Source: Ferruginibacter lapsinanis (GTDB lineage Bacteria > Bacteroidota > Bacteroidia > Chitinophagales > Chitinophagaceae). Taken from it: a DNA stretch of 64,000 nt. Positions 1 to 64,000 of this stretch are shown here, piece by piece; within the stretch, counting starts at the first letter, position 1, and each line of letters begins with the position of its first letter. The stretch covers positions 806,001 through 870,000 of the forward strand of contig NZ_CP086063.1 of assembly GCF_020783315.1 (NCBI RefSeq). The letters are read 5' to 3'. The notes below the pieces were generated by a model. The model was not told the origin of the DNA, did not search any database, and saw only the letters and a program-made list of their open reading frames with translations. Made by a program: the position numbers and the translations under genes.

Positions 1-123
1 ATGTAGAATTACCAATGTCCAGTTTACAGTAGTACAATAGCCCAATCAGGGAACCAACCCCAAAACGGGATGTAATCGTTTTGGGGCGGTTTTTTTGCTT
101 ACTTTTTTTCCGCAAAAAAGTAA
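1..123 (-). repeat. Dispersed intergenic element X, copy 1
   Basis: Read on the minus strand this has the same parts in the same order as 11174-11300 on the plus strand. They are an A/T-rich hairpin (99-123), a run of A, a second hairpin (58-86) whose loop contains GATTACATCCC, then the blocks GTACTACTGTA (25-35) and ACATTGGTAATTCTAC (3-18). The second-hairpin stems differ between copies (10 bp here, 7 bp in the other) while the loop is the same, so the structure looks conserved rather than the stem sequence. On the plus strand hairpin 58-86 is followed by a T-run (90-96) and would also work as an intrinsic terminator for a gene left of the window. The 99-123 hairpin sits just past the rtcB stop. 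Confidence 0.7.
58..96 (+). terminator. Rho-independent terminator
   Basis: A perfect 10-bp stem (58-67 with 77-86) with a 9-nt loop is followed by a run of seven T on the plus strand. It probably ends a plus-strand gene lying outside the window. On the minus strand no T-run follows, so it would not stop rtcB transcripts efficiently. Confidence 0.7.
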
Positions 124-135
124 GATAAGAAGAAC

Positions 136-1584
136 TCACTCTCCACTAATCTCATCCCTCCTCTTCTTAAATTTCCTCGGATCCGTTCCATCCATCTGTA
201 CAATAGCCGGATAAAATCTCCCCAACACATCCACCAAAGTATTTTGACAGGCCATCACTTCATTAATATCCTTATAAGCAAAAGGCGCTTCATCCAAACC
301 ACCACCGATCAGTTTTACACCATGTGCTTTCAATTCATTCTTCAATGCTTCATGAGTAATATTAGCCAGTGCTTTGCTTCTGCTCATTTTTCTTCCTGCT
401 CCATGAGATGCAGAATTCAAAGAAGTTGGTTCACCTTTACCTTTTACAATAAAGCCCGGTGCAGTCATAGAGCCGGGAATAATTCCCAATACATCCTTGC
501 CTGCCGGTGTAGCACCTTTCCGATGTACGATCACTTCTTTGCCTTCATACATTTCTTTCCATGCAAAGTTGTGATGGTTCTCTACTCTTGCAATTGGTTT
601 CTCTCCAATCGCTTTTGCAATTTTTGCATGTATGGTATGATGACAAGCACTTGCATAGTCTCCCGCCAAATTCATAGCCAGCCAGTATTCCATACCTTCT
701 TCAGTATCCAGATCCAGCCATGCTAAATGTTTAGCTTCTTTTGGCAACACAGTTTTTTGCATCGCAATTTGTGTGTAGTAGTTGGCAATATTTGCGCCCA
801 ACCCTCTGCTACCACTATGGCTCAACAAGCCAACATAATTACCAACTGCCAATCCCATCGGATTGTCAGCATCAGTAATTTCCACTTTCCCAAACTCTAC
901 AAAATGGTTACCACTACCGGAAGAGCCTAACTGCTTCAACGCTTTATGTTGTAATGATTGCAAGAAATTTATTTCTGAAAATTCTTTTCTGTCCAGTACT
1001 TCATGTTCAGTTCTTTCAGCAAATTCTCTGCCTGCACCAAACAATGTATTGGCTACTAACTCTCTTTGAAAATAGGCTTCTTTCTTTTTCAAAGCATCCG
1101 GTTCAATCGCAAAAAAGCTCAAACACATTCTGCAACCAATGTCTACACCCACTGCATACGGAATGATGGCATTATCTGTTGCCAACACACCACCAATCGG
1201 TAAGCCATAGCCCTGGTGGGCATCAGGCATTAACGCACCGGCCACTGCCACTGGCAATTTCGCTGCGGTTTGCATTTGCAATAAAGCACCTTCTTCAATA
1301 TGTTTGGCACCGAATACATTGTATGCCACACTATTTTCATTCAACGGAATTTCTGTAGTTTCTTCTATTACAGGTTCAATTAATTTTTCTGCAATTTTAG
1401 ATAACACTTCATCCGCCAGATAATTTTCCGGAGTAGCTAATACATCTTTTAATATTTGCAATGCTTCTACTTCTGTATGATGTTTAAAGTGTGTGCACAT
1501 GGCATGCATGGCCACACTTACCACCGGCCCTTCTTCGTAGCCGATAGCCCGGATCTGTTTACCGGTTAATTTTAATTTGCTCAT
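136..1584 (-). CDS. rtcB: RNA-splicing ligase RtcB
   Basis: RtcB joins RNA ends carrying a 2',3'-cyclic phosphate or 3'-phosphate to 5'-OH ends, using GTP and Mn2+; it seals tRNA exons in archaea and metazoa and repairs broken RNA in bacteria. The 482-residue product carries the family motifs in order: GVDIGCRM near 146-153 with the metal-binding Asp and Cys, GSGNHFVE near 223, SHSGSRG near 255, ENHHNF near 335, HRKGATP near 354, IIPGSM near 368 and SASHGAGR near 391. The His in the last motif (about 394) corresponds to the guanylylated nucleophile. All expected catalytic residues are present, so the enzyme should be active. It is last in a minus-strand module with tRNA-like genes, an AAA ATPase and a slipin. 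No RtcA cyclase, archease or RtcR activator is visible nearby. Confidence 0.96.
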   Translation of the reverse strand: MSKLKLTGKQIRAIGYEEGPVVSVAMHAMCTHFKHHTEVEALQILKDVLATPENYLADEVLSKIAEKLIEPVIEETTEIPLNENSVAYNVFGAKHIEEGALLQMQTAAKLPVAVAGALMPDAHQGYGLPIGGVLATDNAIIPYAVGVDIGCRMCLSFFAIEPDALKKKEAYFQRELVANTLFGAGREFAERTEHEVLDRKEFSEINFLQSLQHKALKQLGSSGSGNHFVEFGKVEITDADNPMGLAVGNYVGLLSHSGSRGLGANIANYYTQIAMQKTVLPKEAKHLAWLDLDTEEGMEYWLAMNLAGDYASACHHTIHAKIAKAIGEKPIARVENHHNFAWKEMYEGKEVIVHRKGATPAGKDVLGIIPGSMTAPGFIVKGKGEPTSLNSASHGAGRKMSRSKALANITHEALKNELKAHGVKLIGGGLDEAPFAYKDINEVMACQNTLVDVLGRFYPAIVQMDGTDPRKFKKRRDEISGE

Positions 1585-1718
1585 TTTATTATATTTTATT
1601 TCGCAAAGTGCACAAAGTATACACAGAGCGAACCCGAAACCTTGTTCGATTATTTTTTTTTATTAATAGTTAGAAAATATACTCAACATGAATGCGGGTA
1701 TCCTTGTAATCCTTTAAT

Positions 1719-1864
1719 CCTGTAAATCCTGATGCAGACAATCCTTCGTCGTTGTTGGTCGCCTGACCAACAACATTCGCTCGGTTAAAAGCTCAATAAA
1801 GGTATGCCGTACAAGTGAGTGACACAACGATGTTCATTAGCAGCACTAGAGCTTGTTACAAAAG
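1719..1864 (+). repeat. Dispersed intergenic element Y, copy 1
   Basis: This stretch matches 11353-11465 in the same orientation. Shared blocks include TGTAAATCCTGATGCAGACA, AAAAGCTCAATAA, GGTATGCCG, ACAAGTGAGTGACACAACGA and a final TTACAAAA. This copy has about 30 extra nucleotides containing a perfect 10-bp inverted repeat (1751-1760 with 1765-1774, 4-nt loop) that the other copy lacks. No ORF spans both copies. The function is unknown. Confidence 0.7.
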
Positions 1865-1905
1865 TTATTACAGCTTTAAATTAACTAAGTTGTCGCTATT
1901 TATAG

Positions 1906-2160
1906 CACAAGTGTTTTCACTTTGAGCAAAATAGTTTTCACTTTGAGCATATTACTTTTCATTTTTTACAATGGCGTTTTCTCTTTTTGCACTAGCCATT
2001 TCACTATTTTCAATGTCTATTTCACTTTTGACACAGTATTTTTTACTTCTTATAAAATCTATTTCACTTTTTCTACCACCTGTTTCATTTCTCACACCAT
2101 ACACCTCATTTCTCAAATCATACATCTCACTTTTAGCACCGTCGCTCTCTCATTTTTCTC
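1906..2160. repeat. Degenerate 21-22 nt tandem repeat between slipin and rtcB
   Basis: On the plus strand the core TTTCACTTT recurs about every 21 nt. Two adjacent units are nearly identical (GTTTTCACTTTGAGCA begins at 1913 and 1934) and about ten diverged units follow to 2160. The minus strand has an open frame 1952-2125 (57 codons) in which the period gives heptads such as VKSEIDI, ENSEMAS and AKRENAI, with coiled-coil-like charge. The repeat continues past that stop in another frame and lies behind the slipin terminator. I therefore call it a repeat rather than a gene; a decayed coiled-coil ORF is the alternative. Confidence 0.6.
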
Positions 2161-2171
2161 CCTATATAAAC

Positions 2172-2206
2172 AAAAAACATCCGGCACCGGAAAATAGTAC
2201 CGGATG
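2172..2206 (-). terminator. Terminator of the slipin gene
   Basis: A hairpin with the outer stem CATCCGG/CCGGATG (2200-2206 with 2178-2184) lies 7 nt past the slipin stop and is followed on the minus strand by a run of six T. It suggests that rtcB, 600 nt further on, has its own promoter or is reached only by read-through. Confidence 0.7.
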
Positions 2207-2212
2207 TATATT

Positions 2213-3316
2213 TTATTTCTGCGGCACAAAGATCTGCTTCAACTGATCGATCAAAACGCCATTACCATTTACGCTGATGTTGCTGATCTTGTCGGCAATT
2301 TTTTCTACGTATTCCATCTCTTTCAATTTCCACAACATGGCATTGTCTTCCATCAATTTTGCAGTGTTCAACAAGCTACGGGTGCTGGCAGTTTCTTCTC
2401 TACGCATAATGCTGTTGGCCTGTGCGTTCTTTTCTGCTACCAACACTTTGTTCATGATGTCTTTTACATCGCCTGGCAAAATGATATCACGGATACCGAA
2501 ACCATTTACGCTAACACCCAATTCGTCAGCAGCAGTTTTTACTGCTTCCAAAATGAATGGAACGATGGAATCTTTTTTCTCCAACAATTCATCAAAAGCC
2601 AAACCTCCCACATACTCACGCAATGCCAACTGGAAAGCCATATACAACTGACGTTCGTAATCTTTGTTTTGCAACACAGCTTTTTCTACATCTGCTACTT
2701 TGTATTGGGCATAACCGTTGATACGCAATGCAGCTTTATCTTTGGTCAATATCTCCTGACCATTGATCTCTATTTGCTGCATACGGATATCGATCACACT
2801 CATTACGATAGAGATGTTATTCTTCCACCAGAAGTAAATACCTGCTGGCAAAATTTGTACATACTTTCCATCAATATACACCACGCCTTTTTCAAAGTTT
2901 GCCACATTGAACACACGTACGTATGGTGCTACCAAAGGGTTCTGCAACACAGCACGACTGATGTTTTCAGTGATCTCGATCTTGCCGATATCTGCTTTAA
3001 TGAAATCGAATTGATTGACTTCGCTCTTCCAATAAGCATAACGACCGGCAGTCAACACTTGCTTCAACAAACCGTTTTCATAACGCAACGCAATTTCATT
3101 GTCATTTACTTCAATCACCTGCAAAGCATTTGCCAATGCAGCATCTTGCAATAAAATGTTTAATTCTATTGGTGCAATGAAGGGTTTAGTTACATCATAT
3201 ATCATTGCGGTTTCTCCAAACCACAACCAATAGTTTCCTTCAGTCAACATTTTTTTGTACACGCTATTTTTAAATACCAAGGCTACCTGGTAGGCGTTGA
3301 TCATGATTTTTTTCAT
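2213..3316 (-). CDS. Slipin / band-7 (SPFH) family protein
   Basis: This 367-residue protein resembles the SPFH/band-7 (stomatin, prohibitin) family, which forms oligomeric rings and scaffolds. The recognisable part is the middle to C-terminal half: GVVYIDGKYVQILPAGIYFW near 143-162, ISIVMSVIDIRMQQIEINGQ near 167-186, the QLALREYVGG segment near 228, and the alpha-helical QANSIMRREETASTRSLLN tail near 300. No N-terminal transmembrane helix or signal peptide is visible, unlike classical stomatins, so it is probably cytosolic or peripheral. Slipin genes recur beside rtcB in other bacteria, which I recall from comparative genomics of RNA-repair operons. Here it lies between the permuted tRNA-like block and rtcB. 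Its role in RNA repair is unknown. Confidence 0.88.
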   Translation of the reverse strand: MKKIMINAYQVALVFKNSVYKKMLTEGNYWLWFGETAMIYDVTKPFIAPIELNILLQDAALANALQVIEVNDNEIALRYENGLLKQVLTAGRYAYWKSEVNQFDFIKADIGKIEITENISRAVLQNPLVAPYVRVFNVANFEKGVVYIDGKYVQILPAGIYFWWKNNISIVMSVIDIRMQQIEINGQEILTKDKAALRINGYAQYKVADVEKAVLQNKDYERQLYMAFQLALREYVGGLAFDELLEKKDSIVPFILEAVKTAADELGVSVNGFGIRDIILPGDVKDIMNKVLVAEKNAQANSIMRREETASTRSLLNTAKLMEDNAMLWKLKEMEYVEKIADKISNISVNGNGVLIDQLKQIFVPQK

Positions 3317-3602
3317 TTGTTCTATTTTAAAATTTTTTAATTTTTTTAAATAAAGCTTGGCTTGTTTGCCATCCGTTAATTACGGAAGCTGATTTCAAGG
3401 GTGTTCATTTATCCGTTTCGGCAATACCTCATTTACTACACGTGTGTAATAAAATATTATTGTTGAAATGAAAAAACATTCACACTGTTTACATCCGCTT
3501 GCTGGTTCTTTTCAGATTTTTGTATTACAACTTTAAAAAAACTGCAATGCAAAAGGCAAACAAGCTTTGCTTTACTTCTTTCCCTATTTTTTTAGAATAG
3601 TG
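3317..3602. other. Long leader of the slipin gene
   Basis: This 286-nt stretch has no convincing ORF. It holds an 18-nt motif (3431-3448) resembling one ahead of the AAA gene, and an 11-bp inverted repeat (3360-3370 with 3555-3565) that could pair across the leader. A small GCAAA/TTTGC hairpin lies at the upstream end. AAACAAGCTTT at 3558-3568 recurs as a direct repeat near 3876-3886 on the far side of the permuted RNA block. Confidence 0.5.
3431..3448 (-). promoter_or_regulatory. Shared 18-nt motif upstream of slipin
   Basis: ATTTACTACACGTGTGTA (plus strand) matches 5041-5058 upstream of the AAA gene at 14 of 18 positions. Each copy lies between an RNA block and the following protein gene, 115 and 54 nt before the start codons. 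It is a candidate binding site for a common regulator. Confidence 0.4.
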
Positions 3603-3607
3603 TTTTT

Positions 3608-3691
3608 CTACATTACCAATTGTAGCGTTCTTCCATTGAACTATCCATCGCTGTCGATGAAGCAGGAATCGAACCTGCACTGATTGTCTAC
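3608..3691 (-). tRNA. Permuted tRNA-like gene, unit I (Pro TGG or Thr GGT anticodon)
   Basis: On the minus strand the 3' part comes first: T-arm GCAGG-TTCGATT-CCTGC (3678-3662), then acceptor strand TTCATCG (3661-3655). After a 4-nt linker (3654-3651) follows the 5' part: acceptor strand CGATGGA (3650-3644), TA, D-arm GTTC-AATGGAA-GAAC (3641-3627), G26, and anticodon arm CTACA-ATTGGTAA-TGTAG (3625-3608). The two acceptor strands form seven pairs, one of them T-G. The 5' sequence ahead of this T-arm (GCGGTGA) does not pair with TTCATCG, so an ordinary gene order is excluded. The anticodon loop has 8 nt; it reads TGG, or GGT if an A is bulged. CCA is not encoded. A mature molecule would require joining in or near the variable region. 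Confidence 0.6.
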
Positions 3692-3761
3692 TGTTCTAAC
3701 CGCTGAACTATCACCGCTTAAGGTGAAAGGGATTCGAACCCTTGACCCGTAGGTTGTGGAG
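3688..3761 (-). tRNA. Permuted tRNA-like gene, unit J
   Basis: Minus-strand order is: anticodon-stem half CCTAC (3753-3749), 5-nt variable loop GGGTC, T-arm AAGGG-TTCGAAT-CCCTT (3743-3727), acceptor strand TCACCTT (3726-3720), AA linker, acceptor strand GCGGTGA (3717-3711), TA, D-arm GTTC-AGCGGTTA-GAAC (3708-3693), A26 and GTAGA. TCACC pairs with GGTGA across the linker, and CTAC pairs with GTAG, with an A-C mismatch at 31-39 like that in the Phe gene at 5085. The result is a cloverleaf open at the anticodon loop, as in permuted tRNA genes of red and green algae. GTAG at 3688-3691 is shared with unit I. The sequence preceding CCTAC (CTCCACAA, 3761-3754) could supply a CCA (Trp) anticodon. Confidence 0.55.
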
Positions 3762-3831
3762 GACACCGCTCTATTGCCGCAACAGCATACAGATGGTTAC
3801 TACGTCTGCACTATGGTGTTATTAAAAACAC
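3762..3831 (-). tRNA. Degenerate third permuted tRNA-like unit, K
   Basis: On the minus strand GTGCAGA (3811-3805) and TCTGTAT (3793-3787) can form seven pairs, two of them G-T, across an 11-nt linker. The second strand runs straight into a D-arm-like GCT...AGC structure with a GCGGC-containing loop (3786-3768). Upstream is a GTGTT/AACAC stem (3831-3816) with a 6-nt loop lacking the TTC motif where a T-arm would be expected. The layout follows units J and I, but positions 8-9 are missing and the T-arm is not canonical. It may be a decayed unit. Confidence 0.3.
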
Positions 3832-3835
3832 ACAT

Positions 3836-3905
3836 CCGGTTTGCTGATAACAGGCAAATGCCCTTCTTGTCGTAAAACAAGCTTTTGTGTTGATTGTCAT
3901 CAACA
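3836..3905 (-). other. Hairpin-rich spacer after the AAA gene
   Basis: On the minus strand this holds three stems: GTTGAT/ATCAAC with a 4-nt loop, CTTGT/ACAAG with a 6-nt loop, and TTTGC/GCAAA with a 9-nt loop. The last two in sequence resemble a D-arm and an anticodon arm, but no T-arm follows and the D-loop lacks GG. It could be the remains of a fourth tRNA-like unit or simply structured 3' UTR. Confidence 0.3.
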
Positions 3906-3910
3906 ATATT

Positions 3911-4987
3911 TTAATTCATTGCGACTTCATTTCTTCTAAAACCCATTACTTCCACTCTTTCTGGTTTATATTCCTTTTCATTTGGATTCGCAATTTCTGC
4001 TATGGTCATCGGCTTTGTAATGACATTACTAAACCCAAAATGATCACTCAACTTTTGCGCCTTATCAATTCCTAATTTTCCGAATTCATATTTTGCAATC
4101 AATCTTCCTTTACGCATCAATGCACTATCTACAAGTGTTAGCGAATTGTTGAATGTGCAGATCAACTGTACATTTAAAAAATCTGCCAATAGTCCATCCG
4201 AAATATTCAACAGGTTTGATACGGATGACCCGTTACTTAGTTTTCTATCCATGATGATGTTTTCAGCATCTTCAATTATCAACACTGTATTCGGGTTATC
4301 TATCAATAACTCAACAAACTCAGGATTCATAAGGTTATCAGCTACCGTTGGTGATAAGAATAACACACGCTTTTTTATTTTACCTATCAAATGACGCAGG
4401 TAAGTTGTTTTGCCTGTACCGGGTAATCCGTGTAGCAATACAATCCCTTTATCTTTTTTAGCATTGAGTCTTTTACGTATCACTTCGTCTGTTTCTTTAA
4501 AATCATCCTCATAAAAAAGATCCAGATCCAGTTTCGTTCTTTTGATCTCCATTGCCTTCAGATCGAGCCCTCTGCCATTACGTACAATAAGGTTTATCTC
4601 CAATGGCTGACGTCTTTGTTTTTCTTTAAATTGATTTACCAGGTCTGTCAGCTCCTGTACAAAAGCATCTTGCTTGCCATCGTGCAATATTTCGCAATAG
4701 TCATCATCAAATTCCAGTAAGCAATTATTTTTTAAAATGATCACTGTTTTATCGAACTGATATCTTTTCTTTTCTCTTTTATACCATCTGTACTGATGCA
4801 CATGAGAGATAAGTTCTCTGTTTTTTTCTTTAAATACGTCGAATGCTTTTTCCCCATCAATGTTGTTTACAAAACTTAAACTCGGCAGTTCGTTGAAACA
4901 ATACAGGTATAATATTTTCGTATCCAAAAAACGATCATCAAACACATTGTTTGCATTGATAACTTTCTGGTTAAATAAATTGTCCAT
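3911..4987 (-). CDS. AAA ATPase of the RtcB/tRNA module
   Basis: This 358-residue protein has an unrecognised N-terminal half followed by one AAA domain: Walker A GLPGTGKTTYL near 187-197, Walker B TVLIIEDAE near 235, sensor-1-like ICTFNNS near 277, and RKGRLIAKYEF near 292, which probably holds the arginine finger. The spacing and the GRLIAKYEF segment recall Bcs1-like AAA proteins, but there is no transmembrane helix. AAA proteins remodel protein or RNA-protein complexes; the substrate is not evident here. It is flanked on both sides by tRNA-like genes on the same strand, and an 18-nt motif shared with the slipin leader lies 54 nt before its start. I infer a role with RtcB and the slipin in handling these RNAs. 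Confidence 0.8.
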   Translation of the reverse strand: MDNLFNQKVINANNVFDDRFLDTKILYLYCFNELPSLSFVNNIDGEKAFDVFKEKNRELISHVHQYRWYKREKKRYQFDKTVIILKNNCLLEFDDDYCEILHDGKQDAFVQELTDLVNQFKEKQRRQPLEINLIVRNGRGLDLKAMEIKRTKLDLDLFYEDDFKETDEVIRKRLNAKKDKGIVLLHGLPGTGKTTYLRHLIGKIKKRVLFLSPTVADNLMNPEFVELLIDNPNTVLIIEDAENIIMDRKLSNGSSVSNLLNISDGLLADFLNVQLICTFNNSLTLVDSALMRKGRLIAKYEFGKLGIDKAQKLSDHFGFSNVITKPMTIAEIANPNEKEYKPERVEVMGFRRNEVAMN

Positions 4988-5040
4988 TTTATTTGTTTTT
5001 AATTTTAATTAATTATTCTTTCTTACACTTTGAATAACTA

Positions 5041-5058
5041 ATTCATTACACGAGTGAA
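5041..5058 (-). promoter_or_regulatory. Shared 18-nt motif upstream of the AAA gene
   Basis: ATTCATTACACGAGTGAA (plus strand) is the partner of the site at 3431-3448, with 14 of 18 identical positions around an ACACG core. The submotif ACGAGTGA recurs as AACGAGTGAG just before the stop of the small ORF at 5870. Confidence 0.4.
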
Positions 5059-5084
5059 CATATTTTTAATTTTTAGTTTTTTTG

Positions 5085-5158
5085 TGGTGCTCCAAGGAAT
5101 TGAACCTCGATCTCCGGGATTTCACTCCGGCGCATATATGCCATTCTGCCAAAGCACC
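5085..5158 (-). tRNA. tRNA-Phe (GAA)
   Basis: The cloverleaf has a 7-bp acceptor (GGTGCTT with GAGCACC, last pair T-G), a 3-bp D-stem, anticodon arm CCGGA-GTGAAAT-CCCGG, variable loop AGATC and T-arm CGAGG-TTCAATT-CCTTG, with discriminator A. The anticodon reads GAA after T33. The innermost anticodon-stem pair is an A-C mismatch. CCA is not encoded. It is the last gene of the array and lies close to the AAA gene on the same strand. Confidence 0.8.
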
Positions 5159-5170
5159 TTTTTGTTCCAG

Positions 5171-5242
5171 AGGATGAAGAAAGAGTCGAACTTTCAACAC
5201 TTGCCTTAACAGGGCAACGCTCTACCGTTGAGCTATTCATCC
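5171..5242 (-). tRNA. tRNA-Asn (GTT)
   Basis: All stems are complete: acceptor GGATGAA/TTCATCC, D-arm GCTC-AACGGTA-GAGC, anticodon arm TTGCC-CTGTTAA-GGCAA, T-arm GAAAG-TTCGACT-CTTTC. The anticodon is GTT. The discriminator reads T, where G is usual for Asn. CCA is not encoded. Confidence 0.9.
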
Positions 5243-5247
5243 TTATG

Positions 5248-5321
5248 TTGGCTCGGTGAGACTTGAACTCACAACTCCCGGATTAAAAGTCCGGTGCATC
5301 TACCAATTGAGCTACGAACCA
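5248..5321 (-). tRNA. tRNA-Lys (TTT) with a bulged D-stem
   Basis: Acceptor TGGTTCG/CGAGCCA, anticodon arm CCGGA-CTTTTAA-TCCGG, variable loop GAGTT, T-arm GTGAG-TTCAAGT-CTCAC and discriminator A are all present. The D-stem reads GCTC on one side and GATGC on the other. This is one nucleotide more than the standard GAGC and leaves a bulged T. The extra base is unusual for a functional tRNA. Confidence 0.8.
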
Positions 5322-5326
5322 GTCTG

Positions 5327-5399
5327 TGATGACTAAAGGACTTGAACCTTTAACCACTATCGTATCAGGATAGCACTCTGCCAATTGAGTTAAGTCATC
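5327..5399 (-). tRNA. tRNA-Ile (GAT)
   Basis: Acceptor GATGACT/AGTCATC, D-arm ACTC-AATTGGCA-GAGT, anticodon arm CTATC-CTGATAC-GATAG and T-arm AAAGG-TTCAAGT-CCTTT pair fully, with discriminator A. The anticodon is GAT. CCA is not encoded. Confidence 0.9.
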
Positions 5400-5403
5400 T
5401 CAG

Positions 5404-5475
5404 TAGCGGCTACAAGAATCGAACTTGTATTGATTGGTTTATGAGACCAAGGTGTTACCATTACACTAAACCGCA
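5404..5475 (-). tRNA. tRNA-Met-like (CAT)
   Basis: The acceptor TGCGGTT/AGCCGCT has a T-T mismatch at the first pair and one T-G wobble. The D-arm GTG-TAATGGTAA-CAC, anticodon arm TTGGT-CTCATAA-ACCAA and T-arm ACAAG-TTCGATT-CTTGT are intact. A mismatch at 1-72 is typical of bacterial initiator tRNA, but the anticodon stem lacks the three G-C pairs of initiators. CAT could mean elongator Met, or Ile if the first anticodon base is lysidine-modified. Confidence 0.8.
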
Positions 5476-5479
5476 ATAT

Positions 5480-5573
5480 GTGCGACTTTCAGATTTGAAC
5501 TGAAAACATTCCTCTTATGTTTACCTCTCAGAAAGGGAGGAAGAAGAACGTGTTGCCGTTACACCAAGCCGCA
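5480..5573 (-). tRNA. tRNA-like gene with an extended anticodon arm
   Basis: The acceptor TGCGGCT/AGTCGCA, D-arm GTG-TAACGGCAA-CAC, variable loop TGTT and T-arm TTCAG-TTCAAAT-CTGAA are normal for a class I tRNA. Between G26 and the variable loop there are 40 nt instead of 17. They fold as an 8-bp helix (TTCTTCTT with AAGAGGAA, one T-G), then a 4-bp helix (CCTC/GAGG) with a 9-nt loop and a 7-nt bulge (TAAACAT) on the 3' side. This looks like a tRNA with about 23 nt inserted in the anticodon loop, that is, an intron-like insertion. A Glu (TTC) reading with a long variable arm is possible but leaves 8 nt unpaired. Confidence 0.6.
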
Positions 5574-5585
5574 TTTTCTTTTTTG

Positions 5586-5658
5586 TATAGTAGGCAGGAT
5601 TCGAACCTGCAGCCTCTCCGGTCCAGGCGGAGTATCCAACCAATTGGAATGCTACTAT
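5586..5658 (-). tRNA. tRNA-Pro-like (TGG) with unusual positions 8 and 33
   Basis: The acceptor ATAGTAG/CTACTAT, anticodon arm CTCCG-CCTGGAC-CGGAG and T-arm GCAGG-TTCGAAT-CCTGC pair perfectly, with discriminator A. Base 8 is C instead of the near-universal T, base 33 is C instead of T, and the outer D-stem pair is T-T. These departures suggest a tRNA not used in ordinary translation, or one in decay. It is the first gene of the array. Confidence 0.7.
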
Positions 5659-5662
5659 ATGT

Positions 5663-5693
5663 TGCGTCCCTGCTGCAACTAACAGGGATCGCA
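5663..5693 (-). other. Stable hairpin at the head of the tRNA array
   Basis: On the minus strand TGCG-A-TCCCTG pairs with CAGGGACGCA: ten pairs with a single bulged A and a 10-nt loop. It lies 5 nt ahead of the first tRNA. No T-run follows on the minus strand, so it is not an obvious terminator. Its outer end resembles the acceptor ends of the neighbouring tRNAs. It may be a processing signal or a separate small RNA. Confidence 0.5.
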
Positions 5694-5814
5694 TTTTCCT
5701 CCTTCTGCAACTAATATTTTATTCTGCGTTTTATACGGTTGAACAAAGCATTTGCTATTGCTTGTATCAACCATATTGATATTAAAAATGTCATGTCAAT
5801 CTATTTTTATCCGG

Positions 5815-5854
5815 GCATAAAAAAAGCCCGATCGTTTTTCACGACCGGGCTTTT
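5815..5854 (-). terminator. Terminator, bidirectional
   Basis: A 13-bp stem with one mismatch (5822-5834 with 5842-5854) is followed by a T-run on the minus strand and carries T at its other end too. It lies 15 nt past the stop of the 48-codon ORF at 5870 and separates that ORF from the tRNA array. Confidence 0.75.
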
Positions 5855-5869
5855 GCTCAACGAGTTATT

Positions 5870-6016
5870 TTACTCACTCGTTCGCTGTTTGCACAGTCGT
5901 GTTGAAATATTTTTTTTATCATTAGTAAACACAATCACTCCTACGGGCATAAAACTGCCATATCTATTTGCAGATAGATTGTGATTTTTACTTTGTTTGA
6001 TATTGCGTTGTTGCAT
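5870..6016 (-). CDS. Possible 48-residue basic protein
   Basis: This open frame encodes 48 residues, basic overall, with the central segment GSFMPVGVIVFTNDKKNIST. It is closed by a clear terminator within 20 nt of its stop. The ATG at 6014-6016 is the only reasonable start. I do not recognise the family and no ribosome-binding site is obvious, as is common in Bacteroidota. It lies just upstream of the tRNA array on the same strand. It could be a chance ORF inside a leader or a small RNA. Confidence 0.3.
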   Translation of the reverse strand: MQQRNIKQSKNHNLSANRYGSFMPVGVIVFTNDKKNISTRLCKQRTSE

Positions 6017-6084
6017 TTAAATCAATTTATTTTTTTACATCGCTATCACCTTTGCATCCCCCTTTTAGGAAATGATGGTAAATA

Positions 6085-6109
6085 AAAAACCCCGCTTTAC
6101 AGGCGGGGC
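6085..6109 (-). terminator. Terminator of the 30-residue ORF
   Basis: The stem GCGGGG/CCCCGC (6103-6108 with 6090-6095) with a short loop is followed by TTTTTT on the minus strand. It lies 28 nt after the stop of the small ORF at 6137. Confidence 0.8.
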
Positions 6110-6136
6110 TTAGGTTATAGAGAATTCGTTTTGTAC

Positions 6137-6229
6137 TTATTCATCAGCATAACATGCTCCGCCATTGTTATCATTCACCATAGGCGAACTAAAACAATCC
6201 GTTTTAATATGTAGTTGTTTGCGTAACAT
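6137..6229 (-). CDS. Putative 30-residue peptide
   Basis: The frame reads MLRKQLHIKTDCFSSPMVND followed by NNGGACYADE. It has its own promoter candidate (6261-6293) and a strong terminator 28 nt downstream, so it forms a complete minimal transcription unit. The basic N-terminus and the Cys, Ser, Gly and Asp/Glu-rich C-terminus recall a leader-plus-core peptide. No modification enzyme or transporter lies next to it, so that reading is weak. No known family is recognised. A noncoding RNA with an incidental ORF is an alternative. Confidence 0.4.
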   Translation of the reverse strand: MLRKQLHIKTDCFSSPMVNDNNGGACYADE

Positions 6230-6260
6230 GTTTTGTTGTTTTAAATTTTGTTTTGCAATG

Positions 6261-6293
6261 CAAAGATGAAATTATTTTTTTGATACTGCCAAA
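6261..6293 (-). promoter_or_regulatory. Promoter of the 30-residue ORF
   Basis: On the minus strand TTTGG (6293-6289) and CATCTTTG (6268-6261) are separated by 20 nt. They match the Bacteroidota -33 TTTG and -7 TAnnTTTG elements except for one base. Transcription would start about 25 nt ahead of the ATG. Confidence 0.55.
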
Positions 6294-6330
6294 TAAATTT
6301 ATAAAATATTTTTTGCAACACAATTTCACA

Positions 6331-6367
6331 TCTCTTGAAATGCCTTATACTAAAGCATTTCAAGAGA
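6331..6367 (-). terminator. Hairpin closing the VIT/VWA gene
   Basis: A perfect 13-bp stem (6331-6343 with 6355-6367) with an 11-nt loop lies 10 nt after the stop at 6377. The plus strand has a T-run behind it; the minus strand does not, so its effect on the minus-strand gene may be RNA stability more than termination. Confidence 0.5.
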
Positions 6368-6376
6368 TTTGTTTTT

Positions 6377-9300
6377 TTATTTTATTTTAAAACTTTCTAT
6401 CTCAATTGTACCACTTTGATTATCTAAAGAAATTATATCTGTGTCTATTGATTGCTCGGCGGTGCCAAAATTATTTATCTTAATGATTCTTATATAAGAT
6501 GAATACCATGATCCATAATAAGAATTAGATGATAAACTGATACGATATTTTCCTTTTGGTGCATCTTTCACCTGAAATTCACTCAGCATATAATCCGTTG
6601 CAGCACTGTGCAGCCTTGCACCAATTCTGTTTATAGTATTAGAATTTTTAACATCATAACCACGTGGTGTATCAAACGTTAAATCAGATAAATTGCTTGT
6701 AGATGATTCCACTATGATACGAATATCTGCAGGAATTGACTTTATAATTTCTTTGGGAATATAACTGATATCAATTGGGCCTTTATGCAATGCAATCATC
6801 ATATTCATTTCAGCCAACATGATATCTTTTAATTTCAATGTTTGTGTATCCCAATTATACCCGTATTTTATTATTCCGTTATACAATATCCGTATAGCTG
6901 TATCTTCCCTATCACTCTGATAATAAGCCCAGGCCGCATCTCTTACAAAACGTAAATTATTTGGATAGTCTTCCGACAAATTTTGATAGATCTCTATAGC
7001 CTTATCGTACTGCTTCATATGCTCGTAAATAAAAGCTATGGATGTTTGGGAAGTTACATCTCCATAACCTGTTTCCGCAGCATGTTGTATCATTTCATCT
7101 GTGTAGGCTGTTAATCCATGTTCATAAAAATGTAGAGCCATATCCAGATAAAAAGTTGCATTATTCTTGTATGCTTTTTCAAGATCCAGGTAAGTCTGAT
7201 ATTTATTTTTGACAGAACTATTTTTTATTATAACCATATACCCAACATCATTTTGGTTTTTTAGTTTTGTGAAACGGCTATAATTTCGGTTAAAAAAGTT
7301 GCCCGATTTTGTGGTCACAAGAATTACACCGTTGGCTCCTCTCGATCCATAAATGGCCGTAGATGCAGCATCTTTTAAAACATCAATTCGTTCTATATCA
7401 ATCACAGAAATATCACTCAGACCAGATTCAGAGGGTATTCCATCAATAACATATAACGGTGCATTACTTTGTGTGATAGAACTACCGCCACGAATTTTTA
7501 TTTCCAGTTCCGCCCCGGGGGCCCCTTCCGTTGTGGTAACCTGTAATCCTGATACTCTTCCAGTTAAAGCTTCGCCAACAGAACTAAAAGGAACATCTTT
7601 TAACTGATTATATGTGATCGAAGAAACAGATCCCGTTAAAGCAGATTTGCTGGTAGTTCCATACCCTATTACCACTACTTCATCCATTGCTTTGGTATCA
7701 TTATTTACTGGTGTTGTTACCGTATTTAAATTTTGTTGAGTTGCCGATTTTGCTTTTTCAGTTTCCACAATTTTATCCTGCTCTATTTTAGCATAACTTT
7801 TCCCAACAGATTCAATATCGATTTTATCTGTATGAGCTCCCCACAAATCAATCCTTTGATTATATTCTTTAACTACCAGTTTCAGCATTTCTGCATTATC
7901 TGTTTTTTTCATTTGCTCATATCGCCTTCTATAATCCGTTTGCACATATCCTCTATCCAAACACGATTGCAACAGATCAGCCGGTGGTGTTATGTTATAT
8001 TTCACATAGTCATCTATCTTTTCTAAAACAATATAAGATGTTTGCCAGGTCACCATTTTATTATCAATACCAAAAGCCAATGTATTGCACCAGTATCTAC
8101 CGGCTAAAATATATTCGAAGTTTATCAGTGCTTTGGCTTTATCAAAATCTTCACCATAACAATTGGTCTGTAGATCAAATTGCTGCGTATACAATACTCT
8201 ATCTCCGAAACCATATTTTAATATGATCTTCCGGGAATAGTTTTTTAATGTGCCTACCAGCAGCATTGCAGGAGAAATAGCTTGTGGCAATCTCATATCA
8301 GCCTGATTACCCGATTCATCTTCTACAGCTATCAGACCAATATTTATTTTTGACAGATCTTCAATTGCTCTGTCATCGTAACTGCTGTTGTATAGATAAT
8401 AGTTTTTATAATTCAGGATTGGATTGTAATAAGCATAAGGATCATAATAGTCGTCTTCGTAATAACTATAGTACCTGTAATTATAATAATATCCGGTGGT
8501 GATAAAAGCTACCGGAGTTTTGATAACCAATGGTTTCTTCTTCCCCCAGGTATGTCTTCCATCTGTAAAAACCAATATCAGATCATCCTTTGTATCAAAG
8601 TTCAGAATACCGAATTGCGTAGCTCCTTTATATTGTATCTGATCTATCAACTGCTCCCAATCATTGCCCTCAATTTCCTCTTTAGTAAAAATTTTTTCTC
8701 CATACAATTGTTGATTAAACGGCACAATTGTTAACTGATCTGGTTTGTACCTCGTTATTACTTTTTTAAGGAATATGGTAAACTCTTTCTTATTCTTTTC
8801 AATCATAGAAGCTGAACAATCCCAATACACTCTCAATTTTTTTATATCAATAGTATAATTTTCAGCCAGCTTATTTTCAGTTTTAAGAAAGAAGGCTCCT
8901 GTTGCAGATTCCATACAGGCACTGATCTCTGTACATTGCTTTGGCAATAAGAATGCGATCGAACCTTTGCCCTTACAATCGTTGAAAGAAGTTGTCAGCG
9001 TATACTTATCAGACAAATTCACAAATTTTTTATCCTTCAATAATCCATATTCGCTAATTGGTGCATACGCATGTTTAGTAACATTTACATTAACGGATAA
9101 ATGGCCAATGCTATCATTTGACAATAATCCCAGGTCGAATTTATACCCATCTCCTGCACATCTTAAAAGTTCTTCTATTTTTATTTTTACTTTACGACTG
9201 CCTTTTGCCGGTACAGGATAAATATTAAGTGTATAATAATTTTGTCCGGTCATCCGCAGCAATGCAGGATCCATTCTTTTTCCTACAATATTAGAATACG

Positions 9301-9598
9301 CTTGCCTGGCCTTCCAGCTTTCTTCAATACTTCCTTCTCTGTAAGCATCTCCTAGCATCAACTGAAAGCCCGTTACGGCCTGTCCAGGAGCCAAATGAAA
9401 ATTGTACAATGCTTCGGCTTCTTTGTTCCTGTCATTGTAAAATTCAAGTTCTATCCATGTTGTAGCAAACATTCCTTTTGTGGTAATATCTACAGCACAT
9501 TCTTTAATGATCATAGATTGATCAAACAATCTTCCTTGTTGCGCCTGTGTAGAAATGCATAAAAAAGCAGCTATGAAAGCAAGCAATAATCTTTTCAT
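6377..9598 (-). CDS. Secreted VIT-VWA-TonB plug-TPR fusion protein
   Basis: This 1073-residue protein starts with a signal peptide (MKRLLLAFIAAFLCISTQAQ). A VIT (vault/inter-alpha-trypsin) region spans about 20-150. A von Willebrand A-like domain begins near 255 with the MIDAS motif DCSAS and a later FTDGRH. A tyrosine-rich stretch lies near 370-412. Residues about 637-765 match the SusC/RagA-type TonB plug, including DEVVVIGYGT, GRVSGLQV, IRGGSS, PLYVIDGIP and GSRGANGVILVTTKSG. The C-terminus has TPR-like helices near 790-930. No beta-barrel follows the plug, so this is not a transporter by itself. I infer an envelope protein that docks with outer-membrane partners. A 6-bp hairpin (9600-9616) sits in the leader. 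Confidence 0.85.
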   Translation of the reverse strand: MKRLLLAFIAAFLCISTQAQQGRLFDQSMIIKECAVDITTKGMFATTWIELEFYNDRNKEAEALYNFHLAPGQAVTGFQLMLGDAYREGSIEESWKARQAYSNIVGKRMDPALLRMTGQNYYTLNIYPVPAKGSRKVKIKIEELLRCAGDGYKFDLGLLSNDSIGHLSVNVNVTKHAYAPISEYGLLKDKKFVNLSDKYTLTTSFNDCKGKGSIAFLLPKQCTEISACMESATGAFFLKTENKLAENYTIDIKKLRVYWDCSASMIEKNKKEFTIFLKKVITRYKPDQLTIVPFNQQLYGEKIFTKEEIEGNDWEQLIDQIQYKGATQFGILNFDTKDDLILVFTDGRHTWGKKKPLVIKTPVAFITTGYYYNYRYYSYYEDDYYDPYAYYNPILNYKNYYLYNSSYDDRAIEDLSKINIGLIAVEDESGNQADMRLPQAISPAMLLVGTLKNYSRKIILKYGFGDRVLYTQQFDLQTNCYGEDFDKAKALINFEYILAGRYWCNTLAFGIDNKMVTWQTSYIVLEKIDDYVKYNITPPADLLQSCLDRGYVQTDYRRRYEQMKKTDNAEMLKLVVKEYNQRIDLWGAHTDKIDIESVGKSYAKIEQDKIVETEKAKSATQQNLNTVTTPVNNDTKAMDEVVVIGYGTTSKSALTGSVSSITYNQLKDVPFSSVGEALTGRVSGLQVTTTEGAPGAELEIKIRGGSSITQSNAPLYVIDGIPSESGLSDISVIDIERIDVLKDAASTAIYGSRGANGVILVTTKSGNFFNRNYSRFTKLKNQNDVGYMVIIKNSSVKNKYQTYLDLEKAYKNNATFYLDMALHFYEHGLTAYTDEMIQHAAETGYGDVTSQTSIAFIYEHMKQYDKAIEIYQNLSEDYPNNLRFVRDAAWAYYQSDREDTAIRILYNGIIKYGYNWDTQTLKLKDIMLAEMNMMIALHKGPIDISYIPKEIIKSIPADIRIIVESSTSNLSDLTFDTPRGYDVKNSNTINRIGARLHSAATDYMLSEFQVKDAPKGKYRISLSSNSYYGSWYSSYIRIIKINNFGTAEQSIDTDIISLDNQSGTIEIESFKIK

Positions 9599-9663
9599 AT
9601 AAGTAGTTTAGCTACTTGATGAGCAGATTTTAAGAATTACATAAACAAAAAGAAAATAATTTT

Positions 9664-10020
9664 TTAATATGGAAGCGACAAACAATTTCCCTCTCTCTCC
9701 TTTCTGTAAATACTTTTCACAAAAGAAATATCATTTTTCAACCATTCCTCATTTGTGGCCCATGCAATACATTTTTTAATGAACTCATTTTCCCATGTCT
9801 GACTGATAATGGTTTGATCGGATTCATTCCCAACGATAAAGTCTTTTAATTTTATATCAAAATAAGGAATAGAAATGATGAAGTCAACTATCTCCTCATC
9901 AGTAACAGCAATGGTTTCATGCGATACGCTTTCTATTGAAATATTGCGACGCAGATAAATAGTTGTATTAATGCATCGTTCAATAATGTTTACTAAATAA
10001 TCTCCGGTTATTGATGTCAT
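9664..10020 (-). CDS. Hypothetical protein, 118 residues
   Basis: I do not recognise the family. The sequence is acidic to neutral with no signal peptide or membrane helix; it contains SHETIAVTDEEIVDFIISIP near 33-52 and a C-terminal KSIYRKEREGNCLSLPY. It lies on the same strand as the radical SAM gene, 20 nt behind its stop, so the two may be co-transcribed. The following VIT/VWA gene is 65 nt away. The short length and lack of conserved catalytic motifs leave its role open. Confidence 0.6.
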   Translation of the reverse strand: MTSITGDYLVNIIERCINTTIYLRRNISIESVSHETIAVTDEEIVDFIISIPYFDIKLKDFIVGNESDQTIISQTWENEFIKKCIAWATNEEWLKNDISFVKSIYRKEREGNCLSLPY

Positions 10021-10040
10021 AATTGTAGAGGTTTAATTTT

Positions 10041-11153
10041 TTAAAATAATTTCCCTTGCCCGCCTGGTACACGAAATTTTGTTCTATCTAAATGCCAGTC
10101 TTCTGCATTCATGTTGTAGAGCTTACCATACTTTTTATATTGTTGTGCTACCATATCAGCAATACTTCCTTCGCCTCTCATTCGTACACCCCAGCGTGTG
10201 TCATTCACTTTACCATCGTGGCTTTGCTCAATTAAATGCCATACTTTATCTGCATGGTTTGGGAAATTTTTATACAACCAATCATGGAATAAAAATTTAA
10301 TGGCGCCATTTAAACGGATGAAAGTATATGCAGTGAATGTGGCACCATTGTCTGCTGCGGCTTTCATGATACGTTGCATTTCATGCTCATTCAATCCGGG
10401 AATCATGGGCCCCATCATAATACCCATTCGTACTCCTGCGCTGCTGAGTTCGTTAATGACTTTTAGTTTTTGTTTGGCTGTGGTGGTTCGTGGTTCCATT
10501 GCCCTACGCAGCTCTTCGTTAAATGAGGTAATAGATACCATTGCCGATACAATATTTTTCTTGCCCATTTCCTGCAATACATCTTTGTCTTTTAGTATCC
10601 ACGAGTTCTTAGTAAGTATACCAACAGGCTGATTGAATTCATTGCATACTTCGAGTAAGCCTCTTGTTAACCTGTACTTTTGTTCGGCAGGTTGATAGCA
10701 ATCAGTGTTACCGCTGAGCATGATGGGGGTAGCATCCCACTTAGGGTGCATCAAAAATTTACGCAGTAATTGCGGTGCATTTTTTTTGACAATTATTTTT
10801 TGTTCAAAATCTAATCCTGCACTGTAACCCCAGTATTCATGAACATTGCGTGCATAGCAATATATACAACCGTGTTCACATCCTGCATACGGATTCATGC
10901 TATAGCTCATGCCTACATCTTTGCTTTCTACTTTGTTAACAATGGTTTTTGATTGCTGCTCTAAGTACTGTGTAGGGATATTTGTTTCTTCCCAATCGTC
11001 GATGCCTTCTATATGCTCTTTTGTTTTTTCGTCTTTTAAGAAACGATTTTTTGTGTTGAATTGTGCGCCACGGCCTGCGATATATTGTATGTCTTTGCTT
11101 TGATCGTTAACTTTTACTTTGTGATGGTCCTGTTTGAGATTATTATTTTCCAT
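10041..11153 (-). CDS. PA0069/Rv2578c-type radical SAM protein
   Basis: The protein has the cluster-binding motif NPYAGCEHGCIYCYAR; counting from the start chosen here, Cys 92, 96 and 99 give CxxxCxxC. It belongs to the radical SAM group annotated as PA0069 or Rv2578c family, related to spore photoproduct lyase-like enzymes and of unknown substrate. The frame is open back to 11207, but those extra 18 codons are the hairpin of repeat element X. I therefore chose the ATG at 11151-11153 (MENNNLKQDHH), giving 370 residues. It is downstream of a 2H phosphoesterase gene on the same strand, separated by repeats. Confidence 0.85.
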   Translation of the reverse strand: MENNNLKQDHHKVKVNDQSKDIQYIAGRGAQFNTKNRFLKDEKTKEHIEGIDDWEETNIPTQYLEQQSKTIVNKVESKDVGMSYSMNPYAGCEHGCIYCYARNVHEYWGYSAGLDFEQKIIVKKNAPQLLRKFLMHPKWDATPIMLSGNTDCYQPAEQKYRLTRGLLEVCNEFNQPVGILTKNSWILKDKDVLQEMGKKNIVSAMVSITSFNEELRRAMEPRTTTAKQKLKVINELSSAGVRMGIMMGPMIPGLNEHEMQRIMKAAADNGATFTAYTFIRLNGAIKFLFHDWLYKNFPNHADKVWHLIEQSHDGKVNDTRWGVRMRGEGSIADMVAQQYKKYGKLYNMNAEDWHLDRTKFRVPGGQGKLF

Positions 11154-11173
11154 GATTATTTGTTTGTTTCTAT

Positions 11174-11300
11174 TTACTTTTTTGCCATGACGCAAAAAAA
11201 GTAACAAAAAAAGTCAAGGCAGGAAAGATTACATCCCTTTCCTACCATGCAATTATGTGCATCTTTAGTACTACTGTAGCTTCAACATTGGTAATTCTAC
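11174..11300 (+). repeat. Dispersed intergenic element X, copy 2
   Basis: The parts in order are: hairpin TTACTTTTTT...AAAAAAGTAA (11174-11204), an A-run, hairpin AGGAAAG/CTTTCCT (11221-11227 with 11237-11243) with loop ATTACATCC, then GTACTACTGTA (11268-11278) and ACATTGGTAATTCTAC (11285-11300). It is the inverted counterpart of 1-123. The first hairpin runs into the open frame of the radical SAM gene. Confidence 0.7.
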
Positions 11301-11352
11301 TCTTATAATTGTAAGCATTTACATTACCAGAAAATCCTGTTCATTCCATAAT

Positions 11353-11466
11353 CTTGTAAATCCTGATGCAGACAATGTTCGCTTAGATAAAAGCTCAATA
11401 ATGGTATGCCGCACAAGTGAGTGACACAACGATGCTGCTATGAAATACAAATGCTGGTTACAAAAA
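11353..11466 (+). repeat. Dispersed intergenic element Y, copy 2
   Basis: This is the short form of the element at 1719-1864, lacking the 10-bp palindrome insert. TGTAAATCCTGATGCAGACA and ACAAGTGAGTGACACAACGA are identical in both copies. No ORF or known RNA family is recognised. Confidence 0.7.
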
Positions 11467-11525
11467 GAAATTCATTCTATAATGATTTTAATATGTTTAC
11501 TATTTCGTAATTCTGAATTATCCTA

Positions 11526-11550
11526 AGTTCCCCTTTAGGGGACAGGGGCA
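11526..11550. repeat. CCCC-TTTA-GGGG palindromic element at a gene end
   Basis: CCCCTTTAGGGG (11530-11541) overlaps the last codons and stop of the 2H phosphoesterase gene. A related longer copy at 14053-14078 forms the end of the DUF72 gene in the same relative orientation. Confidence 0.55.
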
Positions 11551-12158
11551 AACAATTCTCCCTGTACTGTACTCACGGGTAAATTCTGAAATTCGAAACG
11601 TTGTACTATCTCATATTTCAATTCTCCAACCGGTCGTTTAAGTAGCAACATAGCGTCGGCGATGAATCTTCCTGTAAAATGTTTGTGACTGTATTCGAGC
11701 CAGCCTTTTTCGTACTGCCAAGGCAGTAAACGGCGGGCAATGGTTAAATGCGGCTCCATGATGAAATGCGGTTTATTATCATCGTTGAGTTTCATGAGTC
11801 GCTGTGTTTCTGTCCTTATTTGTTTTACAAGATTTTGAATGGGCAGCTTGCTGGTGACATTGATGTAAATAGTATGTGAAGGGAAACTTCCGTAATCTTT
11901 CAACTCTACCTTTATGGGTGTTCGTCCCATTGCAATGATATGCAGGCGATTGACGATCCGTTCTTCCATTAGTTGATACTGTAAAAAATTGACCAATGTA
12001 AGATGCGGCTTGCTCCATTTGGCGGTTTCGGCCTGGTAACTATCGTAAAAATCTTTTTTTACAGCAGTTATTTTATTTCTTAGCTCCTCATGCGGATTTA
12101 ATACCAGCAAGTATTCGCAGACCTTATAGCCCGGAATGGAGTTGATGACATTTTTCAT
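11535..12158 (-). CDS. 2'-5' RNA ligase family protein (2H phosphoesterase)
   Basis: This 207-residue protein has the two HxT motifs of the 2H superfamily: KPHLTLVNF (His 52, Thr 54) and EPHLTIARRL (His 137, Thr 139). Members act on 2'-5' linkages or cyclic phosphates in RNA or nucleotides; bacterial homologues (LigT/ThpR-like) open 2',3'-cyclic phosphates. Chemically this relates to the ends RtcB handles, but the gene is 10 kb away and not in the same unit. It is divergent from umuD with palindromic sites between them, so it could be part of the DNA-damage response. Its last residues (APVP) are written by a palindromic repeat. Confidence 0.8.
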   Translation of the reverse strand: MKNVINSIPGYKVCEYLLVLNPHEELRNKITAVKKDFYDSYQAETAKWSKPHLTLVNFLQYQLMEERIVNRLHIIAMGRTPIKVELKDYGSFPSHTIYINVTSKLPIQNLVKQIRTETQRLMKLNDDNKPHFIMEPHLTIARRLLPWQYEKGWLEYSHKHFTGRFIADAMLLLKRPVGELKYEIVQRFEFQNLPVSTVQGELFAPVP

Positions 12159-12174
12159 GTGATAAAATTTATGG

Positions 12175-12227
12175 TTACTAAATTTGTTAGCTAATTATTT
12201 TAGTATAAATTTACTAAATAATTTAGT
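12175..12227. promoter_or_regulatory. Palindromic operator candidates between the 2H gene and umuD
   Basis: TTAGTA-N6-TACTAA (12200-12217) is a perfect dyad. ACTAAAT-A-ATTTAGT (12213-12227) is a second one overlapping it. A further half site, TTACTAAA, is at 12175-12182. Their position ahead of a umuDC pair suggests a LexA-type or other SOS repressor site. I cannot confirm the LexA box of this organism. Confidence 0.5.
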
Positions 12228-12245
12228 TAATCAAAATTTATTTAT

Positions 12246-12677
12246 ATGGAAGTGGAAAACTTTTTTACAAGCAGTTATAGTGGCAGTAAAAAATTTACGC
12301 AGCACCAGGTGCCTACTGCTAATGCTACCGGATTCGGGGCTGCGGCTGACGATTATATGGAACGGGGTATCGACCTGAATGAGCAATTGATCAAAAATAA
12401 GGCGGCTACTTTTTTTATGAGGGTAAGCGGAACTAGCATGATCAATGCTGGTATTGGCGATGGCGATATTGTAATTGTAGACAGAAGCATTAAACCGGTG
12501 AACGGCAAAATTGTAATTGCTGTAATTGACGGCGAAATGCTGATACGACGTTATGAACAGAGTTTCAATAAGTTAAGGTTAGTGCCGGAAACACATAACC
12601 TCTCGCCAATTGAGGTGAGTGAATTCATGGATTTTAAAATTTGGGGGGTGGTGATCTATATTATAAGAAATGTATGA
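12246..12677 (+). CDS. umuD: UmuD-like Pol V autoprocessing subunit
   Basis: This 143-residue member of the LexA/S24 family has RVSGTSMINAGIGDGDIVIV near 59-78 (nucleophile Ser 64 by alignment to E. coli UmuD Ser 60) and IAVIDGEMLIRR near 91. UmuD is cleaved near its N-terminus when RecA filaments form, and UmuD' then binds UmuC to make DNA polymerase V. The residue aligned with the general-base Lys (E. coli DGEFTVK) is Arg here (DGEMLIR, about 101). If this is real, self-cleavage may be impaired or use another Lys. Thr 28-Gly 29 is a possible cleavage site. The gene overlaps umuC by ATGA. Confidence 0.88.
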   Translation: MEVENFFTSSYSGSKKFTQHQVPTANATGFGAAADDYMERGIDLNEQLIKNKAATFFMRVSGTSMINAGIGDGDIVIVDRSIKPVNGKIVIAVIDGEMLIRRYEQSFNKLRLVPETHNLSPIEVSEFMDFKIWGVVIYIIRNV

Positions 12678-13954
12678 AAGCCATTATAGATTGTAACAGT
12701 TTTTATTGCAGTTGCGAAAGATTATTTAAACCACATTTAGATGATCAACCTGTTGTTGTGCTCAGCAATAACGATGGCTGTATTATTTCACGAAGTGATG
12801 AAGCAAAAAAATTAGGCGTAGAAATGGCGGGACCCTATTTTAAAGCGAAACCATTAATTGAAAAATATGGCGTGGCTACATTCTCATCTAACTATAATTT
12901 GTATGGTGACCTGAGCTGGAGAGTGATGGAAACATTACGGGTGATACTGGGCAAAGAAAACGTGGAAGTATATTCTGTGGATGAGGCGTTTTTAAATCTA
13001 GATGAATTTGAAGGGCACGATCTGTACAAAGTTGGGGTAGACATAAAAGATACAGTTGAACAATGGACCGGCATTAAAGTATCTGTGGGAGTGGCGCCAA
13101 CAAAAGTATTATCTAAAGTTGCCAATCATCTAGCAAAGAAAAATAAAATTGCCACCAACTGTGTGGTGGTGCTGGATTCAAAAGAGAAAATAAACGAAGC
13201 CTTAATGGCTACACCTGTAAGAGAAGTATGGGGTGTCGGGCATCAGTCTGCACAGAAACTAACAGAAATGAATGCTGTATTTACCGCTTATGATCTCACA
13301 AAAAAAACAGAAGAGTGGGCACGAAAATATTTAGGTGGTGTAGTAGGTGTGCGTCTACTGAAAGAATTAAAAGGAGAAGTAGCTAAAGATATGGAGAAAG
13401 AATTGACCGTAAAAAAGATGATTGCTACAACAAGAATGTTTGGTAGTGCGGTGAATAGTATTGAAGATATTAAAGAAGCTGTTGCTACCTACACATCGAA
13501 GGCAGCAGAAAAATTACGCAGACAAAATAGCGCTGCCGGCACAATCAGTGTTTTTGTGGTTGCAAAAAATGAAGACCATAATGTGAGCTTTAATCGTGGG
13601 GTAACAAGTAGTTCCTATATTACTTTGCCAATTGCTACGTCGGCCACAAATGATCTGATAAAACCTGCAGTCAAACTGGTAGATCAATTATTTAAAAAAG
13701 GTACGTGGTATAAAAAAGCGGGTGTTATGTTGAGTGGATTAGTTCCGGATGAAACTATACAGGGCAATTTATTTGAAGAGCAAAAAAATAATAACCGCTC
13801 ATTGATGAGCATGGTAGACAATGTAAACTTTGCTATGAGAAATGATATGATAAAATTTGCAGCATCAGGTACTAAAAGGGATTGGAAAATGAGAATGGAA
13901 ATGCGTAGCCCAAGGTATACAACCAGATGGGAAGAGTTATTTGTGGTGAAGTAA
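12674..13954 (+). CDS. umuC: UmuC, Y-family DNA polymerase V
   Basis: UmuC is the catalytic subunit of translesion DNA polymerase V. The product begins MKAIIDCNSFYCSCERLFKP, contains VVLSNNDGCIISRS near 29 and the active-site YSVDEAFLNL near 99, followed by the helix-hairpin-helix region and little-finger domain. The frame is open slightly further upstream, but the ATG at 12674 overlaps the umuD stop as ATGA and gives the family N-terminus, so I chose it (426 residues). It is co-transcribed and probably translationally coupled with umuD. No other SOS genes are adjacent. Confidence 0.95.
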   Translation: MKAIIDCNSFYCSCERLFKPHLDDQPVVVLSNNDGCIISRSDEAKKLGVEMAGPYFKAKPLIEKYGVATFSSNYNLYGDLSWRVMETLRVILGKENVEVYSVDEAFLNLDEFEGHDLYKVGVDIKDTVEQWTGIKVSVGVAPTKVLSKVANHLAKKNKIATNCVVVLDSKEKINEALMATPVREVWGVGHQSAQKLTEMNAVFTAYDLTKKTEEWARKYLGGVVGVRLLKELKGEVAKDMEKELTVKKMIATTRMFGSAVNSIEDIKEAVATYTSKAAEKLRRQNSAAGTISVFVVAKNEDHNVSFNRGVTSSSYITLPIATSATNDLIKPAVKLVDQLFKKGTWYKKAGVMLSGLVPDETIQGNLFEEQKNNNRSLMSMVDNVNFAMRNDMIKFAASGTKRDWKMRMEMRSPRYTTRWEELFVVK

Positions 13955-14035
13955 GCCCCCTCGGACCCTACTGCGAAGAGATAAATTCTTCAAAAATATT
14001 TTTTATACCCATCAGTAAGTTTTTACACTTAAAAT

Positions 14036-14962
14036 CTAAAAGAGCTCCAAGGTTCCCCCTTTAGGGGGCGGAGGGGGTATAAATGTTGGCTTGATCAAAT
14101 TCAATCCTAATTCTTTATTCATTTTCTCTACCAGATACACAGTCAACTCCGGCGATGTAGCCTCATCATGCATGTGCATGAAAAAATATAATTCTTGTAA
14201 CCCATTATCCAACCAATGTTTCATACGTTTTATCCATGCATCACATCTTGTATAATCGGATGGATGCAAACTGTTACCAACATACCTGATAAAAGCTTTA
14301 GGCACTGTTAAATTCATATGGGCACAATCTCTTCTACCAGCAGTGTCTGTAATTACAATCCCCATATTTATAGACTTAAGGACATTCAGCAATTCATCCA
14401 GAATATTTTGTTGGGCAAACCAATCAGGATGACGGACCTCCAAAAAGAATTGCAGATCAGTTGGAAGTGATTGTATGAAATCGAATAATTCCTCTTTTCG
14501 TTTGGGTGAAAAAGTTTCGCTGACTTGTATAAAAATTGGGCCTAACTGTTGGCCAAAAGCTAACACGCCTTTTAAAAATTCATCGGTAATAAAACTCTTA
14601 CCTTTCAGGCTCCCGAAATGTGTTACACCCTTATACATTTTAGGACAAAATTTAAAATCCTCTTCGGCAGCTTTAGCAGCCCATTTCTTTATTCCCTCTT
14701 CCCCATATATTTTATAGTGTGTAGCATTTAACTCAATACTGTTGTAGTGATGTACATAGTGTTCGAGAAAATCTTTTTCTTTTGTTTTGGGTGGATAAAT
14801 CTTGCCGACCCATTCTGTTCGCCCCCATTTGGCACAACCAACATATACCCGGGTATCTTTGGCAATAGCGCCGCTCAAAATACTTTTATTAAAGACAGGT
14901 TCTGCTGGCAAAGAAAAGTCTATATTATTTAATTCATCCTCAGCTACTCTTCCAAATTCCAT
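14036..14962 (-). CDS. DUF72 (YecE-like) protein
   Basis: This 308-residue protein shows DUF72 features: YVGCAKWGRTEWVGKIYP near 41-58, YNSIELNATHYKIYGEE near 73, FCPKMYKGVTHFG near 101, and ELYFFMHMHDEATSP near 259. DUF72 proteins are TIM-barrel-like and of unknown function. The start overlaps the end of the lycopene cyclase gene by 23 nt, so it may ride on the carotenoid operon. The C-terminal PPPPPKGGTLELF is encoded by a G/C palindromic repeat and is probably not conserved. Confidence 0.85.
   Translation of the reverse strand: MEFGRVAEDELNNIDFSLPAEPVFNKSILSGAIAKDTRVYVGCAKWGRTEWVGKIYPPKTKEKDFLEHYVHHYNSIELNATHYKIYGEEGIKKWAAKAAEEDFKFCPKMYKGVTHFGSLKGKSFITDEFLKGVLAFGQQLGPIFIQVSETFSPKRKEELFDFIQSLPTDLQFFLEVRHPDWFAQQNILDELLNVLKSINMGIVITDTAGRRDCAHMNLTVPKAFIRYVGNSLHPSDYTRCDAWIKRMKHWLDNGLQELYFFMHMHDEATSPELTVYLVEKMNKELGLNLIKPTFIPPPPPKGGTLELF
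14053..14078. repeat. CCCCC-TTTA-GGGGG palindromic element inside a coding end
   Basis: A CCCCCT/AGGGGG hairpin (14055-14068) plus a G-run supplies the proline-rich C-terminus of the DUF72 protein. It resembles 11526-11550, which sits at the end of another gene. Confidence 0.55.
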
Positions 14963-15647
14963 TATGGTTACTTTTTAGTTTTTCATAAATTACAATATTC
15001 ATTAAAATTAGCAGCATCCCATAAAAAGTATCTTCTAAGGGAATTGTAGAAATTCTTATTCCTACATTTTCAGCATTATTATAAATAACAACAGGAATGG
15101 ATGTTAAAAATCCGTTTACTATTAAAAAAGGAATCAACATTACTAAGTAGGCTACTAAAAACAATGTTGCGTCAAACATATTAAAATGTTTTCTTGTGAG
15201 ATAAATAGCAGTAATAAAAACAGCATTTAAAATGAATGTACAGGATGTGTACCATTTATCATAAAAAATGATTCCTACAATGAGTAAAACGACAGCCAAC
15301 AACTTTAAAACAATATCCCCTACTCTTTTATTATTAACCTGTGGAAAATAAACATGAATACATTCATAGATGAACACACAACAATACGGAACAATAAAAA
15401 AGAAAAGCACTTCTTCCAAAGGAAGATTTATGATCTTTATTCCGGAGATATACTCTTCATTAAAACTCCAGATACCTTTTGATGTAAAAAAAATATCCCA
15501 TACGATGTAGAACAAAGCCGGTAACAGCATTGCCGGAAAAAGATATTTCCAATTTTTATAGAATGCAACCTTTTTATCGAAGCTTAAACCTAATGGACCA
15601 ACCAATGAGGCACCTAAAATGATGAAGTAAGTATAATGCGTATTCAT
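14940..15647 (-). CDS. crtYcd: Lycopene cyclase, fused CrtYcd type
   Basis: This 235-residue, very hydrophobic protein resembles heterodimeric-type lycopene cyclases with both halves fused. The repeated cyclase signatures are FNEEYISGIKIINLPLEEVL (near 78-97) and IRISTIPLEDTFYGMLLILM near 197-216, each with the PLEE/PLED motif. It closes beta-ionone rings on lycopene or on a hydroxylated derivative in the membrane. The start codon overlaps the crtZ stop, so the two are tightly coupled. It is the last carotenoid gene in the transcription direction. Confidence 0.88.
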   Translation of the reverse strand: MNTHYTYFIILGASLVGPLGLSFDKKVAFYKNWKYLFPAMLLPALFYIVWDIFFTSKGIWSFNEEYISGIKIINLPLEEVLFFFIVPYCCVFIYECIHVYFPQVNNKRVGDIVLKLLAVVLLIVGIIFYDKWYTSCTFILNAVFITAIYLTRKHFNMFDATLFLVAYLVMLIPFLIVNGFLTSIPVVIYNNAENVGIRISTIPLEDTFYGMLLILMNIVIYEKLKSNHNGIWKSS

Positions 15648-16129
15648 CAGGATTTGATATTAATGGAAAGCTTATCCTTTTTTACTTTATCCCAATATTT
15701 TTTTGCAACGAATAACATTCCAAAACTTTCACCTTCATGTTTATCTAAATGTTTGTGGTGCATTTTATGTGCCCAACGAATGGTGCGGATGTAGGTATTG
15801 TTACTTCTGGCAAACCATTTGAACCGCTGATGAATGATCACTTCATGTACAATAAAATAAGCCAGCCCATACAATGCAATACCAAAACCAATTGCAGCTG
15901 CCCAATAAACTTCATTCTGCAATCCCAACATAATACACAACCAGCTTGGAATAGCGAATATTAAAAAGAAGGCATCGTTTTTTTCAAATGCATGGCCGGT
16001 TGGTTTATGATGATCTTCATGTAAATACCAAAGAAATCCGTGCATTACAAAACGATGGGTAAGCCAGGTAATGCCTTCCATTATAAAGAAAGTACCTAAT
16101 ATTATTATGACAAAAATGAACCAGTTCAT
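15647..16129 (-). CDS. crtZ: Beta-carotene 3-hydroxylase CrtZ
   Basis: This 160-residue membrane di-iron hydroxylase has the histidine clusters HRFVMHGFLWYLHEDHH near 26-42, HEVIIHQRF near 95 and HKMHHKH near 116. It adds 3-hydroxyl groups to beta-rings. It is 9 nt behind the CruF-like gene and overlaps crtYcd at the stop. With one cyclised end it would yield a 3-hydroxy monocyclic product. Confidence 0.93.
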   Translation of the reverse strand: MNWFIFVIIILGTFFIMEGITWLTHRFVMHGFLWYLHEDHHKPTGHAFEKNDAFFLIFAIPSWLCIMLGLQNEVYWAAAIGFGIALYGLAYFIVHEVIIHQRFKWFARSNNTYIRTIRWAHKMHHKHLDKHEGESFGMLFVAKKYWDKVKKDKLSINIKS

Positions 16130-16138
16130 TATAATGAT

Positions 16139-16828
16139 CTATTTGAGAAATGTTCTTAATATTAAGAAGAACATCAGTTGTATTAATAACAAATTTACTG
16201 CGAATTTGTTTTGTTTATCGAACTTGCTAAAATGAAAAACTGCTAATAAACACAGGCTAATTATAAACCAACATAAATAATTGTAGATCGGGATCTCGCC
16301 ATTGTTCCATTGCCAATACCCTAATTTTACTGCAACGGGCTCCATCAACCAGTCAAAAAGGACCGCAAGTGTTGCTCCATCTACGATTACCGACATAGCT
16401 TTTAATGCCTTAGGCGTTTCATTATTATCCGCCGCAACACGGTTAATGATTTTCATCAAAAAAGTATTCAAACATACACCACAACAGTAAATGATTATAA
16501 ACCAATTAAGACCTATAATTACAGGAACATTTTTCCATTTAAATCCAAGCATAGTTCCATAATTATACTGACCAAACAGTTTTCCGGTATTAACACCTAT
16601 CATTTCTACTGTAAACCCTACAAAAAAAACTATCGTTGCAAAAACAAAGAAGTGTCTACTCTTTTCTGCTTGCGTATAAAATAACAGTACTGCTGATAAT
16701 AATAAATTAAATGGTGTAGCCTGTATAAAAAAATCTTTATTGAAAAACAATATTCCCATTAGCCCAACTGTATGAAAAAAAATCGCCAGTGTGGTGGCTA
16801 TCTGATATTTAGAAAAATTATTTATCAA
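16139..16828 (-). CDS. cruF: Carotenoid biosynthesis protein, CruF family
   Basis: This 229-residue multi-pass membrane protein has the family segments FTVEMIGVNTGKLFGQYNYG near 72-91, LNWFIIIYCCG near 108, DWLMEPVAVKLGYWQW near 159-174 and PIYNYLCWF near 180. CruF-type proteins hydrate the 1,2 double bond of acyclic carotenoid ends. The start overlaps the preceding desaturase by 11 nt. Its presence with a CrtD-like desaturase points to a 1'-hydroxy, 3',4'-didehydro end group. Confidence 0.8.
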   Translation of the reverse strand: MINNFSKYQIATTLAIFFHTVGLMGILFFNKDFFIQATPFNLLLSAVLLFYTQAEKSRHFFVFATIVFFVGFTVEMIGVNTGKLFGQYNYGTMLGFKWKNVPVIIGLNWFIIIYCCGVCLNTFLMKIINRVAADNNETPKALKAMSVIVDGATLAVLFDWLMEPVAVKLGYWQWNNGEIPIYNYLCWFIISLCLLAVFHFSKFDKQNKFAVNLLLIQLMFFLILRTFLK

Positions 16829-18308
16829 TGGTCTTTATTTGAGATTGAATTAATTCACTTACAATTTTAGCACTTTTTAAACATAAAGGGATTCCCCCTC
16901 CCGGATGTACGCTACCACCACAAAAGTATAGGTCTTTTATTTCATGGGTCAAATTTGCATGTCGGAAAAATGCAGCAAGTGGTGCATTAGAACTTGTTCC
17001 ATATAACGAGCCCATATAGGAAGCTGTCTGTTCCTCAATTTGAACAGGGTCTAATGTTCGTTCTGTTTCGATCAACTTTTCAATATCTTCACCCAACAAC
17101 CGATTCAGTTTATCAATAATACTTTTTCGTAAAATAAATTTTACCTGTTCCCAATCCTGCCCTGTATTAGCCGGAGCATTTACCATTACAAACCAATTTT
17201 CTTTTCCTATCGGTGCCTGCCCTTGTTCCATTTTTGCTGTTACGTTGATATAAACAGTCGGATCATCGCTCAATTCTTTTGAAACAAAAATTTTTTGAAA
17301 TTCATCTTTATAATTTTTGCTGAAAAAAATATTATGTAATAATAATTGAGAAAATTCTTTTTTGATTCCCCAATAAAAGATCACAGCGCTACTGCTCCTT
17401 TCCTGCTTTAATACTTTTTGTGATCTTGCAATATCAGACAATAAATTTTTATATGTAAAGTAAATATCTGCATTGCTAACAACAATATCTGCAGGTATCA
17501 AAAGATCGTTTGCTTCGACTCCTTTTATTTTTTTATTATCATGAATAATTCTTTTTACCGGTGTATCAAAATAAAATTGTACTCCCTTTTTTTGTGCCAA
17601 AGAAAACAACGCATTTGTAATACTTATCATTCCGCCATGAGGATAGAACGCTCCCTGATTTTGTTCCAGGTGAGGAATCAAACTCAGCATTGCCGGGGCT
17701 TTATAAGGATTGCTCCCATTGTATGTAGCAAACCGATTAAAAAGTTGAGTAGCTTCCGGCGTTGAAAACCGATTGGTATTATATGTATTTAAAGAGTTGA
17801 ATAGATAAGTAAGTTTTACGGCCTTCAAAGCCTTCAACACTCTTCTATGCAGCCAGGTAGAAATTTTATGTAAGGAATGATTCAAGAAAATTGTACCGAC
17901 ATTATCGTATAACTTCTCTGATTGTTTCAGATAATTCTTAACCGAATCCGGGTCTTCATCAATTTTTTCCTGCAATTCTCTAGCAAACTTATCTGCATTG
18001 GTATATGCATTAATGACCTTACCATTTTCATAAAAATATTTACAAGCAATATCTACGGGCTTATAGGTAAAATATTTTTCTATCGGTTCACCAGCCAATA
18101 CAAAAAGCTCTTCTATGTTTTGTGGTTGAGTAAAAAGCGATGGCCCTGCGTCAAACTTAAATCCATCTTTTTCAAATGCGGTCAATTTCCCTCCCGGGCA
18201 ATTATTTTTTTCGTACACAATCACTTCAAAGCCCATTACAGCCAAGCGAATTGCTGTAGCCATACCACCTATTCCGCTACCGATGATAATTGCTCTCTTT
18301 CTGCTCAT
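16818..18308 (-). CDS. crtD: Carotenoid desaturase, probably CrtD-like
   Basis: This 496-residue FAD-dependent CrtI-family enzyme has the dinucleotide-binding start IIGSGIGGMATAIRLAVMGF near 8-27, EKNNCPGGKLTAFEKDGFKF near 34-53, and a C-terminal LYFCGGSVHPGGGIPLCLKS near 462-481. The operon already contains a second CrtI paralogue beside crtB, so this one is more likely the 3,4-desaturase acting after hydration. That assignment rests on context, because the families are hard to separate by eye. It lies 12 nt behind idi. Confidence 0.8.
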   Translation of the reverse strand: MSRKRAIIIGSGIGGMATAIRLAVMGFEVIVYEKNNCPGGKLTAFEKDGFKFDAGPSLFTQPQNIEELFVLAGEPIEKYFTYKPVDIACKYFYENGKVINAYTNADKFARELQEKIDEDPDSVKNYLKQSEKLYDNVGTIFLNHSLHKISTWLHRRVLKALKAVKLTYLFNSLNTYNTNRFSTPEATQLFNRFATYNGSNPYKAPAMLSLIPHLEQNQGAFYPHGGMISITNALFSLAQKKGVQFYFDTPVKRIIHDNKKIKGVEANDLLIPADIVVSNADIYFTYKNLLSDIARSQKVLKQERSSSAVIFYWGIKKEFSQLLLHNIFFSKNYKDEFQKIFVSKELSDDPTVYINVTAKMEQGQAPIGKENWFVMVNAPANTGQDWEQVKFILRKSIIDKLNRLLGEDIEKLIETERTLDPVQIEEQTASYMGSLYGTSSNAPLAAFFRHANLTHEIKDLYFCGGSVHPGGGIPLCLKSAKIVSELIQSQIKTIDK

Positions 18309-18320
18309 GTAATTTACCTT

Positions 18321-18845
18321 TTAGCTACCGACCGAGTTAAGTGCAAGGTAATCTTCTACTTTTGGAAAAGCAATTTTGAACCATTCGGTATATTTATGAG
18401 GATGTGATTGAATTGAAGCACTGATCTTTTCCATTGACATAAAACAATAATCACTTACTTCATCTGTATTGGGTAAAATATCTCCGTTATAATGACCAAC
18501 AAAAACATGATCAAATTCATGTTCGGTCAACCCATTATCAAAATCTGCTTTATATGTGAAACTGAATATCTCTGTTAAGCCAGTTACAAACCCCATTTCC
18601 ATTTGTAATCGATTGAGTGCTGATTCCAGCGTTTCCTCATTCGGTTGTGGATGACTGCAACAGGCATTTGTCCATAACCCCGGACTATGGTATTTTTTAT
18701 CGGAGCGTTTATGCAACAACATTTCTTCTTTATCATTGAAAATAAAAATACTGAAAGCTCTATGCAACAGTGCCTTTTGATGTGCCTCCATTTTTTCCAT
18801 GACACCTATCTGTACATCATTCTTATCTACTAAAATTACATTCAT
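18321..18845 (-). CDS. idi: Isopentenyl-diphosphate delta-isomerase, type 1
   Basis: This 174-residue Nudix-fold isomerase interconverts IPP and DMAPP and so feeds carotenoid synthesis. The active-site Cys lies in WTNACCSHP near 61, and the Glu-bearing segment is EHEFDHVFVGHYNGD near 102. Metal ligands are suggested by HKRSDKKYHSPGLW near 47. It lies between crtB (11 nt) and the CrtD-like gene (12 nt), a placement seen in other Bacteroidota carotenoid operons. Confidence 0.93.
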   Translation of the reverse strand: MNVILVDKNDVQIGVMEKMEAHQKALLHRAFSIFIFNDKEEMLLHKRSDKKYHSPGLWTNACCSHPQPNEETLESALNRLQMEMGFVTGLTEIFSFTYKADFDNGLTEHEFDHVFVGHYNGDILPNTDEVSDYCFMSMEKISASIQSHPHKYTEWFKIAFPKVEDYLALNSVGS

Positions 18846-18856
18846 GTATTTTTACT

Positions 18857-19693
18857 TTATAAAATATTCAGCTGTCTCCGCAATCCTGCTTTAGCTAATA
18901 TAAATGCTTTTCCGTAATTCGGTATCCTGATACGTTGTTCAAGAATTTCTACCGGCTTGGTCTTTTTTATTTTTTTAAACAAAGAAAGATAATATTTATA
19001 GGCCACATATACGCCAAACCTGGCTTTGATAGGCAATTCTGCTATTCCTTTATACGCTTTATCAAAATCCTGCGCTATTTCCTCCTCAATTTGTTTTTTC
19101 ATTGTCGGAGTAAAATTTTTAAAATCTATACCCGGAAAATAAGTTCTGCTTAATTGCTCGTAATCTGCTTTTACATCTCTTAAAAAATTTACTTTTTGAA
19201 AAGCTGCACCCAACGCCTGTGCTGCCGGTTTTAATTTCTCATATCTTTCTTTATTCCCTTCGCAAAAAACATATAAACACATCAGGCCCACTACTTCAGC
19301 ACTGCCGTAAATATAAGCAGCATAGCCTTTTTGATCGTAAGTTGTTTTATTCAGATCCATTTCCATGCTCAGAAAAAATGCTTCAATCAGGTCATGTGAT
19401 ATCTTATATTCCTTAACCGTAATTTGAAAGCTATTCAGTATTGGGTTAAGACTTATCCCTCTTTCAATAGCAGTATATGTTTCCTTTTTAAATTCATATA
19501 ATAAAGATGCTTTATCATAGCCATGAAAAGAGTCAACTATTTCATCAGCAAATCGAACAAAACCATAAATATTAAAAACCGGTTGCTGAAGATTTTTATG
19601 TAGTAATCGGATAGCACTGCTGAAAGATGTGCTATACATTTCCGTGGTAGTCTTGCTACAATCCTGACTTACTTGGTGAAATAAATGTATCAT
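18857..19693 (-). CDS. crtB: Phytoene synthase
   Basis: This 278-residue squalene/phytoene synthase condenses two GGPP molecules to phytoene. Its Asp-rich motifs are FVRFADEIVDSFHG near 46-59 and FLRDVKADYEQLSRTYFPG near 169-187. The gene starts 4 nt past the crtI stop, which indicates one operon. No GGPP synthase gene lies in the window, so GGPP must come from elsewhere. Confidence 0.94.
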   Translation of the reverse strand: MIHLFHQVSQDCSKTTTEMYSTSFSSAIRLLHKNLQQPVFNIYGFVRFADEIVDSFHGYDKASLLYEFKKETYTAIERGISLNPILNSFQITVKEYKISHDLIEAFFLSMEMDLNKTTYDQKGYAAYIYGSAEVVGLMCLYVFCEGNKERYEKLKPAAQALGAAFQKVNFLRDVKADYEQLSRTYFPGIDFKNFTPTMKKQIEEEIAQDFDKAYKGIAELPIKARFGVYVAYKYYLSLFKKIKKTKPVEILEQRIRIPNYGKAFILAKAGLRRQLNIL

Positions 19694-19697
19694 ACGA

Positions 19698-21182
19698 TTA
19701 ACTGAAATTTTTTATTACTTGTTTTGCTACTACTTCTCCACTGATCAAACTAGGCGGAACTCCCGGACCCGGAACAGTTAGTTGCCCTGTATAAAAAAGA
19801 TTTGCAACCTTTTTGCTTCTGCAAGCAGGTTTTAAAATAGCTGTTTGCAATAGCGTATTTGCCAAGCCATAGGCATTTCCTTTGAAAGAGTTATAATCCT
19901 CTATAAAATTACTTACGGAATATGACCTTTTATAGATGATAGCATCAGTTATATTTTGCCCTATCCTCTCTTCGAACCTTTTTACAATTTTTTCAAAATA
20001 TTCATTTCTCAATATTTCTGTATCCCCTTGCAAGCCTGTCGCTACAGGTATTAAGAAAAACAAATTCTCACAATTATCCGGGGCAACAGTTTCATCTGTA
20101 ACTGATGCTGCACAAACATAGAATAATGGATTGGATGGCCATTGAGGGTTTTTGTAGATCTCATTGCCGTGTACATCAAAACTTACATCAAAAAAAAGTG
20201 TATGATGTAAAACATCTGTCAACTTTTTATTTAATCCCACATAATACAGCAGGCAGCTGGGGGCCATTACTCTCGTATCCCAATATTTATCTGTATATGT
20301 TCTATACTTTTTCTGCAATAGTTTGGTTTCTATAAAATTATAATCTGCTGCGCCTATCACCACATCAGCATCAAAAGATATTTCTGTTTCTGAAAAAAGC
20401 TGCGCTAAAACCTTCGATGCCAAACCATTTTCAACTTTAATTTCTTTTACATTACAATCAAATATGAATTTTACCCCAAGTTCTTTTGCCACACTATACA
20501 TTCCCTCCACTATTTTATACATTCCACCTTTAGGATACCACGTGCCCAATTTAATATCTGCATAGTTCATTAAACTATATAACGCCGGCGTGTCCTGAGG
20601 AAGGGCTCCTAAAAATAAAACAGGAAACTCGAGCAATTGTTTAATACGAGGATCTTTAAAATGTCGGGCAAAATGTCTTTTGATAGAATTAAAAACATCT
20701 AACTTAAAAACACCTTTTATCAAATCCCAATCTAAAAATTCTGCGATTGATTGCCCCGGTTTATGAACCAATTTATTTATCCCTACCTCATATTTATATG
20801 CAGCTTCCTTCATCACTTTATCTAACATAGCACTACTTCCCGGCTCAATACTTTCAAACAATTCTTTCAATAACTTGTACTCAGCCGGCACATCCATTTT
20901 GTCATTTTTCCAATAAATCCTATATGACGGATCGAGGCGTTGCAATTGATAATAATCTGCCACCTTCTTTCCGAAAGAATTAAAAAATCTTTCAAACACT
21001 TCGGGCATCCAGTACCAACTGGGGCCCATATCAAAAACAAATCCTTTCTCTTGTAATTGTCTTGCCCTACCACCGGGTATGCTGTTTTTTTCTACTACTG
21101 TAACATCCCATCCAGCCTTAGCCATGAAACTCGCCGCAGATAACCCTGCAAACCCACTCCCTATAATTACAACCTTTTTCAT
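19698..21182 (-). CDS. crtI: Phytoene desaturase CrtI
   Basis: This 494-residue FAD-dependent desaturase takes phytoene toward lycopene. The FAD-binding N-terminus is VVIIGSGFAGLSAASFMAKA with EKNSIPGGRARQLQEKGFVF behind it. The C-terminus has LFYTGQLTVPGPGVPPSLIS near 464-483. It is the first structural gene after the sigma factor (50 nt gap) and directly precedes crtB, which supports CrtI rather than CrtD. Confidence 0.92.
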   Translation of the reverse strand: MKKVVIIGSGFAGLSAASFMAKAGWDVTVVEKNSIPGGRARQLQEKGFVFDMGPSWYWMPEVFERFFNSFGKKVADYYQLQRLDPSYRIYWKNDKMDVPAEYKLLKELFESIEPGSSAMLDKVMKEAAYKYEVGINKLVHKPGQSIAEFLDWDLIKGVFKLDVFNSIKRHFARHFKDPRIKQLLEFPVLFLGALPQDTPALYSLMNYADIKLGTWYPKGGMYKIVEGMYSVAKELGVKFIFDCNVKEIKVENGLASKVLAQLFSETEISFDADVVIGAADYNFIETKLLQKKYRTYTDKYWDTRVMAPSCLLYYVGLNKKLTDVLHHTLFFDVSFDVHGNEIYKNPQWPSNPLFYVCAASVTDETVAPDNCENLFFLIPVATGLQGDTEILRNEYFEKIVKRFEERIGQNITDAIIYKRSYSVSNFIEDYNSFKGNAYGLANTLLQTAILKPACRSKKVANLFYTGQLTVPGPGVPPSLISGEVVAKQVIKNFS

Positions 21183-21232
21183 TCTTGTTTCTGCCTATCG
21201 ACCGAATATCTTTTACTGTTTTTCTAAAATAA

Positions 21233-21736
21233 TCAAAATCTTGTCAACTGTTCCTTTAATAATTTACGGGCAAAATGAATTCTGCTTTTAACTGTGCCTA
21301 AGGGTTCATGCAACATATCTGCAATCTCGTGATACTTATATCCTTCAAAATACAACATGAAAGGATTTTTAAAAATTTCGGGTAACTTATGCAGTACAGC
21401 TTCAATATCTTTCATTTTCAGGATGCTTTCGGCTGTATTTTCTGTTATATATTGATTGTAGTTGATCAAAAAATCTCCGGTAGCTGAGTTGTCCAACACG
21501 GTCTTCTGTTTTGCCTTTCTTCTATAATTATTGATGAAAATATTACGCATTATGGTATACAACCAAGCTTTGATATTAGTGCCTACATTATATTTCTCTT
21601 TGTTTGCCCAGGCCCTGTACATCGTTTCCTGCATCAGATCTTTAGCAACTTCATTGTCTCTTGTAAGGGTTATAGCAAATGGCTTCAGAAACTCAGTATT
21701 GCTTAACAACAGTTGGTCAAATTCTATTGTAGACAT
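21233..21736 (-). CDS. ECF RNA polymerase sigma factor
   Basis: This 167-residue ECF sigma factor has region 2 with DLMQETMYRAWANKEKYNVG near 33-52 and WLYTIMRNIFINNYRRK near 58-74, and region 4 with GYKYHEIADMLHEPLGTVKS near 131-150. It lies between a CarH-like regulator and crtI on the same strand. In actinobacteria the CarH-like regulator LitR controls the ECF factor LitS and carotenogenesis; the arrangement here suggests a similar chain. No anti-sigma factor gene is adjacent. Confidence 0.92.
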   Translation of the reverse strand: MSTIEFDQLLLSNTEFLKPFAITLTRDNEVAKDLMQETMYRAWANKEKYNVGTNIKAWLYTIMRNIFINNYRRKAKQKTVLDNSATGDFLINYNQYITENTAESILKMKDIEAVLHKLPEIFKNPFMLYFEGYKYHEIADMLHEPLGTVKSRIHFARKLLKEQLTRF

Positions 21737-21817
21737 ATTTTGTTTAATTTTTGATACTGTAAAGTTAAACAGAATAATTTACATTTTAATCAGCATTAAC
21801 ATAATATTTATTGCAAA

Positions 21818-22696
21818 CTATAAAGATGTTATAAAATCCATCACAGAAGAAAGTGATTTTTTGAATGCGATCGGTGCAGGAATTTTTTTAGAGTAAGTAG
21901 TTGTAAGCTGCCCCGATATAATGACCGGCGTGCCAGCAAACCATTTTGTAAGCGTAGATATGAATTTATCAAAATTAAAGCTATGGCTTATTGCCGTCAG
22001 GTGACTGTAAATATGTGTTGGTTTTTTCAATTTCACTACATAATCAACATCTTGCATAGGGATATTAGCACCTAAATAAATAGTAGCCACCCCTCTTCTC
22101 CTTAATAAATAATTGATAAACAACAATCCTAACTCATGATGTTCTCCTTCAGGCAAAAACAGCAAAACCTTTTTATCGGTATTAATTGAAGTAACAATAC
22201 CATCAATACCCACTATCAATTTTTGACGGATCAAATTTGATACAAGATGCTCCTGTGCAGGGTTTATGTGATTCGTAACCCAAAGTATCCCTATTTTTTC
22301 AAGAAAAGGAAATACAATTTGAGTAATCGTTCTTTCAATTCCTTTAGACATGATATACTTGTCTAATACATTTCCTAAGCCCTCAATATCCATGTCTATC
22401 ATGTGCTGTATCAACTCATTCACTATTCTTTCCTGCAATGCTTCTGCATTGGTAAGAGATAAAATTTTTTCATTTACCTCTTTGATATTCATCTTATTGA
22501 TATGAGATATCTTGAAGCCGTATTTGTTCAGCAAAGCAATATTCAGCAATTGCTTTAATTCTGCATTACTATAGTAGCGGATATTTGTTTCTGTACGATC
22601 GGGCTTTAAAAAATTATAACGCTGTTCCCAAATACGTATAGTATGAGCTTTAACGCCTGATAAATTCTCGAGATCTTTTATAGTAAACGAGTTCAT
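21818..22696 (-). CDS. CarH/LitR-like MerR regulator with cobalamin domain
   Basis: This 292-residue protein has an N-terminal MerR helix-turn-helix (TIKDLENLSGVKAHTIRIWE near 5-24, then RYY near 40). Its C-terminus has both CarH landmarks: W-x9-EH (Trp 139 to Glu 149-His 150, in WVTNHINPAQEH) and the B12-binding ExHxxG (Glu 185, His 187, Gly 190, in EGEHHELG). CarH proteins bind adenosylcobalamin in the dark as DNA-bound tetramers and release DNA on illumination. Placed ahead of the sigma factor and crt genes, it probably represses carotenoid synthesis in the dark. The 80-nt gap before the sigma gene may hold the operator. Confidence 0.88.
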   Translation of the reverse strand: MNSFTIKDLENLSGVKAHTIRIWEQRYNFLKPDRTETNIRYYSNAELKQLLNIALLNKYGFKISHINKMNIKEVNEKILSLTNAEALQERIVNELIQHMIDMDIEGLGNVLDKYIMSKGIERTITQIVFPFLEKIGILWVTNHINPAQEHLVSNLIRQKLIVGIDGIVTSINTDKKVLLFLPEGEHHELGLLFINYLLRRRGVATIYLGANIPMQDVDYVVKLKKPTHIYSHLTAISHSFNFDKFISTLTKWFAGTPVIISGQLTTTYSKKIPAPIAFKKSLSSVMDFITSL

Positions 22697-22802
22697 ATGA
22701 GTGTTTGCAGTTTAATACACCCGGGAGTGGCATTTTGTTTAAATATTCAATAAAAATATGAAACAAGTTTTATACGGCCGAGAAAGATTTGTATCAGCAA
22801 GA

Positions 22803-23930
22803 CTATGGTAATGCCTTTATCAGATCAACATACTTCAAATGATTGCTTTTCTCATCAAACTCATTGACCGCCTTTCTACGACTATATTCTCCCATCTCAT
22901 TCCTTTGTTCAGGCGTAAGAAGAATCATTTTTTCCATTGCTTCGCTCAATGCATGTATATTTTTGACAGGTATGAGATACCCGTTTTTCCCGTCTTCCAC
23001 GGTTTCTCTGCAGCCCACATTATCAGTAGTAATTACCGGTAGCCCTTTTGATAAAGCTTCGATAAGCACTTTAGGAATTCCTTCTCTGTAATAGGAAGGT
23101 AGTACCATTATATCCACTTTGTTAAAGGTTTCGCTCATATTATCAGAAGAACCCCAATAATCAATCACTCCTTCTTTATACAATTGAGTAATTACTTCGA
23201 CCGGTATTGCGGAAGGATTATCAGCTACCACACCCAACAATGCAAAATTTGCGTTGGCATATTTTTGCTTTACAATTTTTGCGGCTTCAAGATATTCATT
23301 GATCCCTTTCTCTCTTATCAATCTGGCAGATAATAAAAAAGTAAGCGCAGATGGCGAACCCGGATTATTTTTCTTCTGATAAAATTCATCAAGATTTACT
23401 CCAGAACCTCTTACAACGCAGATGCATTGCTTTTTACCACAGAGAATTTTTGATTTAATAAAAAACTCTTTGTCTTCTTCATTTTGAAAGAAAACTGCCG
23501 GTAATCCGCTAAAGGCAAAACGATATAAGTTCTTCACTACCGTTTGCAGCCATTTGGGCTGTCCTTCATTAAATACGAAGCCAAGCCCGTTGATGGTAGC
23601 TACTCCTTTAGTAGAAGAAAACTTTGTGGCAATACTGCCGAATATATTTATTTTGGGAGTATAAAAAAGTGCTACGTCTATTTTTCTGCTTTTGAAATAT
23701 TTTCTCAATTCCAGTGTAAGCAACATTTCCTGAAAAGGATTTTTACCCTTATTCTGGATTTGTTTTAATTCTATGAAAGAACAGCCAAGCAATTCTATCT
23801 CAACCACAAATTTATCTTTGGGAGCAATGACGAATACATTATACCCTTGCCGTATTAATTCGCTAAGAAAACCTTTGCGAAAATTATATACATACCATGA
23901 GGTATTGGAAACTATGGCAATATTTTTCAT
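22803..23930 (-). CDS. Glycosyltransferase, GT4-like
   Basis: This protein of about 375 residues has the GT-B fold pattern of family 4: VSNTSWYVYNFRKGFLSELI at the start, LLSARLIREKGINEYLEAAK in the middle and VDIMVLPSYYREGIPKVLIE with the conserved E-x7-E-like motif. It would transfer an activated sugar in polysaccharide assembly. I took the ATG at 23930, which overlaps the epimerase stop as ATGA; the frame is open 15 nt further. It is at the downstream edge of the glycan locus. Confidence 0.88.
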   Translation of the reverse strand: MKNIAIVSNTSWYVYNFRKGFLSELIRQGYNVFVIAPKDKFVVEIELLGCSFIELKQIQNKGKNPFQEMLLTLELRKYFKSRKIDVALFYTPKINIFGSIATKFSSTKGVATINGLGFVFNEGQPKWLQTVVKNLYRFAFSGLPAVFFQNEEDKEFFIKSKILCGKKQCICVVRGSGVNLDEFYQKKNNPGSPSALTFLLSARLIREKGINEYLEAAKIVKQKYANANFALLGVVADNPSAIPVEVITQLYKEGVIDYWGSSDNMSETFNKVDIMVLPSYYREGIPKVLIEALSKGLPVITTDNVGCRETVEDGKNGYLIPVKNIHALSEAMEKMILLTPEQRNEMGEYSRRKAVNEFDEKSNHLKYVDLIKALP

Positions 23931-24886
23931 TGTGCGGTTAACCAATTTTTAAAGTTAATGATTCCTTCTTTAAAATTGGTTTTTGGCATATAATTGAGCA
24001 ACTGCTCTGCTTTGGATATATCAGCGAATGTAATAGGCACATCTCCCATTTGCTCGGGTAAATGCTGAATAAGGGCCTTTTTCTCCAAAACATCTTCTAA
24101 TGTCTTTATCATTTCAGATAAAGAAACAGTATGATGATTGCCTAAATTGAATACTTCAAACGGCGTACGGGTGTAGTGTATAGCGTTAAAAATCCCTTGT
24201 ACGGTATCTACCACATATGTGTAATCCCGACGGGTACTTCCGTTGCCAAATAAAGTGATCCTTTCGTTGTTTAATATTTTTTTGCTGAATAAATGTATAG
24301 CCAGATCAGGTCTTTGACGTGGGCCGAAAACAGTAAAAAATCTTAATGCAATAAAACGGATACCAAAAAGATGACTATATACATGCCCCAATAATTCGCC
24401 AGAGATCTTTGTGCTGGCATATGGGCTTATAGGATTTAATACCGCATCATTTTCTTTCCAGGGAAAGTTTTTATTTATACCGTAAACACTGCTTGAAGAA
24501 GCAAATACAAATTGTTTGATATTTCTGCGTTTGGCAAATTCCAACAGATTTTGGGTTCCTTTCACATTTACATCCTGGTAAGCAATGGGGTTTTCGATGG
24601 AGGGTCTAACGCCAGCCTTAGCTGCCAAATGAACAATTACTTCATACACACCCGTGAGTTTGTTATTTAACTCATTTTCGTCCAAAATATCAATTTCTAA
24701 AAAAGTAACGTAAGGATTATCAATGAATTGCGATGTATTCTTGAGTTTTATTTCTTTAGCGTAAAAAGGGTCGAAATTATCAATAACTGTTACAGAGTAA
24801 TTGTTGTCAATCAACTTTTCCACCAAATGACTTCCGATAAAACCAGCTCCTCCTGTTACGAGAATTTCAGCTCTTTTTTCTTCCAT
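23927..24886 (-). CDS. NAD-dependent sugar epimerase/dehydratase
   Basis: This 319-residue extended SDR has the NAD-binding [14 protein letters not shown] near 12-25, SSSSVYG near 130 and catalytic YASTK near 151 followed by RFFTVFGPRQRPD near 177. It is closest to UDP-glucuronate or UDP-glucose 4-epimerases by eye. It is followed with ATGA overlap by a glycosyltransferase. A TACTTTTG promoter box lies about 30 nt upstream at 24915-24922. Confidence 0.88.
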   Translation of the reverse strand: MEEKRAEILVTGGAGFIGSHLVEKLIDNNYSVTVIDNFDPFYAKEIKLKNTSQFIDNPYVTFLEIDILDENELNNKLTGVYEVIVHLAAKAGVRPSIENPIAYQDVNVKGTQNLLEFAKRRNIKQFVFASSSSVYGINKNFPWKENDAVLNPISPYASTKISGELLGHVYSHLFGIRFIALRFFTVFGPRQRPDLAIHLFSKKILNNERITLFGNGSTRRDYTYVVDTVQGIFNAIHYTRTPFEVFNLGNHHTVSLSEMIKTLEDVLEKKALIQHLPEQMGDVPITFADISKAEQLLNYMPKTNFKEGIINFKNWLTAQ

Positions 24887-24914
24887 AAAGATTCTTGCCG
24901 CTTAATAATTTGCC

Positions 24915-24922
24915 CAAAAGTA
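24915..24922 (-). promoter_or_regulatory. Promoter -7 box for the epimerase gene
   Basis: TACTTTTG on the minus strand fits the Bacteroidota TAnnTTTG box and lies 29 nt ahead of the start at 24886. No clear -33 TTTG is seen. Confidence 0.4.
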
Positions 24923-24994
24923 AATAAATTAAAGTAAAATTAACCTCATCCACATTTTTAGTCGCTTAATTCTTATATAAAGGTTACTTTCAGA

Positions 24995-26887
24995 CTAAAT
25001 ATTTATCCATTTTTTCCACCAATATTGAAAAACAATCAGTTGCCATATTATGGCATGACTATCTCCGGAATCGGCTGAAAACAACTGTTGCTTAATTGTA
25101 CGAATGCATTCAACATCAAAAATACCTTGCTCTTCAATAAATTTATCGTTTAAGAGATCATCTTTAATGAGTGATTGAAGTTCATTCCTGAACCAGTTCA
25201 ATAAGGGGATTTCAAACCCCTTTTTAGGCCGATTGTACAATTCTTCGGGAAGTTCACTTCTGAAAGCATCCTGCACAATTTTCTTTTTAAGGTTATTATC
25301 AATTTTATACTCTGCCGGTAACGAAAAAGCAAAGTCAACCACATCGGCATCCAAAAAAGGGCTACGCACCTCCAGACTATTGGCCATACTCATCATATCA
25401 ACTTTAAACAACATATTGCTTACCAGCACCCCATTCATATCAGCCTCCAATACCTGATTAAAATCTTTATCATTGACAATAGAAGTTGTTACCTGTTCTT
25501 TTCTTATAGCGAATATATCCTGATCTATTTTTTGTTGTATAGCCGGAGAGAACATTTTTAATGCATTATCAGGAGTACTTATACTGCACCATCGATAATA
25601 CCTGTCTTTCTCATTCAACTTACTGCCTTCTGCAAAACGGTGCAATTGGCGTATCAGGTTTGTAAGTTTTCCATTCCTCGATTTTGGCAATAACTTCCAC
25701 AACCAGTCATTGTTTTTTACAATACTATTCACCAATGAATGCCGACGCATTTTATATTCTGCAGCATGTTTATTATATCCTGCAAAAACCTCATCTCCTC
25801 CATCTCCGCTTAATGCTACAGTAACTTTACTTCTGGTTTGTTTGCATAAAATATAAGTAGGCAAACAACTGCTATCAGCAAAAGGTTCATCTATATAATC
25901 CAACACCTCGTATAAGTGTTGTAAAAAATCATTATTGGTTAAAGAAAAAACAGTATGGTTGGTCTTACATTTTTTGGCCACCAGATTGGCATACCTGGTC
26001 TCATCAAAAAAAGGCTCATCCTTATATCCAATTGAAAAAGTATTTAATTGTGTAGTGTGTTTTGATGCCAATGCCACTACAACACTACTATCTATTCCGC
26101 CGCTTAAAAAAGCCCCCAAAGGCACGTCTGCTATCAATCTTCGTTGTACCGATTGATCCATCAGTTTAATAAATTCCTTCTGTGCATCTGCATAGCTAAG
26201 TGTACTATCTCCTTTATTTTCTATTGAGTAATACTGCTTTAGGTCAGTCTTTCCGTTTTTTATAATAAGATAATGTCCTTGCGGTATTTTATTTACCCCT
26301 TTAAAAATACTTGCCGGAGATGGCACATAATTCAATTGAAAATATTGATATACGGATGTGTAATCTATATCTCTGGGAATATCAAAAGCCATGATTGCTT
26401 TCATTTCTGAAGCAAAAATAAATTTATCTGCATCCTGATAAAATAACAACGGCTTTTTACCAAACCTGTCTCTTGCTATCAACAATTCATCTTCTTGCTT
26501 ATCATATATGGCTAAAGCAAAAAAACCTTTTAACCATTCCAACGACACTACGCCATATTGTATATACAATTGTAATAAAATCTCAGTGTCAGAACTTGTT
26601 CGAGTTTGATAACCGGGCAACCTCTCTGTTTTTAATTCTTTGTAGTTGAATATTTCTCCATTAAAAACTATTGTATACCGGGTCGAAATATCAAACATTG
26701 GTTGATTGGCTGCAGCAGATGTATCTATAATTGACAGGCGCTGATGAGCAAGCCCTACATGCTGATGATAAAAGAAACCCGCCGCATCGGGCCCACGCCT
26801 TTGAATGGCTTGTGATGAAAGGGGGAGTTGACTTATATATTTTTTGCCGTTTTCATTAAAAGCATAAATGCCCGAGATTCCACACAT
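24995..26887 (-). CDS. asnB: Asparagine synthase (glutamine-hydrolysing)
   Basis: This 630-residue protein has the N-terminal glutaminase with Cys 2 (MCGISGIYAF) and the C-terminal synthetase with the PP-loop LSGGIDSSVVVALA near 263. In glycan loci such enzymes often amidate a sugar acid or peptide instead of making free Asn. It lies within the polysaccharide region, divergent from a membrane protein gene, with a short shared promoter region. Which acceptor it uses cannot be told from sequence. Confidence 0.9.
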   Translation of the reverse strand: MCGISGIYAFNENGKKYISQLPLSSQAIQRRGPDAAGFFYHQHVGLAHQRLSIIDTSAAANQPMFDISTRYTIVFNGEIFNYKELKTERLPGYQTRTSSDTEILLQLYIQYGVVSLEWLKGFFALAIYDKQEDELLIARDRFGKKPLLFYQDADKFIFASEMKAIMAFDIPRDIDYTSVYQYFQLNYVPSPASIFKGVNKIPQGHYLIIKNGKTDLKQYYSIENKGDSTLSYADAQKEFIKLMDQSVQRRLIADVPLGAFLSGGIDSSVVVALASKHTTQLNTFSIGYKDEPFFDETRYANLVAKKCKTNHTVFSLTNNDFLQHLYEVLDYIDEPFADSSCLPTYILCKQTRSKVTVALSGDGGDEVFAGYNKHAAEYKMRRHSLVNSIVKNNDWLWKLLPKSRNGKLTNLIRQLHRFAEGSKLNEKDRYYRWCSISTPDNALKMFSPAIQQKIDQDIFAIRKEQVTTSIVNDKDFNQVLEADMNGVLVSNMLFKVDMMSMANSLEVRSPFLDADVVDFAFSLPAEYKIDNNLKKKIVQDAFRSELPEELYNRPKKGFEIPLLNWFRNELQSLIKDDLLNDKFIEEQGIFDVECIRTIKQQLFSADSGDSHAIIWQLIVFQYWWKKWINI

Positions 26888-26912
26888 AATTTTTATTGTG
26901 AATGCAAGTTAC

Positions 26913-26920
26913 TAATTTTG
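26913..26920 (+). promoter_or_regulatory. Promoter -7 box 5 nt ahead of a start codon
   Basis: TAATTTTG matches TAnnTTTG. It ends 4 nt before the ATG at 26925, so transcription would begin at or next to the start codon (leaderless mRNA). Confidence 0.45.
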
Positions 26921-26924
26921 AAAG

Positions 26925-28274
26925 ATGCAATGGATATTTTGGTATGATTGGGTACTAACTTTTCTGCTTACTGTGATCGTGCTGATTTGGGCTGCCTCTT
27001 TTGTTAAAAAAAACAGTTCAGATAAAATAATTACCGGCTATTTTAAAAAAGGCCTGCTACTGAAAATAGTTGGCTGTATTGCCTATGGGGTATACCATGC
27101 TTATGTTTATAAAGGAGGAGATACATTTACTTACTATCATACTGCTAAACAGGTAGAGGGCTATTTGTTTACAGATTTTGAGCGATTTATCAAACTTACT
27201 TTTTATTCTGTAGATAAAAGTATGGATGTGAGAGATGATGATAGCTGGCTCGATTATGTGATGGTATTATCGGAGAGTAATACATTTCAAGTAAGACTTG
27301 CAGCAATCATACAGATCTTTACTTTTGGGACCTATCTTCCCACCTCGCTTGTATTTAGTTTACTAAGCTATATTGGCATCTGGAAATGTTTCAAAACTTT
27401 TTGTCGCATATACCCCGGAAAAGAAAAATATTTATCTATCCCGTTCTTGTTCATACCCACAGTGGTCTTTTGGGGGTCGGGCTTAGGTAAAGATTGTGTT
27501 TGCTTAGCCAGTATCTGTTTACTTACCACTGCATCCTACTATTGTTTTGTTTTCAAGGAACGAGTCTTCAGAAATCTTATCGCCATCATTTTATTCGGGA
27601 GTATACTCCTGATCGTTAAAGCATACATAGCATTTGCTTTTTTACCTCCTCTCTTTTTAGCCCTGGCTTTAAACAGATTGAAAAAGATAAAGAATCCTAT
27701 TTTCAAAGTTATTTTGTTTCCGGTTAGTATTGGCTCCATGATAGTAGCCATTTTATTAGTGCTTCAATTTGCCAGCACAAATTTTTCAAGATACTTAGGT
27801 GATGATCTGGCGGAAAAAATTGTAGAGAACAGAGATAGCATGAAATCTTCTGCCGGCTCATTATATGACCTTGGCATTAAGGCAGAGAATATAAATGGTT
27901 TAATGGACTTAGCCCCTTTTTTCCCGAAGGCTGTCGTTGCAACATTATTTCGTCCATGGTTGTGGGAGGCAAAAAACCCTGCTATGTTACTTTCAGGTTT
28001 AGAAGGATTCTTTTTCCTGGTGCTGTTTATTTATGTTCTTATAAAGGGGAGGATCTTTAAACCATTCGGAATCGTGTTGTCTGACCCCATTCTTTTTTCA
28101 AGCGCAATTTATGTTCTTATTTTTTCGGGACTGGTAGCACTTTCTACCGGTAATTTCGGAACACTTGTAAGATACAAATTACCTTGTATGCCTTTTTGGG
28201 GACTGTTGTTATTTATGGTGCTGAGTAAATTAAAAGACGATAAAAAATCTACCAAGGATACAGGATCAAAATAA
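26925..28274 (+). CDS. Multi-pass membrane protein of the glycan locus
   Basis: This 449-residue protein has about ten hydrophobic helices, starting with YDWVLTFLLTVIVLIWAASF, and loop motifs YKGGDTFTYYHTAKQ near 63 and PTVVFWGSGLGKDCVC near 178-193. The topology suggests a polymerase or glycosyltransferase-like membrane protein, but I recognise no exact family. It is the only plus-strand gene in the first 20 kb of this locus and appears to have a leaderless promoter. A second polymerase-like protein is at 50535. Confidence 0.75.
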   Translation: MQWIFWYDWVLTFLLTVIVLIWAASFVKKNSSDKIITGYFKKGLLLKIVGCIAYGVYHAYVYKGGDTFTYYHTAKQVEGYLFTDFERFIKLTFYSVDKSMDVRDDDSWLDYVMVLSESNTFQVRLAAIIQIFTFGTYLPTSLVFSLLSYIGIWKCFKTFCRIYPGKEKYLSIPFLFIPTVVFWGSGLGKDCVCLASICLLTTASYYCFVFKERVFRNLIAIILFGSILLIVKAYIAFAFLPPLFLALALNRLKKIKNPIFKVILFPVSIGSMIVAILLVLQFASTNFSRYLGDDLAEKIVENRDSMKSSAGSLYDLGIKAENINGLMDLAPFFPKAVVATLFRPWLWEAKNPAMLLSGLEGFFFLVLFIYVLIKGRIFKPFGIVLSDPILFSSAIYVLIFSGLVALSTGNFGTLVRYKLPCMPFWGLLLFMVLSKLKDDKKSTKDTGSK

Positions 28275-28279
28275 AAAGA

Positions 28280-29029
28280 TCACACTTTTTGCAGAGTCAT
28301 ATATTGTTCAATTTCTGCAAGTTCTGATGGATTATTGAAACTTAACAGATCAGATGCTTGTGCTACGGGATAACCTTCTACCTTTAGTTTAGCCTGAACT
28401 AATTTTTCAATTATATATAAAAAACTGTGTTCTTTTTTATCTCCTACTACAAAGTAAGTTTCATTTTCTTTCAGCATAGAAAATACACTTCCTTTATTAA
28501 AAACAAATAATCCTATATCTCTTTCTCCTTTAGTATTGGCTGCTATTCCTAATGCCCTTGTTTCCAAAACAGCTTCTAATTTACCTTCGTTACGTTTTAC
28601 TATCGTGTAACAATTTTCCGATAAAGCTGTAACCAGGGAGAAATCATTTTTTGTTACAAGATGACAATTGACAAGTGATTTAATTGTATTTTTTGATAAT
28701 AGCGGAATATCAGACCAAACGAGTATGATATCATCTTGATCATTAATTAAATCATCAATTGACAGCAACGCATTTCCCATTCCAAGGGGTTCATGCTGAA
28801 ATGCGATTTGAGCTTGAATGTTATATTCCTTTAAAACTGTTGTAAACTGATCCAGGTTATCCGGATTGATTATTATTATAGGCGGCTCATTAATAAATTC
28901 TTCGAAGGACCTGATTATTCTTACCAAGATCGGCACATCAAAAAGCCTGTACAAAGTTTTAGGATAATTTAAACCGCTACGGCTGCTACGGCCTGCTGCC
29001 GGTATTACTAATCGTATTTTTTTTGTCAT
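28280..29029 (-). CDS. Sugar nucleotidyltransferase (NTP transferase)
   Basis: This 249-residue protein has the nucleotidyltransferase start LVIPAAGRSSRSGLNYPKTL (7-26) and DIILVWSDIPLLSK near 97-110. It would activate a sugar phosphate or similar compound. Its end overlaps nothing, but its start overlaps the GT2 gene by 4 nt, and the HAD and CofD/YvcK-like genes follow upstream. It may be the activating enzyme of a short dedicated subpathway. Confidence 0.8.
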   Translation of the reverse strand: MTKKIRLVIPAAGRSSRSGLNYPKTLYRLFDVPILVRIIRSFEEFINEPPIIIINPDNLDQFTTVLKEYNIQAQIAFQHEPLGMGNALLSIDDLINDQDDIILVWSDIPLLSKNTIKSLVNCHLVTKNDFSLVTALSENCYTIVKRNEGKLEAVLETRALGIAANTKGERDIGLFVFNKGSVFSMLKENETYFVVGDKKEHSFLYIIEKLVQAKLKVEGYPVAQASDLLSFNNPSELAEIEQYMTLQKV

Positions 29030-29922
29030 ACAAATTTATTGACCATATTTTTCTTATAGCCATCAATAACTCCCTGATAAAGAAAAACTGTGTTTTTCCA
29101 AAACAAATAACTGACAAACTCTTTAAACGGGCATCTTTTGTATACCCTGTACAAGGCTACTGCTACAGTAAAAAAATCCCGAACATAGGCTTTGTCCAGA
29201 TACAAATGATTTATAATAATGCTGTTGCGAATAAAATAATATACCCGATGCTTATCAATTGCCCTGGCAGATACATCCGGATGATAATGTTTTGCTGCTA
29301 TTATTGTGTACAATTTTCCAAGCTTTTCGAGTCTGTACATATAATCCAATTCATCGCCATACATGAAATATCTCTTATCAACATTACCTATTGCCTTTAT
29401 TTTATTAACATCAAGCAATGTTCCATTAAAAGCATGTATGTAAGGATACCTATCAGAAAATTTACTTACCTCCGAAATAGTATGATATTTTCTTATTAAA
29501 GAAAATAATTTTACATACCCTTTAGTGTTTAGTTTAGGCAAGCCAAACACTAATTCTTCGTGATTATTTTCTTTTACTACTACTGATGAAACCCCAATAG
29601 TTTCATGATCAAAGCTATTCACTAAATGCTTTAATGCATCCGGGTCGGGGTAGCCATCATCATCCATTAACCAAACAAAATCATAATTACCTTTGATCGA
29701 TGCTTCAATTCCTGTATACCAACCAGCACTTGATCCTCCGTTAGGTTGGGTTATAAAATTTATTGTATTGGCTTTTAAATATTCTTCGGTTCCGTCTGTT
29801 GATGAATTATTTATAACTAAAATTGAATTATTACCGTACGATTGAGCTTTTAACGCATCAATACACCGCTTTAATAATGGTAATCGATTATATGTAACAA
29901 TTATGGATAAGACAGTTTTCAT
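29026..29922 (-). CDS. Glycosyltransferase family 2, GlfT2-like
   Basis: This 298-residue GT-A enzyme has SIIVTYNRLPLLKRCIDALK (6-25), QPNGGSSAGWYTGIEAS near 58 and the DxD-type WLMDDDGYPDPDAL near 83. The GGSSAGWYTGI segment resembles galactofuranosyl- or rhamnosyltransferase-type GT2 proteins. It lies 4 nt from the HAD gene and overlaps the nucleotidyltransferase gene. Confidence 0.86.
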   Translation of the reverse strand: MKTVLSIIVTYNRLPLLKRCIDALKAQSYGNNSILVINNSSTDGTEEYLKANTINFITQPNGGSSAGWYTGIEASIKGNYDFVWLMDDDGYPDPDALKHLVNSFDHETIGVSSVVVKENNHEELVFGLPKLNTKGYVKLFSLIRKYHTISEVSKFSDRYPYIHAFNGTLLDVNKIKAIGNVDKRYFMYGDELDYMYRLEKLGKLYTIIAAKHYHPDVSARAIDKHRVYYFIRNSIIINHLYLDKAYVRDFFTVAVALYRVYKRCPFKEFVSYLFWKNTVFLYQGVIDGYKKNMVNKFV

Positions 29923-29926
29923 TATT

Positions 29927-30568
29927 CTAGTTTACCAGATGCTTTAATAACGCTGCAAAGTTGATACATATTACACTTACATAACGCTCTACATCTATTT
30001 TGTTATTAACACATACTACAGGTATTTTTGCCGCACAGGCCGCTTCGATACCAGATACGGAGTCTTCAAAAACAATAGACCTACTTTTATTTAAATTAAA
30101 ATTCTTTACTACGGTTTCAAAGATTTCCGGATGCGGCTTTGAATGCGTTACATCATCCGCAGTAATAATTCCTTTAAAGTAGTTGATTATTCCGAGTTTT
30201 TTCAACCCAGCTGTAACATTTTTTTTTGATCCAGAGCTTGCTACATATAAAGGAATCCCCAGTTTATATGCTGCTTCAATGAAATCATTTGCCCCGTCTA
30301 TAAAGGTTATCTCAGTGTGTATTAACGAATTAGCTATATCTTTTTTTTTAGCTATGATGACTTTTACTTCATCTTCCGGGAGATGTAAATCGTTTTTTTT
30401 TAATATGCTTTTTACTGTATTGGCTGTTGTCTGACCTAAATAATCGTTGTAATCAAACTCAACATCCAATTCCTGGAATGCTAAAATAAAAGCTTTTTCA
30501 TGCAGTTTTAGGGTATCTGCGATAGTGCCGTCAAAATCAAAAATAAGGGATCTGTTCTTTAATTGCAT
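29927..30568 (-). CDS. HAD-family phosphatase/phosphoglucomutase-like
   Basis: This 213-residue HAD protein has motif I LIFDFDGTIADTL near 8-20, ASSGSKKNVTAGLKKLG near 114-130 and motif IV VFEDSVSGIEAA near 170. It resembles beta-phosphoglucomutase or sugar-phosphate phosphatases. It is directly followed by GT2 and nucleotidyltransferase genes, so it probably converts a sugar phosphate for their use. Confidence 0.85.
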   Translation of the reverse strand: MQLKNRSLIFDFDGTIADTLKLHEKAFILAFQELDVEFDYNDYLGQTTANTVKSILKKNDLHLPEDEVKVIIAKKKDIANSLIHTEITFIDGANDFIEAAYKLGIPLYVASSGSKKNVTAGLKKLGIINYFKGIITADDVTHSKPHPEIFETVVKNFNLNKSRSIVFEDSVSGIEAACAAKIPVVCVNNKIDVERYVSVICINFAALLKHLVN

Positions 30569-30662
30569 ACAAACTATTTATGCGCTTCCTGTTATAATGA
30601 AGAGAATATATCAGTAATGAAGGCAGCACTTTATAACTTCTCATTAATAAAGTTGTGCTACA

Positions 30663-31895
30663 CTAACAAGAATTAATTGATATAAAATATTCATTGTATA
30701 ACTCCATAATTTTCCCGGCAAGAAATTTACCATTATGCTTACCCGGATTTTCTACATCTTCTAACGCATCGATGATAACTTTAAAGCCATATGAATTGAG
30801 TTCTGCTTCATCATATTTAACATAGTTTTCTTCTAATTTTCCGGAGAAGCGATTATTTATAAAGGCTATATTGATCAAATCTGATACATCTACTGTAAAT
30901 TGACTCCCCATCCTCAGGTATCGTATTGCTCCTTTTATAAAGTCATTTGCATTGTAACGAGGAGTTTCATAATCTTCTCCAATATTAGTAATAAAAATCT
31001 TAAGTGCTTTTTTGTTTGCAATAATGGCATCAGTAAGACCTTCGGTAATATAACTTGGGTAAAGAGAAGAATGTTGTGTTCCAGATGAATAAATAATTAT
31101 ATCTGCGTTGGCTACACTATGTTTAACTCTTGGAGTAATTTTTACCTGCCTGTTCATCGCTTCAAAATACTCTTCTACTTCGGCTATACTTAAATGCGAT
31201 AATATTTCTTTATCAGGATACTCATCAAGCAGATAAATTTTCTTGATCCTCACATTGGATCGCAGCTCTACTATTTCTGCTTCGCTATATAATATTGTTC
31301 CATCTTCCCTGATGGCCACTAATTTTTTATCTTCAATATTAGTAGGCAAAACACTACCACTTAATTTAAATAACTTACCTATATTAATAGTAGCCTGTTC
31401 AAAATTACCTCCTGCCGCTAAAAAAGCTCCTGCATAAACCAGGTTCATTATATTGCAATCATCCAATGATAACTTTTTGGCTTCACACTTTTCGATGGTA
31501 TTAACACCTTTATAAAAAGTTAACAGATAAAATCTAAGGGTTGTTTTTATTAGTTCATCATTTATACACACTCCGGCAATAACATTTGTATTACCGGTCG
31601 CAAATTGATAAATCTCTTCAAGTATTTTATCCCTATTTGCCGGCACAGGGTATCTATGATCGAAAAGCCTTTTTACATTGTCATATTCGGGCAAACTTTT
31701 GGGCAAAAGGCTCTCCTGAACTTTACGAATATCTGATGGGCCTAACATTTTAAAAAATTGACGCAACACTCCTGTCGACTTACCATCATCATAGGCATTT
31801 ACAATAGAAGTTAAACTAACCCCCTCTATTTCTACTAAAGAAGGCAATAAATTTCTTGCTCCCCTGCCGCCATTAAAAGAGACAACACTGATCAT
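30663..31895 (-). CDS. YvcK/CofD-like family protein
   Basis: This 410-residue protein starts VVSFNGGRGARNLLPSLVEI (4-23), followed by SIVNAYDDGKSTGVLRQFF near 30-48, typical of the CofD/YvcK family with its Rossmann-like nucleotide-sugar or lactyl-phosphate pocket. CofD transfers a phospholactyl group in F420 synthesis; YvcK binds UDP-sugars and regulates cell-wall metabolism. No other F420 genes are visible. Its position upstream of HAD, GT2 and NTP transferase genes suggests a role in nucleotide-sugar handling for the glycan. Confidence 0.82.
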   Translation of the reverse strand: MISVVSFNGGRGARNLLPSLVEIEGVSLTSIVNAYDDGKSTGVLRQFFKMLGPSDIRKVQESLLPKSLPEYDNVKRLFDHRYPVPANRDKILEEIYQFATGNTNVIAGVCINDELIKTTLRFYLLTFYKGVNTIEKCEAKKLSLDDCNIMNLVYAGAFLAAGGNFEQATINIGKLFKLSGSVLPTNIEDKKLVAIREDGTILYSEAEIVELRSNVRIKKIYLLDEYPDKEILSHLSIAEVEEYFEAMNRQVKITPRVKHSVANADIIIYSSGTQHSSLYPSYITEGLTDAIIANKKALKIFITNIGEDYETPRYNANDFIKGAIRYLRMGSQFTVDVSDLINIAFINNRFSGKLEENYVKYDEAELNSYGFKVIIDALEDVENPGKHNGKFLAGKIMELYNEYFISINSC

Positions 31896-32017
31896 ACTTT
31901 GTTATTATAGTAAACCTGAATTTGTAATAAATTGGGTAAAGTTAACAATATACAGCTTAAATATTAGCAATAATTTTTACATCTTAACAGCTAAAACAGT
32001 TGTAGTTGCCAATCACT

Positions 32018-33253
32018 TTATTTTAAGATTTTTTTATATACTTCATTATACTTTTTTACTGCAGTAGTTAAAGAATAATAGTCTATTGCTCCTAAACGTA
32101 TTTTTTGTTTATCAAAAGATTTTTTCGAAATGATCTTTTGTATAACACTTTCGAATTCGTTACTCGTTAACTCTGATAATATATAACCTGAATCATATTT
32201 AACAACAATTTCATCCACATCACCTACACCACTATTAGTAATTAATGGAATGCCCATTGACATGATTTCTCCGTGTTTTGTAGGAGAGGATGATTTTTTT
32301 GAAAAGCAAGGTTTAATAAAGAAAATTGAAATATCGCTAAAAGATAATAATGCCGGGATCTCATCTCGTTGTCCATGCTTTATTATCAGCCTGCTCAACG
32401 GGAACTGATACTTTTCTGCCAGCGCAATTATTTCTTCATCTTTATTGTGTGATATAAACAAAAATTTTGCATTAGGAATTTTATCTATCAATTGTTTACA
32501 AAAAAGCATCATCTCATCTGTCATGTACCATAGGCCAATCGATCCCAAGTAACTGATTATGTAATCTGTTTTACCGATCGCCAATTCATGCGCCAACTTT
32601 TCTCTTAATGTTTGATCAATATTATCAGGGTTAAACAAATTCAGGTCGGTACTACAAGGTATTACTTCAACCGGTAGTGGTTGCCCCGGTAAATTCCAGC
32701 TATGTATCTCTTTTTTAGCTGCATTGGTAAGGCATACATTAAACCCGGCATTCAAAATACATTTAGTTTCCTGCTTCTTAAAAAATTTATAAATGAAGTT
32801 GTACAAAGGGTTTTTCAAATTCCAAAGACCGCCATCTGCTCTTTCGTCGGCCCAAAAACCTCTTATATCATTTAAATAAGGCAGTCCAAGATTTTTGTTT
32901 AGCCACAATGCTACCAACATTAATATCCCGTTTCTATGATGCACCATATCAAACTTATGCTGCTCATGTAATTTCTTCGCTGTCGTTCTTAAATTATAAT
33001 AATCATACAATGTAGAAATTATGGGAGGGTTTTTGTGATATTGCAGCGGATGCCAAGTTATTGGATGATCTTTAATAATATTAAGGATCAATTGTTTCGT
33101 CTTTTCATATTTATCCGGTTTTTCACAACTCAAAATCACAAACTCATAACCATATTCAGTTAGTCCGATAACATATGGTAGCACCTGGCTTTGCCCAAGT
33201 GAATCCGTCATGCCATCGTAAGAGATAAATAAAATTTTTTTACATGTACTCAT
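32018..33253 (-). CDS. Glycosyltransferase, GT4-like
   Basis: This 411-residue GT-B protein begins ILFISYDGMTDSLGQSQVLP (8-27). It has YLGSIGLWYMTDEMMLFCKQ in the donor domain and the C-terminal SSPTKHGEIMSMGIPLITNS segment with the conserved Glu for nucleotide binding. It lies 5 nt from another GT4 gene and belongs to the same minus-strand unit. Confidence 0.86.
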   Translation of the reverse strand: MSTCKKILFISYDGMTDSLGQSQVLPYVIGLTEYGYEFVILSCEKPDKYEKTKQLILNIIKDHPITWHPLQYHKNPPIISTLYDYYNLRTTAKKLHEQHKFDMVHHRNGILMLVALWLNKNLGLPYLNDIRGFWADERADGGLWNLKNPLYNFIYKFFKKQETKCILNAGFNVCLTNAAKKEIHSWNLPGQPLPVEVIPCSTDLNLFNPDNIDQTLREKLAHELAIGKTDYIISYLGSIGLWYMTDEMMLFCKQLIDKIPNAKFLFISHNKDEEIIALAEKYQFPLSRLIIKHGQRDEIPALLSFSDISIFFIKPCFSKKSSSPTKHGEIMSMGIPLITNSGVGDVDEIVVKYDSGYILSELTSNEFESVIQKIISKKSFDKQKIRLGAIDYYSLTTAVKKYNEVYKKILK

Positions 33254-33258
33254 TATTG

Positions 33259-34332
33259 TTAGCTATACTGTTGATATAGTATTTGTAAATTATCTATGGT
33301 ATTTTGAACAGTGAATTTTTTTGCATAATTAAATGCGCTCTCTTTCTTTTCTATGATACTTTCCGGGTATTCTAAAATATTGGTCAACTTATCAGTAAAA
33401 TCCTCCACTGAATCTGACTTAAAAAAAGTGGCATACCCTTCATACAATTCTTTAAATGCTGGTATATCGCTTAATAAAACCGGCACGCCTAACGACATTG
33501 CCTCAAGCACAGATAGTCCGAATGACTCGTATTTGCTTGAAGATACAAACAAATCGTAGTGTGGCATTAATTCAATGATATTCGTGGTAGAGCCCTTAAT
33601 ATGAAGGTTATATACCCCATCGGATTCTAATTGCTTTTGATAATCGACCGTTGTTCTATTGGCACCCCAAATATCCAGTTCAACAGAACGATCATGTTTA
33701 AACTTTTGACCAAAAGCTTTAAAAATTAAATCAAAATTTTTTTCAGGCCTTATATTACCAACACAAATTATTTTAAAGATTTCTTCCGATTTATTTTTAT
33801 TGCGCTGTTGTTGAAAATATAATTTATCAATAAAATTATAAACGCAATGTGTGTTTTTATATACGTTGAATTTTCGTTCAAGTTCTAATAACACAGACTT
33901 ACTTACTCCTATTGATATTTGATTTTTCTTATAACTTAATAAATGGGCCAGGTAAGGAAGTGTTGGTATTGGACCCCATTTATATTTTTGAAAAAGAATA
34001 GAATGATATGTTATAAAAACCGGAATTGATTTGATCCGTGCTAATTTAGTAATGATTATCGATTGAGTTAAATGAGTATGAACAATATCGATTTTATTTT
34101 CTTTTATAAACCTGCGTAAAAATAAAGATGCCTTTAATAAATTCAATTTTCCTGAAACGGGAAAGTAAGTAACATGAACAGACGGATCTAACTTACTTAA
34201 AAGGCGATCGGGCTTACTAAAGTAGAGTAAGTAATTATCGTAGCCTTTCAGATTGTTCAACACTCCAAGCAAGACATGTTCTGCTCCAGCAATTTCTCCA
34301 AAATTATCAATAATGTGTACTATTTTTTTCAT
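33259..34332 (-). CDS. Glycosyltransferase, GT4-like
   Basis: This 357-residue protein has the N-terminal HIIDNFGEIAGAEHVLLGVL (6-25), ICVGNIRPEKNFDLIFKAFG near 200 and the GT4 signature SSKYESFGLSVLEAMSLGVP near 273-292 with its conserved Glu residues. It probably adds a sugar to the lipid-linked repeat unit on the cytoplasmic face. Confidence 0.9.
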   Translation of the reverse strand: MKKIVHIIDNFGEIAGAEHVLLGVLNNLKGYDNYLLYFSKPDRLLSKLDPSVHVTYFPVSGKLNLLKASLFLRRFIKENKIDIVHTHLTQSIIITKLARIKSIPVFITYHSILFQKYKWGPIPTLPYLAHLLSYKKNQISIGVSKSVLLELERKFNVYKNTHCVYNFIDKLYFQQQRNKNKSEEIFKIICVGNIRPEKNFDLIFKAFGQKFKHDRSVELDIWGANRTTVDYQKQLESDGVYNLHIKGSTTNIIELMPHYDLFVSSSKYESFGLSVLEAMSLGVPVLLSDIPAFKELYEGYATFFKSDSVEDFTDKLTNILEYPESIIEKKESAFNYAKKFTVQNTIDNLQILYQQYS

Positions 34333-34369
34333 TTAATCATTTGATAAAAGACCGATCCCCGAAATTGTT

Positions 34370-35173
34370 TTATATCCCAATTGTTTTGACTGCCCGTCTT
34401 AATTTTTCTATCTCCCCATTTATATTTGATTTACGAAATTGATTTAAATTTCTGATGAGGTTAATTTTTTCTTTTAATCCCCATTGTTTTGAATAATAAG
34501 TAATTCCTTCTGTTATACCCTTTTGATCTACCTCTGTACGCTTACCTTCAGCGACTTTTTTAATTGCTCTTGTATACAAATCATGTGCATGTTCCATCAC
34601 TTTAATATGAATCTCCAAAAGACTTTCTTTACCGTCAAATCTTGTACACTCAGTCGTTACTATATTTCCAGTGTCGATACCCTGATCGATCCACATAACA
34701 GTATTTCCTATTAAATGAAATTGTTTAGTGGCTATACACCAATTGGTACAATTGGGACCTCCTTTGATATATGGAGACAAGCCCGTATGCAAATTAAGTA
34801 TGCCGATCGTCGGTTTAAAGGATAGCATTTTCTCTTTTACTAACCTTGTGCCCGAAACAATAATAAGATCCGGTGTTATTTCCTGTGTTAAGTCATAGGC
34901 TGTTTGATCATTAATATTTTCTACCTGTAACAATTTTGCCGGCGGATAAACAGGAAATTTATTGCTGTAATATTGTTGCATTCCCCACCATGATCTCGCT
35001 ATCGCAGGAAGAAACAATTTTTCAGTTATTTTGTCAAATAGCTTGGTTAAGGTAAGTTTATGGCTGCGTTTTTTTGTCTCAACGATGATACCGTCTATTG
35101 GAAATGCCACATTAATTTTATTGGCTAAAGCTTTATGATTAGCTCCATCACCTATCCATAGAACTATCTTCAT
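34370..35173 (-). CDS. Formyltransferase-family protein
   Basis: This 267-residue protein has the formyltransferase core LVKEKMLSFKPTIGILNLHT with GLSPYIKGGPNCTNW (near 109-144) and WIDQGIDTGNIV near 163, including the Asn-His-Asp triad of methionyl-tRNA or sugar formyltransferases. Its place in a glycan locus and its length suggest N-formylation of an amino sugar rather than of tRNA. No sugar aminotransferase is visible nearby. It overlaps the deacetylase gene by 4 nt. Confidence 0.78.
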   Translation of the reverse strand: MKIVLWIGDGANHKALANKINVAFPIDGIIVETKKRSHKLTLTKLFDKITEKLFLPAIARSWWGMQQYYSNKFPVYPPAKLLQVENINDQTAYDLTQEITPDLIIVSGTRLVKEKMLSFKPTIGILNLHTGLSPYIKGGPNCTNWCIATKQFHLIGNTVMWIDQGIDTGNIVTTECTRFDGKESLLEIHIKVMEHAHDLYTRAIKKVAEGKRTEVDQKGITEGITYYSKQWGLKEKINLIRNLNQFRKSNINGEIEKLRRAVKTIGI

Positions 35174-36090
35174 TTATATTTTATTAACGATTTAATATTT
35201 TCCAACGCATTTGATATCCTTAATCTTGTTTTCCACCAAGGTTCATTATACAGTTCAATTCTTGAAATCTCAAACAAATCTTCAATGGCCGGATCATATA
35301 TATTTTGATTTACAGCCAAGCCAATTTTATACCCCAGTTCCTTACTCAATCTTTTCGTTGTATCGTTGTAACTGCCGATCGGATAAGAAATCGTTAGTGG
35401 AAAATATCCTAATTTTTCCTGTATTCTATTGGCAGAATTTAACAACTCATGTTTAATCTCAGTTTCATCACTCATTGTACCCAGCATACAGTGTGTTACT
35501 GTATGAGAACCTATATAATGACCTGCAGCTGATAGCTCTTTTATATCATCCCAGTTCATCATTAGTTCAGGTACTTTAATATCATTATATGATCTTGCTA
35601 TCTGATCTAAAACCAACCCCCTTTTTTCGTGAGTAATTTTTTTTAAGTAGGGTTTCAATCTGCTCCCATAGGCTATCCGCTTTTCTGCTGTAGGAATATT
35701 ATTTACTTTAAATTCATCAGGTAAAAAATCAAATGACAAATCAATCTCACTGACATTAGTGTGCTGGAAAGAGTAATCCAACACATGCGTCCATGTAGGA
35801 ATATTATTATCAATGCAATCGGTAACTACATAAAATGATGCCTTACAATTATACTTTTTTAAAATGGGGGCGGCATACTGAATATTATCCTTATACCCAT
35901 CATCAAACATTATTGTGGCATATTTGTTTTTAGTAAACCGCTCATCCGAAAAAGCAATATCCTCAATTAAAACAACTGTATATTTCTTTGAAATGTATTG
36001 TATGCAACGCTCAAATAAAGCAACATCCATGGGATCCCACAGTTTGTCTCTTTCCGGGTTAACTCTATGAAATAAAAAATTTCTTACCAT
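35170..36090 (-). CDS. Polysaccharide deacetylase family protein
   Basis: This 306-residue NodB-fold protein has TIMFDDGYKDNIQYAAPILK near 59-78 (catalytic DD) and the metal-ligand motif IGSHTVTHCML near 192-202. No signal peptide is visible, so it may act on cytoplasmic lipid-linked or nucleotide-sugar substrates. Coupled overlap with the formyltransferase suggests that deacetylation frees an amine for formylation, which would make a coherent pair. Confidence 0.84.
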   Translation of the reverse strand: MVRNFLFHRVNPERDKLWDPMDVALFERCIQYISKKYTVVLIEDIAFSDERFTKNKYATIMFDDGYKDNIQYAAPILKKYNCKASFYVVTDCIDNNIPTWTHVLDYSFQHTNVSEIDLSFDFLPDEFKVNNIPTAEKRIAYGSRLKPYLKKITHEKRGLVLDQIARSYNDIKVPELMMNWDDIKELSAAGHYIGSHTVTHCMLGTMSDETEIKHELLNSANRIQEKLGYFPLTISYPIGSYNDTTKRLSKELGYKIGLAVNQNIYDPAIEDLFEISRIELYNEPWWKTRLRISNALENIKSLIKYK

Positions 36091-36111
36091 ACAATAATCT
36101 CTTCTCTTTTA

Positions 36112-36873
36112 TTATCCTTTTGACGAAAACTTTCTTATAAAAAGGTTTTTAGCCCTTTCAACTATATTCAATTTCTTATATTTTTTCAGTGAGATATAAT
36201 CCTGAACCAACAAAGGAAACTCTGTTTGCATGAACTGCATTCTCTCTTTCTGATTGTTCGCTATTGACACGCTACTCATCCCTCCCAACTCTATGACAGA
36301 TACAGGTACATTTACATGAATATATGATGCATTGTATTTCACCAGAAACAATATCAACTGACAATGATCGGCTGTAACCCGATATATAGGATTATACAAT
36401 CCTGCTTTATCAAACAGTGCCTTTTTTAAAAATTGGGTTTGATGACACATTCCTTGAGTCAACACATAATACAAACTCAACACCGGCTTATAGGTAACAA
36501 TTTTATTATCATAAATAAAATCTCCGTAAACGATATCATGATCGCCTTGATTCATCCCTACACTAACTCTTTCCAAAACATCTGAAGATGCCAGGCAATC
36601 TCCGGAATTTAAAAAAAACAAATATCTTCCTTTTGCCTGCAATATGCCTTTATTCATTGCATCGTATACACCATTATCTTTTTCGGATATCCAATAAGAT
36701 AAGTACTGCTCATTTTGTTGAATCAACTCTTTACTGCCATCATCCGACAATCCGTCGATAATTAAATATTCGTAGTCTTTAAATGACTGTTTCAAAACAC
36801 TCTCAATAGTATTGGCCAATCCAGGCTTGTTATTATAATTGATGGATATTATACTAATGAGCGGTTGATGCAT
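36112..36873 (-). CDS. Glycosyltransferase family 2
   Basis: This 253-residue GT-A protein has ISIISINYNNKPGLANTIES (6-25), the YLIIDGLSDDGSKEL motif near 36-50 and ARYLFFLNSGDCLASSDVLE-like DxD region near 82-100. It belongs to the WcaA-like GT2 group found in exopolysaccharide loci. Confidence 0.88.
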   Translation of the reverse strand: MHQPLISIISINYNNKPGLANTIESVLKQSFKDYEYLIIDGLSDDGSKELIQQNEQYLSYWISEKDNGVYDAMNKGILQAKGRYLFFLNSGDCLASSDVLERVSVGMNQGDHDIVYGDFIYDNKIVTYKPVLSLYYVLTQGMCHQTQFLKKALFDKAGLYNPIYRVTADHCQLILFLVKYNASYIHVNVPVSVIELGGMSSVSIANNQKERMQFMQTEFPLLVQDYISLKKYKKLNIVERAKNLFIRKFSSKG

Positions 36874-36909
36874 GTTTATTTATTACTTATTATGTGACTG
36901 TATACAAAT

Positions 36910-37779
36910 TTACAACATCCCTAAGATCATATTAATTTCTTCTGACGAATGACCTTTGAATCTTAACGGGAAAAATATTTTAAAGAAAATGCCATACTGA
37001 TTCTTTTGCCCTATTATGAAATAGATTTTCTCGAAAAATTTTGAGAAAAACCCTCGTTTCATTTTTCTAAGTTTCTTAAATAACGGAAATTTTTCAGGTA
37101 CATATTTTTGATATACTAAAGCCAGCTCATCCAATTTATTCTCTCCACCATTGGAAGATTTATGCACTTCTGTAAAACGATAAAGAGATAAACATTTATA
37201 GATACTATGTATCTTAAATCCGCTTTTTTGCACTCGTAAAAACCATTCCCAGTCAAATACAAAATGAAGGTTTTCATCCAACATCCCGGTTGTTTCCCAC
37301 ACCTTTCTTGTCCAAAAGCTTGATGGTTGTATGATATAATCTATAAGATCTATTCTTAATTTATTGTTCTTAAAAGGAATATTGCTTCCCCATGTTTTTA
37401 GCATCCCTGTTTTTAGTTCATTAAAGTGTATACAGTTGCCAATAAACAATTTATCTCCTTCCTTCTTCACTGTTTCGGCAATAGTAACCAATACGTCCGG
37501 CATTAACATATCATCGCTGTTGAGCCACATTAAAATGTCTCCGCTTGCCATATTAAAGCCTGCATTGATCGCAGCCGCTTGTCCGTTATCTTTTTTACTG
37601 ACCCAGTACTGTAAATGTTTTTCATATTTTTTTATAACTTCTACAGAGTTATCAGTACTACCGCCATCCATTATAATATACTCCAGATTAGGATAGTTTT
37701 GCCCCAACACAGAAAGGATAGTTGCTTCCAAATAATGTCCTTGATTATAACTAGGTGTTATAACGGATATTTTGGGCAT
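36910..37779 (-). CDS. Glycosyltransferase family 2
   Basis: From [20 protein letters not shown] the product has 289 residues; the frame is open to 37836, but those 19 codons are outside the usual family start. It has [20 protein letters not shown] and [17 protein letters not shown], the DxD region. The genes on both sides are also glycosyltransferases. Confidence 0.86.
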
Positions 37780-37905
37780 AGTTGTATTTTCTGTGTTGTT
37801 AGCTGTATCCAATATTAATGAGTTTATAAAAGACATACTTTTACTTTGGTAATGTATACAATTACTAATTATTGATGATTACATCTTTGCAACCAATATT
37901 ATTTA

Positions 37906-39018
37906 CTATTGAAGCAAATTGGTGTACAACTTAAAATGTTCTTCAATACACTTTCCCCAGCTAAACTTCTTAGCCTGTTGAAATCCCTTTTCTTTTAAGC
38001 TTTGTTGCAACGATTTGTCTTCAATCAAACGTTTCACCGTACTATAAATACTTGCTCTATCATTGGGATCAATATATAGCGCAGCATCGCCACCTACTTC
38101 TGGCATAGAACTGCTGTTGCTCAGCACCACCGGGCAGCCGCATGCAAATGCCTCAAGAGTGGGTATCCCAAAGCCTTCATATAAAGAAGGAAATACAAAA
38201 CATTTGGCATTTTGATATAGATAAGAAAGTATTTTATCGTCTATTCCTATCTGTAATATCTGATCATTGAGTTGAAGTTCATTGATCATTAATTTTTCAA
38301 CTTCAGAAAACTTACCTCCGCCTGCACAGATCAAATACAGATTTTTATTTGCTAATAACAAAGGAGAGATCGCTTGTAAAAAAAAAGTGAAATTTTTATA
38401 GTGGTCTCTGTTACCTACAAACAAAATATATTCTCGTGGAATAGAGATGGAGGGCTTGTAGTCATTTACCGGCAAAAGCGAACTCGAAAGATATATGACA
38501 TGTATCTTCTCTTCACTTATTCCATATAATTCTATAATATCCTTTTTAGTGCTTTCAGAAATAGCAATGATGCCGGATGCCTGCTGTGCCAGTTTTTTTT
38601 TGTTATCCGAAAGGACAGTATTTGAATTTATTTTTTCTGAAAACAATTTCCTTTCATGAATCATATCATAAATAGTTAATACAAGTTTTGCTTTACCCAA
38701 ACTATTTAAATAATATGTATCATAGTAAGTAGGATGAAAAATATCAACTCCTTTTTTTAATTTCTTTTGAACTTTAATTCTATGATATTTTGAAATCAGA
38801 TTCTGTATTCTATGATTGCCCTTAAAATTTTTTTCCAGGTAAGGTTTTGTTGGATTCATTTTTTTCTCTGCCAGATGTGCATTATGAGAATATACTAATG
38901 GCAACTCCACTTCTAAGTTTTTATTCTGCCTCAACCCATCAATTACCTCAGCAAAATACCTGCTAATGCCTCCATATTTTTGGTAATTAAACGTTTGATG
39001 ATCAAATAAAACTTTCAT
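37906..39018 (-). CDS. Glycosyltransferase, GT4-like
   Basis: This 370-residue protein has HQTFNYQKYGGISRYFAEVI (7-26), typical of mannosyltransferase-like GT4 enzymes. It also has EYILFVGNRDHYKNFTFFLQ near 192 and the signature PSLYEGFGIPTLEAFACGCP near 276-295. It lies 3 nt from the preceding epimerase gene. Confidence 0.9.
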   Translation of the reverse strand: MKVLFDHQTFNYQKYGGISRYFAEVIDGLRQNKNLEVELPLVYSHNAHLAEKKMNPTKPYLEKNFKGNHRIQNLISKYHRIKVQKKLKKGVDIFHPTYYDTYYLNSLGKAKLVLTIYDMIHERKLFSEKINSNTVLSDNKKKLAQQASGIIAISESTKKDIIELYGISEEKIHVIYLSSSLLPVNDYKPSISIPREYILFVGNRDHYKNFTFFLQAISPLLLANKNLYLICAGGGKFSEVEKLMINELQLNDQILQIGIDDKILSYLYQNAKCFVFPSLYEGFGIPTLEAFACGCPVVLSNSSSMPEVGGDAALYIDPNDRASIYSTVKRLIEDKSLQQSLKEKGFQQAKKFSWGKCIEEHFKLYTNLLQ

Positions 39019-39021
39019 CTG

Positions 39022-39975
39022 TTATACTATTTTTTCTTTCCAATAATTGATAATATCCATAAGGCTTTCGTCAATGTTGATCAACGGCTTCCAATTACAA
39101 ACATCTTGTATTTTTTTATTATTGCCAATTATAATGGGGTTATCTGAAGGTCTTACTAATCGTGGATTTACCTGATAACCAAAATCAACTTTTTCAATTT
39201 TCATCATTTTTTCCAATATCTGTTTCAGGCTATACCCCACACCACTGCAAATATTATATACATCCCCTCGTTCTCCCTTTTCCAAAATATCCATATACGC
39301 TTTAACAACATCTCTAACATCTAAGAAGTCTCGTATGATATCTATATTACCAACTTCAAAACCTTTTTTATTTCCTTTTTTATTTTCAACAATTTGCTTT
39401 GCAAAAGACGACACCACAAAATTATCTTTTTGACCGGGCCCTATATGATTAAAAGATCTTGTTCTGATAATATCCAACCCATAGCCGCTTGCATATACCT
39501 TACTAAGCATTTCCTGTGATACTCTAGCCACAGCATACGGGCTGATAGGATTTAATGGCGCTTCTTCTGATAAAGGAACATCATCCATATTCACTATACC
39601 ATATTCTTCGGAAGAACCGACTGACAATATGCGGCATTTGAAACCTGTTTGACGAACACTTTCTACCAGATTTAAGAATATGTTAGTATTATTTTGAAAA
39701 CTATCTACCGGATTTTGCCAGCTATATGCAACACTACTGTCTGACGCCAAATGTATCAGATAGTCAGGCTTTGTTTCATTAATGATCTGTTTTGTTATTT
39801 GTGCATCTTTCAGATCTGCCTGATATGATTTTATATGCAGGTTTGTGAAATTAACAGGTGCAGCTTGTGTTCTGGATATACCAATAATTTCATATTCCTT
39901 ATTCGTTTCAGATAAGTATTTCAGTAAGTGTTGACTTACAAAACCAGAAAAGCCTGTAATTAATATTTTGCTCAT
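39022..39975 (-). CDS. GDP-mannose 4,6-dehydratase-like SDR
   Basis: This protein of 317 residues begins MSKILITGFSGFVSQHLLKY. It has SVGSSEEYG near 125-133 and catalytic YAVARVSQEM near 147-156, where the usual YxxxK Lys is replaced by Arg. The pattern fits GDP-mannose 4,6-dehydratases or GDP-4-keto-6-deoxymannose reductases. I moved the start from 39999 to 39975 because this gives the family N-terminus and removes an overlap with the methyltransferase. The Lys-to-Arg reading should be checked by alignment. Confidence 0.8.
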   Translation of the reverse strand: MSKILITGFSGFVSQHLLKYLSETNKEYEIIGISRTQAAPVNFTNLHIKSYQADLKDAQITKQIINETKPDYLIHLASDSSVAYSWQNPVDSFQNNTNIFLNLVESVRQTGFKCRILSVGSSEEYGIVNMDDVPLSEEAPLNPISPYAVARVSQEMLSKVYASGYGLDIIRTRSFNHIGPGQKDNFVVSSFAKQIVENKKGNKKGFEVGNIDIIRDFLDVRDVVKAYMDILEKGERGDVYNICSGVGYSLKQILEKMMKIEKVDFGYQVNPRLVRPSDNPIIIGNNKKIQDVCNWKPLINIDESLMDIINYWKEKIV

Positions 39976-39979
39976 GTTC

Positions 39980-40789
39980 CTAAAGCACCTTTCTGCCAAT
40001 TATTTTATTATAATCTGTCGGTAAAAGGCTTGTACGTTTTTTTAAAAATATTTTTCTGTATAAAAGTCTCCACTTATTACTTGCATCGATCTTACGAATC
40101 CATTTTATATTGATTTCGTTCTTACAAAATATATGAAGCCCATTATTTATTTTATAATAGTTCAGCAGTAATTTATCGGCTATTATATGTAAAGACTTCT
40201 CTGTATAAAAAGCAATATGCTGACCAGTTTCCGGTGCAATATACCACCAATCACCCGAATCTTTAATACCTTTTTGTGGTTGCAATTCTGTAGAAAACAA
40301 TATAGCATTGCTATAGCAGAGCATTTTCCTGATCTCGTCTAACGGATCTACAAGATGCTCAAATACTTCAAATGCAGTTAACAATTCGTATGAGTTGTTC
40401 GGCATTTGAGGCTGATCACTTATATCAAATGTTCTTGCAAACAAGTTTTCACAATATTTGTCCTGCCGATAAAAGTCGTATCCCTTATCTCTCATAATAC
40501 GCACCAGCATTCCATATCCTCCGGCATAATCTACAAATTTTCCATTAGGGTCAAAAGACAGATTGATAATGTAGCTTAGCTTTTCGGAAAGTTTTTGATT
40601 TCTTGATATCAGGCCAATATCTAAAAAAGATATAGCTGATGAATAAGATTCATTCAACCAAAAAGGTGTTTCAGTTTGAATAAATCCACAGGTCTGACAT
40701 TGAAAATAAGCAACAGGATATTTGCCTAAGACAGTAGCTTGAAAAACAGATGATACTACCCCATCACAAATTTTGCAATTATTACTCAT
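39980..40789 (-). CDS. Class I SAM-dependent methyltransferase with zinc ribbon
   Basis: This 269-residue protein has an N-terminal four-Cys zinc-binding-like region (CKIC near 5-8 and CQTC near 31-34), then FVDYAGGYGMLVRIMRDKGY near 84-103 as SAM motif I and LLTAFEVFEHLVDP near 136. Similar proteins methylate sugars or lipid-linked glycans. It lies 13 nt from the flippase gene. Confidence 0.8.
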   Translation of the reverse strand: MSNNCKICDGVVSSVFQATVLGKYPVAYFQCQTCGFIQTETPFWLNESYSSAISFLDIGLISRNQKLSEKLSYIINLSFDPNGKFVDYAGGYGMLVRIMRDKGYDFYRQDKYCENLFARTFDISDQPQMPNNSYELLTAFEVFEHLVDPLDEIRKMLCYSNAILFSTELQPQKGIKDSGDWWYIAPETGQHIAFYTEKSLHIIADKLLLNYYKINNGLHIFCKNEINIKWIRKIDASNKWRLLYRKIFLKKRTSLLPTDYNKIIGRKVL

Positions 40790-40802
40790 TTTATATTTTT
40801 AT

Positions 40803-42197
40803 TTAAAGACCAGAATGCACCTTTTGAATTTTCATCATTTTCAATTCTTTGTAGAATTGTATATAAGATACGACAGAACCTACGAGCAAAGACAAAATAT
40901 TAGCTATAACGATAGACAACACATCCCCCATTATCTTACTCAGAAAAATAGCCAGCGGAATATTTATCACGGCGGCCCATATAGCAAGGCCCATTTGTAA
41001 ATTCAGTTTCCCTATTGCATTAAGTGGCAAAACAAAAATATTGTTCCATACTGTTTGCAATGTATACAGGCCGATAAAAAACACAAATATCATCGAAGAC
41101 GAATATACTTTTCCAAGCCATAATGTCAATAGAAAATTTGAACAGATTGTCATTAACAAGACGCCAATTACTGCAAAAAAGAACAAACGCAACATTCTTT
41201 TTATATTATTCTCGATCCAGCTGATATCATTTTTTTTATACGCATCTGTATACATTGTCCATAACGGTGCGGCTATAATACTGAAGAAGAGAGCTATTAC
41301 TGAAAAATATTTGTAGACAAAATTATAAGAAGCCACCTCGGAAGGTGCATATAACTGCGTGATCAAAAAATTATCTGTTGAAAAAATTATTAATACCGCT
41401 ACCTGTATCACAAAGAATTTAAGCCCGACAGACATTACCTCTCTTAAATAAGATCTTTTGAAAAATTTGATATTGGGAGATATTTCTTTGAATCTGCTGG
41501 TGTAATAGTATATTGATGCAACAACATTTACCAGTAATGGTGTAACGGAAAGAATAATGCCTATCAATAAAAATGCATTATTCAAATGCATGTATTTAAT
41601 AACAAGTGTAGTAACAAGGATGATTATCTGATTAAAGAGGGAGAGAATATTTCCTTTTCCGGTTAAATGATTGGCTGCAAAAACTGTTTGGATGAGATTA
41701 GCTACAAAATTCAACAAAGAACCAATGAAGCAACAATATACCAATATCAGTAATTCATTATCTGGTACCGACGTGGTATTGAGCACTTTTGCCCATGGAA
41801 TAAACAAAGCAATTACTGTAAACAGTACCACAAAAAAAAGAAAAATAGCAGATAGTGTTACATAAGTTGTACTTACAATAACTTTCCCTTTTTTTAGATC
41901 CCTTTCTGCCAGGGCTTCTGTCAGTTTATTTCTTAAGCCATTACCCAAGCCGAGGTCAAAGTAAGCCATCCAGCTGGTTATAGAAAACAATGTAAGCCAG
42001 ATACCATACTCTGTTTTACTTAAAATACTTAGTGTGATGGGTATCTGTAAAAAACTCAGAAAAATACTGACCCCTTTAGATGCAAAACCTATCCCTACAT
42101 TTTTAAATACACTTTTATCTCTTTGGTGAGTATTGGTAAAAAAACTGTTTGAAATTTTTGTCTGAACGTTCTTTAATATATTGCTAAATCCAGTCAT
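40803..42197 (-). CDS. Oligosaccharide flippase, Wzx-like
   Basis: This 464-residue MATE/PST-like membrane protein has about 12-14 hydrophobic helices, with the N-terminal IGFASKGVSIFLSFLQIPIT and the YFDLGLGNGLRNKLTEALAE loop near 74-93. It would flip the lipid-linked repeat unit across the inner membrane. A second flippase is at 51868, so the locus may contain two assembly units. Confidence 0.88.
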   Translation of the reverse strand: MTGFSNILKNVQTKISNSFFTNTHQRDKSVFKNVGIGFASKGVSIFLSFLQIPITLSILSKTEYGIWLTLFSITSWMAYFDLGLGNGLRNKLTEALAERDLKKGKVIVSTTYVTLSAIFLFFVVLFTVIALFIPWAKVLNTTSVPDNELLILVYCCFIGSLLNFVANLIQTVFAANHLTGKGNILSLFNQIIILVTTLVIKYMHLNNAFLLIGIILSVTPLLVNVVASIYYYTSRFKEISPNIKFFKRSYLREVMSVGLKFFVIQVAVLIIFSTDNFLITQLYAPSEVASYNFVYKYFSVIALFFSIIAAPLWTMYTDAYKKNDISWIENNIKRMLRLFFFAVIGVLLMTICSNFLLTLWLGKVYSSSMIFVFFIGLYTLQTVWNNIFVLPLNAIGKLNLQMGLAIWAAVINIPLAIFLSKIMGDVLSIVIANILSLLVGSVVSYIQFYKELKMMKIQKVHSGL

Positions 42198-42244
42198 TAA
42201 AATTGGTTAATGTCTTAACAGATTTAGTTAAGTGTAAGAAAATT

Positions 42245-43108
42245 TTATTTTTTTAAAAGCCCTGAAAGGTATTCTCCATAACCGCTCTTTTTTAATTCTC
42301 CTGCTAATTTTGCAAGAGCGTCTCTATCAATAAAATTCATTTTGTAAGCGATCTCTTCGGGGCAACCTATTTTTAGCCCCTGTCTTTTTTCAATTACCCT
42401 CACATATTCTGTTGCGTCGCTTAAAGAATCGAATGTACCTGTATCTAACCACGCAAATCCCCGATCTAAAACAGCAACTTTCAAATTCTTATTTTTCAGG
42501 TAGATCTCATTTACAGTAGTAATTTCATATTCTCCTCTTGCACTTGGTGCTATATTCTTTGCAATTTCAACTACAGCATTATCATAAAAATACAAGCCGG
42601 GAACTGCATAATTACTTTTTGGATTCACTGGTTTTTCTTCTATGCTTAGTGCGTTAAAATTATCATCAAACTCAACTACACCATACCTTTCAGGATCACT
42701 TACAGGGTAGGCAAAGATCACCGCCCCTTCTGTTTTAGCACTTTGCTGTAATAATTTACTAAAGCCGCTACCATAAAAAATATTATCTCCTAATACCAGT
42801 GCAACACTATCATTGCCTATAAATTTTTCTCCTATCACAAATGCCTGTGCCAAACCATTCGGCACCTCCTGTTTGGCGTATTCAATTTTACATCCCCATT
42901 GACTACCATCTTTCAATAACCTTTTAAACTGATCCTGATCTTCAGGAGTAGTGATGATCAATATTTCTTTTATCCCTGCCAGCATTAATGTACTCAGCGG
43001 ATAATAGATCATCGGTTTATCATAAATAGGCATCAATTGTTTACTGATCCCCATTGTGATCGGATATAGTCTTGTGCCCGAGCCGCCTGCCAGAATTATT
43101 CCTTTCAT
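42245..43108 (-). CDS. rfbA: Glucose-1-phosphate thymidylyltransferase
   Basis: This 287-residue RmlA makes dTDP-glucose. It starts [20 protein letters not shown] and has [20 protein letters not shown] near 22-41, [10 protein letters not shown] near 104 and [14 protein letters not shown] near 217. Length and motifs match the family. It lies 2 nt from rfbB. No rfbC or rfbD homologue is seen in the window, so the end sugar may not be rhamnose, or those genes lie elsewhere. Confidence 0.96.
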
Positions 43109-43110
43109 GA

Positions 43111-44166
43111 TTATCTTTTTTCGTATTGTTGTTGGTAATAGTTCTGGTAATTTCCGCTCGTTACATCATTCAGCCACTCGGCGTTTGAAAGATACCAATC
43201 TATGGTTTTAGATATCCCTTCCTCAAATTGCAATGATGGTAACCAGCCTAATTCATTTTTCAACTTAGTAGCATCAATAGCATATCGCAGATCGTGTCCT
43301 GCTCTATCTTTTACATAGGTGATCAATTTTTCAGACGCTCCTTTTTCTCTTCCCAATTTTTCATCCATCTGTCTGCACAATTCTTTTACCAGGTCAATAT
43401 TCGTCCATTCATTATGCCCCCCAATATTATAGGTTTCGCCAACTTTACCTTTATGAAAAATCACATCGATAGCTCTTACATGGTCTTCTACAAAAAGCCA
43501 ATCTCTTACATTTTCTCCTTTACCGTAAATAGGTAGAGGCTTATTATTAATAATATTGTGAATGCAAAGAGGAATTAATTTTTCAGGAAAATGATACGGT
43601 CCGTAATTATTAGAGCAATTAGAAATTTTTATCGGTAAATGATAGGTGTGGTAAAATGCTCTTACCATATGGTCAGAAGATGCTTTGGAGGCAGAGTAAG
43701 GGCTACGTGGATCGTAGGCTGTTTCTTCGGTAAAAAAGCCTTCAGCACCTAATGACCCATAAACTTCATCTGTAGAAATATGATAAAATATCTTATCATC
43801 ATATGCCCCTGCCCAACTTTCTTTTGCGGCAATAAGCAATGTTGATGTTCCTATTACATTGGTAGTAACAAATGCTAACGGATCTGTGATAGATCTATCC
43901 ACATGGCTCTCTGCAGCGCAGTGCAGTACACCGAAAAATTTATGTTCTGCAAAGAGGTTTCTCAACAGATTTAAATCGGTAATATCTCCCTTTACAAACT
44001 TATAATTAGGTCGATCCTCTATATCTTTTAAATTTTCGAGATTGCCGGCATAAGTAAGTTTATCGAGATTAACGATCTTATATTCAGGATATTTAGTTAC
44101 AAACAAGCGAACCAGATGTGACCCTATAAAACCGGCTCCCCCGGTCACTAATACAGACTTTGACAT
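43111..44166 (-). CDS. rfbB: dTDP-glucose 4,6-dehydratase
   Basis: This 351-residue RmlB converts dTDP-glucose to dTDP-4-keto-6-deoxyglucose. It has [16 protein letters not shown] near 7-22, the [11 protein letters not shown] motif near 131-141 and [19 protein letters not shown] near 158-176 with the YxxxK pair. It is the first gene of this minus-strand run; the 677-nt region upstream separates it from the divergent plus-strand gene. Confidence 0.96.
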
Positions 44167-44843
44167 TTTTTAAATTTATGGACGAAAATAAGCATTATTC
44201 TCTTAATCAGCATTTGGTAATGAAAACAAAGTACGTTGTTTGTGGGCATTGAGGACATATTGACCCTTTGGCAAATCTAAATATATTGTATTGACAACCC
44301 AATTATTATACTAAATCGCATAAGGGCCTCCGCAACAACTTTATTCAAAAACTTATCAGCATCTTTTTTGTGTCCGATCTATTTATATATACAAAAAATT
44401 ATATGTATTGAAGCGTAAGGAGAAATAGAATTTATTAAAAGACTAAAATATTCTTATTTTCTAGCTCCATTGAAAATACAGATATTTGCGTTTTTAATGA
44501 TGTTTTTAACGCAATTTTGCCGGATTATATGCTTGTATTAAAACAAAAACTCTTTTTTAAAGTATTAAAAGTATCGAATGACCTAACAAAAAATGAATTT
44601 AAAGTAATCAATAGTACATCAATTAGCAATATATAATGCAACAGCCAATAAAAAATAAGTGAGGCTATATGGATATCCTGAAAATCAATTATCTCAACCC
44701 CATTTTATTTATACTAACAACAGATAGTACATTTACATCAAATCAGAAAATGCTCAAAGGAAAGGGAGGTTTGCGAAAATGCATTCATTTTTTATTTAAT
44801 CCTTACTTTTGAACAATCATCATCATTTCAATCATCAAGTTAA
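44167..44843. other. 677-nt intergenic region between divergent genes
   Basis: This AT-rich stretch has no ORF that I can support. A TACTTTTG box at 44804-44811 could serve the plus-strand gene at 44844, and a TATTTTCG-like box about 20 nt ahead of rfbB is a weak promoter candidate. I see no tRNA, clear terminator or tandem repeat. Confidence 0.5.
44804..44811 (+). promoter_or_regulatory. Promoter -7 box for the gene at 44844
   Basis: TACTTTTG fits TAnnTTTG and lies 32 nt ahead of the GTG start. No clear -33 TTTG is seen at the right spacing. Confidence 0.4.
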
Positions 44844-45887
44844 GTGGAATTAAAAGAAGTTAAAATAGGTTATGTCCCATATAAACAAGATTATAACGCT
44901 CCGGGAGACAGACGTAGGTTTGTGTTTTATGCTAATGAAAGAAAAATCAATTTTGAAACTGCCGATTTTGACAAATATTATGATATAGTATATCTTAACC
45001 TGGGATGCAATATTTCCAAATGGTTGAACTACAAGAAAAAGAACCCCAATACAAAAATAATTTTTGAAGCCGTAGATGCCTTTTTTCTGGGAGGATTTAC
45101 CTTTTTGAATTGTATCAGAGGCACCGTTAAGTTTTTGAACAGAAGGGAAAGTCGTTGGTATTTAAATTACCAATCTGCAATTAATAAAATGTTCAAGTAT
45201 GCCGATGCCGTAGTTTGCTCTACTTCTTTACAAAAAGATTTTATTTTAAAGTACAACAGTAATGTGCACATCTCTCTTGATTATTTTTTGGATGACATCA
45301 ATTCTTTTAAAACCAATTATGAACAGACCGGTAAATTAAAACTGGTATGGGAAGGCCAGGCTTACACATTAGAGAACATTCTTTTATTGAATGACGTTTT
45401 TAAAAAACTTGCCGATAAGATAGAATTGCATATAATAACGGACCTGTATATTAAATATCCATTTAAAATTTTTAACAAATCTTCTAAAAAGATCATTGAA
45501 AAGATCCCTTGTAAAACTTTTTTTTACGAATGGCAAAAAGATACATTTTCTAAAATAATTATTGACAAGGATCTGGCTATAATACCGTTGAACGAACGGG
45601 ATAATTTTACCTGGAATAAACCGGAAAACAAATTATTGTTGTTCTGGCAGATAGGCATTCCTGTATTGACTTCCAACAGCCCTGCTTACAAAAGAGTGAT
45701 GCAGGAAGCCGGACTGGACTCATGTTTTACTGACACAGTATCTTGTTTAAAAAAGATAGAAGAGTTTTTACAAAAATCTGCTGCAGAAAAGAAAGAAGAG
45801 ATCACTAAAGGCTTAGCTTACATTAATAAATTTCATTCCAAAGAAGTCATTTTGAAAAAATGGGATGAATTATTCGCTTCAATATAA
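44844..45887 (+). CDS. Glycosyltransferase-like protein, family uncertain
   Basis: This 347-residue protein begins at GTG (no ATG near). It contains KIGYVPYKQDYNAPGDRRRF (7-26), FYEWQKDTFSKIIIDKDLAI near 222-241, a likely donor-side region, and NKPENKLLLFWQIGIPVLTS near 255-274, which resembles the end of GT-B enzymes. It probably transfers a sugar, but I cannot assign a family. It is a lone plus-strand gene between two minus-strand runs. Confidence 0.7.
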   Translation: MELKEVKIGYVPYKQDYNAPGDRRRFVFYANERKINFETADFDKYYDIVYLNLGCNISKWLNYKKKNPNTKIIFEAVDAFFLGGFTFLNCIRGTVKFLNRRESRWYLNYQSAINKMFKYADAVVCSTSLQKDFILKYNSNVHISLDYFLDDINSFKTNYEQTGKLKLVWEGQAYTLENILLLNDVFKKLADKIELHIITDLYIKYPFKIFNKSSKKIIEKIPCKTFFYEWQKDTFSKIIIDKDLAIIPLNERDNFTWNKPENKLLLFWQIGIPVLTSNSPAYKRVMQEAGLDSCFTDTVSCLKKIEEFLQKSAAEKKEEITKGLAYINKFHSKEVILKKWDELFASI

Positions 45888-45902
45888 AGTACAGAAAGCT
45901 AT

Positions 45903-46616
45903 TTATATTTTTTTAGGTTTTAGCAATATACAAATGCTAAAACTAAGTGATTTGGGTAACCACTTGAACGGAACTCCTTTTTCATATACGATGTCGAAAT
46001 ATTCCGACAACTGCCCTCGCAGCTCTTTATAACTAAATCCTTTATGATCTGTAAGGCTTCTGGTAACCTTGTGTGGCATTCCGAAAGTTGTCAGCATCAA
46101 TTCCTTAAAATTATACTCCTCGCTTTTACCCTGGGTCAACTTTTTGAACATATATTTTAAGAAGAAAAAGAACCCTTGTTCATTTGGCACAGTGATAAAA
46201 GAATATTGCTTTGTAGCCATTGCCATTCTTTTTATATACTCAAGCAGGTCTGGATTTCTAAGATGTTCCAGTGTCTCCTGACAAACAGTGATATCAAATT
46301 TTTCTCCTGCCGGATTAAATTCAGCTGCCATGTTACACTCATGAAAAGTGTATTCTGGTTTTTCTTTCCATGTTTCTCGTGCTATATCAAGCCCATATTC
46401 CCAATTTGCATCATAGCCGCTATATTTCGATGGGTTATTCAAAAAATAAATGGCTTTTGCATCATAACAGCCCAATTCCAGAACAGATATATTATTCAGT
46501 CCCAGATTTTTTACTTCTTCCTGCAGCCAAATATACCTTGCCATATGCATCCTGCCTCTGAAAGTATCAGTATTAAAAAGCCGCTCATTATAAGGTCTTG
46601 TAAGACTCTCGATCAT
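45903..46616 (-). CDS. SAM-dependent methyltransferase
   Basis: This 237-residue class I methyltransferase has NISVLELGCYDAKAIYFLNN near 42-61 (SAM motif I), FDITVCQETLEHLRNPDLLE near 108-127 and YSFITVPNEQGFFFFLKYM near 142-160. It probably modifies a sugar of the glycan. It lies behind a GT2 gene on the same strand and converges with the gene at 44844, 15 nt away. Confidence 0.8.
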   Translation of the reverse strand: MIESLTRPYNERLFNTDTFRGRMHMARYIWLQEEVKNLGLNNISVLELGCYDAKAIYFLNNPSKYSGYDANWEYGLDIARETWKEKPEYTFHECNMAAEFNPAGEKFDITVCQETLEHLRNPDLLEYIKRMAMATKQYSFITVPNEQGFFFFLKYMFKKLTQGKSEEYNFKELMLTTFGMPHKVTRSLTDHKGFSYKELRGQLSEYFDIVYEKGVPFKWLPKSLSFSICILLKPKKI

Positions 46617-46671
46617 TATTATATCTTTATTTTATTGTAACAGTCTTTCTGGATCATTGTATTCTTGTACT

Positions 46672-47586
46672 TTATTTCGAAAATATCCTGCGTGACTTAA
46701 TTAACAGTATATATGCTTTTGCAAGATCTTTAATCTCTTTAAATCTGGCACTACCAATTAAAAATAATAGCCTCGAAAAAGGCTCTATAATAAAAGTAGT
46801 AAAAGAAACAAAAGCACACCCAGACACAGAAAAATTCTTTTTTGCATATAAAAGCCTGCTACGTAAAGTTAGGAACAACCTGTATGCTTTTACTTTATTG
46901 GTAGTTCCACCACCTGTATGGTGCGCTTTTATGGCCGCATTAAAAAAAGACCTTCCTCCCATTTTGTGCAAACGAAGTGAAAAATCAAGTTCTTCATAAT
47001 ACACAAAAAAACGTTCGTCAAAATAACCAAGTCTTTCAAAAACTTTACGACGCATAAACATAAAGGCGCCTGTGAGTTGATCAACAAACCTGCTTTCTTT
47101 ATGATCCCAATCTGTCATTAAAATTGCAGGGGTAAAAAGCCTGGGTGCTATTTTAGATAACCCCAAAGCATCATAAAAAAATGTTTTAGGTGTAGGAAAT
47201 CTTGCACAGCTGGGACTTATTTTTCCATCGTCATCCAGCAATTGACAACCCACAATATCCGTTTCCTTATGCCCTTCCATATACGCCAAACAATCTGATA
47301 AAGTATTGCGCTGAAGCTGCGTATCCGGATTTAAGAACAATACATATTCTGCGTTGCCTGCTAAAAAACCCTGGTTACAGGCTTTAGCAAATCCAACATT
47401 TTCAGCATTTTTGATTATCTCAATTTGAGGACGCTGTAAAACCAGTTGTAAAGACTCGTCCGCAGAATTATTATCAACGATGATTACTTTTCCCAGTATT
47501 GATTCATTTTCAGGTATAAAAACAGAAGTGATGCAATCTTTTATATAATCGCCGCTATTCCAGTTTACAATTATTATGTCTACCAT
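46672..47586 (-). CDS. Glycosyltransferase family 2, rhamnosyl-like
   Basis: This 304-residue GT-A enzyme has VDIIIVNWNSGDYIKDCITS (2-21), VIIVDNNSADESLQLV near 34-49, AENVGFAKACNQGFLAG near 61-77 and VLFLNPDTQL near 82-91 (DxD region). The FDERFFVYYEELDFSLRLHK segment near 174-193 is typical of WbbL-like rhamnosyltransferases. It is the first gene of its unit, divergent from the methyltransferase at 47861. Confidence 0.88.
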   Translation of the reverse strand: MVDIIIVNWNSGDYIKDCITSVFIPENESILGKVIIVDNNSADESLQLVLQRPQIEIIKNAENVGFAKACNQGFLAGNAEYVLFLNPDTQLQRNTLSDCLAYMEGHKETDIVGCQLLDDDGKISPSCARFPTPKTFFYDALGLSKIAPRLFTPAILMTDWDHKESRFVDQLTGAFMFMRRKVFERLGYFDERFFVYYEELDFSLRLHKMGGRSFFNAAIKAHHTGGGTTNKVKAYRLFLTLRSRLLYAKKNFSVSGCAFVSFTTFIIEPFSRLLFLIGSARFKEIKDLAKAYILLIKSRRIFSK

Positions 47587-47746
47587 TTAAAAAATTAATA
47601 TTTATTATCTTCCAAATGATTTAGTAAGAAAAAAATTATCTGCTTCATATTATTCAGTATCACTGCAAAATGAATCGCAATTTATGACCATTATTTTAAA
47701 GTTTTGGTTTTGTGTGCCCTAATGCTCAATATTTTTTACTCCTTGC

Positions 47747-47765
47747 TTTATCAACGATTGATAAA
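47747..47765. promoter_or_regulatory. Inverted repeat in a divergent promoter region
   Basis: TTTATCAA-CGA-TTGATAAA is a perfect 8-bp dyad with a 3-nt spacer between divergent genes at 47586 and 47861. It may be an operator. The remaining 270 nt of this gap show nothing else I can support. Confidence 0.4.
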
Positions 47766-47860
47766 ATATCTTTTATCTTTATAGCTTACTAAGTAACGAT
47801 TTGAAGCATTAACGACACCAAAAGGTGGATGTAACGCACACATAGATTAGAAATTCAAGT

Positions 47861-48892
47861 ATGGCAGCTACTAAATGTATTGTTTGTAACCAAGACGCCT
47901 CAAAAGTCTTGGAAAATTATAAAGGGTATCAGGAAGGCGAAGATTTTGATATATATTACTGTTCTTCCTGTAATACATCTTTTTCCTCTCCACATTCGGT
48001 AAATGATAAAATTTACGATTATATCTATTCGCAAAGCGATGTTGTACCGGGTTATAACAGATACGCATTGTATGCAAAAGAGATCCTGAATACAAAAAAT
48101 GCCCTGGACTATCTGGCCAATAAAGAGGCTATGTATTTTTCTATCCGGGAAACTTTGGCCGCAGACAAGGATAAAACAAAGAAGATACTGGAAGTAGGTT
48201 CCGGATTAGGGTATCTTACCTATGCCATTAAACAACAGGGATATGACATTACCGGGTTAGATATTTCTGCTGATGCTGTAAAAAAAGCAACAGACAGATT
48301 TGGTAATCATTTCATCTGTCAGGATGTTTATAAATATGCATTGGATAATGCAGGGAAATTTGATATTGTTATTCTTACAGAAGTAATAGAACATTTGCCC
48401 GAACCTAATAGTTTTTGTGATGTGCTGGTTAGTTTATTGAAGCCTGGAGGCAAACTAATTATTACCACTCCCAATAAATCAGCCACTCCTCCGGGGGAAG
48501 ATTACTGGGACACAGAATCACCACCGGTGCACCTCACCTGGTTCTCAGAAGATTCTTTCAGGGTAATTGCTGCACAGCGAGGGCTTAACTTTTCTTTCTT
48601 TGACTTTACAAACTTTAATAAAAATCATATTGATGTAACCAGGTTTAAATATTACAAAAGTTTTTATAAAAAGGGAATGAGGAACCGTGGACATACGCTT
48701 GATAAAGACGGAAAAGTAATTGCCCCTTTGAATCTGACCGTAATGAGTTCGGCAGGAAGAATAAAAGCATCTGTAAAAAAATTAGCAAAATTAATCCTCG
48801 AACCTCTATTCATATTATTTTTAACCGATAAGAAAAACCCCGAAAGAAATAGTATTCTTAGTGTTATTTTACAGAAGCCAGATATAAAATAA
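47861..48892 (+). CDS. SAM-dependent methyltransferase with zinc ribbon
   Basis: This 343-residue protein has an N-terminal Cys pair set (CIVC near 5-8 and CSSC near 33-36), then ILEVGSGLGYLTYAIKQQGY near 106-125, FDIVILTEVIEHLPEPNSFC near 165-184 and LLKPGGKLIITTPNKS near 190-205. The architecture resembles the methyltransferase at 39980, although the sequence is diverged. It leads a short plus-strand run with the beta-helix protein. Confidence 0.84.
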   Translation: MAATKCIVCNQDASKVLENYKGYQEGEDFDIYYCSSCNTSFSSPHSVNDKIYDYIYSQSDVVPGYNRYALYAKEILNTKNALDYLANKEAMYFSIRETLAADKDKTKKILEVGSGLGYLTYAIKQQGYDITGLDISADAVKKATDRFGNHFICQDVYKYALDNAGKFDIVILTEVIEHLPEPNSFCDVLVSLLKPGGKLIITTPNKSATPPGEDYWDTESPPVHLTWFSEDSFRVIAAQRGLNFSFFDFTNFNKNHIDVTRFKYYKSFYKKGMRNRGHTLDKDGKVIAPLNLTVMSSAGRIKASVKKLAKLILEPLFILFLTDKKNPERNSILSVILQKPDIK

Positions 48893-49014
48893 GTACTAGT
48901 AATAGCTTTTCATTTAACCGAGAAATGCAAAAAATCCTTTCAGCTATTTTATAAAAGTAATCGTAGCTTTAATTTGTGCTACGAAATATTGATATAAAAA
49001 TATGCAAGCGAACA

Positions 49015-50538
49015 ATGTTGAAAGCATGTTGCTTTTTTGTCTTAACTATCTTTTTTGGTCTCTCTGCATTTTCAAAAACGCTGAATGTTACAAAGTTTGG
49101 AGCCCGTGGGAATGGCAAAACAGATGACACCAAGGCCATCCAGGCAGCTATTAATGCGGCTGTCAATTACCCTAATGCTACTGTGTATTTCCCTGCCGGT
49201 ATTTATTTGATCGATTCTTATACAAAAACATCCGTTTATCTTATTAATTATTGTCTGAAACTTCACTCTAACATTAGTTTTAGAGGAGATGGAAGTAAGT
49301 CTGTTATAAAATTAGCCAGCCATATTTTTGATAGCAGAGATACTATGGCCAATGCACATATTTTTTATGGTACAAATATTAAACATGTCCAATTTACCGG
49401 GTTACTGGTGGATATGAACGGAGCAAATAACCTGGTGCCTTCTGGAATTATAAAAAACAACATGACCTTGTTTGTTGAGAACGGCAGTGATATCAGTATC
49501 AGCAATATCACTATAAAAAATTGCTCCGGGTCAAATATGATTGCAATAAGAGGTACGGGGCATGGCTTACTAATAAAAAATTGTTCTTTTTATAATGGCG
49601 GTAATTATGTTGGAGGCGCCACTCCGAATAGGTATCAGACTGACTTTTCATTTTTGTATTGCACATGGGACAGCACAAAAATTGTCAATAACCGCCTTGA
49701 ACAACAAAACCCGGACATAGCACTAAGTAATTATACAGGAGGAATAGAATTGCATGGCTCATATTCTTATGCAGGCCAAAATACTATTATCGGTTGTAAT
49801 CCGGGGTTGTATATAAGCAGTACGGCACATGTGTTAAAAGGAGTGGTGGTTGCGAATAATAAGATACGTCAATGTTTAAGAGGTATTGCATTCTGGATAC
49901 AACATCCTATTACTGATATTACTATATCCAACAACTATATCAGCATTACGTATCCTCGCTTACTGAAGCAAAAACTAAGTGGCATTGAGATCCCAAATGG
50001 TAATGCAATGGAATATAGCGACAGACAGGCCAACAATGCCATGTTAAATAATATCACCATCGTTAATAACACCATCACATCATTATTGACCGAAGATAAA
50101 ATTGACAAAACCTCAGGAATGATCTTACATTCTCTACAGAATTCCACTATTAAAAGCAATACAATTTCAGGGATGAATTACGGGGGAATAGTAATGGAAG
50201 GAAGCAAATGGGGTATGAGATCTGTTATGATCAGAAATAACAAATTCAACTATTTTAAAAGGAATAACGATATACAGGCTGTGGGAGGATATGTGATCAT
50301 TACAGATAGTTACAGCAGTAAGGTAACTGGAGCTCCGGGGTTAAAAAATATTATTTTTACTCAAAATATTTTCAATAAAAAAATAACCACTATTTCAAGC
50401 AATCAACAAAATAAAAAACAAGGCAAGTTTTTTGGAGCATTTATCGCACTCCCCTCTAAAATGATGAATGAGATTCATTTTGATAAGAATGAATTTTCGG
50501 ACAAGAAGGAAACTATTGTATCTGTAAAAACAGATTAA
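49015..50538 (+). CDS. Secreted right-handed beta-helix protein
   Basis: This protein of about 507 residues starts with a signal peptide (MLKACCFFVLTIFFGLSAFS) followed by LNVTKFGARGNGKTDDTKAI, the pectate-lyase/GH28-like N-cap. Many parallel beta-helix rungs follow (ISISNITIKN, ITDITISNNYI, NITIVNNTI). I placed the start at the ATG at 49015, because the frame upstream lacks signal character. Such proteins often bind, cleave or epimerise polysaccharides. It lies between a methyltransferase and the Wzy-like gene, so it may process the exported glycan. Confidence 0.82.
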   Translation: MLKACCFFVLTIFFGLSAFSKTLNVTKFGARGNGKTDDTKAIQAAINAAVNYPNATVYFPAGIYLIDSYTKTSVYLINYCLKLHSNISFRGDGSKSVIKLASHIFDSRDTMANAHIFYGTNIKHVQFTGLLVDMNGANNLVPSGIIKNNMTLFVENGSDISISNITIKNCSGSNMIAIRGTGHGLLIKNCSFYNGGNYVGGATPNRYQTDFSFLYCTWDSTKIVNNRLEQQNPDIALSNYTGGIELHGSYSYAGQNTIIGCNPGLYISSTAHVLKGVVVANNKIRQCLRGIAFWIQHPITDITISNNYISITYPRLLKQKLSGIEIPNGNAMEYSDRQANNAMLNNITIVNNTITSLLTEDKIDKTSGMILHSLQNSTIKSNTISGMNYGGIVMEGSKWGMRSVMIRNNKFNYFKRNNDIQAVGGYVIITDSYSSKVTGAPGLKNIIFTQNIFNKKITTISSNQQNKKQGKFFGAFIALPSKMMNEIHFDKNEFSDKKETIVSVKTD

Positions 50539-51830
50539 GACTGGATAACTTTATCTTTTCTAACCTTAAAATAAACATCCAGGAACAAAAACAGTTCAAT
50601 AAAAAACATGATCTGTAACCAGAAAGAAAAAAGACTCATATACTGGTCCTGAAAAAAACTCATCAACAACGGAAACAGCAGAAAGGAATAGTATAATGTG
50701 TTTCTCAGATTTTTTGTTCTTGCAGACCTGTGATAGATCCAGGTATGTAACGCCCCAAACAACCCTATCATAAGCCAGGCATACATCTTTCCAAAATCAC
50801 GGATGTAGGGACTATAAAATGTGAATACATTGGTTGGATACGGAACGAAAACAAAATCTGATACAAGGCTACTCACCTTTTTGTCCGACACCAAGTTCAG
50901 TTGTTGGCCTGTTTTAATAAAAAAGCGTAATGTATATTCTCCCGGATAACGGGCCTTAACATTTCGGCCAATTTCATTATCCAGTGCGGTGATCGATGAA
51001 ACAAGATATACTCCCGTTGTTTCTGACGAAGCCTGTAAGTTATCTTTTAAGGAATCTTTTAGATCTCCTCCCTTACCATATAACATCCCAAATAAAATAA
51101 ACACCAGCAAAAAGCCGATAAGCAAAAGCCCATATTTTTTAAGCGAAAAGTTTTTTTTGTGAAAATAACTGATGCCCAAATAAATTGAAAGAATAATGAA
51201 AAAATAAGTTCTCCCTGTAGCTAAAAGTGCATACACAACTGTAACAAGAAAACTGGTAATAAATAATACTCTGTTCAATTTTCCTTTTTCTTTCACAAAA
51301 GAATAATAACTGATCGCAAAAACAACAAACGAAAGTGAGATCAGGTATTTTGTAGGACCGATATCTTCATCGCCATAAGACAACTCGTTTCTTAATCCCT
51401 GAAAGAAATCATCAATTTGAGAAGCCAGAAAAACCCGTATGGATGCCTGTATATATAAAGGAAGTCCTATTACCACTATGCCAAGAAAAATAATCCTTAA
51501 TGTCAGGCTTAATGTCAAATCTGATTGATCCGAAGGCAATACTTCTGTATTCTTTAGTTGATTGTATCCCGTTACCAATAAAGATCCAAGACTAAACGTA
51601 ACCACTCCAACAAAGAGTATCATATAGGTTTCAACACCTACAGGATACAACTGATCCAGAATAGTATGCCTTAATATAAAGTGCAATAAAATGATTGAAA
51701 ACCAAACAAACGAAAACAATACCGCCGGTTGAAAGACCTTTCTGGAAGTGATCGTGTAATTAAATAAAAAAACAAACAAGTGCAGAAGAATAAAAACAAT
51801 ATCCGTTAATATAATAGTTTGTTGATCCAT
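50535..51830 (-). CDS. O-antigen polymerase, Wzy-like
   Basis: This 431-residue protein has about 11 hydrophobic helices, starting near IILTDIVFILLHLFVFLFNY, and a long periplasmic-type loop (GKGGDLKDSLKDNLQASSET near 248-267), in keeping with O-antigen or exopolysaccharide polymerases. Sequence conservation in this family is very low, so context carries weight: it sits beside Wzx-, Wzz- and Wza-like genes. Its end overlaps the beta-helix gene by 4 nt, tail to tail. Confidence 0.8.
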   Translation of the reverse strand: MDQQTIILTDIVFILLHLFVFLFNYTITSRKVFQPAVLFSFVWFSIILLHFILRHTILDQLYPVGVETYMILFVGVVTFSLGSLLVTGYNQLKNTEVLPSDQSDLTLSLTLRIIFLGIVVIGLPLYIQASIRVFLASQIDDFFQGLRNELSYGDEDIGPTKYLISLSFVVFAISYYSFVKEKGKLNRVLFITSFLVTVVYALLATGRTYFFIILSIYLGISYFHKKNFSLKKYGLLLIGFLLVFILFGMLYGKGGDLKDSLKDNLQASSETTGVYLVSSITALDNEIGRNVKARYPGEYTLRFFIKTGQQLNLVSDKKVSSLVSDFVFVPYPTNVFTFYSPYIRDFGKMYAWLMIGLFGALHTWIYHRSARTKNLRNTLYYSFLLFPLLMSFFQDQYMSLFSFWLQIMFFIELFLFLDVYFKVRKDKVIQS

Positions 51831-51867
51831 GTAGAAATTTATAATTGTTATTCTCGGTACTACTTTG

Positions 51868-53124
51868 TTATAGCTTTTTTAAAAGCACAATAAACTCTGA
51901 ATAAGAAACCAATACCAGGTATACTATTGCCGACAACAAATAGCCCAATGGATATAACATTTCGTTTGTGCTATTGCCCCAGATAATATACAATAAAAAC
52001 TGTACCGCAAATGCCACCACAACCATTTTCAACATTAAAAAACTCTTCAACTTAAGCTCAAAATGCTTTTGAATAACCATTGCCATTTGCCATATAAATG
52101 TACCTGCAATAACAATAAAACCCATCATTTTATAAGATAAAGTATTCGGAGTTTTTAATATCAGTAATAAAAGATCTGCTCCAAAAAGCCAGTAAAGTAC
52201 TGTAGCAAAAACAAATCCGGCCAGTTCATACAACAATATCTTTTTAAGAATATTTTTAATAGCCCTGATCTCTCCTTTCTCATATGCCACAGTCAGAATC
52301 GGATATAAAGAGGTAACAACAGGATAGATCAAAATAGTGATCCCTCTTGACAACAGATCAAATATAGCCTGATAATTTCCTTGCACTGTTGCACCTATGT
52401 TTTTAGCCATAAAGATCTTATCAATGTAACCCAGCAAAAATGAAAAGGCAAACCAAAATGAAAGAGGTGCTCCGTACTTCAAAAATTTGTTTGTAAGTGG
52501 CTTTATATTGCTGCTTGTATACACTACATCTTTTAATCCGGGTATTTGTTTAGAGATCTGCAGATACAAATACCCTGCAGATACGATGTATGAAATTATT
52601 GTACCTATGAATAAAGCGTAGAGGTAATTCATTTTTGTTGTTAACAACAATAGCAATGACAACAACAGGTAAGTTCCTACCCGAATACTCTCCAGAAAAA
52701 TTATTTTCCGTGATAAAAATGCCGATTGAGAAACCGCTGCAATTGTAAATTGAATTGCCGTGCTTAAGATGGATACCGCTATCAATGCCCCTAATAAAAA
52801 ATCACCACTTTTAACCCCAATTAATAAAGATATCGGTATACAAAAAAATAACTGCGTAATAAATGCGATGGTAATGACCTGCTGAATAAATAATACTTTA
52901 TTTTCGCTGCCTGCGTAAAAACGCAGAATGCTGTTGGTGATCCACACACCTAAAATAGCCACACAGATCAACGAAAGATTAAACCAAATAGAAAAATTCC
53001 CATATCCATCGGAGCCTAATATTCTTTTAAAAACGGGAATAGATATACCTGTAACTAATGCCGGTAAAATAAAACTAACCAGATAATTGAAATAGTCTTT
53101 TTTAAATCTTTCAAATAAATCCAT
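51868..53124 (-). CDS. Polysaccharide flippase, Wzx-like
   Basis: This 418-residue PST/MATE-type membrane protein has about 12 helices and the start FNYLVSFILPALVTGISIPV near 12-31 followed by FKRILGSDGYGNFSIWFNLS. It probably exports the repeat unit. Its start codon overlaps the Wzz-like gene by one base. It is distinct from the flippase at 40803. Confidence 0.86.
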   Translation of the reverse strand: MDLFERFKKDYFNYLVSFILPALVTGISIPVFKRILGSDGYGNFSIWFNLSLICVAILGVWITNSILRFYAGSENKVLFIQQVITIAFITQLFFCIPISLLIGVKSGDFLLGALIAVSILSTAIQFTIAAVSQSAFLSRKIIFLESIRVGTYLLLSLLLLLTTKMNYLYALFIGTIISYIVSAGYLYLQISKQIPGLKDVVYTSSNIKPLTNKFLKYGAPLSFWFAFSFLLGYIDKIFMAKNIGATVQGNYQAIFDLLSRGITILIYPVVTSLYPILTVAYEKGEIRAIKNILKKILLYELAGFVFATVLYWLFGADLLLLILKTPNTLSYKMMGFIVIAGTFIWQMAMVIQKHFELKLKSFLMLKMVVVAFAVQFLLYIIWGNSTNEMLYPLGYLLSAIVYLVLVSYSEFIVLLKKL

Positions 53125-54221
53125 TAGTTGTTAATTGGATTTTTTTGTCCGTTTGCATTATTAAATAACTGAAGCGCCCAGATAATAAAAAATGTTACTA
53201 AAACTGATATTATAGAAAACAATACTGCCGTAACCAGTTTGCTTTTTTTAATTTTTTTCATCGGATAATCTGCAGCATCGATGATTTGCATTAACGGCAC
53301 TTCTTTTAAATATTGAAACCTAGCAAGCTCCAGATTTTTAAACATCTCTCCGTATGCCCCTCCATATACCTGCATATTTACCTGTTGTTGAAGTATTGGC
53401 ACTTGCGCCTGAGCAAAGGCCGGATTTAAATTAGCATCCTGTGTAGCAGCTTTACTGCTGATGCTCGAATTTAAATTCCCTTTCATAGAAGCCACTCTTT
53501 GCTCCAGTATCTCTAAAGTTTGACGTGATTTTTTACTACTGAGTTCGATATAAAAACTATTTGTTTCATTTACCAGCCTGTCTGTAAAATCTTTGGCAAA
53601 TTTTTCATTCGTGTTGGTAACATTTACTTCGAATATATTTAGTTTTCTATCGGGCTTTTGTGCTACAATGAAATTACTTGTAAACTCAATATAAGTGGCA
53701 TACAAAACACTGTCCTGTAAATATGTAAATGTTTCCTTTGTCTGTCCCACAGGAAAATGAATAGCAGCAACCGCAGGATTTTTTGTACGGGTTCTCAAAT
53801 CAGATTGATCAATAAAAAATTCAATAAGGGTTGTTGGTTTATTTTCGAATGTATCTACAGATAGCAATACTCTTTCAATCATTCGACGACTTTTCAATAT
53901 CTCAAGGATATTCTCACCGGCAAATACATCTTTTCCTCCTCCTAAATTCAATCCAAATTGTGCGGCTAAACTTAACGCACCACCAAGGCCTCCTTCGCTA
54001 CCTCCATCATCTAAAGCAAATGTAAGCCTACTTTGATATTTAGGTTTTTGACTTTTTGCATAAAAAAAACCTACAATTCCCGCCAATAAACCTACCAATG
54101 CAAATAGCCACCATTTCTTTTTAATAATATTCACCCAACTTTTTATTTGTTCTACCAACATAATCTGTTGAGATCCTTTATCAGATGAAGCCCCGATCTT
54201 ATCTCCGGTAATTTCAGTCAT
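53124..54221 (-). CDS. Chain-length determinant, Wzz-like
   Basis: This 365-residue protein has the Wzz pattern of two transmembrane helices, KKKWWLFALVGLLAGIVGFF near 34-53 and LVTAVLFSIISVLVTFFIIW near 330-349. A large periplasmic region with predicted coiled coil (ELSSKKSRQTLEILEQRVAS) lies between them. No kinase domain is fused. It regulates the polymer length made by Wzy. It lies 6 nt behind the export gene. Confidence 0.9.
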   Translation of the reverse strand: MTEITGDKIGASSDKGSQQIMLVEQIKSWVNIIKKKWWLFALVGLLAGIVGFFYAKSQKPKYQSRLTFALDDGGSEGGLGGALSLAAQFGLNLGGGKDVFAGENILEILKSRRMIERVLLSVDTFENKPTTLIEFFIDQSDLRTRTKNPAVAAIHFPVGQTKETFTYLQDSVLYATYIEFTSNFIVAQKPDRKLNIFEVNVTNTNEKFAKDFTDRLVNETNSFYIELSSKKSRQTLEILEQRVASMKGNLNSSISSKAATQDANLNPAFAQAQVPILQQQVNMQVYGGAYGEMFKNLELARFQYLKEVPLMQIIDAADYPMKKIKKSKLVTAVLFSIISVLVTFFIIWALQLFNNANGQKNPINN

Positions 54222-54227
54222 ACCTTT

Positions 54228-56675
54228 TTATTTTCTTGAAGTTATTATCACATTAGCTACTATTCCTAAAGCTGATACCAATAAAGCCCACTCACCTGTG
54301 GTCATCCTGGCTTTGTTTTTAACCGATTTTTGAGGCACAAAAATTTCAGATCTGGACGTAACTTTAGGATAGCTCTTGAAAAATAAAAATCTTTTTACAA
54401 TTTTTACCTTCCCATCCGGATATATCACCATAGTTCCCACTTTCCTTGCATTCCCTGTATAGTTGCCGGCTCTTTTGATATAATATCGAAGATTCACATT
54501 CCCATCGTATGGAACTACAGTAGGAAAGTATACCTCTCCCGACACTTTTACCAGGCTGGTATTTCTGTCAATAGTGATGATATCACCATCTTCTAACGTT
54601 ATATTTTCAGGACCATCAGGATGTCTCATCGCTTCAGAAAGATTAATACTAATTAAGAAAGAAGTCTTATACACATCTTTTTTTAACCGGTCATTAGTAC
54701 TAAGGCTATCCTGTCTTAAATTATATACCCTTTTAAAAATAGCTTCTCTTTCTTCAGCTGATAATTCTGATTGAACATATCTGCGAATCTTTACTGAAGT
54801 TGTATCTGCAGATGCTTTAAAACCACCCACTCTCTTAAATACATCACTAATTCTATCAGCACTCTTACTCAAGCTATATTGTCCCGGGCTCAATACTTCT
54901 CCTAATATTAATACATTGCGTTGGTTAGCATAACCCGGCAAATTTTTCACACTGATAATATCATATGGCTGAAGCAAAATATCTTTATTATTTGCAAGGT
55001 TAACGATGAATATATCAGTTTGTGTATGGTTAACTTTACTTACATCTGCATTTTTTAACCTTCTTGAAATTTCAATTTTTGAAGAGTCGCCGAAATCTGT
55101 TAGGCCACCGATAGAAAGCAACAGATCCTTTACAGATAGATTTTCACGCCATCTGTAATCTCCCGGTTTTTTCACTTCTCCCTTTACGGTAATCATATAT
55201 TTGTCCCTAAAATCAAAAATGGAGTGTACAGAAATTGAATCATCTTTCTGCAGGTACACAGTTTGATTATACTTTAAAACAGAGTCAATGCTTACAGATA
55301 AGGTAGTAGGGGTTTTGTCGATATTATTTCTGAAAATTGTAGCCCTTACAGTATAGGCATCTTCGGTAATTCCTCCTGCTCTTTCGATAAGATTTTTTAC
55401 CGTTAACCCTTCTGTCAATTGATAAGGGCCAGGCCTGAAAACTGAACCGGATATAATAATTCTGTTTTCAAATCTGTCTAATAATTTACCTATAAAATAC
55501 TTATCGCTTCCTTTTGGTTTAAATGTATCAAAATCTTTAGCATCAAGATCGAGCATGGTCTTTTCCTTTTCTGCAATCCTTTCCACACTTATTGAACCTT
55601 TGAATGCATTATCTGTAAACCCTCCGCAAAACTCAAGCAGATCATTAAAATTCTCTTTATCCAAAACTTCGAACTTGCCTTTACGTTTTACTTCTCCTTC
55701 AATTGACACCCTGGTTTTATAATAAGGTATTCTTATTACATCACCTTCCTGCAAAAGAATATTATCTTTTTGATTTCCTTTTAATAAGAAACTATATAAA
55801 TCTGCGCTTCTTTTAACCTCATTTCCTCTTATCAATTCTATTTTTCTGTAAGTTCCCATTTTTGTAGGACCTCCGCATAAGTACAGGATATTATACAATG
55901 TGGTAAGAGAAGAAACAGTAAATGTTCCGGGCTTTTTTGCCTCGCCGATAACCGTTACTCTTATACTGCGTATTTTGCCCAATGAAATTTGCACTTTCGT
56001 TTGACCGGAACCGATAGCCTTATAAATACTTGAGGCCATTTTAGCTTTTATCTTCTCTCCCGCTTGATCCATACTTAATCCACTTACATAAATAGGGCCC
56101 ACATTTTGAATATATATATATCCTTCTTCGTTCACCTTAAGGTTATAACTTTTTTCACTAAAGCCATACACATTTACAATAATTTCATCATCGGGACCAA
56201 GTATATATCCTGCAGGAGTTGGAATACGTAAATTGGGTTCAAACACAAGACTATTTGATGTAAATAATTCGGAACCAAAGATCTCCGCATCATTTTCGAA
56301 ACTTTGTTTAGGAAGGCTTTTCTTTGCCGTATCATATGCATGTTGTATCTCTTCCTTTTTACCATCGGTAACCGATTGATTATCATCGGTATTGATTGCA
56401 GGTTTTTTTACAATATTGATCGTTTGTAATCTATTACGCAGTTTTATCATTTCTGCATTTGAAAGACCTTTTTCAACTGCCAAACGATATAACTGAGCCT
56501 CTGTCATGCCAGACTCCATTGCCTTTTCGTAGAATGATTTTATCTCATCGTCGCTATAGCTGTCAATCTTTGCATTGCTCAAGTCATTCATATCCAGCAT
56601 TGTTTGAGCTTCACACTTTGTAATATTGAAAAAAACAGCGAGAATAACCAAAAAAATCAGTCGTGTAATTTGCAT
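54228..56675 (-). CDS. Outer-membrane polysaccharide export protein, Wza-like
   Basis: This protein of about 815 residues starts with the signal peptide MQITRLIFLVILAVFFNITK. I moved the start from 56717 to this ATG because the earlier 14 codons are not signal-like. A Poly_export (Wza) domain near 150-250 (YILGPDDEIIVNVYGFSEKS) and several SLBB repeats follow, such as VTVIGEAKKPGTFTV, VSIEGEVKRKGKFEV, IISGSVFRPGPYQL and VTVKGEVKKPGDYRW. A final hydrophobic helix is near the C-terminus. The number of SLBB repeats is high, as in other Bacteroidota export proteins. Confidence 0.9.
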   Translation of the reverse strand: MQITRLIFLVILAVFFNITKCEAQTMLDMNDLSNAKIDSYSDDEIKSFYEKAMESGMTEAQLYRLAVEKGLSNAEMIKLRNRLQTINIVKKPAINTDDNQSVTDGKKEEIQHAYDTAKKSLPKQSFENDAEIFGSELFTSNSLVFEPNLRIPTPAGYILGPDDEIIVNVYGFSEKSYNLKVNEEGYIYIQNVGPIYVSGLSMDQAGEKIKAKMASSIYKAIGSGQTKVQISLGKIRSIRVTVIGEAKKPGTFTVSSLTTLYNILYLCGGPTKMGTYRKIELIRGNEVKRSADLYSFLLKGNQKDNILLQEGDVIRIPYYKTRVSIEGEVKRKGKFEVLDKENFNDLLEFCGGFTDNAFKGSISVERIAEKEKTMLDLDAKDFDTFKPKGSDKYFIGKLLDRFENRIIISGSVFRPGPYQLTEGLTVKNLIERAGGITEDAYTVRATIFRNNIDKTPTTLSVSIDSVLKYNQTVYLQKDDSISVHSIFDFRDKYMITVKGEVKKPGDYRWRENLSVKDLLLSIGGLTDFGDSSKIEISRRLKNADVSKVNHTQTDIFIVNLANNKDILLQPYDIISVKNLPGYANQRNVLILGEVLSPGQYSLSKSADRISDVFKRVGGFKASADTTSVKIRRYVQSELSAEEREAIFKRVYNLRQDSLSTNDRLKKDVYKTSFLISINLSEAMRHPDGPENITLEDGDIITIDRNTSLVKVSGEVYFPTVVPYDGNVNLRYYIKRAGNYTGNARKVGTMVIYPDGKVKIVKRFLFFKSYPKVTSRSEIFVPQKSVKNKARMTTGEWALLVSALGIVANVIITSRK

Positions 56676-56805
56676 AAATTTCTTGTTTGTTACCCCCGGT
56701 ATCTTTCTGAAAACCATAGGGGAAAAGTGTTAGCGAAGTTAATAACATTTTACAGATATTTCACATTTGGGGTTTAGTAATCAACTGTTTCCGAAATTCC
56801 TCCGT

Positions 56806-56813
56806 TACCTTTG
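56806..56813 (+). promoter_or_regulatory. Promoter -7 box 5 nt ahead of the ABC-F start
   Basis: TACCTTTG fits TAnnTTTG exactly. It ends 5 nt before the ATG at 56819, implying a leaderless or near-leaderless transcript like that of the gene at 26925. Confidence 0.5.
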
Positions 56814-56818
56814 CCGCC

Positions 56819-58729
56819 ATGCATTACGCTTCAATAGAAAATATCAGTAAATCTTTCGGGGTAAGAACCCTTTTTAAAAATATCACTTTAAACATAGAAG
56901 AAGGCGATAAAATAGCGCTTGTTGCCCGAAATGGTAGCGGAAAAAGCACTTTATTGAAAATTATCACGGGGCTCGATACCCCTGATACCGGTACTATTTG
57001 GGTACATAAAGACATTAAGGTGGTGATGCTTCAGCAGGACAATGATTTTGATAATGAGAAAACTATTTGGGATAATGTGCTCCGTTTGGATAATCCTGTT
57101 GTAAAACTGGTGAAAGAGTATGAACTTTTTTTAGAAGAGGGGCAGGAAGACGTGGATAAACTTGGCGACCTGATGGCACGGTTAGATGACCTTAATGCCT
57201 GGAGCTTTGAAAGTGACCTCAAACAAATTTTAGGAAAATTAAACCTGCATCACTTAAATGAAAAAGTGGGCAACCTCAGTGGCGGACAAAAAAAGAGAGT
57301 GGCATTGGCGCAGGCGCTGATAGAAGCAGATCTGCATCAGGGGCGTTGTTTATTAATATTGGATGAACCTACCAACCATTTGGATGTTAGTATGATCGAG
57401 TGGCTGGAAGATTATCTGGCAGCATCAAAACTTACCCTGTTGTTGGTAACGCATGATCGGTATTTCTTGGATGCGGTATGTAATGAGATAGTAGAAATTG
57501 ATGAAGAAAAAGTGTATGTATATAAAGGTGACTATGATAATTTCTTAGAGCAAAAAAGTTTACGATTAGAGGTTCAGCAAAGTGAGTTACAAAAAGATAA
57601 AAATATTTTCAGAAAAGAACTGGAATGGATGCGTAAGCAACCGAAGGCCCGAACTACAAAAAGCAAAAGCAGGCAAGATGCTTTTGTTGAAGTAGAAGAA
57701 AGGGTTAAGCAACAGAAAGATGTGGAAGAAGTTAGTCTGCAGGTGAAAATGACCAGGCTTGGTGGTAAAATTTTAGAGTTGAAGAAAGTATATAAAAGCT
57801 ATGGCGATCTGAAAATAATGAACGGCTTTGATTATACTTTTAAACGTGGCGAAAGAATTGGTGTTGTGGGTAAAAATGGGGTGGGTAAATCTACATTTTT
57901 AAAAATTGCGTTACAACTTGAAGAGCCGGACAGTGGTAAGATCAACCATGGAGACACCGTAGTGTTTGGCAATTTCAGTCAGGATGGATTGGTATATAAA
58001 GAAGATAAAAGAGCCATCGAATATGTAAAAGATATGGCAGAATATTTCCCGTTGGCAGATGGCACCAAGATCAGTGCCAGCATGTTCATGGAGAAATTCG
58101 GTTTTTCTGCAGAGCAGCAATTTACTCCACTGAGTAAACTAAGTGGTGGAGAAAAACGCAGATTGCATTTAATGAGTGTTCTCTTCCTAAACCCCAATTT
58201 TTTGGTGTTGGATGAACCGACCAATGACCTGGATCTGCAAACTTTACGTACACTGGAAGAATTCTTAATGGATTATCCCGGCTGTATTTTGATTGTTAGC
58301 CATGATCGTTATTTCATGGATAGAATGGTTGACCATTTATTTGCTTTTGAAGGTGATGCAGTAATAAGAGATTATCCCGGAAACTATACGCAATATAGAG
58401 CGGCCGTGGCCAATGGTAGTCTTACAGATGAAAGACAATTGATCAAACAAGCGCCAAAAGCAGCTGCTGAAGAAGTAGCCGTTGAAACAGTTGCAAAACC
58501 AACTAAAACCAGTGCGCCTAAATTATCTTTCAAAGAAAAATTTGAATTTGAAACAATAGAAAAAGAAATGCCTTTACTGCAAAAAGAAAAAGCTGAACTG
58601 GAACAAAAAATGAATGAAGGCAATTTAAGTTTTGACGAATTGCAAAAAGCCGCTGAAAGAGTAGGTATTATTGTTCAACAACTAGATGAAAAAGAAATGA
58701 GGTGGTTGGAGTTAAGTGAGAGAATTTAA
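56819..58729 (+). CDS. ABC-F family ATPase
   Basis: This 636-residue protein has two ABC domains without membrane segments. Walker A motifs are ARNGSGKST near 36 and GKNGVGKST near 353. The signatures are LSGGQKKR near 154 and LSGGEKRR near 440, with Walker B LLILDEPTNHLD and FLVLDEPTNDLD. A linker with KQPKARTTKSKSR and a C-terminal coiled coil (LLQKEKAELEQKMNEG) complete the Uup-like layout. ABC-F proteins act on ribosomes. It is convergent with galK, with a 4-nt overlap. Confidence 0.93.
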   Translation: MHYASIENISKSFGVRTLFKNITLNIEEGDKIALVARNGSGKSTLLKIITGLDTPDTGTIWVHKDIKVVMLQQDNDFDNEKTIWDNVLRLDNPVVKLVKEYELFLEEGQEDVDKLGDLMARLDDLNAWSFESDLKQILGKLNLHHLNEKVGNLSGGQKKRVALAQALIEADLHQGRCLLILDEPTNHLDVSMIEWLEDYLAASKLTLLLVTHDRYFLDAVCNEIVEIDEEKVYVYKGDYDNFLEQKSLRLEVQQSELQKDKNIFRKELEWMRKQPKARTTKSKSRQDAFVEVEERVKQQKDVEEVSLQVKMTRLGGKILELKKVYKSYGDLKIMNGFDYTFKRGERIGVVGKNGVGKSTFLKIALQLEEPDSGKINHGDTVVFGNFSQDGLVYKEDKRAIEYVKDMAEYFPLADGTKISASMFMEKFGFSAEQQFTPLSKLSGGEKRRLHLMSVLFLNPNFLVLDEPTNDLDLQTLRTLEEFLMDYPGCILIVSHDRYFMDRMVDHLFAFEGDAVIRDYPGNYTQYRAAVANGSLTDERQLIKQAPKAAAEEVAVETVAKPTKTSAPKLSFKEKFEFETIEKEMPLLQKEKAELEQKMNEGNLSFDELQKAAERVGIIVQQLDEKEMRWLELSERI

Positions 58730-59889
58730 TTGGTAAATAATATTTCGCTTGTCCCATCTCCTGTTTCTGTTATATATGCTTCTAACTCAAGATTAAATTT
58801 TTGCAGATATGCTTTGCCGGTTTTTTCTATAAAACCTTCAATTGCATCAGCGGCAATAATATTGATGGTACAGCCTCCAAATCCGCCACCCATCATTCTT
58901 GAGCCAATCACAGCCACATTATCGAGTGTTTGCTCTACCAAAAAATCAAGCTCAGGACAACTGACCTGATATAACTTACTTAACCCTTCATGTGTAGCAT
59001 ACATGAGTTTTCCAAACCCGATCAGGTCATGTTGTTGTAATAGTTCTGCGGCCTTCTTGGTTCTTAAAATTTCTTCTATTACATATTGACAGCAGTCGTA
59101 CACCTCTTTTTTCATTTCATCTTTACATGAAATTATCCTCTCAGCACTGTAAATATCTCTGAAAGATTGAATATTTAATTTTGATTGTAAAATAGCCAAC
59201 CCTTCTTCGCATCTTTGTCGGCGTACATTGTATTCTCCGCTCGCTAACGAATGATGCACTTTTGTATTTAGTAATACGATTTTATAGCCGTCTAACTGCA
59301 AAGGAAAATATTGATGTTCGAGGTTTTTACAATCGAGCAATAATACATTGTCTTTTTTGCCCATCATATTGGCAAACTGATCCATGATGCCACATTTCAC
59401 ATTAGGGAAATTATGCTCGGCCCTTTGACAGAGACGGGCCAACTCCACTCTGCTTAGCCCACAATTAAACAATTCATTCAATGCAAAAGCAAGTCCGCCT
59501 TCAACTGCAGCTGATGAACTGATACCACTACCACGAGGAATATCTCCACTAAAAACACAATTAAATCCCTTGATGCTTTTCTTCAACAATAAAAATTCAT
59601 TGACCACACTTAGTACATAATTCTTCCAGCTATTGATCTTTTTAATTTCATGGATATTTATAGAAAACCACTCATCAAAATCAATAGCATAAAAATGACA
59701 TTCATCTGTACCATTTTGTGCTACAGCATAATAAACTCCTTTATTAATAGCGGCAGGCATCACAAAGCCATCGTTATAATCAACATGTTCACCGATAAGG
59801 TTTATACGGCCCGGTGAAAAAAACAATTGAGGTTGAACAGAAAAACTTTCTGAAAATATTTTTTGTATTCGGCTGGCAATCGAATTCAT
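58726..59889 (-). CDS. galK: Galactokinase
   Basis: This 387-residue GHMP kinase phosphorylates galactose. It has the galactokinase signature GRINLIGEHVDYNDGFVMPA near 27-46, the phosphate-loop PRGSGISSSAAVEGG near 117 and IGSRMMGGGFGGCTINI near 329. It lies 4 nt from the aldose epimerase gene; together they cover the first Leloir steps. No galT or galE is adjacent. Confidence 0.95.
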   Translation of the reverse strand: MNSIASRIQKIFSESFSVQPQLFFSPGRINLIGEHVDYNDGFVMPAAINKGVYYAVAQNGTDECHFYAIDFDEWFSINIHEIKKINSWKNYVLSVVNEFLLLKKSIKGFNCVFSGDIPRGSGISSSAAVEGGLAFALNELFNCGLSRVELARLCQRAEHNFPNVKCGIMDQFANMMGKKDNVLLLDCKNLEHQYFPLQLDGYKIVLLNTKVHHSLASGEYNVRRQRCEEGLAILQSKLNIQSFRDIYSAERIISCKDEMKKEVYDCCQYVIEEILRTKKAAELLQQHDLIGFGKLMYATHEGLSKLYQVSCPELDFLVEQTLDNVAVIGSRMMGGGFGGCTINIIAADAIEGFIEKTGKAYLQKFNLELEAYITETGDGTSEILFTN

Positions 59890-59893
59890 GCAA

Positions 59894-60853
59894 TTAAGTT
59901 AGAGGCGTTATTTTATACGAGGTTGTGAAATTAGCTTTTTCTTTTGGTTGTAATATCTTTAATCCTATTCCATTATTGAACGTATCCGGAATAGCGCTCA
60001 GGTTTTCTATGGCAATACTCTTGCGATGATCGGGTGTATATATCTGCAGATAAGGATATGTTTTATCCGGACGAATCTCTATTTGTATTTTTTTTTCTTT
60101 GTCACGCAATACACACAGTGGCTGGCATTCTGCAAAATTCACACTAAAGCAATCATCAAATTTTGTATCTCCGATTTTTTTTAATGATCCAAATTCTTCA
60201 TATACTTTCTTTTCTCCTGTCGGAATCATATCACTATCAAAAAGCATTTTTTCTTTGCTTTGGAATTCCAGTAAGAGATCATCTATCTTTCCATTGAAAG
60301 TAAAATAAGGATGCCAGCCATCCTGAATAGGTATTGCATTTTCATCTTTATTAATAATATCTGTCGATATTGTTAATAAACTATTGGCTTGTAATAAATA
60401 AGTGATGATACAGTCATAATGAAATGGATAACCTTCGTCTGTCCCCTTGTATTGGTATAATAAAGACACTCCGGCATGATCATCAGAAATATGTTTATTG
60501 ATCATTTCAAAAGAGGCATCATATAACAGACCATGTAACGCACTTTTTCCTAATAAAAATTTTTTGATACTATATCCCTGATCAGCAAAAACATAGCTGG
60601 CATTTTTTATTCTGCAGGCAAACGGAGAAAGTTTGCAACTTTTAAACCCTTTCGAAGAAACATTTTGAGCAAAATCGTTTGCGTCATCATAATGATCTAT
60701 CACATTCATTCTCTCTCCATTATGCACTATCGTAAATGCATGAAGGATCGCTCCGCATGAAGGAATTACTTCAACGGCTGTATCGCTAATGGTATCTTTT
60801 AAAACTATTTTAGCAAACCCGTCTTCAATTGTATTATCAACCGTAAATGACAT
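59894..60853 (-). CDS. Aldose 1-epimerase-like protein
   Basis: This 319-residue protein resembles galactose mutarotases: SCKLSPFACRIKNASYVF near 72, ALHGLLYDASFEMI near 101 with the expected His, QDGWHPYFTFNG near 197 and LQIYTPDHRKSIAIENLS near 275-292 with a catalytic-type Glu. It would interconvert hexose anomers ahead of galactokinase. It is 18 nt from the glucosidase gene upstream. Confidence 0.85.
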   Translation of the reverse strand: MSFTVDNTIEDGFAKIVLKDTISDTAVEVIPSCGAILHAFTIVHNGERMNVIDHYDDANDFAQNVSSKGFKSCKLSPFACRIKNASYVFADQGYSIKKFLLGKSALHGLLYDASFEMINKHISDDHAGVSLLYQYKGTDEGYPFHYDCIITYLLQANSLLTISTDIINKDENAIPIQDGWHPYFTFNGKIDDLLLEFQSKEKMLFDSDMIPTGEKKVYEEFGSLKKIGDTKFDDCFSVNFAECQPLCVLRDKEKKIQIEIRPDKTYPYLQIYTPDHRKSIAIENLSAIPDTFNNGIGLKILQPKEKANFTTSYKITPLT

Positions 60854-60871
60854 AATCGTTGTGTGAATGTA

Positions 60872-63499
60872 CTAAATACTTCTTATCAAATCCACTAAAA
60901 CCGCTGTCCACCCTGTTTGGTGACTGGCACCTAAGCCACTCGACGTATCTCCATGAAAATATTCATAAAAAAGAATAAGATCCTTGTTTTCGGGATGATG
61001 ATAAAACCAATTGTAACTACCATTTACCGGCCTGTTCCCTTTTTTATCTTTTTCAAAAATATGCAGAATACGTTGAGTGAGTTCGGTTGCTACTTCTTTC
61101 AGGTTAATGAAATTGCCGGACCCTTTCGGGTATTCAACTTTTAATGTATCACCATAAAACTCGCCGTATTTTTTTATGGCTTTGATGATCAGGTAATTGA
61201 TAGGCATCCAGACAGGGCCACGCCAGTTGCTGTTCCCTCCAAACAGATCTGAAGTAGAATCCCCGGGATCGTATTGAATAGAGTAGTTGGTATCTTTTAA
61301 AGAAATTGAATACGGATTATCCAAATGGAATTTAGATAATGCCCTGATACCTCCTTTAGACAAAAATTCTTTTTCATCCAATAGCTTATCCAGTATCTCC
61401 ACTAATCTTTCTTTTAATACTAACGACAACAACTGATCATTCCCATCGCTTGTTTCTTCATTTGGTAAGAATAAATTATTGTTTATTCTGTAATTATCAA
61501 ACCAGTTGGTTCTTTTTCTGAAATCACTCAGTGTCGCCAATGATTTTCTATCGATGATAGAAACCGCAAATAGAGGTGCTATCCCAACAATTGATCGCAC
61601 TTTTAACGGAACCGGGTGTTGGTCTCTTAAAGACAATACATCATAAAAGAAATTATCATCTTTATTCCATAATCCTAATTCATTTAGCGCTTCTGCAATG
61701 ATTACAAAGTGCTCGTAGAATTTAGTTGCAGCATCTTCAAAAGAATTATCGGTCATTGCAATTTCCAATGCAATATCCATCATGTTCAAAGCATACATAC
61801 CCATCCAGCTTGTGCCATCGGCCTGCTCTAAGGACACATCATCATGATGTTCATCAATGCTCCTGTTAAAAACACCAATATTATCAAGGCCTAAAAATCC
61901 ACCACCAAAAATATTATTCCCATTCTCATCTTTTCTGTTTATCCACCAGGTAAAATTGATGATCAGTTTTTGAAAGATCCTTTTTAAGAACTGTACATCT
62001 CCTACTCCCTTCATTTCTTTTTCACGATGATACACCTGCAAAGCTGCAAATGCATGTACCGGAGGATTGACATCACTAAAATTCCATTCATAAGCAGGTA
62101 TCTGTCCCGATGGATTCATATACCATTCTCTTGTTAACAGGATCAACTGATTCTTCGCAAAACAAGGATCAATGATACTCATAGCTATACAATGAAAAGC
62201 CGAGTCCCATGCAGCATACCATGGATATTCCCACTTATCGGGCATGATAATGATATCCTGATTTTTTAAATACTTCCAGTTATGATTTCTTCCATTAAGA
62301 CGTTGATCTGATAATGGAGTAATGCCATCACTGGTATTTATCCAGCGTTCTACATCGTAATGATAAAACTGTTTACTCCACAATAAACCTGCAAATGCCT
62401 GGCGTTGAATATTGAACAGATCTTCCGAAGTTTCTTTTGGTAAAATAGAATGATAAAATTCGTCTGCTTCATTTTTTCTTTGCACAAAAATATTTTCGAA
62501 GCCTTCCGCAAAAGGAGCATCAAATAATTGGTTGGCCAATCTAAGGTATATCGTTTCGGAATGACCACCTTTTATCGTACGATTAAAAACAGGTGCACAT
62601 TTGGTTCCCTGCTTTTTCTCTCTTACCTCTTTTACACGTTTACCATTGATGATTGCCTCATGAAAAGCATCTTTTACAAACGGAGTATCATTGGGTTTAC
62701 CGAAAAGCTTTTCTTTATTTGTTTCATTTTCTGTAAAAAACAGATCGTCCGGTTGTTGAAAATACAGATACTGCGAACCTAATTTTTCATGGGTGGTTTT
62801 TACCGCGTTACTATTCAAAAATTCAATATTAGGTTTTTGTCTTGCCTTACTGCTATATTGCCAGCGATTATAAAACCAAAGTGTTGGTAATACTGTTATT
62901 GGCGCAGCAACCTTCCCTCTGTTAACGATCTCTATTTTAATAAAAATATCATCGCTGTTGTTTTTTGCATACTCTACAAAAACATCAAAATATTTATTCT
63001 CTTTAAAAACATCGGTATCTAACAGCTCGAACTCGACATCATGCTTACTTCTGTGCTGGTTATTACTTTTCAGTTCTTCATATGGAAACGCCGCCTGAGG
63101 ATATTTATACAAGTATTTCATGTAATAATGTGTTGGCACATTATCCAGATAATAATATAATTCTTTTACATCTTCTCCATGATTTCCCTCACCGTTTGTA
63201 AGTCCGTATAATCTTTCTTTCAATATCGGATCTTTGCCATTCCATAACGCAACAGCAAAACATAAATTTTGAAAATAGTCTGAAATACCTGCCAGACCAT
63301 CTTCTCCCCAACGATAGGCTCTGCTTTTAGCATGGTCATGTGGAAAATAATTCCAGGCATCTCCTCCTTCGCTATAATCTTCACGTACCGTACCCCATTG
63401 CCTTTCACTAAGATATGGACCCCACTTTTCAAGTGGAATTGGTTTCAACGCGTTCTCATTCAAACGCTCCTGCTCTGCAGATATATTTGTTGGCCTCAT
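60872..63499 (-). CDS. GH63-type glucosidase
   Basis: This 875-residue protein resembles the bacterial GH63/MGH1-type glucosidases, with an (alpha/alpha)6 catalytic region: WEYPWYAAWDSAFHCIAMSI near 423-442, GQIPAYEWNFSDVNPPVHAF near 468-487, EQADGTSWMGMYALNMMDIA near 560-579 and NSNWRGPVWMPINYLIIKAI near 755-774. It has no signal peptide, so it is probably cytoplasmic. It leads a three-gene run with the mutarotase and galK, suggesting breakdown of an imported galactose- or glucose-containing glycoside. Confidence 0.85.
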   Translation of the reverse strand: MRPTNISAEQERLNENALKPIPLEKWGPYLSERQWGTVREDYSEGGDAWNYFPHDHAKSRAYRWGEDGLAGISDYFQNLCFAVALWNGKDPILKERLYGLTNGEGNHGEDVKELYYYLDNVPTHYYMKYLYKYPQAAFPYEELKSNNQHRSKHDVEFELLDTDVFKENKYFDVFVEYAKNNSDDIFIKIEIVNRGKVAAPITVLPTLWFYNRWQYSSKARQKPNIEFLNSNAVKTTHEKLGSQYLYFQQPDDLFFTENETNKEKLFGKPNDTPFVKDAFHEAIINGKRVKEVREKKQGTKCAPVFNRTIKGGHSETIYLRLANQLFDAPFAEGFENIFVQRKNEADEFYHSILPKETSEDLFNIQRQAFAGLLWSKQFYHYDVERWINTSDGITPLSDQRLNGRNHNWKYLKNQDIIIMPDKWEYPWYAAWDSAFHCIAMSIIDPCFAKNQLILLTREWYMNPSGQIPAYEWNFSDVNPPVHAFAALQVYHREKEMKGVGDVQFLKRIFQKLIINFTWWINRKDENGNNIFGGGFLGLDNIGVFNRSIDEHHDDVSLEQADGTSWMGMYALNMMDIALEIAMTDNSFEDAATKFYEHFVIIAEALNELGLWNKDDNFFYDVLSLRDQHPVPLKVRSIVGIAPLFAVSIIDRKSLATLSDFRKRTNWFDNYRINNNLFLPNEETSDGNDQLLSLVLKERLVEILDKLLDEKEFLSKGGIRALSKFHLDNPYSISLKDTNYSIQYDPGDSTSDLFGGNSNWRGPVWMPINYLIIKAIKKYGEFYGDTLKVEYPKGSGNFINLKEVATELTQRILHIFEKDKKGNRPVNGSYNWFYHHPENKDLILFYEYFHGDTSSGLGASHQTGWTAVLVDLIRSI

Positions 63500-63775
63500 T
63501 AATTAATCGTTTGTTGAATATGATGTCAATGTCATAACACGTTCGGACAAAATCAGTTGTCTGCAAGATATTATCAACTACGCAGTTGGGTGATTCCTAA
63601 AAACACTAATCTGACATTATTTGTAAAAGCCTATATTAAAACCTCCGGCTTTCATTTCAATATTGAAAATAACACATTTCTACCGTCTTCTTACATTTTT
63701 TTATAACCATTGATGATGAAATTTGTCACAGCTCTTAGCCGTATAGTTTCTATATTGCACAACAATCTTTGTTAA

Positions 63776-64000
63776 ATGACCTTTTTCAATAATAATTTTA
63801 AAGCATATCTTTTTTTGAGCTTCTGTGCTTTACTTTATTTTTTCCCATTTTTTATCACCGGAAAAAATACCATTTTCCCAATCGTCGATAATCTGGATTG
63901 TTATTATGTATGGAATAAAATAGCAGCTCAACCTCAGTATGCCTGGGCTAACCCTTCTGCAATTATTGCTGAATATATGAATGGTCTACCGAGATTCACT
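63776..64000 (+). CDS. Membrane protein, partial (cut by window end)
   Basis: An ATG at 63776 opens a frame of 75 codons to the window edge, beginning MTFFNNNFKAYLFLSFCALL and continuing YFFPFFITGKNTIFPIVDNL. It has a hydrophobic helix near 12-28 followed by an acidic VDNLDCYYVW segment, as in some multi-pass membrane or glycosyltransferase-like proteins of Bacteroidota. It is divergent from the glucosidase; the 276-nt gap between them shows no other gene. Confidence 0.6.
   Translation, partial: MTFFNNNFKAYLFLSFCALLYFFPFFITGKNTIFPIVDNLDCYYVWNKIAAQPQYAWANPSAIIAEYMNGLPRFT

What the first reader, a model, noticed from the sequence alone, without database searches (positions are those of the whole stretch)
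136..5658. Candidate RNA-repair/maturation module: tRNA array, AAA, permuted tRNAs, slipin, RtcB
Seven tRNA-like genes, an AAA ATPase, permuted tRNA-like genes, a band-7 protein and an active-looking RNA ligase all lie on one strand. RtcB with slipin is a known association. The combination with odd tRNAs suggests that RtcB seals these RNAs, either maturing permuted or interrupted tRNAs or repairing decoy tRNAs cut by anticodon nucleases. The ring-forming slipin and AAA could hold or remodel the RNA.
Basis: partly seen in the sequence, partly recalled or inferred. Interest (0 to 1): 0.93.

Follow-up and report, generated by a model that had tools for sequence, protein, structure and literature searches.

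The report
tRNA array with scrambled-tRNA repair module
A bacterial gene cluster pairs a spare set of transfer RNAs, one of each kind, and an RNA-repair enzyme with a previously uncatalogued RNA made of two 'inside-out' tRNA shapes; the set recurs across related bacteria and probably keeps protein synthesis going when tRNAs are damaged.

Summary
On one strand lie six standard tRNAs plus one tRNA-like gene with a long anticodon arm, a BCS1-like AAA ATPase, a permuted tRNA-like RNA, a soluble three-repeat slipin and an intact RtcB. Comparative work shows a conserved Bacteroidota module, not chance.

The 'permuted tRNAs' are one structured RNA that matches no Rfam family except, weakly, tRNA. It holds two tandem circularly permuted cloverleaves, usually followed by a pseudoknot. 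In unit 1 the acceptor stem is sealed by a short loop and the open ends lie in the anticodon loop. 35 of 42 pairs covary; the ordinary, non-permuted pairing is at chance. All 26 strong genome hits in the order, and 12 of 12 true hits outside it, accompany the slipin gene.

The arrays carry one tRNA of each kind (379 of 381 distinct), in conserved order, with isotype discriminator bases kept.

Maturation of permuted tRNAs by RtcB is not supported. Best explanation: a tRNA-damage or translation-stress island with backup tRNAs, RtcB resealing cleaved tRNAs, and slipin plus the tRNA-mimic RNA as scaffold. Anabaena co-regulates a silent tRNA array, rtcB and a slipin. Expression and mechanism are untested. 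The Band-7/tRNA-like/ligase association was, from memory, reported in 2016.

The parts
5661..5714 (-). Conserved array leader: TTAGTTGCAGAAGGAGGAA followed by a hairpin that in relatives ends in a T run (terminator-like)
   Evidence: Same element directly upstream of arrays in about 20 loci; stem sequence varies with complementarity kept
5586..5658 (-). tRNA-Pro(UGG)
   Evidence: Infernal RF00005 50.2 bits; anticodon from the fold
5480..5573 (-). tRNA-like with long anticodon arm (lower stem, inner hairpin CCTYYC/GRRAGG, 3' bulge); no evident anticodon
   Evidence: Read from sequence; 11 loci aligned, mostly from between His and Arg; 96.7% cells paired, 15 of 30 pairs with double-sided changes
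5404..5475 (-). tRNA-Met(CAU)
5327..5399 (-). tRNA-Ile(GAU)
5248..5321 (-). tRNA-Lys(UUU)
5171..5242 (-). tRNA-Asn(GUU)
5085..5158 (-). tRNA-Phe(GAA), with G32 and U38 in the anticodon loop
3911..4987 (-). AAA ATPase, 358 aa, BCS1-like; nearest solved relatives Bcs1 and B. subtilis YjoB
   Evidence: PF00004 1.7e-9; PDB sequence search; AlphaFold2 mean pLDDT 77.5 and Foldseek
3754..3883 (-). 5' domain of the non-coding RNA (hairpins; motif GCAGACGYAGTARCTATCTGTATGCTG at about 3783-3810)
   Evidence: Alignment of 20 relatives; flanks of 37 more loci; boundary approximate
3687..3753 (-). Permuted tRNA unit 1: anticodon 3' strand, variable region, T arm, acceptor 3' strand, cap loop, acceptor 5' strand, D arm, anticodon 5' strand; open in the anticodon loop
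   Evidence: Covariation
3608..3678 (-). Permuted tRNA unit 2: T arm, acceptor 3' strand, cap loop, acceptor 5' strand, D arm, closed anticodon hairpin
   Evidence: Covariation; R1 hit 3608-3753, 116.8 bits
3576..3608 (-). Remnant or weak form of the H-type pseudoknot that closes the RNA in relatives
   Evidence: Found in 61 of 64 sequences examined, not clear in the window copy
2213..3316 (-). Slipin (SPFH/Band-7), 367 aa, three SPFH-like repeats, no transmembrane stretch
   Evidence: PF01145 9.3e-30; stomatin PH1511 in PDB 2.6e-19; hydropathy and repeats
2177..2207 (-). Terminator-like hairpin between slipin and rtcB
   Evidence: 12 pairs plus T run; consensus scan only
136..1584 (-). RtcB RNA ligase, 482 aa, all catalytic motifs present; the only RtcB found in the genome
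   Evidence: PF01139 2e-83; alignment to P. horikoshii RtcB; conservation; genome search

Best explanation
The locus is a tRNA-damage or translation-stress island. Step 1 (inferred): transcription of the array is held back by the leader and terminator-like hairpin and rises when translation fails. Step 2 (inferred from conserved anticodons, U33, discriminator bases and one-of-each make-up): the array supplies a backup set of chargeable tRNAs. Some have altered anticodon loops at positions 32, 37 and 38, which may make them poor substrates for anticodon nucleases. Step 3 (inferred from family knowledge): RtcB reseals tRNAs cut in the anticodon loop (2',3'-cyclic phosphate and 5'-OH ends), with RlaP and DUF458 helping in relatives. 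Step 4 (structure shown by covariation, function inferred): the non-coding RNA presents two tRNA bodies as permuted cloverleaves. In unit 1 the acceptor end is sealed and the anticodon loop is open, as in a tRNA cut in the anticodon loop. This RNA and the soluble slipin ring form a scaffold that holds or senses tRNA, like Ro/Rsr with Y RNA. Step 5 (inferred, weak): the BCS1-like AAA remodels or loads this particle where it is present.
For: Permuted structure: 35 of 42 pairs with double-sided changes, score 0.683 against 0.225 shuffled; unit 1 anticodon stem 27 of 29 fully paired, non-permuted reading at chance (0.540 vs 0.535); G15-C48, G18G19 and T-loop residues kept. Tied to slipin: all 26 hits >=90 bits in 299 genomes are in genomes with the slipin; 25 of 36 slipin loci have the strong hit directly upstream and 8-9 more a weaker one; 12 of 12 true hits outside the order precede slipin. 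Array: 379 of 381 distinct, order concordance 0.917 vs 0.62; His C73 28/28, Trp G73 9/9, Gly U73 8/9, Pro A73 17/17. Repair context: RtcB in 51, DUF458 in 40, RlaP in 11, WYL in 8 of the 80 AAA loci. Independent parallel: Anabaena TrcR represses a 26-gene tRNA array, rtcB, slipin alr0740 and an AAA gene (PMC10272220); the same array, rtcB and alr0740 also changed in a CvkR strain carrying erythromycin selection (PMC9938897).
Against: No expression, charging or binding data. RtcB lies near the slipin in only about half of the loci taken without regard to AAA (19 of 36, two of them about 30% identical), so the slipin-RNA unit may not need it in cis. Array tRNAs that differ in the anticodon loop are not shown to resist any nuclease, and several (Lys, Tyr, most Met) have unchanged loops. 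Ile(UAU) is unusual for decoding in bacteria. Homology of the Anabaena AAA and slipin to these was not tested. The window copy is reduced.
Confidence: 0.48

Rival explanations
1. The permuted RNA is a cis-acting leader of the slipin gene: a tRNA-sensing or tRNA-mimicking regulatory element that controls slipin (and rtcB) expression, with no separate scaffold role.
For: It lies upstream of slipin on the same strand, commonly within a few hundred bases, and ends in an H-type pseudoknot, a common regulatory fold.
Against: The cloverleaf and 5' domain are far more elaborate than a simple sensor needs; no terminator or SD-masking element specific to slipin was identified; distance to the slipin start varies.
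Confidence: 0.2
2. The array tRNAs and the permuted RNA are decoys that soak up anticodon nucleases; RtcB recycles the cut decoys.
For: Long-arm and permuted tRNA-likes cannot decode normally; position 37 is a pyrimidine in 38 of 381 array tRNAs and in none of 36 housekeeping ones; several array tRNAs in relatives carry hairpin inserts.
Against: Decoys need no amino-acid identity, yet discriminator bases, U33 and stems are kept per isotype and the sets hold one of each. Unit 1 is already open where nucleases would cut.
Confidence: 0.15
3. One reading: the permuted units are tRNA genes whose transcripts are cut, circularised by RtcB and opened at the acceptor end, as in Cyanidioschyzon or Thermofilum.
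For: Order 3' half, short spacer, 5' half is that of permuted tRNA genes (PMC3978253); RtcB-type ligation is the plausible joining step.
Against: Unit 1 lacks an anticodon; unit 2 anticodon loops are unconserved; caps 0-7 nt in unit 1, and three loci have no cap; the two units are fused to a conserved 5' domain and pseudoknot.
Confidence: 0.05
4. A genomic relic: an integrated phage or plasmid tRNA cluster that happens to sit by repair genes.
For: Phages carry tRNA clusters; AAA relatives (28-43% identity) occur in jumbo phages.
Against: Conserved order, composition and synteny across genera and families; in the phage PA5oct the AAA gene is about 7 kb from the tRNAs, and two other phage loci read show no annotated tRNA, RtcB or slipin; one slipin scan of viral contigs found no relative.
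Confidence: 0.04

Closest known systems
RNA-repair operons with SPFH/Band-7 proteins and a 'novel tRNA-like molecule' (Burroughs and Aravind, NAR 2016, doi 10.1093/nar/gkw722; abstract recalled, paper not held)
   Same: Band-7 protein, RNA ligase and a tRNA-like non-coding RNA in one neighbourhood; RlaP nucleotidyltransferase in relatives (PF10127; described in PMC7824862)
   Different: Whether that paper described this RNA, its double permutation, the pseudoknot, the AAA or the tRNA array could not be checked here
Anabaena trn operon / L-array with TrcR regulon (PMC10272220; PMC9938897)
   Same: Large, normally silent tRNA array co-regulated with rtcB, a slipin and an AAA gene under translational stress
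   Different: Genes are unlinked (array on a plasmid, the others on the chromosome) and under TrcR; here they are clustered, with a permuted tRNA-like RNA between AAA and slipin
Salmonella rsr-yrlBA-rtcBA operon (PMC7790460)
   Same: Ring protein, tRNA-like non-coding RNA and RtcB together; regulated there by broken tRNAs
   Different: Slipin instead of Ro/TROVE Rsr, no RtcA or RtcR seen among recurrent neighbours, two permuted cloverleaves, tRNA array
Circularly permuted tRNA genes of red algae and Thermofilum (PMC3978253)
   Same: 3' half before 5' half with a short acceptor-end spacer
   Different: No conserved anticodon, two units fused in one structured RNA, bacterial; no evidence of processing
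Phage tRNAs that evade anticodon nucleases by anticodon-loop changes (PMC10264068)
   Same: Extra tRNAs with the anticodon kept and neighbouring loop positions changed, sometimes beside RNA ligases
   Different: Chromosomal bacterial module in conserved order; resistance not tested

Membership tests
RtcB RNA ligase | PF01139 with Mn/GTP-site Cys, His, Asp, Asn and Glu residues | tested here: met
   2e-83; motifs aligned to P. horikoshii RtcB and conserved across 74 sequences
Slipin / SPFH Band-7 | SPFH domain related to stomatin | tested here: met
   PF01145 9.3e-30; PH stomatin 2.6e-19
Slipin / SPFH Band-7 | Membrane anchor as in stomatin | tested here: not met
   Best 19-residue hydropathy 1.2; looks soluble
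BCS1-type AAA | AAA domain closest to Bcs1/YjoB | tested here: met
BCS1-type AAA | Whole-chain fold match to Bcs1 | tested here: inconclusive
   TM-scores about 0.4, rmsd about 10 A over the full length
Circularly permuted tRNA gene | 3' half precedes 5' half, acceptor strands paired across a short spacer | tested here: met
Circularly permuted tRNA gene | Conserved usable anticodon | tested here: not met
   Anticodon loops not conserved; unit 1 has none
Circularly permuted tRNA gene | Circular intermediate and mature CCA-ended tRNA product | not testable with these tools
   needs RNA sequencing
Canonical tRNA (RF00005 hit 3654-3716) | Acceptor strands of the same canonical unit pair | tested here: not met
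   acc5 of unit 1 with acc3 of unit 2: 0.540 vs 0.535 swapped
Rsr/Y RNA repair particle | TROVE/Ro protein in the operon | tested here: not met
   None among the recurrent neighbours scanned; slipin in its place. Not searched genome-wide
Band-7 plus tRNA-like RNA repair system (Burroughs and Aravind 2016) | Band-7 gene, ligase and tRNA-like RNA adjacent | tested here: met
   identity with the published RNA not testable (paper not held)
Anabaena-type stress-induced tRNA array | Many tRNA genes in one array, additional to housekeeping tRNAs | tested here: met
Anabaena-type stress-induced tRNA array | Silent normally, induced by translation inhibitors | not testable with these tools
   Leader with terminator-like hairpin is suggestive only
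Known Rfam RNA family | Match above gathering score to any of 4227 models | tested here: not met
   Only RF00005, weakly and in the wrong (non-permuted) register

The most novel reading that the evidence does not exclude
The RNA between AAA and slipin is a new class of trans-acting guide or scaffold: a double circularly permuted tRNA mimic that imitates an anticodon-nicked tRNA and, with a soluble slipin ring, recruits RtcB to broken tRNAs while a matched one-of-each tRNA set replaces those lost. It would be a bacterial 'tRNA emergency kit' with its own RNA scaffold.
Probability: 0.3. Interest if true: 0.92.

Novelty: new variant of a known kind. Interest (0 to 1): 0.8.

Why it matters
If right, it links two open problems. 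One is what bacterial RtcB and slipins do together. The other is why some bacteria keep silent, redundant tRNA arrays. The RNA is deeply conserved, strongly covarying and matched no Rfam family, so it can be cloned, probed and deleted at once. A bacterial RNA built from permuted tRNA cloverleaves with an open anticodon loop would be a new way of mimicking damaged tRNA.

Tried and rejected
1) Reading 3654-3716 as an ordinary tRNA (Rfam hit): rejected, non-permuted acceptor pairing is at chance. 2) Maturation of permuted tRNAs by RtcB: disfavoured. 3) Treating all R1 model hits as real: many hits below about 70 bits, and four of 85-98 bits in the phylum search (G641, G651, G647, G639), fall on ordinary tandem tRNAs when re-read; only hits with a slipin next door were counted. 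4) AAA as the anchor of the system: it also occurs in Chitinophaga loci with no slipin or array and is absent from many slipin loci, so it is an accessory. 5) Phage origin: AAA relatives in jumbo phages are distant, and in the loci read their neighbourhoods lack annotated slipin and RtcB; one slipin scan of viral contigs found none. 6) Array as sole source of tRNA-Ile(GAU): no other copy was found, but 16S rRNA is not visible in the held genome either, so the rRNA operon that normally carries it is probably masked; uninformative. 8) Burroughs and Aravind 2016 could not be read. 9) Phylogeny-corrected covariation was not run; shuffles and slid controls only.
Full report
OBSERVATION. The window is G000:C1:806001-870000 of a 3.46-Mb genome. 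On its minus strand lie, in order of transcription: a conserved leader (5714-5661), tRNA-Pro, a tRNA-like with a long anticodon arm, tRNA-Met, -Ile, -Lys, -Asn and -Phe, an AAA ATPase, a permuted tRNA-like RNA, a slipin and RtcB.

PROTEINS. RtcB matches PF01139 at 2e-83, keeps the catalytic motifs of the Pyrococcus enzyme and keeps them across 74 aligned sequences. It is the only RtcB found in the genome. The slipin has an SPFH domain at residues 142-308, three SPFH-like repeats and no transmembrane stretch. The AAA protein is BCS1/YjoB-like by sequence and by an AlphaFold2 model of mean pLDDT 77.5, although the whole-chain fold match is poor. No NCBIfam model names it.

CO-OCCURRENCE. Using AAA as bait, 80 loci from public genomes show the recurrent order tRNA array, (DUF458), AAA, RNA, slipin, RtcB. 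Among loci of at least 14 kb, slipin and arrays of three or more tRNAs occur as 25 both, 5 slipin only, 6 array only and 32 neither (p=2e-8, not corrected for relatedness). Recurrent neighbours are RtcB (51 loci), the RNase-H-like DUF458 (40), slipin (33), RlaP (11) and a WYL regulator (8). AAA is not the core: in 36 slipin loci taken without regard to AAA, the permuted RNA lies upstream in 25 with strong scores and in 8-9 more with weaker ones. Three or more tRNAs on the same strand are present in 15, RtcB in 19 (two only about 30% identical), the WYL regulator in 13 and AAA in 8.

THE PERMUTED RNA. A position-by-position reading of 29 loci shows two tandem cloverleaves in permuted order. Unit 1 is therefore a tRNA sealed at the acceptor end and open in the anticodon loop. 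Unit 2 has the order T arm, acceptor, cap, acceptor, D arm and a closed anticodon hairpin. Pairing fractions against partners swapped between loci were 0.897 vs 0.607 (unit 1 acceptor), 0.960 vs 0.523 (unit 2 acceptor) and 0.940 vs 0.572 (unit 1 anticodon stem). The ordinary reading gave 0.540 vs 0.535. The acceptor tests are slightly favourable because the parser maximises pairing; the anticodon-stem test is fixed by geometry.

On a 27-sequence alignment 35 of 42 pairs have double-sided changes, 91.9% of cells pair (67.6% shuffled, 37-47% slid), and the covariation score is 0.683 against 0.225. No correction for phylogeny was made. Tertiary-fold residues are kept in unit 1: C48 in 25 of 29, A14-G15 in 26 of 29, GG in the D loop in 27 of 29. 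A 5' domain is conserved. An H-type pseudoknot closes the RNA: a score of at least 19 is reached in 95% of 64 sequences against 26% of shuffled ones. It is not clear in the window copy.

DISTRIBUTION. In 299 genomes of the order, all 26 genomes with hits of at least 90 bits also hold the slipin, and the RNA lies upstream of it on the same strand. In 395 genomes of the phylum, 12 further genomes from other families have true hits, each directly upstream of slipin, and 7-8 of these have tRNA arrays. The RNA matches no Rfam family except tRNA, weakly and in the wrong register.

THE ARRAY. In 47 arrays with 381 tRNAs, 379 are distinct within their array, and order concordance is 0.917 against 0.62 shuffled. 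Anticodon, U33 and discriminator bases follow the isotype: His C73 28/28, Trp G73 9/9, Gly U73 8/9, Pro A73 17/17. Positions next to the anticodon often differ from the housekeeping tRNAs of the window's genome (Asp UUGUCUA against CUGUCAC; Glu CUUUCUA against CUUUCAC; Gln CUUUGAC against UUUUGAU). Others are unchanged (Lys, Tyr, most Met). Only the window's own genome was used as the housekeeping reference. No array tRNA reads Thr codons. The one tRNA-like without an evident anticodon is itself conserved and covarying, with 15 of 30 pairs changing on both sides.

MECHANISM. Best supported is a tRNA-damage or translation-stress island. Shown here: synteny, RNA structure, intact ligase, one-of-each backup set with identity elements. 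Inferred: induction, charging, nuclease resistance, and the scaffold role of slipin plus RNA. The strongest outside support is Anabaena, where a silent 26-gene tRNA array, rtcB, slipin alr0740 and an AAA gene are all released when the repressor TrcR is lost (PMC10272220). The same array, rtcB and alr0740 also changed in a strain carrying erythromycin selection, which that paper's authors thought could explain it (PMC9938897). Phage tRNAs with changed anticodon loops are a precedent for nuclease evasion (PMC10264068). Salmonella offers the precedent of a ring protein, a tRNA-like RNA and RtcB under control of broken tRNAs (PMC7790460).

AGAINST MATURATION. In permuted tRNA genes of algae and archaea the two halves give one mature tRNA with a usable anticodon (PMC3978253). 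Here unit 1 has no anticodon, unit 2 loops are unconserved, and both are locked into a larger structured RNA.

NOVELTY. From memory, the abstract of Burroughs and Aravind 2016 reports SPFH/Band-7 modules with a novel tRNA-like molecule; it could not be read here. The kind of system is therefore known. The double permutation, the pseudoknot, the long-arm tRNA-like, the array leader and the one-of-each array linked to it are, as far as could be checked, new details.

Noticed in passing
window 5661-5714 (-); L031 5980, L040 5333, L065 6220 and others: Conserved leader before the arrays: TGCAG..GGAGGAA followed by a covarying hairpin that usually ends in a T run; looks like an attenuator with an SD-like motif but no conserved start codon.
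   Followed up: partly
L031 about 6270 and 6905; L040 about 6810 and 7265: Array tRNAs in relatives carry insertions of palindromes (CCCGATAGCTATCGGG, TCCGCC..GGCGGA) in T loop, D loop or anticodon loop.
   Followed up: no
arrays of 13 loci, e.g. L041 6362: tRNA-Ile(UAU), rare in bacteria (own knowledge), recurs in arrays in addition to Ile(GAU).
   Followed up: no
47 arrays, 381 tRNAs: No tRNA-Thr in any array, although housekeeping Thr tRNAs exist.
   Followed up: no
phage records H3-H22, e.g. MK797984.1 258950-260377: Distant relatives (28-43% identity) of this AAA ATPase in jumbo phages; about 7 kb from a tRNA cluster in PA5oct.
   Followed up: partly
L083 6638-7411 and 12 other loci: A protein of about 260 aa with no Pfam match recurs next to the module.
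   Followed up: no
L177-L212, WYL hits: A divergently transcribed WYL-domain regulator sits near the slipin in 13 of 36 loci; candidate sensor of the stress.
   Followed up: no
window 2177-2207 (-): Strong terminator-like hairpin between slipin and rtcB, so they may not share a transcript here.
   Followed up: no
L213 (G000:C1:572336-572746): The DUF458 gene that sits in the module in relatives is encoded elsewhere in this genome.
   Followed up: no
L080: Contig labelled Beijerinckiaceae carries an AAA 62% identical and an RtcB 56% identical to the window's; probably a mis-binned Bacteroidota contig.
   Followed up: no

What the first reader, a model, noticed from the sequence alone, without database searches (positions are those of the whole stretch)
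3688..3761. Second permuted tRNA-like unit in tandem
Unit J repeats the layout: T-arm, TCACC, short linker, GGTGA, D-arm. In addition CTAC and GTAG close an anticodon stem, so the molecule is a cloverleaf open only at the anticodon loop. Two such units side by side make chance or a single deletion unlikely. GTAG is shared with unit I, so the units overlap and could be alternative products.
Basis: partly seen in the sequence, partly recalled or inferred. Interest (0 to 1): 0.88.

Follow-up and report, generated by a model that had tools for sequence, protein, structure and literature searches.

The report
Tandem tRNA-mimic RNA beside repair genes
A non-coding RNA gene in a Bacteroidota genome contains two copies of a tRNA shape with its parts in rotated order, beside RNA-repair genes; the same layout, with matched base changes, recurs in most related loci examined, so it is real, and it is probably a relative of bacterial Y RNAs that uses a different partner protein.

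Summary
On the minus strand, unit J (3688-3752) reads anticodon stem, variable loop, T-arm, acceptor closed by a short linker, D-arm, anticodon stem. Unit I (3608-3683) follows and carries its own anticodon hairpin. Homologous leaders of an SPFH/Band-7 gene in Bacteroidota have this module in 75 of 80 loci. With acceptor pairing not required, the cross-linker acceptor still pairs at 4.78 of 5 positions, against 2.64 for shuffled partners. The modules match the tRNA-like core of Rfam YrlA (bacterial Y RNA) but not its Ro60-binding stem, and the genome has no Ro60/TROVE gene. In the same family, Y RNAs beside TROVE genes carry the same module. I read this as a YrlA-type tRNA-mimic RNA whose partner is an SPFH protein in an RtcB repair locus. 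Such an RNA was, as I recall, announced by Burroughs & Aravind 2016, which I could not open. The anticodon-bearing second module, possibly nuclease bait, is the less expected part.

The parts
3688..3752 (-). Unit J: YrlA-like tRNA mimic (anticodon stem CUAC/GUAG, V-loop, T-arm, capped acceptor, D-arm); chain enters and leaves at the anticodon end
   Evidence: (YrlA model positions 23-88, 30.2 bits)
3608..3683 (-). Unit I: complete circularly permuted tRNA mimic (V-loop, T-arm, 7-bp capped acceptor UUCAUCG-ACAG-CGAUGGA, D-arm, own anticodon hairpin CUACA-AUUGGUAA-UGUAG)
   Evidence: (YrlA positions 30-81, 29.6 bits)
3786..3811 (-). Conserved 5' hairpin GUGCAG...CUGUAUG upstream of unit J (closest relatives only)
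3351..3568 (-). Putative 3' domain of the RNA, closed by AAAGCUUG (3568-3561) with CAAGCUUU (3359-3352); moderate support in close relatives, weak elsewhere
3351..3880 (-). Approximate extent of the whole structured RNA (ends not determined)
   Evidence: inference
2213..3316 (-). SPFH/Band-7 protein gene directly downstream; the RNA keeps company with this gene in relatives
136..1584 (-). RtcB RNA ligase gene
3911..4987 (-). AAA ATPase gene directly upstream
5084..5658 (-). Array of tRNA genes upstream of the AAA gene (Phe, Asn, Lys, Ile, Met and one further tRNA seen only by Rfam)

Best explanation
This is a non-coding RNA of the bacterial Y-RNA (YrlA) kind whose protein partner is not Ro60 but the SPFH/Band-7 protein encoded just downstream, inside an RNA-repair locus (RtcB, AAA ATPase, spare tRNAs). 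Shown: tandem tRNA mimics, conserved by covariation; linkage to the SPFH gene; a module shared with Y RNAs beside Ro60 genes. Inferred: the RNA is transcribed and is bound by the SPFH protein, which probably forms a ring or cage as other SPFH proteins do. Because their acceptors are capped the mimics should not be charged; they offer tRNA-like surfaces to tRNA-binding enzymes (a nuclease such as PNPase as in the Ro60/YrlA particle, tRNA-modifying enzymes, or RtcB), so that the RNA tethers RNA decay or repair to the SPFH assembly under RNA damage.
For: Covariation with acceptor pairing not required: 91 units in 64 of 80 loci; 4.78 of 5 inner pairs in register, 1.7-2.6 when slid, 2.64 (max 2.97) with shuffled partners. 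A3, 58 modules: 95.7% of cells paired, covariation 0.775 against 0.248 shuffled and 0.08-0.19 slid. YrlA core matched twice. Same module within about 2 kb of TROVE in 10 of 12 TROVE genomes of the family; in those regions 17 of 19 YrlA matches cover the full model 1-114. Module within about 1 kb upstream of SPFH in 24 of 28 SPFH-bearing genomes of 117. RtcB in the flanks of 45 of 80 SPFH loci, all on the same strand; RlaP, PrfH and RNase H-like genes beside relatives. Literature, passages only: YrlA tRNA-like domain and Rsr/PNPase tethering (PMC8394870; PMC7790460).
Against: No transcript or binding data. The whole RNA seems longer (about 530 nt) than described Y RNAs, and its 5' and 3' domains are conserved only in close relatives. 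SPFH and TROVE are not mutually exclusive (both in 4 of 117 genomes, 2.9 expected from the counts), so partner replacement is not proven. 14 of 80 loci show neither RtcB, nor AAA, nor 3 tRNAs in the fetched flank.
Confidence: 0.6

Rival explanations
1. Bait or sensor for tRNA-cutting toxins. Unit I and its relatives carry a full anticodon arm with canonical loop rules, so an anticodon nuclease cuts the uncharged mimic instead of (or as a signal for) cellular tRNAs, and RtcB reseals it.
For: 34 seven-nt loops: C32 in 27, U33 in 27, positions 36-37 are UA in 18 and GG in 11, as in real tRNAs (37 rows from 87 loci, about four of which look like chance). 34 of 34 such modules rewritten in tRNA order are called tRNA by ARAGORN, often Lys UUU, Met CAU, His GUG, Ile GAU, Asn GUU. 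39 of 80 loci have at least 3 same-strand tRNA genes upstream, rich in Phe, Arg, Lys, Leu, Gln, His, Tyr and poor in Ala, Gly, Val, Thr. RtcB nearby. Competitive inhibition of an anticodon nuclease by YrlA was proposed as a possibility in PMC7790460 (passage).
Against: 36 of 75 loci with modules have only one J-type module without an anticodon loop. No nuclease was identified at the locus. Salmonella YrlA was not cut (PMC7790460, passage). The window's own loop has 8 nt and no clear single anticodon.
Confidence: 0.3
2. Cis-acting leader of the SPFH mRNA: the tRNA mimics regulate or process the transcript of the gene behind them.
For: The RNA ends about 35 nt before the SPFH start and lies on its strand; a module is upstream of SPFH in 75 of 80 loci.
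Against: The distance from module to start varies widely (about -280 to -780 nt); the same module occurs in Y RNAs beside TROVE genes, where the known relatives act in trans.
Confidence: 0.15
3. Permuted tRNA genes that are processed into working tRNAs, as in some algae and archaea.
For: I-type modules hold a complete tRNA in rotated order; RtcB ligase is encoded nearby.
Against: Linkers between acceptor strands are 0-13 nt, 0 or 1 nt in 19 of 91, leaving little room for mature ends; most modules (74 of 109) are J-type without anticodon loop; the genome already has a normal tRNA set.
Confidence: 0.03
4. Ordinary Ro60-binding Y RNA.
For: Both units match the YrlA core; shared neighbour RtcB.
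Against: No TROVE gene in the complete genome, TROVE in only 4 of 28 SPFH-bearing family genomes; the terminal YrlA stem is not matched (model positions 23-88 and 30-81 only).
Confidence: 0.04
5. Decayed tRNA cluster or chance.
For: T-arm followed by the next D-arm is what neighbouring tRNA genes give; R1 scores such junctions up to about 40 bits.
Against: In 110 real tRNA junctions the inner acceptor pairing is mostly 1-3 of 5, against 5 of 5 in 75 of 91 units; conservation across Bacteroidota orders.
Confidence: 0.01

Closest known systems
YrlA / bacterial Y RNA (Rfam RF02553)
   Same: T-arm, capped acceptor, D-arm, 4-bp anticodon-stem equivalent in the same order; RtcB in the neighbourhood
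   Different: no terminal Ro60-binding stem match, no Ro60 gene in the genome, modules in tandem, second module with a full anticodon arm, longer RNA, SPFH partner gene
SPFH/Band-7-associated tRNA-like RNA of Burroughs & Aravind 2016 (NAR 44:8525; the citation seen in reference lists; content recalled from the abstract only)
   Same: as recalled: a tRNA-like molecule cognate to SPFH/Band-7 modules in RNA-repair systems; probably this very kind
   Different: I could not check whether tandem modules, anticodon loops or the long RNA were described
Permuted tRNA genes (algae, archaea; recalled)
   Same: rotated order of tRNA parts
   Different: capped acceptor with 0-13 nt linker; J-type modules lack an anticodon loop; linked to SPFH, no sign of mature tRNA ends
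tmRNA, including the permuted form (RF00023, RF04321)
   Same: tRNA-like T-arm and acceptor
   Different: complete D-arm and anticodon arm here; no tmRNA match in the window; the genome's tmRNA is elsewhere
Vault particle (MVP with SPFH domain; vault RNA)
   Same: SPFH preceded by repeated beta units; an RNA partner suspected
   Different: the beta units match the corresponding part of erlin and prohibitin as well as MVP repeats, all at low Z; no evidence for a closed cage

Membership tests
YrlA (bacterial Y RNA) | tRNA-like module: T-arm, capped acceptor, D-arm in this order | tested here: met
   (positions 23-88 and 30-81 of 114)
YrlA (bacterial Y RNA) | Rfam gathering score (69 bits) | tested here: not met
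   30.2 and 29.6 bits; no YrlA at gathering in 9 SPFH loci. TROVE-linked family Y RNAs also stay below it (31-54 bits), so the threshold is uninformative here
YrlA (bacterial Y RNA) | basal stem of 5' and 3' ends that binds Ro60/Rsr | tested here: not met
   no match to model positions 1-22 or 89-114, while 17 of 19 YrlA matches in TROVE-linked regions are full length
YrlA (bacterial Y RNA) | Ro60/TROVE protein in the genome | tested here: not met
   0 matches in the complete genome
YrlA (bacterial Y RNA) | length 90-150 nt (PMC8394870) | tested here: inconclusive
   consensus structure spans about 530 nt, ends not mapped
YrlA (bacterial Y RNA) | binds PNPase; modified by DusA and TruB | not testable with these tools
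   needs biochemistry
SPFH/Band-7-linked tRNA-like RNA (Burroughs & Aravind 2016, recalled) | tRNA-like RNA next to an SPFH gene in an RNA-repair locus | tested here: met
   definition recalled, not read
Functional permuted tRNA | linker that can yield separate mature 5' and 3' ends | tested here: inconclusive
   0-1 nt in 19 of 91 units; 2 nt in unit J, 4 nt in unit I
tmRNA | covariance match to tmRNA | tested here: not met
   none at gathering, only an 8.6-bit fragment; the genome's tmRNA is at 1951095-1951467
Major vault protein (for the SPFH partner) | MVP repeats before the SPFH domain | tested here: inconclusive
   whole model aligns to MVP chains over about residues 3-322 (Z 10.7-11.8, rmsd 7-8), but the N-terminal part alone only Z 2-4, tied with erlin and prohibitin

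The most novel reading that the evidence does not exclude
A bacterial RNA that displays one uncharged, Y-RNA-type tRNA mimic and one complete circularly permuted tRNA with a chosen anticodon on an SPFH (possibly vault-like) protein assembly, serving as a repairable bait or damage sensor for anticodon nucleases; the anticodon is exchanged between species in step with the local toxins.
Probability: 0.25. Interest if true: 0.85.

Novelty: new variant of a known kind. Interest (0 to 1): 0.62.

Why it matters
It links three things: Y RNA tRNA mimicry, SPFH assemblies, and RtcB RNA repair with spare tRNA arrays. It shows that the tRNA-mimic module of Y RNAs exists apart from Ro60. The I-type modules, with their natural variety of anticodons, give a direct way to test whether such RNAs are substrates or decoys of tRNA-cutting enzymes, an open question for YrlA itself. 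Rfam at its curated threshold sees only a single weak tRNA here.

Tried and rejected
Sharing of GTAG between units: rejected. Mutual exclusion of SPFH and TROVE: not seen (4 genomes with both, 2.9 expected). Phage carriage: one distant SPFH (37%) in viral contigs, not followed. Vault reading of the SPFH protein: the N-terminal part alone gave no Foldseek match at E <= 0.001 and only Z 2-4 rows; left open. PADLOC: only two weak AAA matches. 3' closing stem tested beyond the alignment it was seen in: the two motifs co-occur in 26 of 79 loci and the inner pairs average 2.1 of 3 in 20 independent loci, with a best-choice bias, so only moderate support.

Rows and choices to tell: A3 used 2 window modules and 56 of the 85 modules with linkers up to 7 nt, hand-picked. 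R1 matches those rows by construction; the unbiased test is. '75 of 80' = 64 by pattern (which requires pairing) plus 11 more by R1 at 42.8 bits or more; L110 (24.3) and L125 (21.3) are weak, L107 and L117 show nothing in the 300 rows listed (59 weaker rows were not shown), L148 has almost no upstream sequence. I-type is defined by a 5-of-5 anticodon hairpin, so its presence there is by definition. The 'within 1 kb' and 'within 2 kb' counts were made by eye from the listed coordinates.

Literature: searches; papers seen only as passages: PMC10272220, PMC7790460, PMC8394870, PMC7824862, PMC6514570, PMC7159879, PMC13100048. Chen 2014, Burroughs & Aravind 2016, Wang 2018 and an annual review on Ro60 were not held.

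Full report
What is there. On the minus strand of 3608-3752 two tRNA-like units follow each other. Unit J: CUAC - GGGUC - T-arm - UCACCUU - AA - GCGGUGA - UA - D-arm - A - GUAG. Unit I: V-loop - T-arm - UUCAUCG - ACAG - CGAUGGA - UA - D-arm - G - CUACA-AUUGGUAA-UGUAG. ARAGORN reports neither. Rfam reports a weak tRNA that straddles them (3654-3716, 33.4 bits) and, below threshold, two matches to YrlA, the bacterial Y RNA, at 3751-3686 (30.2 bits) and 3679-3627 (29.6 bits).

Surroundings. Upstream on the same strand lie a tRNA array (5084-5658) and an AAA ATPase gene, downstream an SPFH/Band-7 gene and an RtcB gene. The genome (3.46 Mb, one contig, 100% complete) has no TROVE/Ro60 gene and its tmRNA lies elsewhere.

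Relatives. The AAA protein occurs in 41 of 117 genomes of the family. Of 35 regions around it, 9 hold an SPFH match; 8 of these 9 have modules directly upstream of SPFH, even where the AAA gene lies kilobases away, and the ninth (L031) has a broken SPFH gene. Three regions (L037, L038, L040) hold Y-RNA-like modules without an SPFH match. A scan with the SPFH alignment gave 522 relatives, of which the best 80 were kept, from several Bacteroidota orders. A module lies upstream of SPFH in 75 of these 80 (64 by pattern; 11 more by R1). In whole genomes of the family, 28 of 117 have the SPFH protein and 24 of these 28 have an R1 match within about 1 kb upstream of it. The four misses are G018, G084, G071 (SPFH gene broken) and G114 (module seen by pattern).

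With T-arm and D-arm required but acceptor pairing not, 91 units were found in 64 of 80 loci. Inner acceptor pairing is 4.78 of 5 in register, 1.7-2.6 when slid, and 2.64 on average (maximum 2.97 in 1000 rounds) with partners shuffled between loci; 110 junctions of real neighbouring tRNA genes mostly give 1-3. On 58 aligned modules all seven acceptor pairs, three of five T-stem pairs and all four D-stem pairs change on both sides, with 95.7% of cells paired. The anticodon stem of J-type modules, at exactly 5 nt from the T-arm, has 4 of 4 pairs in 63 of 74, mean 3.61 against 2.70 shuffled, and other spacings are at chance. Order in the 75 loci with modules (of 85 examined): J 36, JI 27, I 6, JJ 5, IJI 1.

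The second module. After its D-arm the I-type module runs into a 5-bp anticodon stem with a 7-nt loop in most cases. Over 34 such loops, C32 and U33 occur in 27 each and positions 36-37 follow the tRNA rule (UA 18, GG 11); about four of the 37 rows are probably chance. Rewritten in ordinary tRNA order all 34 modules tested are called tRNA by ARAGORN. So the I-type is a complete tRNA in rotated order, opened between anticodon stem and variable loop, with its acceptor capped.

The whole RNA. In 14 leaders (the window and 13 close relatives) RNAalifold gives a consensus of 84 pairs, 53 of them with at least one sequence changed on both sides, from a 5' hairpin to a 3' domain ending about 35 nt before the SPFH start. 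The 5' hairpin motif is found in 26 of 79 further loci, almost all among the closest relatives (L070-L095, L104), and the 3' closing stem is only moderately supported. Transcript ends are not known.

Relation to Y RNA. TROVE occurs in 12 of 117 family genomes; R1 has a match within about 2 kb of it in 10 of the 12. In the 12 TROVE regions 17 of 19 YrlA matches cover the whole model. The window RNA matches only the core. The tRNA-mimic module is therefore shared between Ro60-linked and SPFH-linked RNAs, while the Ro60-binding stem is not. Known facts on YrlA (length 90-150 nt; D, T and acceptor arms; Rsr bound by the basal stem, PNPase by the mimic) are from passages of PMC8394870 and PMC7790460.

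The partner. The SPFH protein was modelled (pLDDT 81). Its SPFH domain matches stomatin (Z about 16) and the whole chain aligns with major vault protein over about residues 3-322 (Z 10.7-11.8, rmsd 7-8). The N-terminal beta units alone match erlin, prohibitin and MVP units equally weakly, so a vault-like assembly is a thought, not a result.

Function. RtcB lies in the flanks of 45 of 80 loci, always on the SPFH strand. RlaP (RNA-repair nucleotidyltransferase family), PrfH and an RNase H-like protein are found beside relatives (10 hand-picked neighbours scanned). 39 of 80 loci have three or more same-strand tRNA genes upstream. In the window, the array's Asn tRNA, among others, differs widely from another copy with the same anticodon elsewhere in the genome. 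In Anabaena, rtcB, a slipin gene, an AAA gene and a tRNA operon are under one repressor relieved by translational stress (PMC10272220, passages). This places the RNA in RNA damage response. I favour a tether or scaffold role like that of YrlA, with a bait or sensor role for anticodon nucleases as the main rival.

Novelty. As I recall, the abstract of Burroughs & Aravind 2016 names SPFH/Band-7 modules with a novel tRNA-like molecule as cognate RNA; I saw only its citation. The kind is thus probably in print. I did not find the tandem arrangement, the anticodon-bearing permuted module or the long RNA in searches, which cover only openly licensed papers and of which I read only listings and passages.

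Noticed in passing
window 5084-5475 (minus): The tRNA array near the locus holds tRNAs (Asn, Lys) whose bodies differ strongly from another genomic copy with the same anticodon; possibly stress-time replacement tRNAs.
   Followed up: partly
window 5586-5658 (minus): A tRNA found by Rfam (50.2 bits) but not by ARAGORN, with mismatches in its stems and an anticodon loop that lacks U33; similar ones stand beside Y-RNA-like modules in L008 and L009.
   Followed up: no
window 5488-5504 (minus): A T-arm directly before the tRNA-Met gene without a recognised tRNA around it; perhaps a broken or odd tRNA gene.
   Followed up: no
L124 5293-5540 and L143 5189-5424: Aquimarina loci with three tRNA-mimic modules in a row upstream of the SPFH gene.
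   Followed up: no
L186-L196: Ro60/TROVE-linked Y RNAs in the same bacterial family, one to four copies beside one TROVE gene, some amid tRNA genes.
   Followed up: partly
L071 5072-5551, L138 4070-4705: An RNase H-like gene (PF04308) upstream of the RNA in relatives; its tail is also visible before the RNA in L032 and the gene in L031.
   Followed up: partly
window 6377-9598 (minus): One protein joining a VIT domain, a TonB plug domain and TPR repeats, an unusual combination.
   Followed up: no

Follow-up and report, generated by a model that had tools for sequence, protein, structure and literature searches.

A conserved tRNA-like RNA of Chitinophagaceae whose anticodon arm is lengthened, from islands of tRNA arrays and RNA-repair genes

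The locus and its genes

A 94-nt tRNA-shaped gene lies on the minus strand of a 3.46-Mb single-contig bacterial chromosome, in the 64,000-nt stretch of DNA analysed here (the window; Table 1). On the same strand it is preceded by a Pro-like tRNA and followed by Met, Ile, Lys, Asn and Phe tRNAs, and then by genes for an AAA ATPase (P0001), a Band-7 protein and the RNA ligase RtcB. The combination of a tRNA array with AAA, Band-7 and RtcB genes in one neighbourhood is that of an RtcB-linked tRNA-array island, and the same set recurs in many relatives. The array represents an extra set of tRNAs, since 34 of the 42 tRNA matches in the genome lie outside this locus. ATPases like P0001 were found in 119 of 394 genomes of the family at E ≤ 1e-40. 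A search with a defence library returned two weak ATPase-type matches and nothing more.

Table 1. Features of the island in the window
Feature	Position	Strand	Basis
RtcB RNA ligase, ~4 kb from the 94-nt RNA	136..1584	-	PF01139; phrog_1075
Band-7/SPFH protein	2213..3316	-	PF01145
Short tRNA-like RNA without anticodon arm	3654..3716	-	Rfam RF00005, 33.4 bits; fold
AAA ATPase P0001, following these arrays	3911..4987	-	Pfam PF00004
Array tRNA-Phe (GAA)	5085..5158	-	tRNA search
Array tRNA-Asn (GUU)	5171..5242	-	tRNA search
Array tRNA-Lys (UUU)	5248..5321	-	tRNA search
Array tRNA-Ile (GAU)	5327..5399	-	tRNA search
Array tRNA-Met (CAU)	5404..5475	-	tRNA search
94-nt tRNA-like RNA, lengthened anticodon arm	5480..5573	-	cloverleaf, 39 distinct sequences, covariation
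40-nt anticodon arm (normal, 17 nt)	5509..5548	-	folding and comparative alignment
One-sided 3′ bulge UAAACAU (family ~YAARYAK)	5517..5523	-	alignment
Conserved inner hairpin with a UUUCU loop (drawn as an anticodon stem-loop, 5 bp and CUUUCUG)	5524..5540	-	alignment conservation, covariation
Array tRNA-Pro-like (UGG) with C33	5586..5658	-	tRNA search
Leader: AGAAGGAGGAA (Shine-Dalgarno-like), then strong hairpin	5660..5717	-	found by eye; fold

The composition of these islands varies among relatives. An RNase H-like protein (PF04308), common in such islands and absent from the window, accompanies the array in 17/17 loci with the 94-nt element and 12/15 loci without it, a difference that is not significant by Fisher test. 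Nine copies in the family have no strong AAA neighbour. Eight of these were inspected, six of them with 16 kb of neighbourhood, and RtcB was found in one of the six; the island partner therefore varies. Ro60 (TROVE) genes lie within or beside islands at L111/L023, L113, L115, L123, L125 and L142, and at L111 and L113 Ro60 is present with no RtcB found in the stretch examined. Relatives of the AAA ATPase also occur in 21 viral contigs (L193-L213), several longer than 300 kb, two of which carry 10-11 tRNAs in the stretch examined.

A tRNA body with an enlarged anticodon arm

Outside the anticodon arm the 94-nt RNA is an ordinary cloverleaf, with a 7-bp acceptor stem, a 4-bp D stem, a 4-nt variable loop, a 5-bp T stem and an acceptor end that is that of a normal tRNA, in agreement with the normal sizes assigned to these parts by the initial annotation. 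Across the family helices 1, 2 and 5 are paired in 98.8, 99.3 and 98.9% of cells, and the GG of the D loop and the TTC of the T loop are conserved. The similarity to the array tRNA-Met (CAU) is in the D arm and acceptor. Where a tRNA would have a 17-nt anticodon arm with a 7-nt loop, U33 and an anticodon, the element has a 40-nt arm, which bears out the earlier description of a tRNA-like gene with extra nucleotides at this position. The single sequence folds with a minimum free energy of -27.7 (z -2.7).

Standard gene finders do not recognize the element. It was missed by ARAGORN with default settings, and Rfam RF00005 gave no match even at E ≤ 5. With introns allowed, ARAGORN reports the window copy as a tRNA-Gly(TCC) with a 20-nt intron. 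A conserved family gene thus appears to have gone unnamed because annotation tools either skip the RNA or assign it contradictory isotypes.

Homologues and phylogenetic distribution

Homologues were collected by several routes. BLAST against 59 relatives returned three from the same genus at 86, 76 and 83% identity (the 83% match is partial), and three of 30 loci examined from the ATPase search yielded further copies, each called intron-bearing by ARAGORN and adjoining a tRNA-His. A covariance model (R1) built from the first seven homologues detected the long form in 27 of the 394 genomes of the family, at scores of at least 64.9 bits and lengths of 88-95 nt; the lower-scoring matches were ordinary tRNAs of 67-74 nt with a single exception. 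That exception (G389:C113:7120-7213, or L237 1121-1214) is a lone, different 94-nt tRNA-like sequence with another long hairpin in the anticodon arm, and ARAGORN found no tRNA in the 2.5 kb around it. Together with three congeners the element is present in 30 Chitinophagaceae genomes. Among 80 named ATPase loci, 17 carry the long form, in a fixed slot near RNA-repair genes with tRNA-His upstream in 15/17 and tRNA-Arg downstream in 10/17; cultured carriers include Lacibacter luteus (L092), Terrimonas pollutisoli (L091) and Foetidibacter luteolus (L113). The 39 distinct sequences comprise 29 of 94 nt, six of 95, two of 93, one of 88 and one of 116, so that 37/39 measure 93-95 nt.

The known range is confined to the family. 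In a sample of 348 genomes of the order the element was found in 10 (E ≤ 1e-8), all Chitinophagaceae, and in a sample of 345 genomes of the phylum the only 94-nt match was in the window's own genome, the other matches listed being 71-72 nt long; no long form was thus seen outside the family in either sample, with the proviso that samples of more than 40 genomes were searched with stricter filters that may miss weak members. A 25-base pattern search of named contigs gave 0 matches. A phage origin was also considered and rejected: phage records gave only three fragmentary matches (20-32 nt, E 0.8), and two patterns did not find the RNA in viral contigs. At the 21 viral AAA loci the model returned four matches of 71-76 nt, except for one of 111 nt at L202 (E 6e-4), the sequence of which was not judged to be the same RNA.

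Comparative structure of the arm

The initial annotation described the arm as an 8-bp and a 4-bp helix with a 7-nt bulge. That model holds as the minimum free energy fold of the window sequence, but the first and last of its eight outer pairs are each paired in only 16 of 36 aligned sequences. Comparative folding instead gives a 6-bp outer helix, a one-sided 3′ bulge of 7-8 nt and an inner hairpin of 6 bp; in 16/36 sequences the outer helix has one more pair on its inner side. RNAalifold arrives at the same arm when no structure is supplied. The inner hairpin may be drawn as a UUUCU loop on 6 bp or, equally well, as the 7-nt loop CUUUCUG on 5 bp, the 7-nt sequence being found in 29/36 (UUUUCUA in 3/36).

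These comparisons rest on alignment A6, which holds 36 of the 39 distinct sequences (the 88-nt, the 116-nt and one of the 93-nt sequences are excluded). In it 94.9% of cells are paired and both-side changes occur in 20 of 30 pairs, values of pairing or covariation that 0/500 shuffles reach; slid controls pair at 37.8-48.6%. The element is beyond chance, because there are 39 distinct homologous sequences and all helices but the D stem show both-side covariation, and the observation of a tRNA-like gene with a long anticodon arm is confirmed. The additional segment is also well conserved in sequence: mean entropy per column is 0.46 bits in the first strand of the inner stem, 0.22 in the loop, 0.38 in the second strand and 0.64 in the bulge, as compared with 1.14 and 1.13 bits in the two strands of the canonical anticodon stem. 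In the 36 aligned sequences the insert is conserved to about the same degree as the acceptor, D and T regions, and much better than the anticodon stem. The element is a real, conserved oddity of Chitinophagaceae.

Short palindromes (CCCGAAAGCTTTCGGG and kin) occur in the D, T and variable loops of array tRNAs at L003, L004 and L119. As such palindromes are found in tRNAs neighbouring the element, and in the T loop of the L119 homologue itself, the element might be a degenerate tRNA pseudogene struck by one of them. Covariation among the homologues, and a length that hardly varies in 39 sequences, contradict this explanation and the insert is unlike the palindromes, leaving it hardly credible.

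Is the additional segment an intron?

The initial annotation took the extra nucleotides for an intron, and rightly noted that the segment is far too small for a group I intron. The self-splicing core of a group I intron spans a few hundred nucleotides; the arm here has only 20-23 nt extra, and Rfam intron families gave no match to the element. The remaining possibility is a protein-spliced tRNA intron, in which some 20-21 nt would be cut out by an endonuclease and the halves joined by RtcB to give a tRNA-Met(CAU) or tRNA-Gly(NCC). After such a removal ARAGORN does fit a tRNA of 73-74 nt, and a suitable ligase is encoded in the island, in line with the RtcB-type ligase that the initial annotation proposed beside an endonuclease. 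No match to the EndA-family endonuclease domain (PF01974) was found in the genome at E ≤ 10, although an endonuclease of another kind might serve. Nor is the ligase specific to the element: RtcB is as frequent in array loci without it (13/15) as in those with it (12/17; Fisher p = 0.40, short contigs included).

The glycine frame is the best showing of the intron reading, with a glycine anticodon (CCC or UCC) in 32/36, R37 in 36/36 and U33 in 28/36, so that the product would nearly always be tRNA-Gly. However, two pairs within that spliced 7-nt loop, at loop positions 32-38 and 33-37 (alignment columns 33-62 and 34-61), are Watson-Crick or wobble in 36/36 and covary, with four and eight both-side changes, respectively. 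A working anticodon loop makes a U-turn, and such pairing is not expected within it. In another frame a perfect UUCAUAA loop appears in 13/36, but the anticodons there are CAT in 14, TAG in 19 and others in 3 of the 36. Between 8 and 18 of the 36 lack U33, according to the frame, and ARAGORN assigned six of the first seven homologues to five isotypes (Gly, Met, Met, Ala, Leu, Thr). Removal of the segment therefore leaves no constant loop of consistent isotype.

Base 73 gives a separate line of evidence. It is C in 38/39 sequences, which fits neither Met nor Gly: in these genomes base 73 is A in tRNA-Met (14/14 in arrays, 7/7 in the genomes' own set), U in tRNA-Gly (6/7 and 5/5) and A in tRNA-Leu (8/8 and 1/1). 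C73 is the rule only for tRNA-His (21/21 and 1/1) and was otherwise seen in two Ser and one Phe. In tRNA-His a G is expected at the base before the RNA; the base preceding the element is A in the four copies aligned. An insert-free orthologue was not seen among 26 short model matches that were aligned, because all 26 lack C73.

The segment also behaves unlike known introns. In archaeal and eukaryotic protein-spliced tRNAs, the canonical intron site is described as lying 1 nt to the 3′ side of the anticodon (PMC4090602), and the element resembles these in having extra nucleotides in the region of the anticodon loop. It differs in lacking a constant anticodon loop, in its one-sided bulge where a bulge-helix-bulge would be expected, and in an insert that is not variable but conserved and of near-constant length. 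A variable insert between constant flanks had been proposed as the signature to look for among homologues, and the opposite was found. The pattern that the initial annotation named as telling against an intron, a conserved long arm with a Glu anticodon, is largely what the alignment shows as far as the arm is concerned; the tip loop contains UUC, but a Glu-decoding tRNA is not claimed. The initial interpretation is thus supported in part. Splicing is an unlikely explanation, a rebuilt tRNA mimic being more likely than a spliced tRNA, and a conserved intron with a function of its own may be an alternative.

Other RNAs of the islands

A second unusual RNA accompanies the islands. Armless tRNA-likes of about 56-65 nt (~61 nt), which keep the acceptor, D and T arms and have no anticodon arm, lie a few hundred nucleotides downstream of the AAA gene; in addition to that of the window, relatives were found at L028, L029, L035, L051, L091 (9293), L093 (9274), L117 (9249) and L120 (2954). 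The array tRNAs have peculiarities of their own in loci L083-L160. Those called Leu (CAG/UAG) are only 74-76 nt long and lack the long variable arm of a normal tRNA-Leu, tRNA-Pro has C33 in some loci, and tRNA-Glu often has U37. Anticodon loops are normal in most other array tRNAs, so many of these may well decode. The armless RNA and the odd array loops support a non-decoding side of the islands.

The leader is conserved in 16 of 80 named loci in addition to the window. Its relatives consist of AGAA(A)GGAGGAA, a stable hairpin with the loop GUGAGAUGCAGC and a U-run (for example, at L083 5986, L117 6227 and L108 7920); the window leader has a diverged loop and was found by eye, not by regular expression, and regular-expression matches at L126 and L129 were dropped as false because no such hairpin follows. 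Rfam searches with two leader stretches gave no match. Shine-Dalgarno sequences are described as rarely used by Bacteroidia (PMC8710568), which makes it conceivable that the leader is a ribosome-sensing attenuator.

Retention of the leader also raises the possibility that the 94-nt element is a regulatory RNA, whose pyrimidine-rich arm (CUUCC...UUUCU) would base-pair with the operon's own purine-rich leader, AGAAAGGAGG, or mimic the 3′ end of 16S rRNA. In 9/10 loci it is the arm that forms the best duplex with the leader of that locus, and 3 to 50 of 200 shuffles do equally well there, but purine-rich and pyrimidine-rich sequences pair easily and L083 fails (121/200 shuffles). Leaders also occur with no 94-nt match at L090, L098, L102, L108, L144, L145 and L160, and the one exact 16S 3′-end sequence searched for in this genome was not found. 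Leader-arm pairing is at best weakly suggested, and a regulatory function of this kind appears very unlikely.

A protein-binding alternative is a Y RNA of the YrlA type, the tRNA-mimicking partner of Ro60/Rsr. Ro60 genes are present in some islands (L111/L023, L113), and bacterial Y RNAs are described as carrying a tRNA-like domain (PMC7790460). However, this genome has no TROVE gene, TROVE is found in 3/30 genomes with the RNA as compared with 6/24 without it, no Rfam Y-RNA match was obtained, and the acceptor end is not altered, all of which make a Y RNA most improbable.

A proposed role as a tRNA mimic

The 94-nt RNA is probably a stable, unspliced tRNA mimic of an RNA-repair and tRNA-array island that does not take part in decoding. 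It would act as a full-length molecule, in which lengthening of the anticodon arm by a conserved 21-nt hairpin-plus-bulge is proposed to make decoding no longer possible. The island of which it would be part unites a leader and a tRNA array with genes for an AAA ATPase, a Band-7 protein, RtcB or Ro60 and, in many cases, an RNase H-like protein, and may serve to replace or repair cleaved tRNAs. One could speculate that the tip, which has the dimensions of an anticodon stem-loop (5 bp with a 7-nt CUUUCUG loop), is a bait for an anticodon-cutting RNase or, alternatively, a ligand that lets an island protein sense such damage; bait or sensor is preferred because a tip on an over-long arm should not decode. 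The loop of array tRNA-Glu is CUUUCUA in 6/13, sharing CUUUCU with the element, and that of one housekeeping tRNA-Glu examined, CUUUCAC, differs from the tip. A bait or decoy role is thereby weakly suggested by shape and loop likeness, the loop being of low complexity, pyrimidine-rich and one of many compared.

Placement of the RNA in a response to tRNA damage follows from the resemblance of the island gene set to that repressed by TrcR in Anabaena, where a trn array, rtcB, slipin and an AAA ATPase are described as released under translation stress (PMC10272220). Bacterial, phage and plasmid tRNA arrays and the Anabaena trn operon resemble the present array in carrying extra clustered tRNAs beside the chromosomal set, and the Anabaena system too includes a gene described as an AAA ATPase. 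Unlike the TrcR regulon, the genes here form one island that includes the long-arm 94-nt and armless tRNA-likes. The rsr-yrlBA-rtcBA repair operons (PMC7790460) are similar in linking RtcB or Ro60 with a tRNA-mimicking RNA, and differ in that this genome lacks Ro60 and the element keeps a standard acceptor stem with an altered anticodon arm. Phage tRNAs that evade anticodon nucleases are described as extra tRNAs with altered anticodon loops (PMC10264068), a likeness seen here in array Pro with C33 and Glu with U37; the 94-nt element, in contrast, is chromosomal, and its arm is structurally rebuilt, not point-mutated.

The armless RNA, as a second apparently non-decoding tRNA-like in the same kind of island, is counted in favor of a tRNA mimic. 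More tentatively, and with somewhat less than even confidence, the islands may encode a class of non-decoding tRNA mimics derived by rebuilding of the anticodon arm (one long, of 94 nt, and one armless, of ~61 nt) that would act as lures for, or gauges of, RNA-cleaving toxins or damage; they would work alongside RtcB or Ro60 and the AAA and Band-7 proteins, and might be controlled by a leader that responds to ribosomes whose anti-Shine-Dalgarno end is free. No paper among the titles and abstract openings surveyed dealt with a tRNA-like RNA of this kind, with an extended anticodon arm and a place in such islands, and an earlier mention of the island itself is possible.

At stake is what array tRNAs do: they may be decoders, substitutes for cleaved tRNAs, or bait. 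A tRNA mimic tied to RNA repair would provide a handle on the purpose of bacterial RtcB islands and tRNA arrays and, if the interpretation is correct, the 94-nt RNA would be a clear case in which the tRNA fold has been retained and the decoding arm rebuilt.
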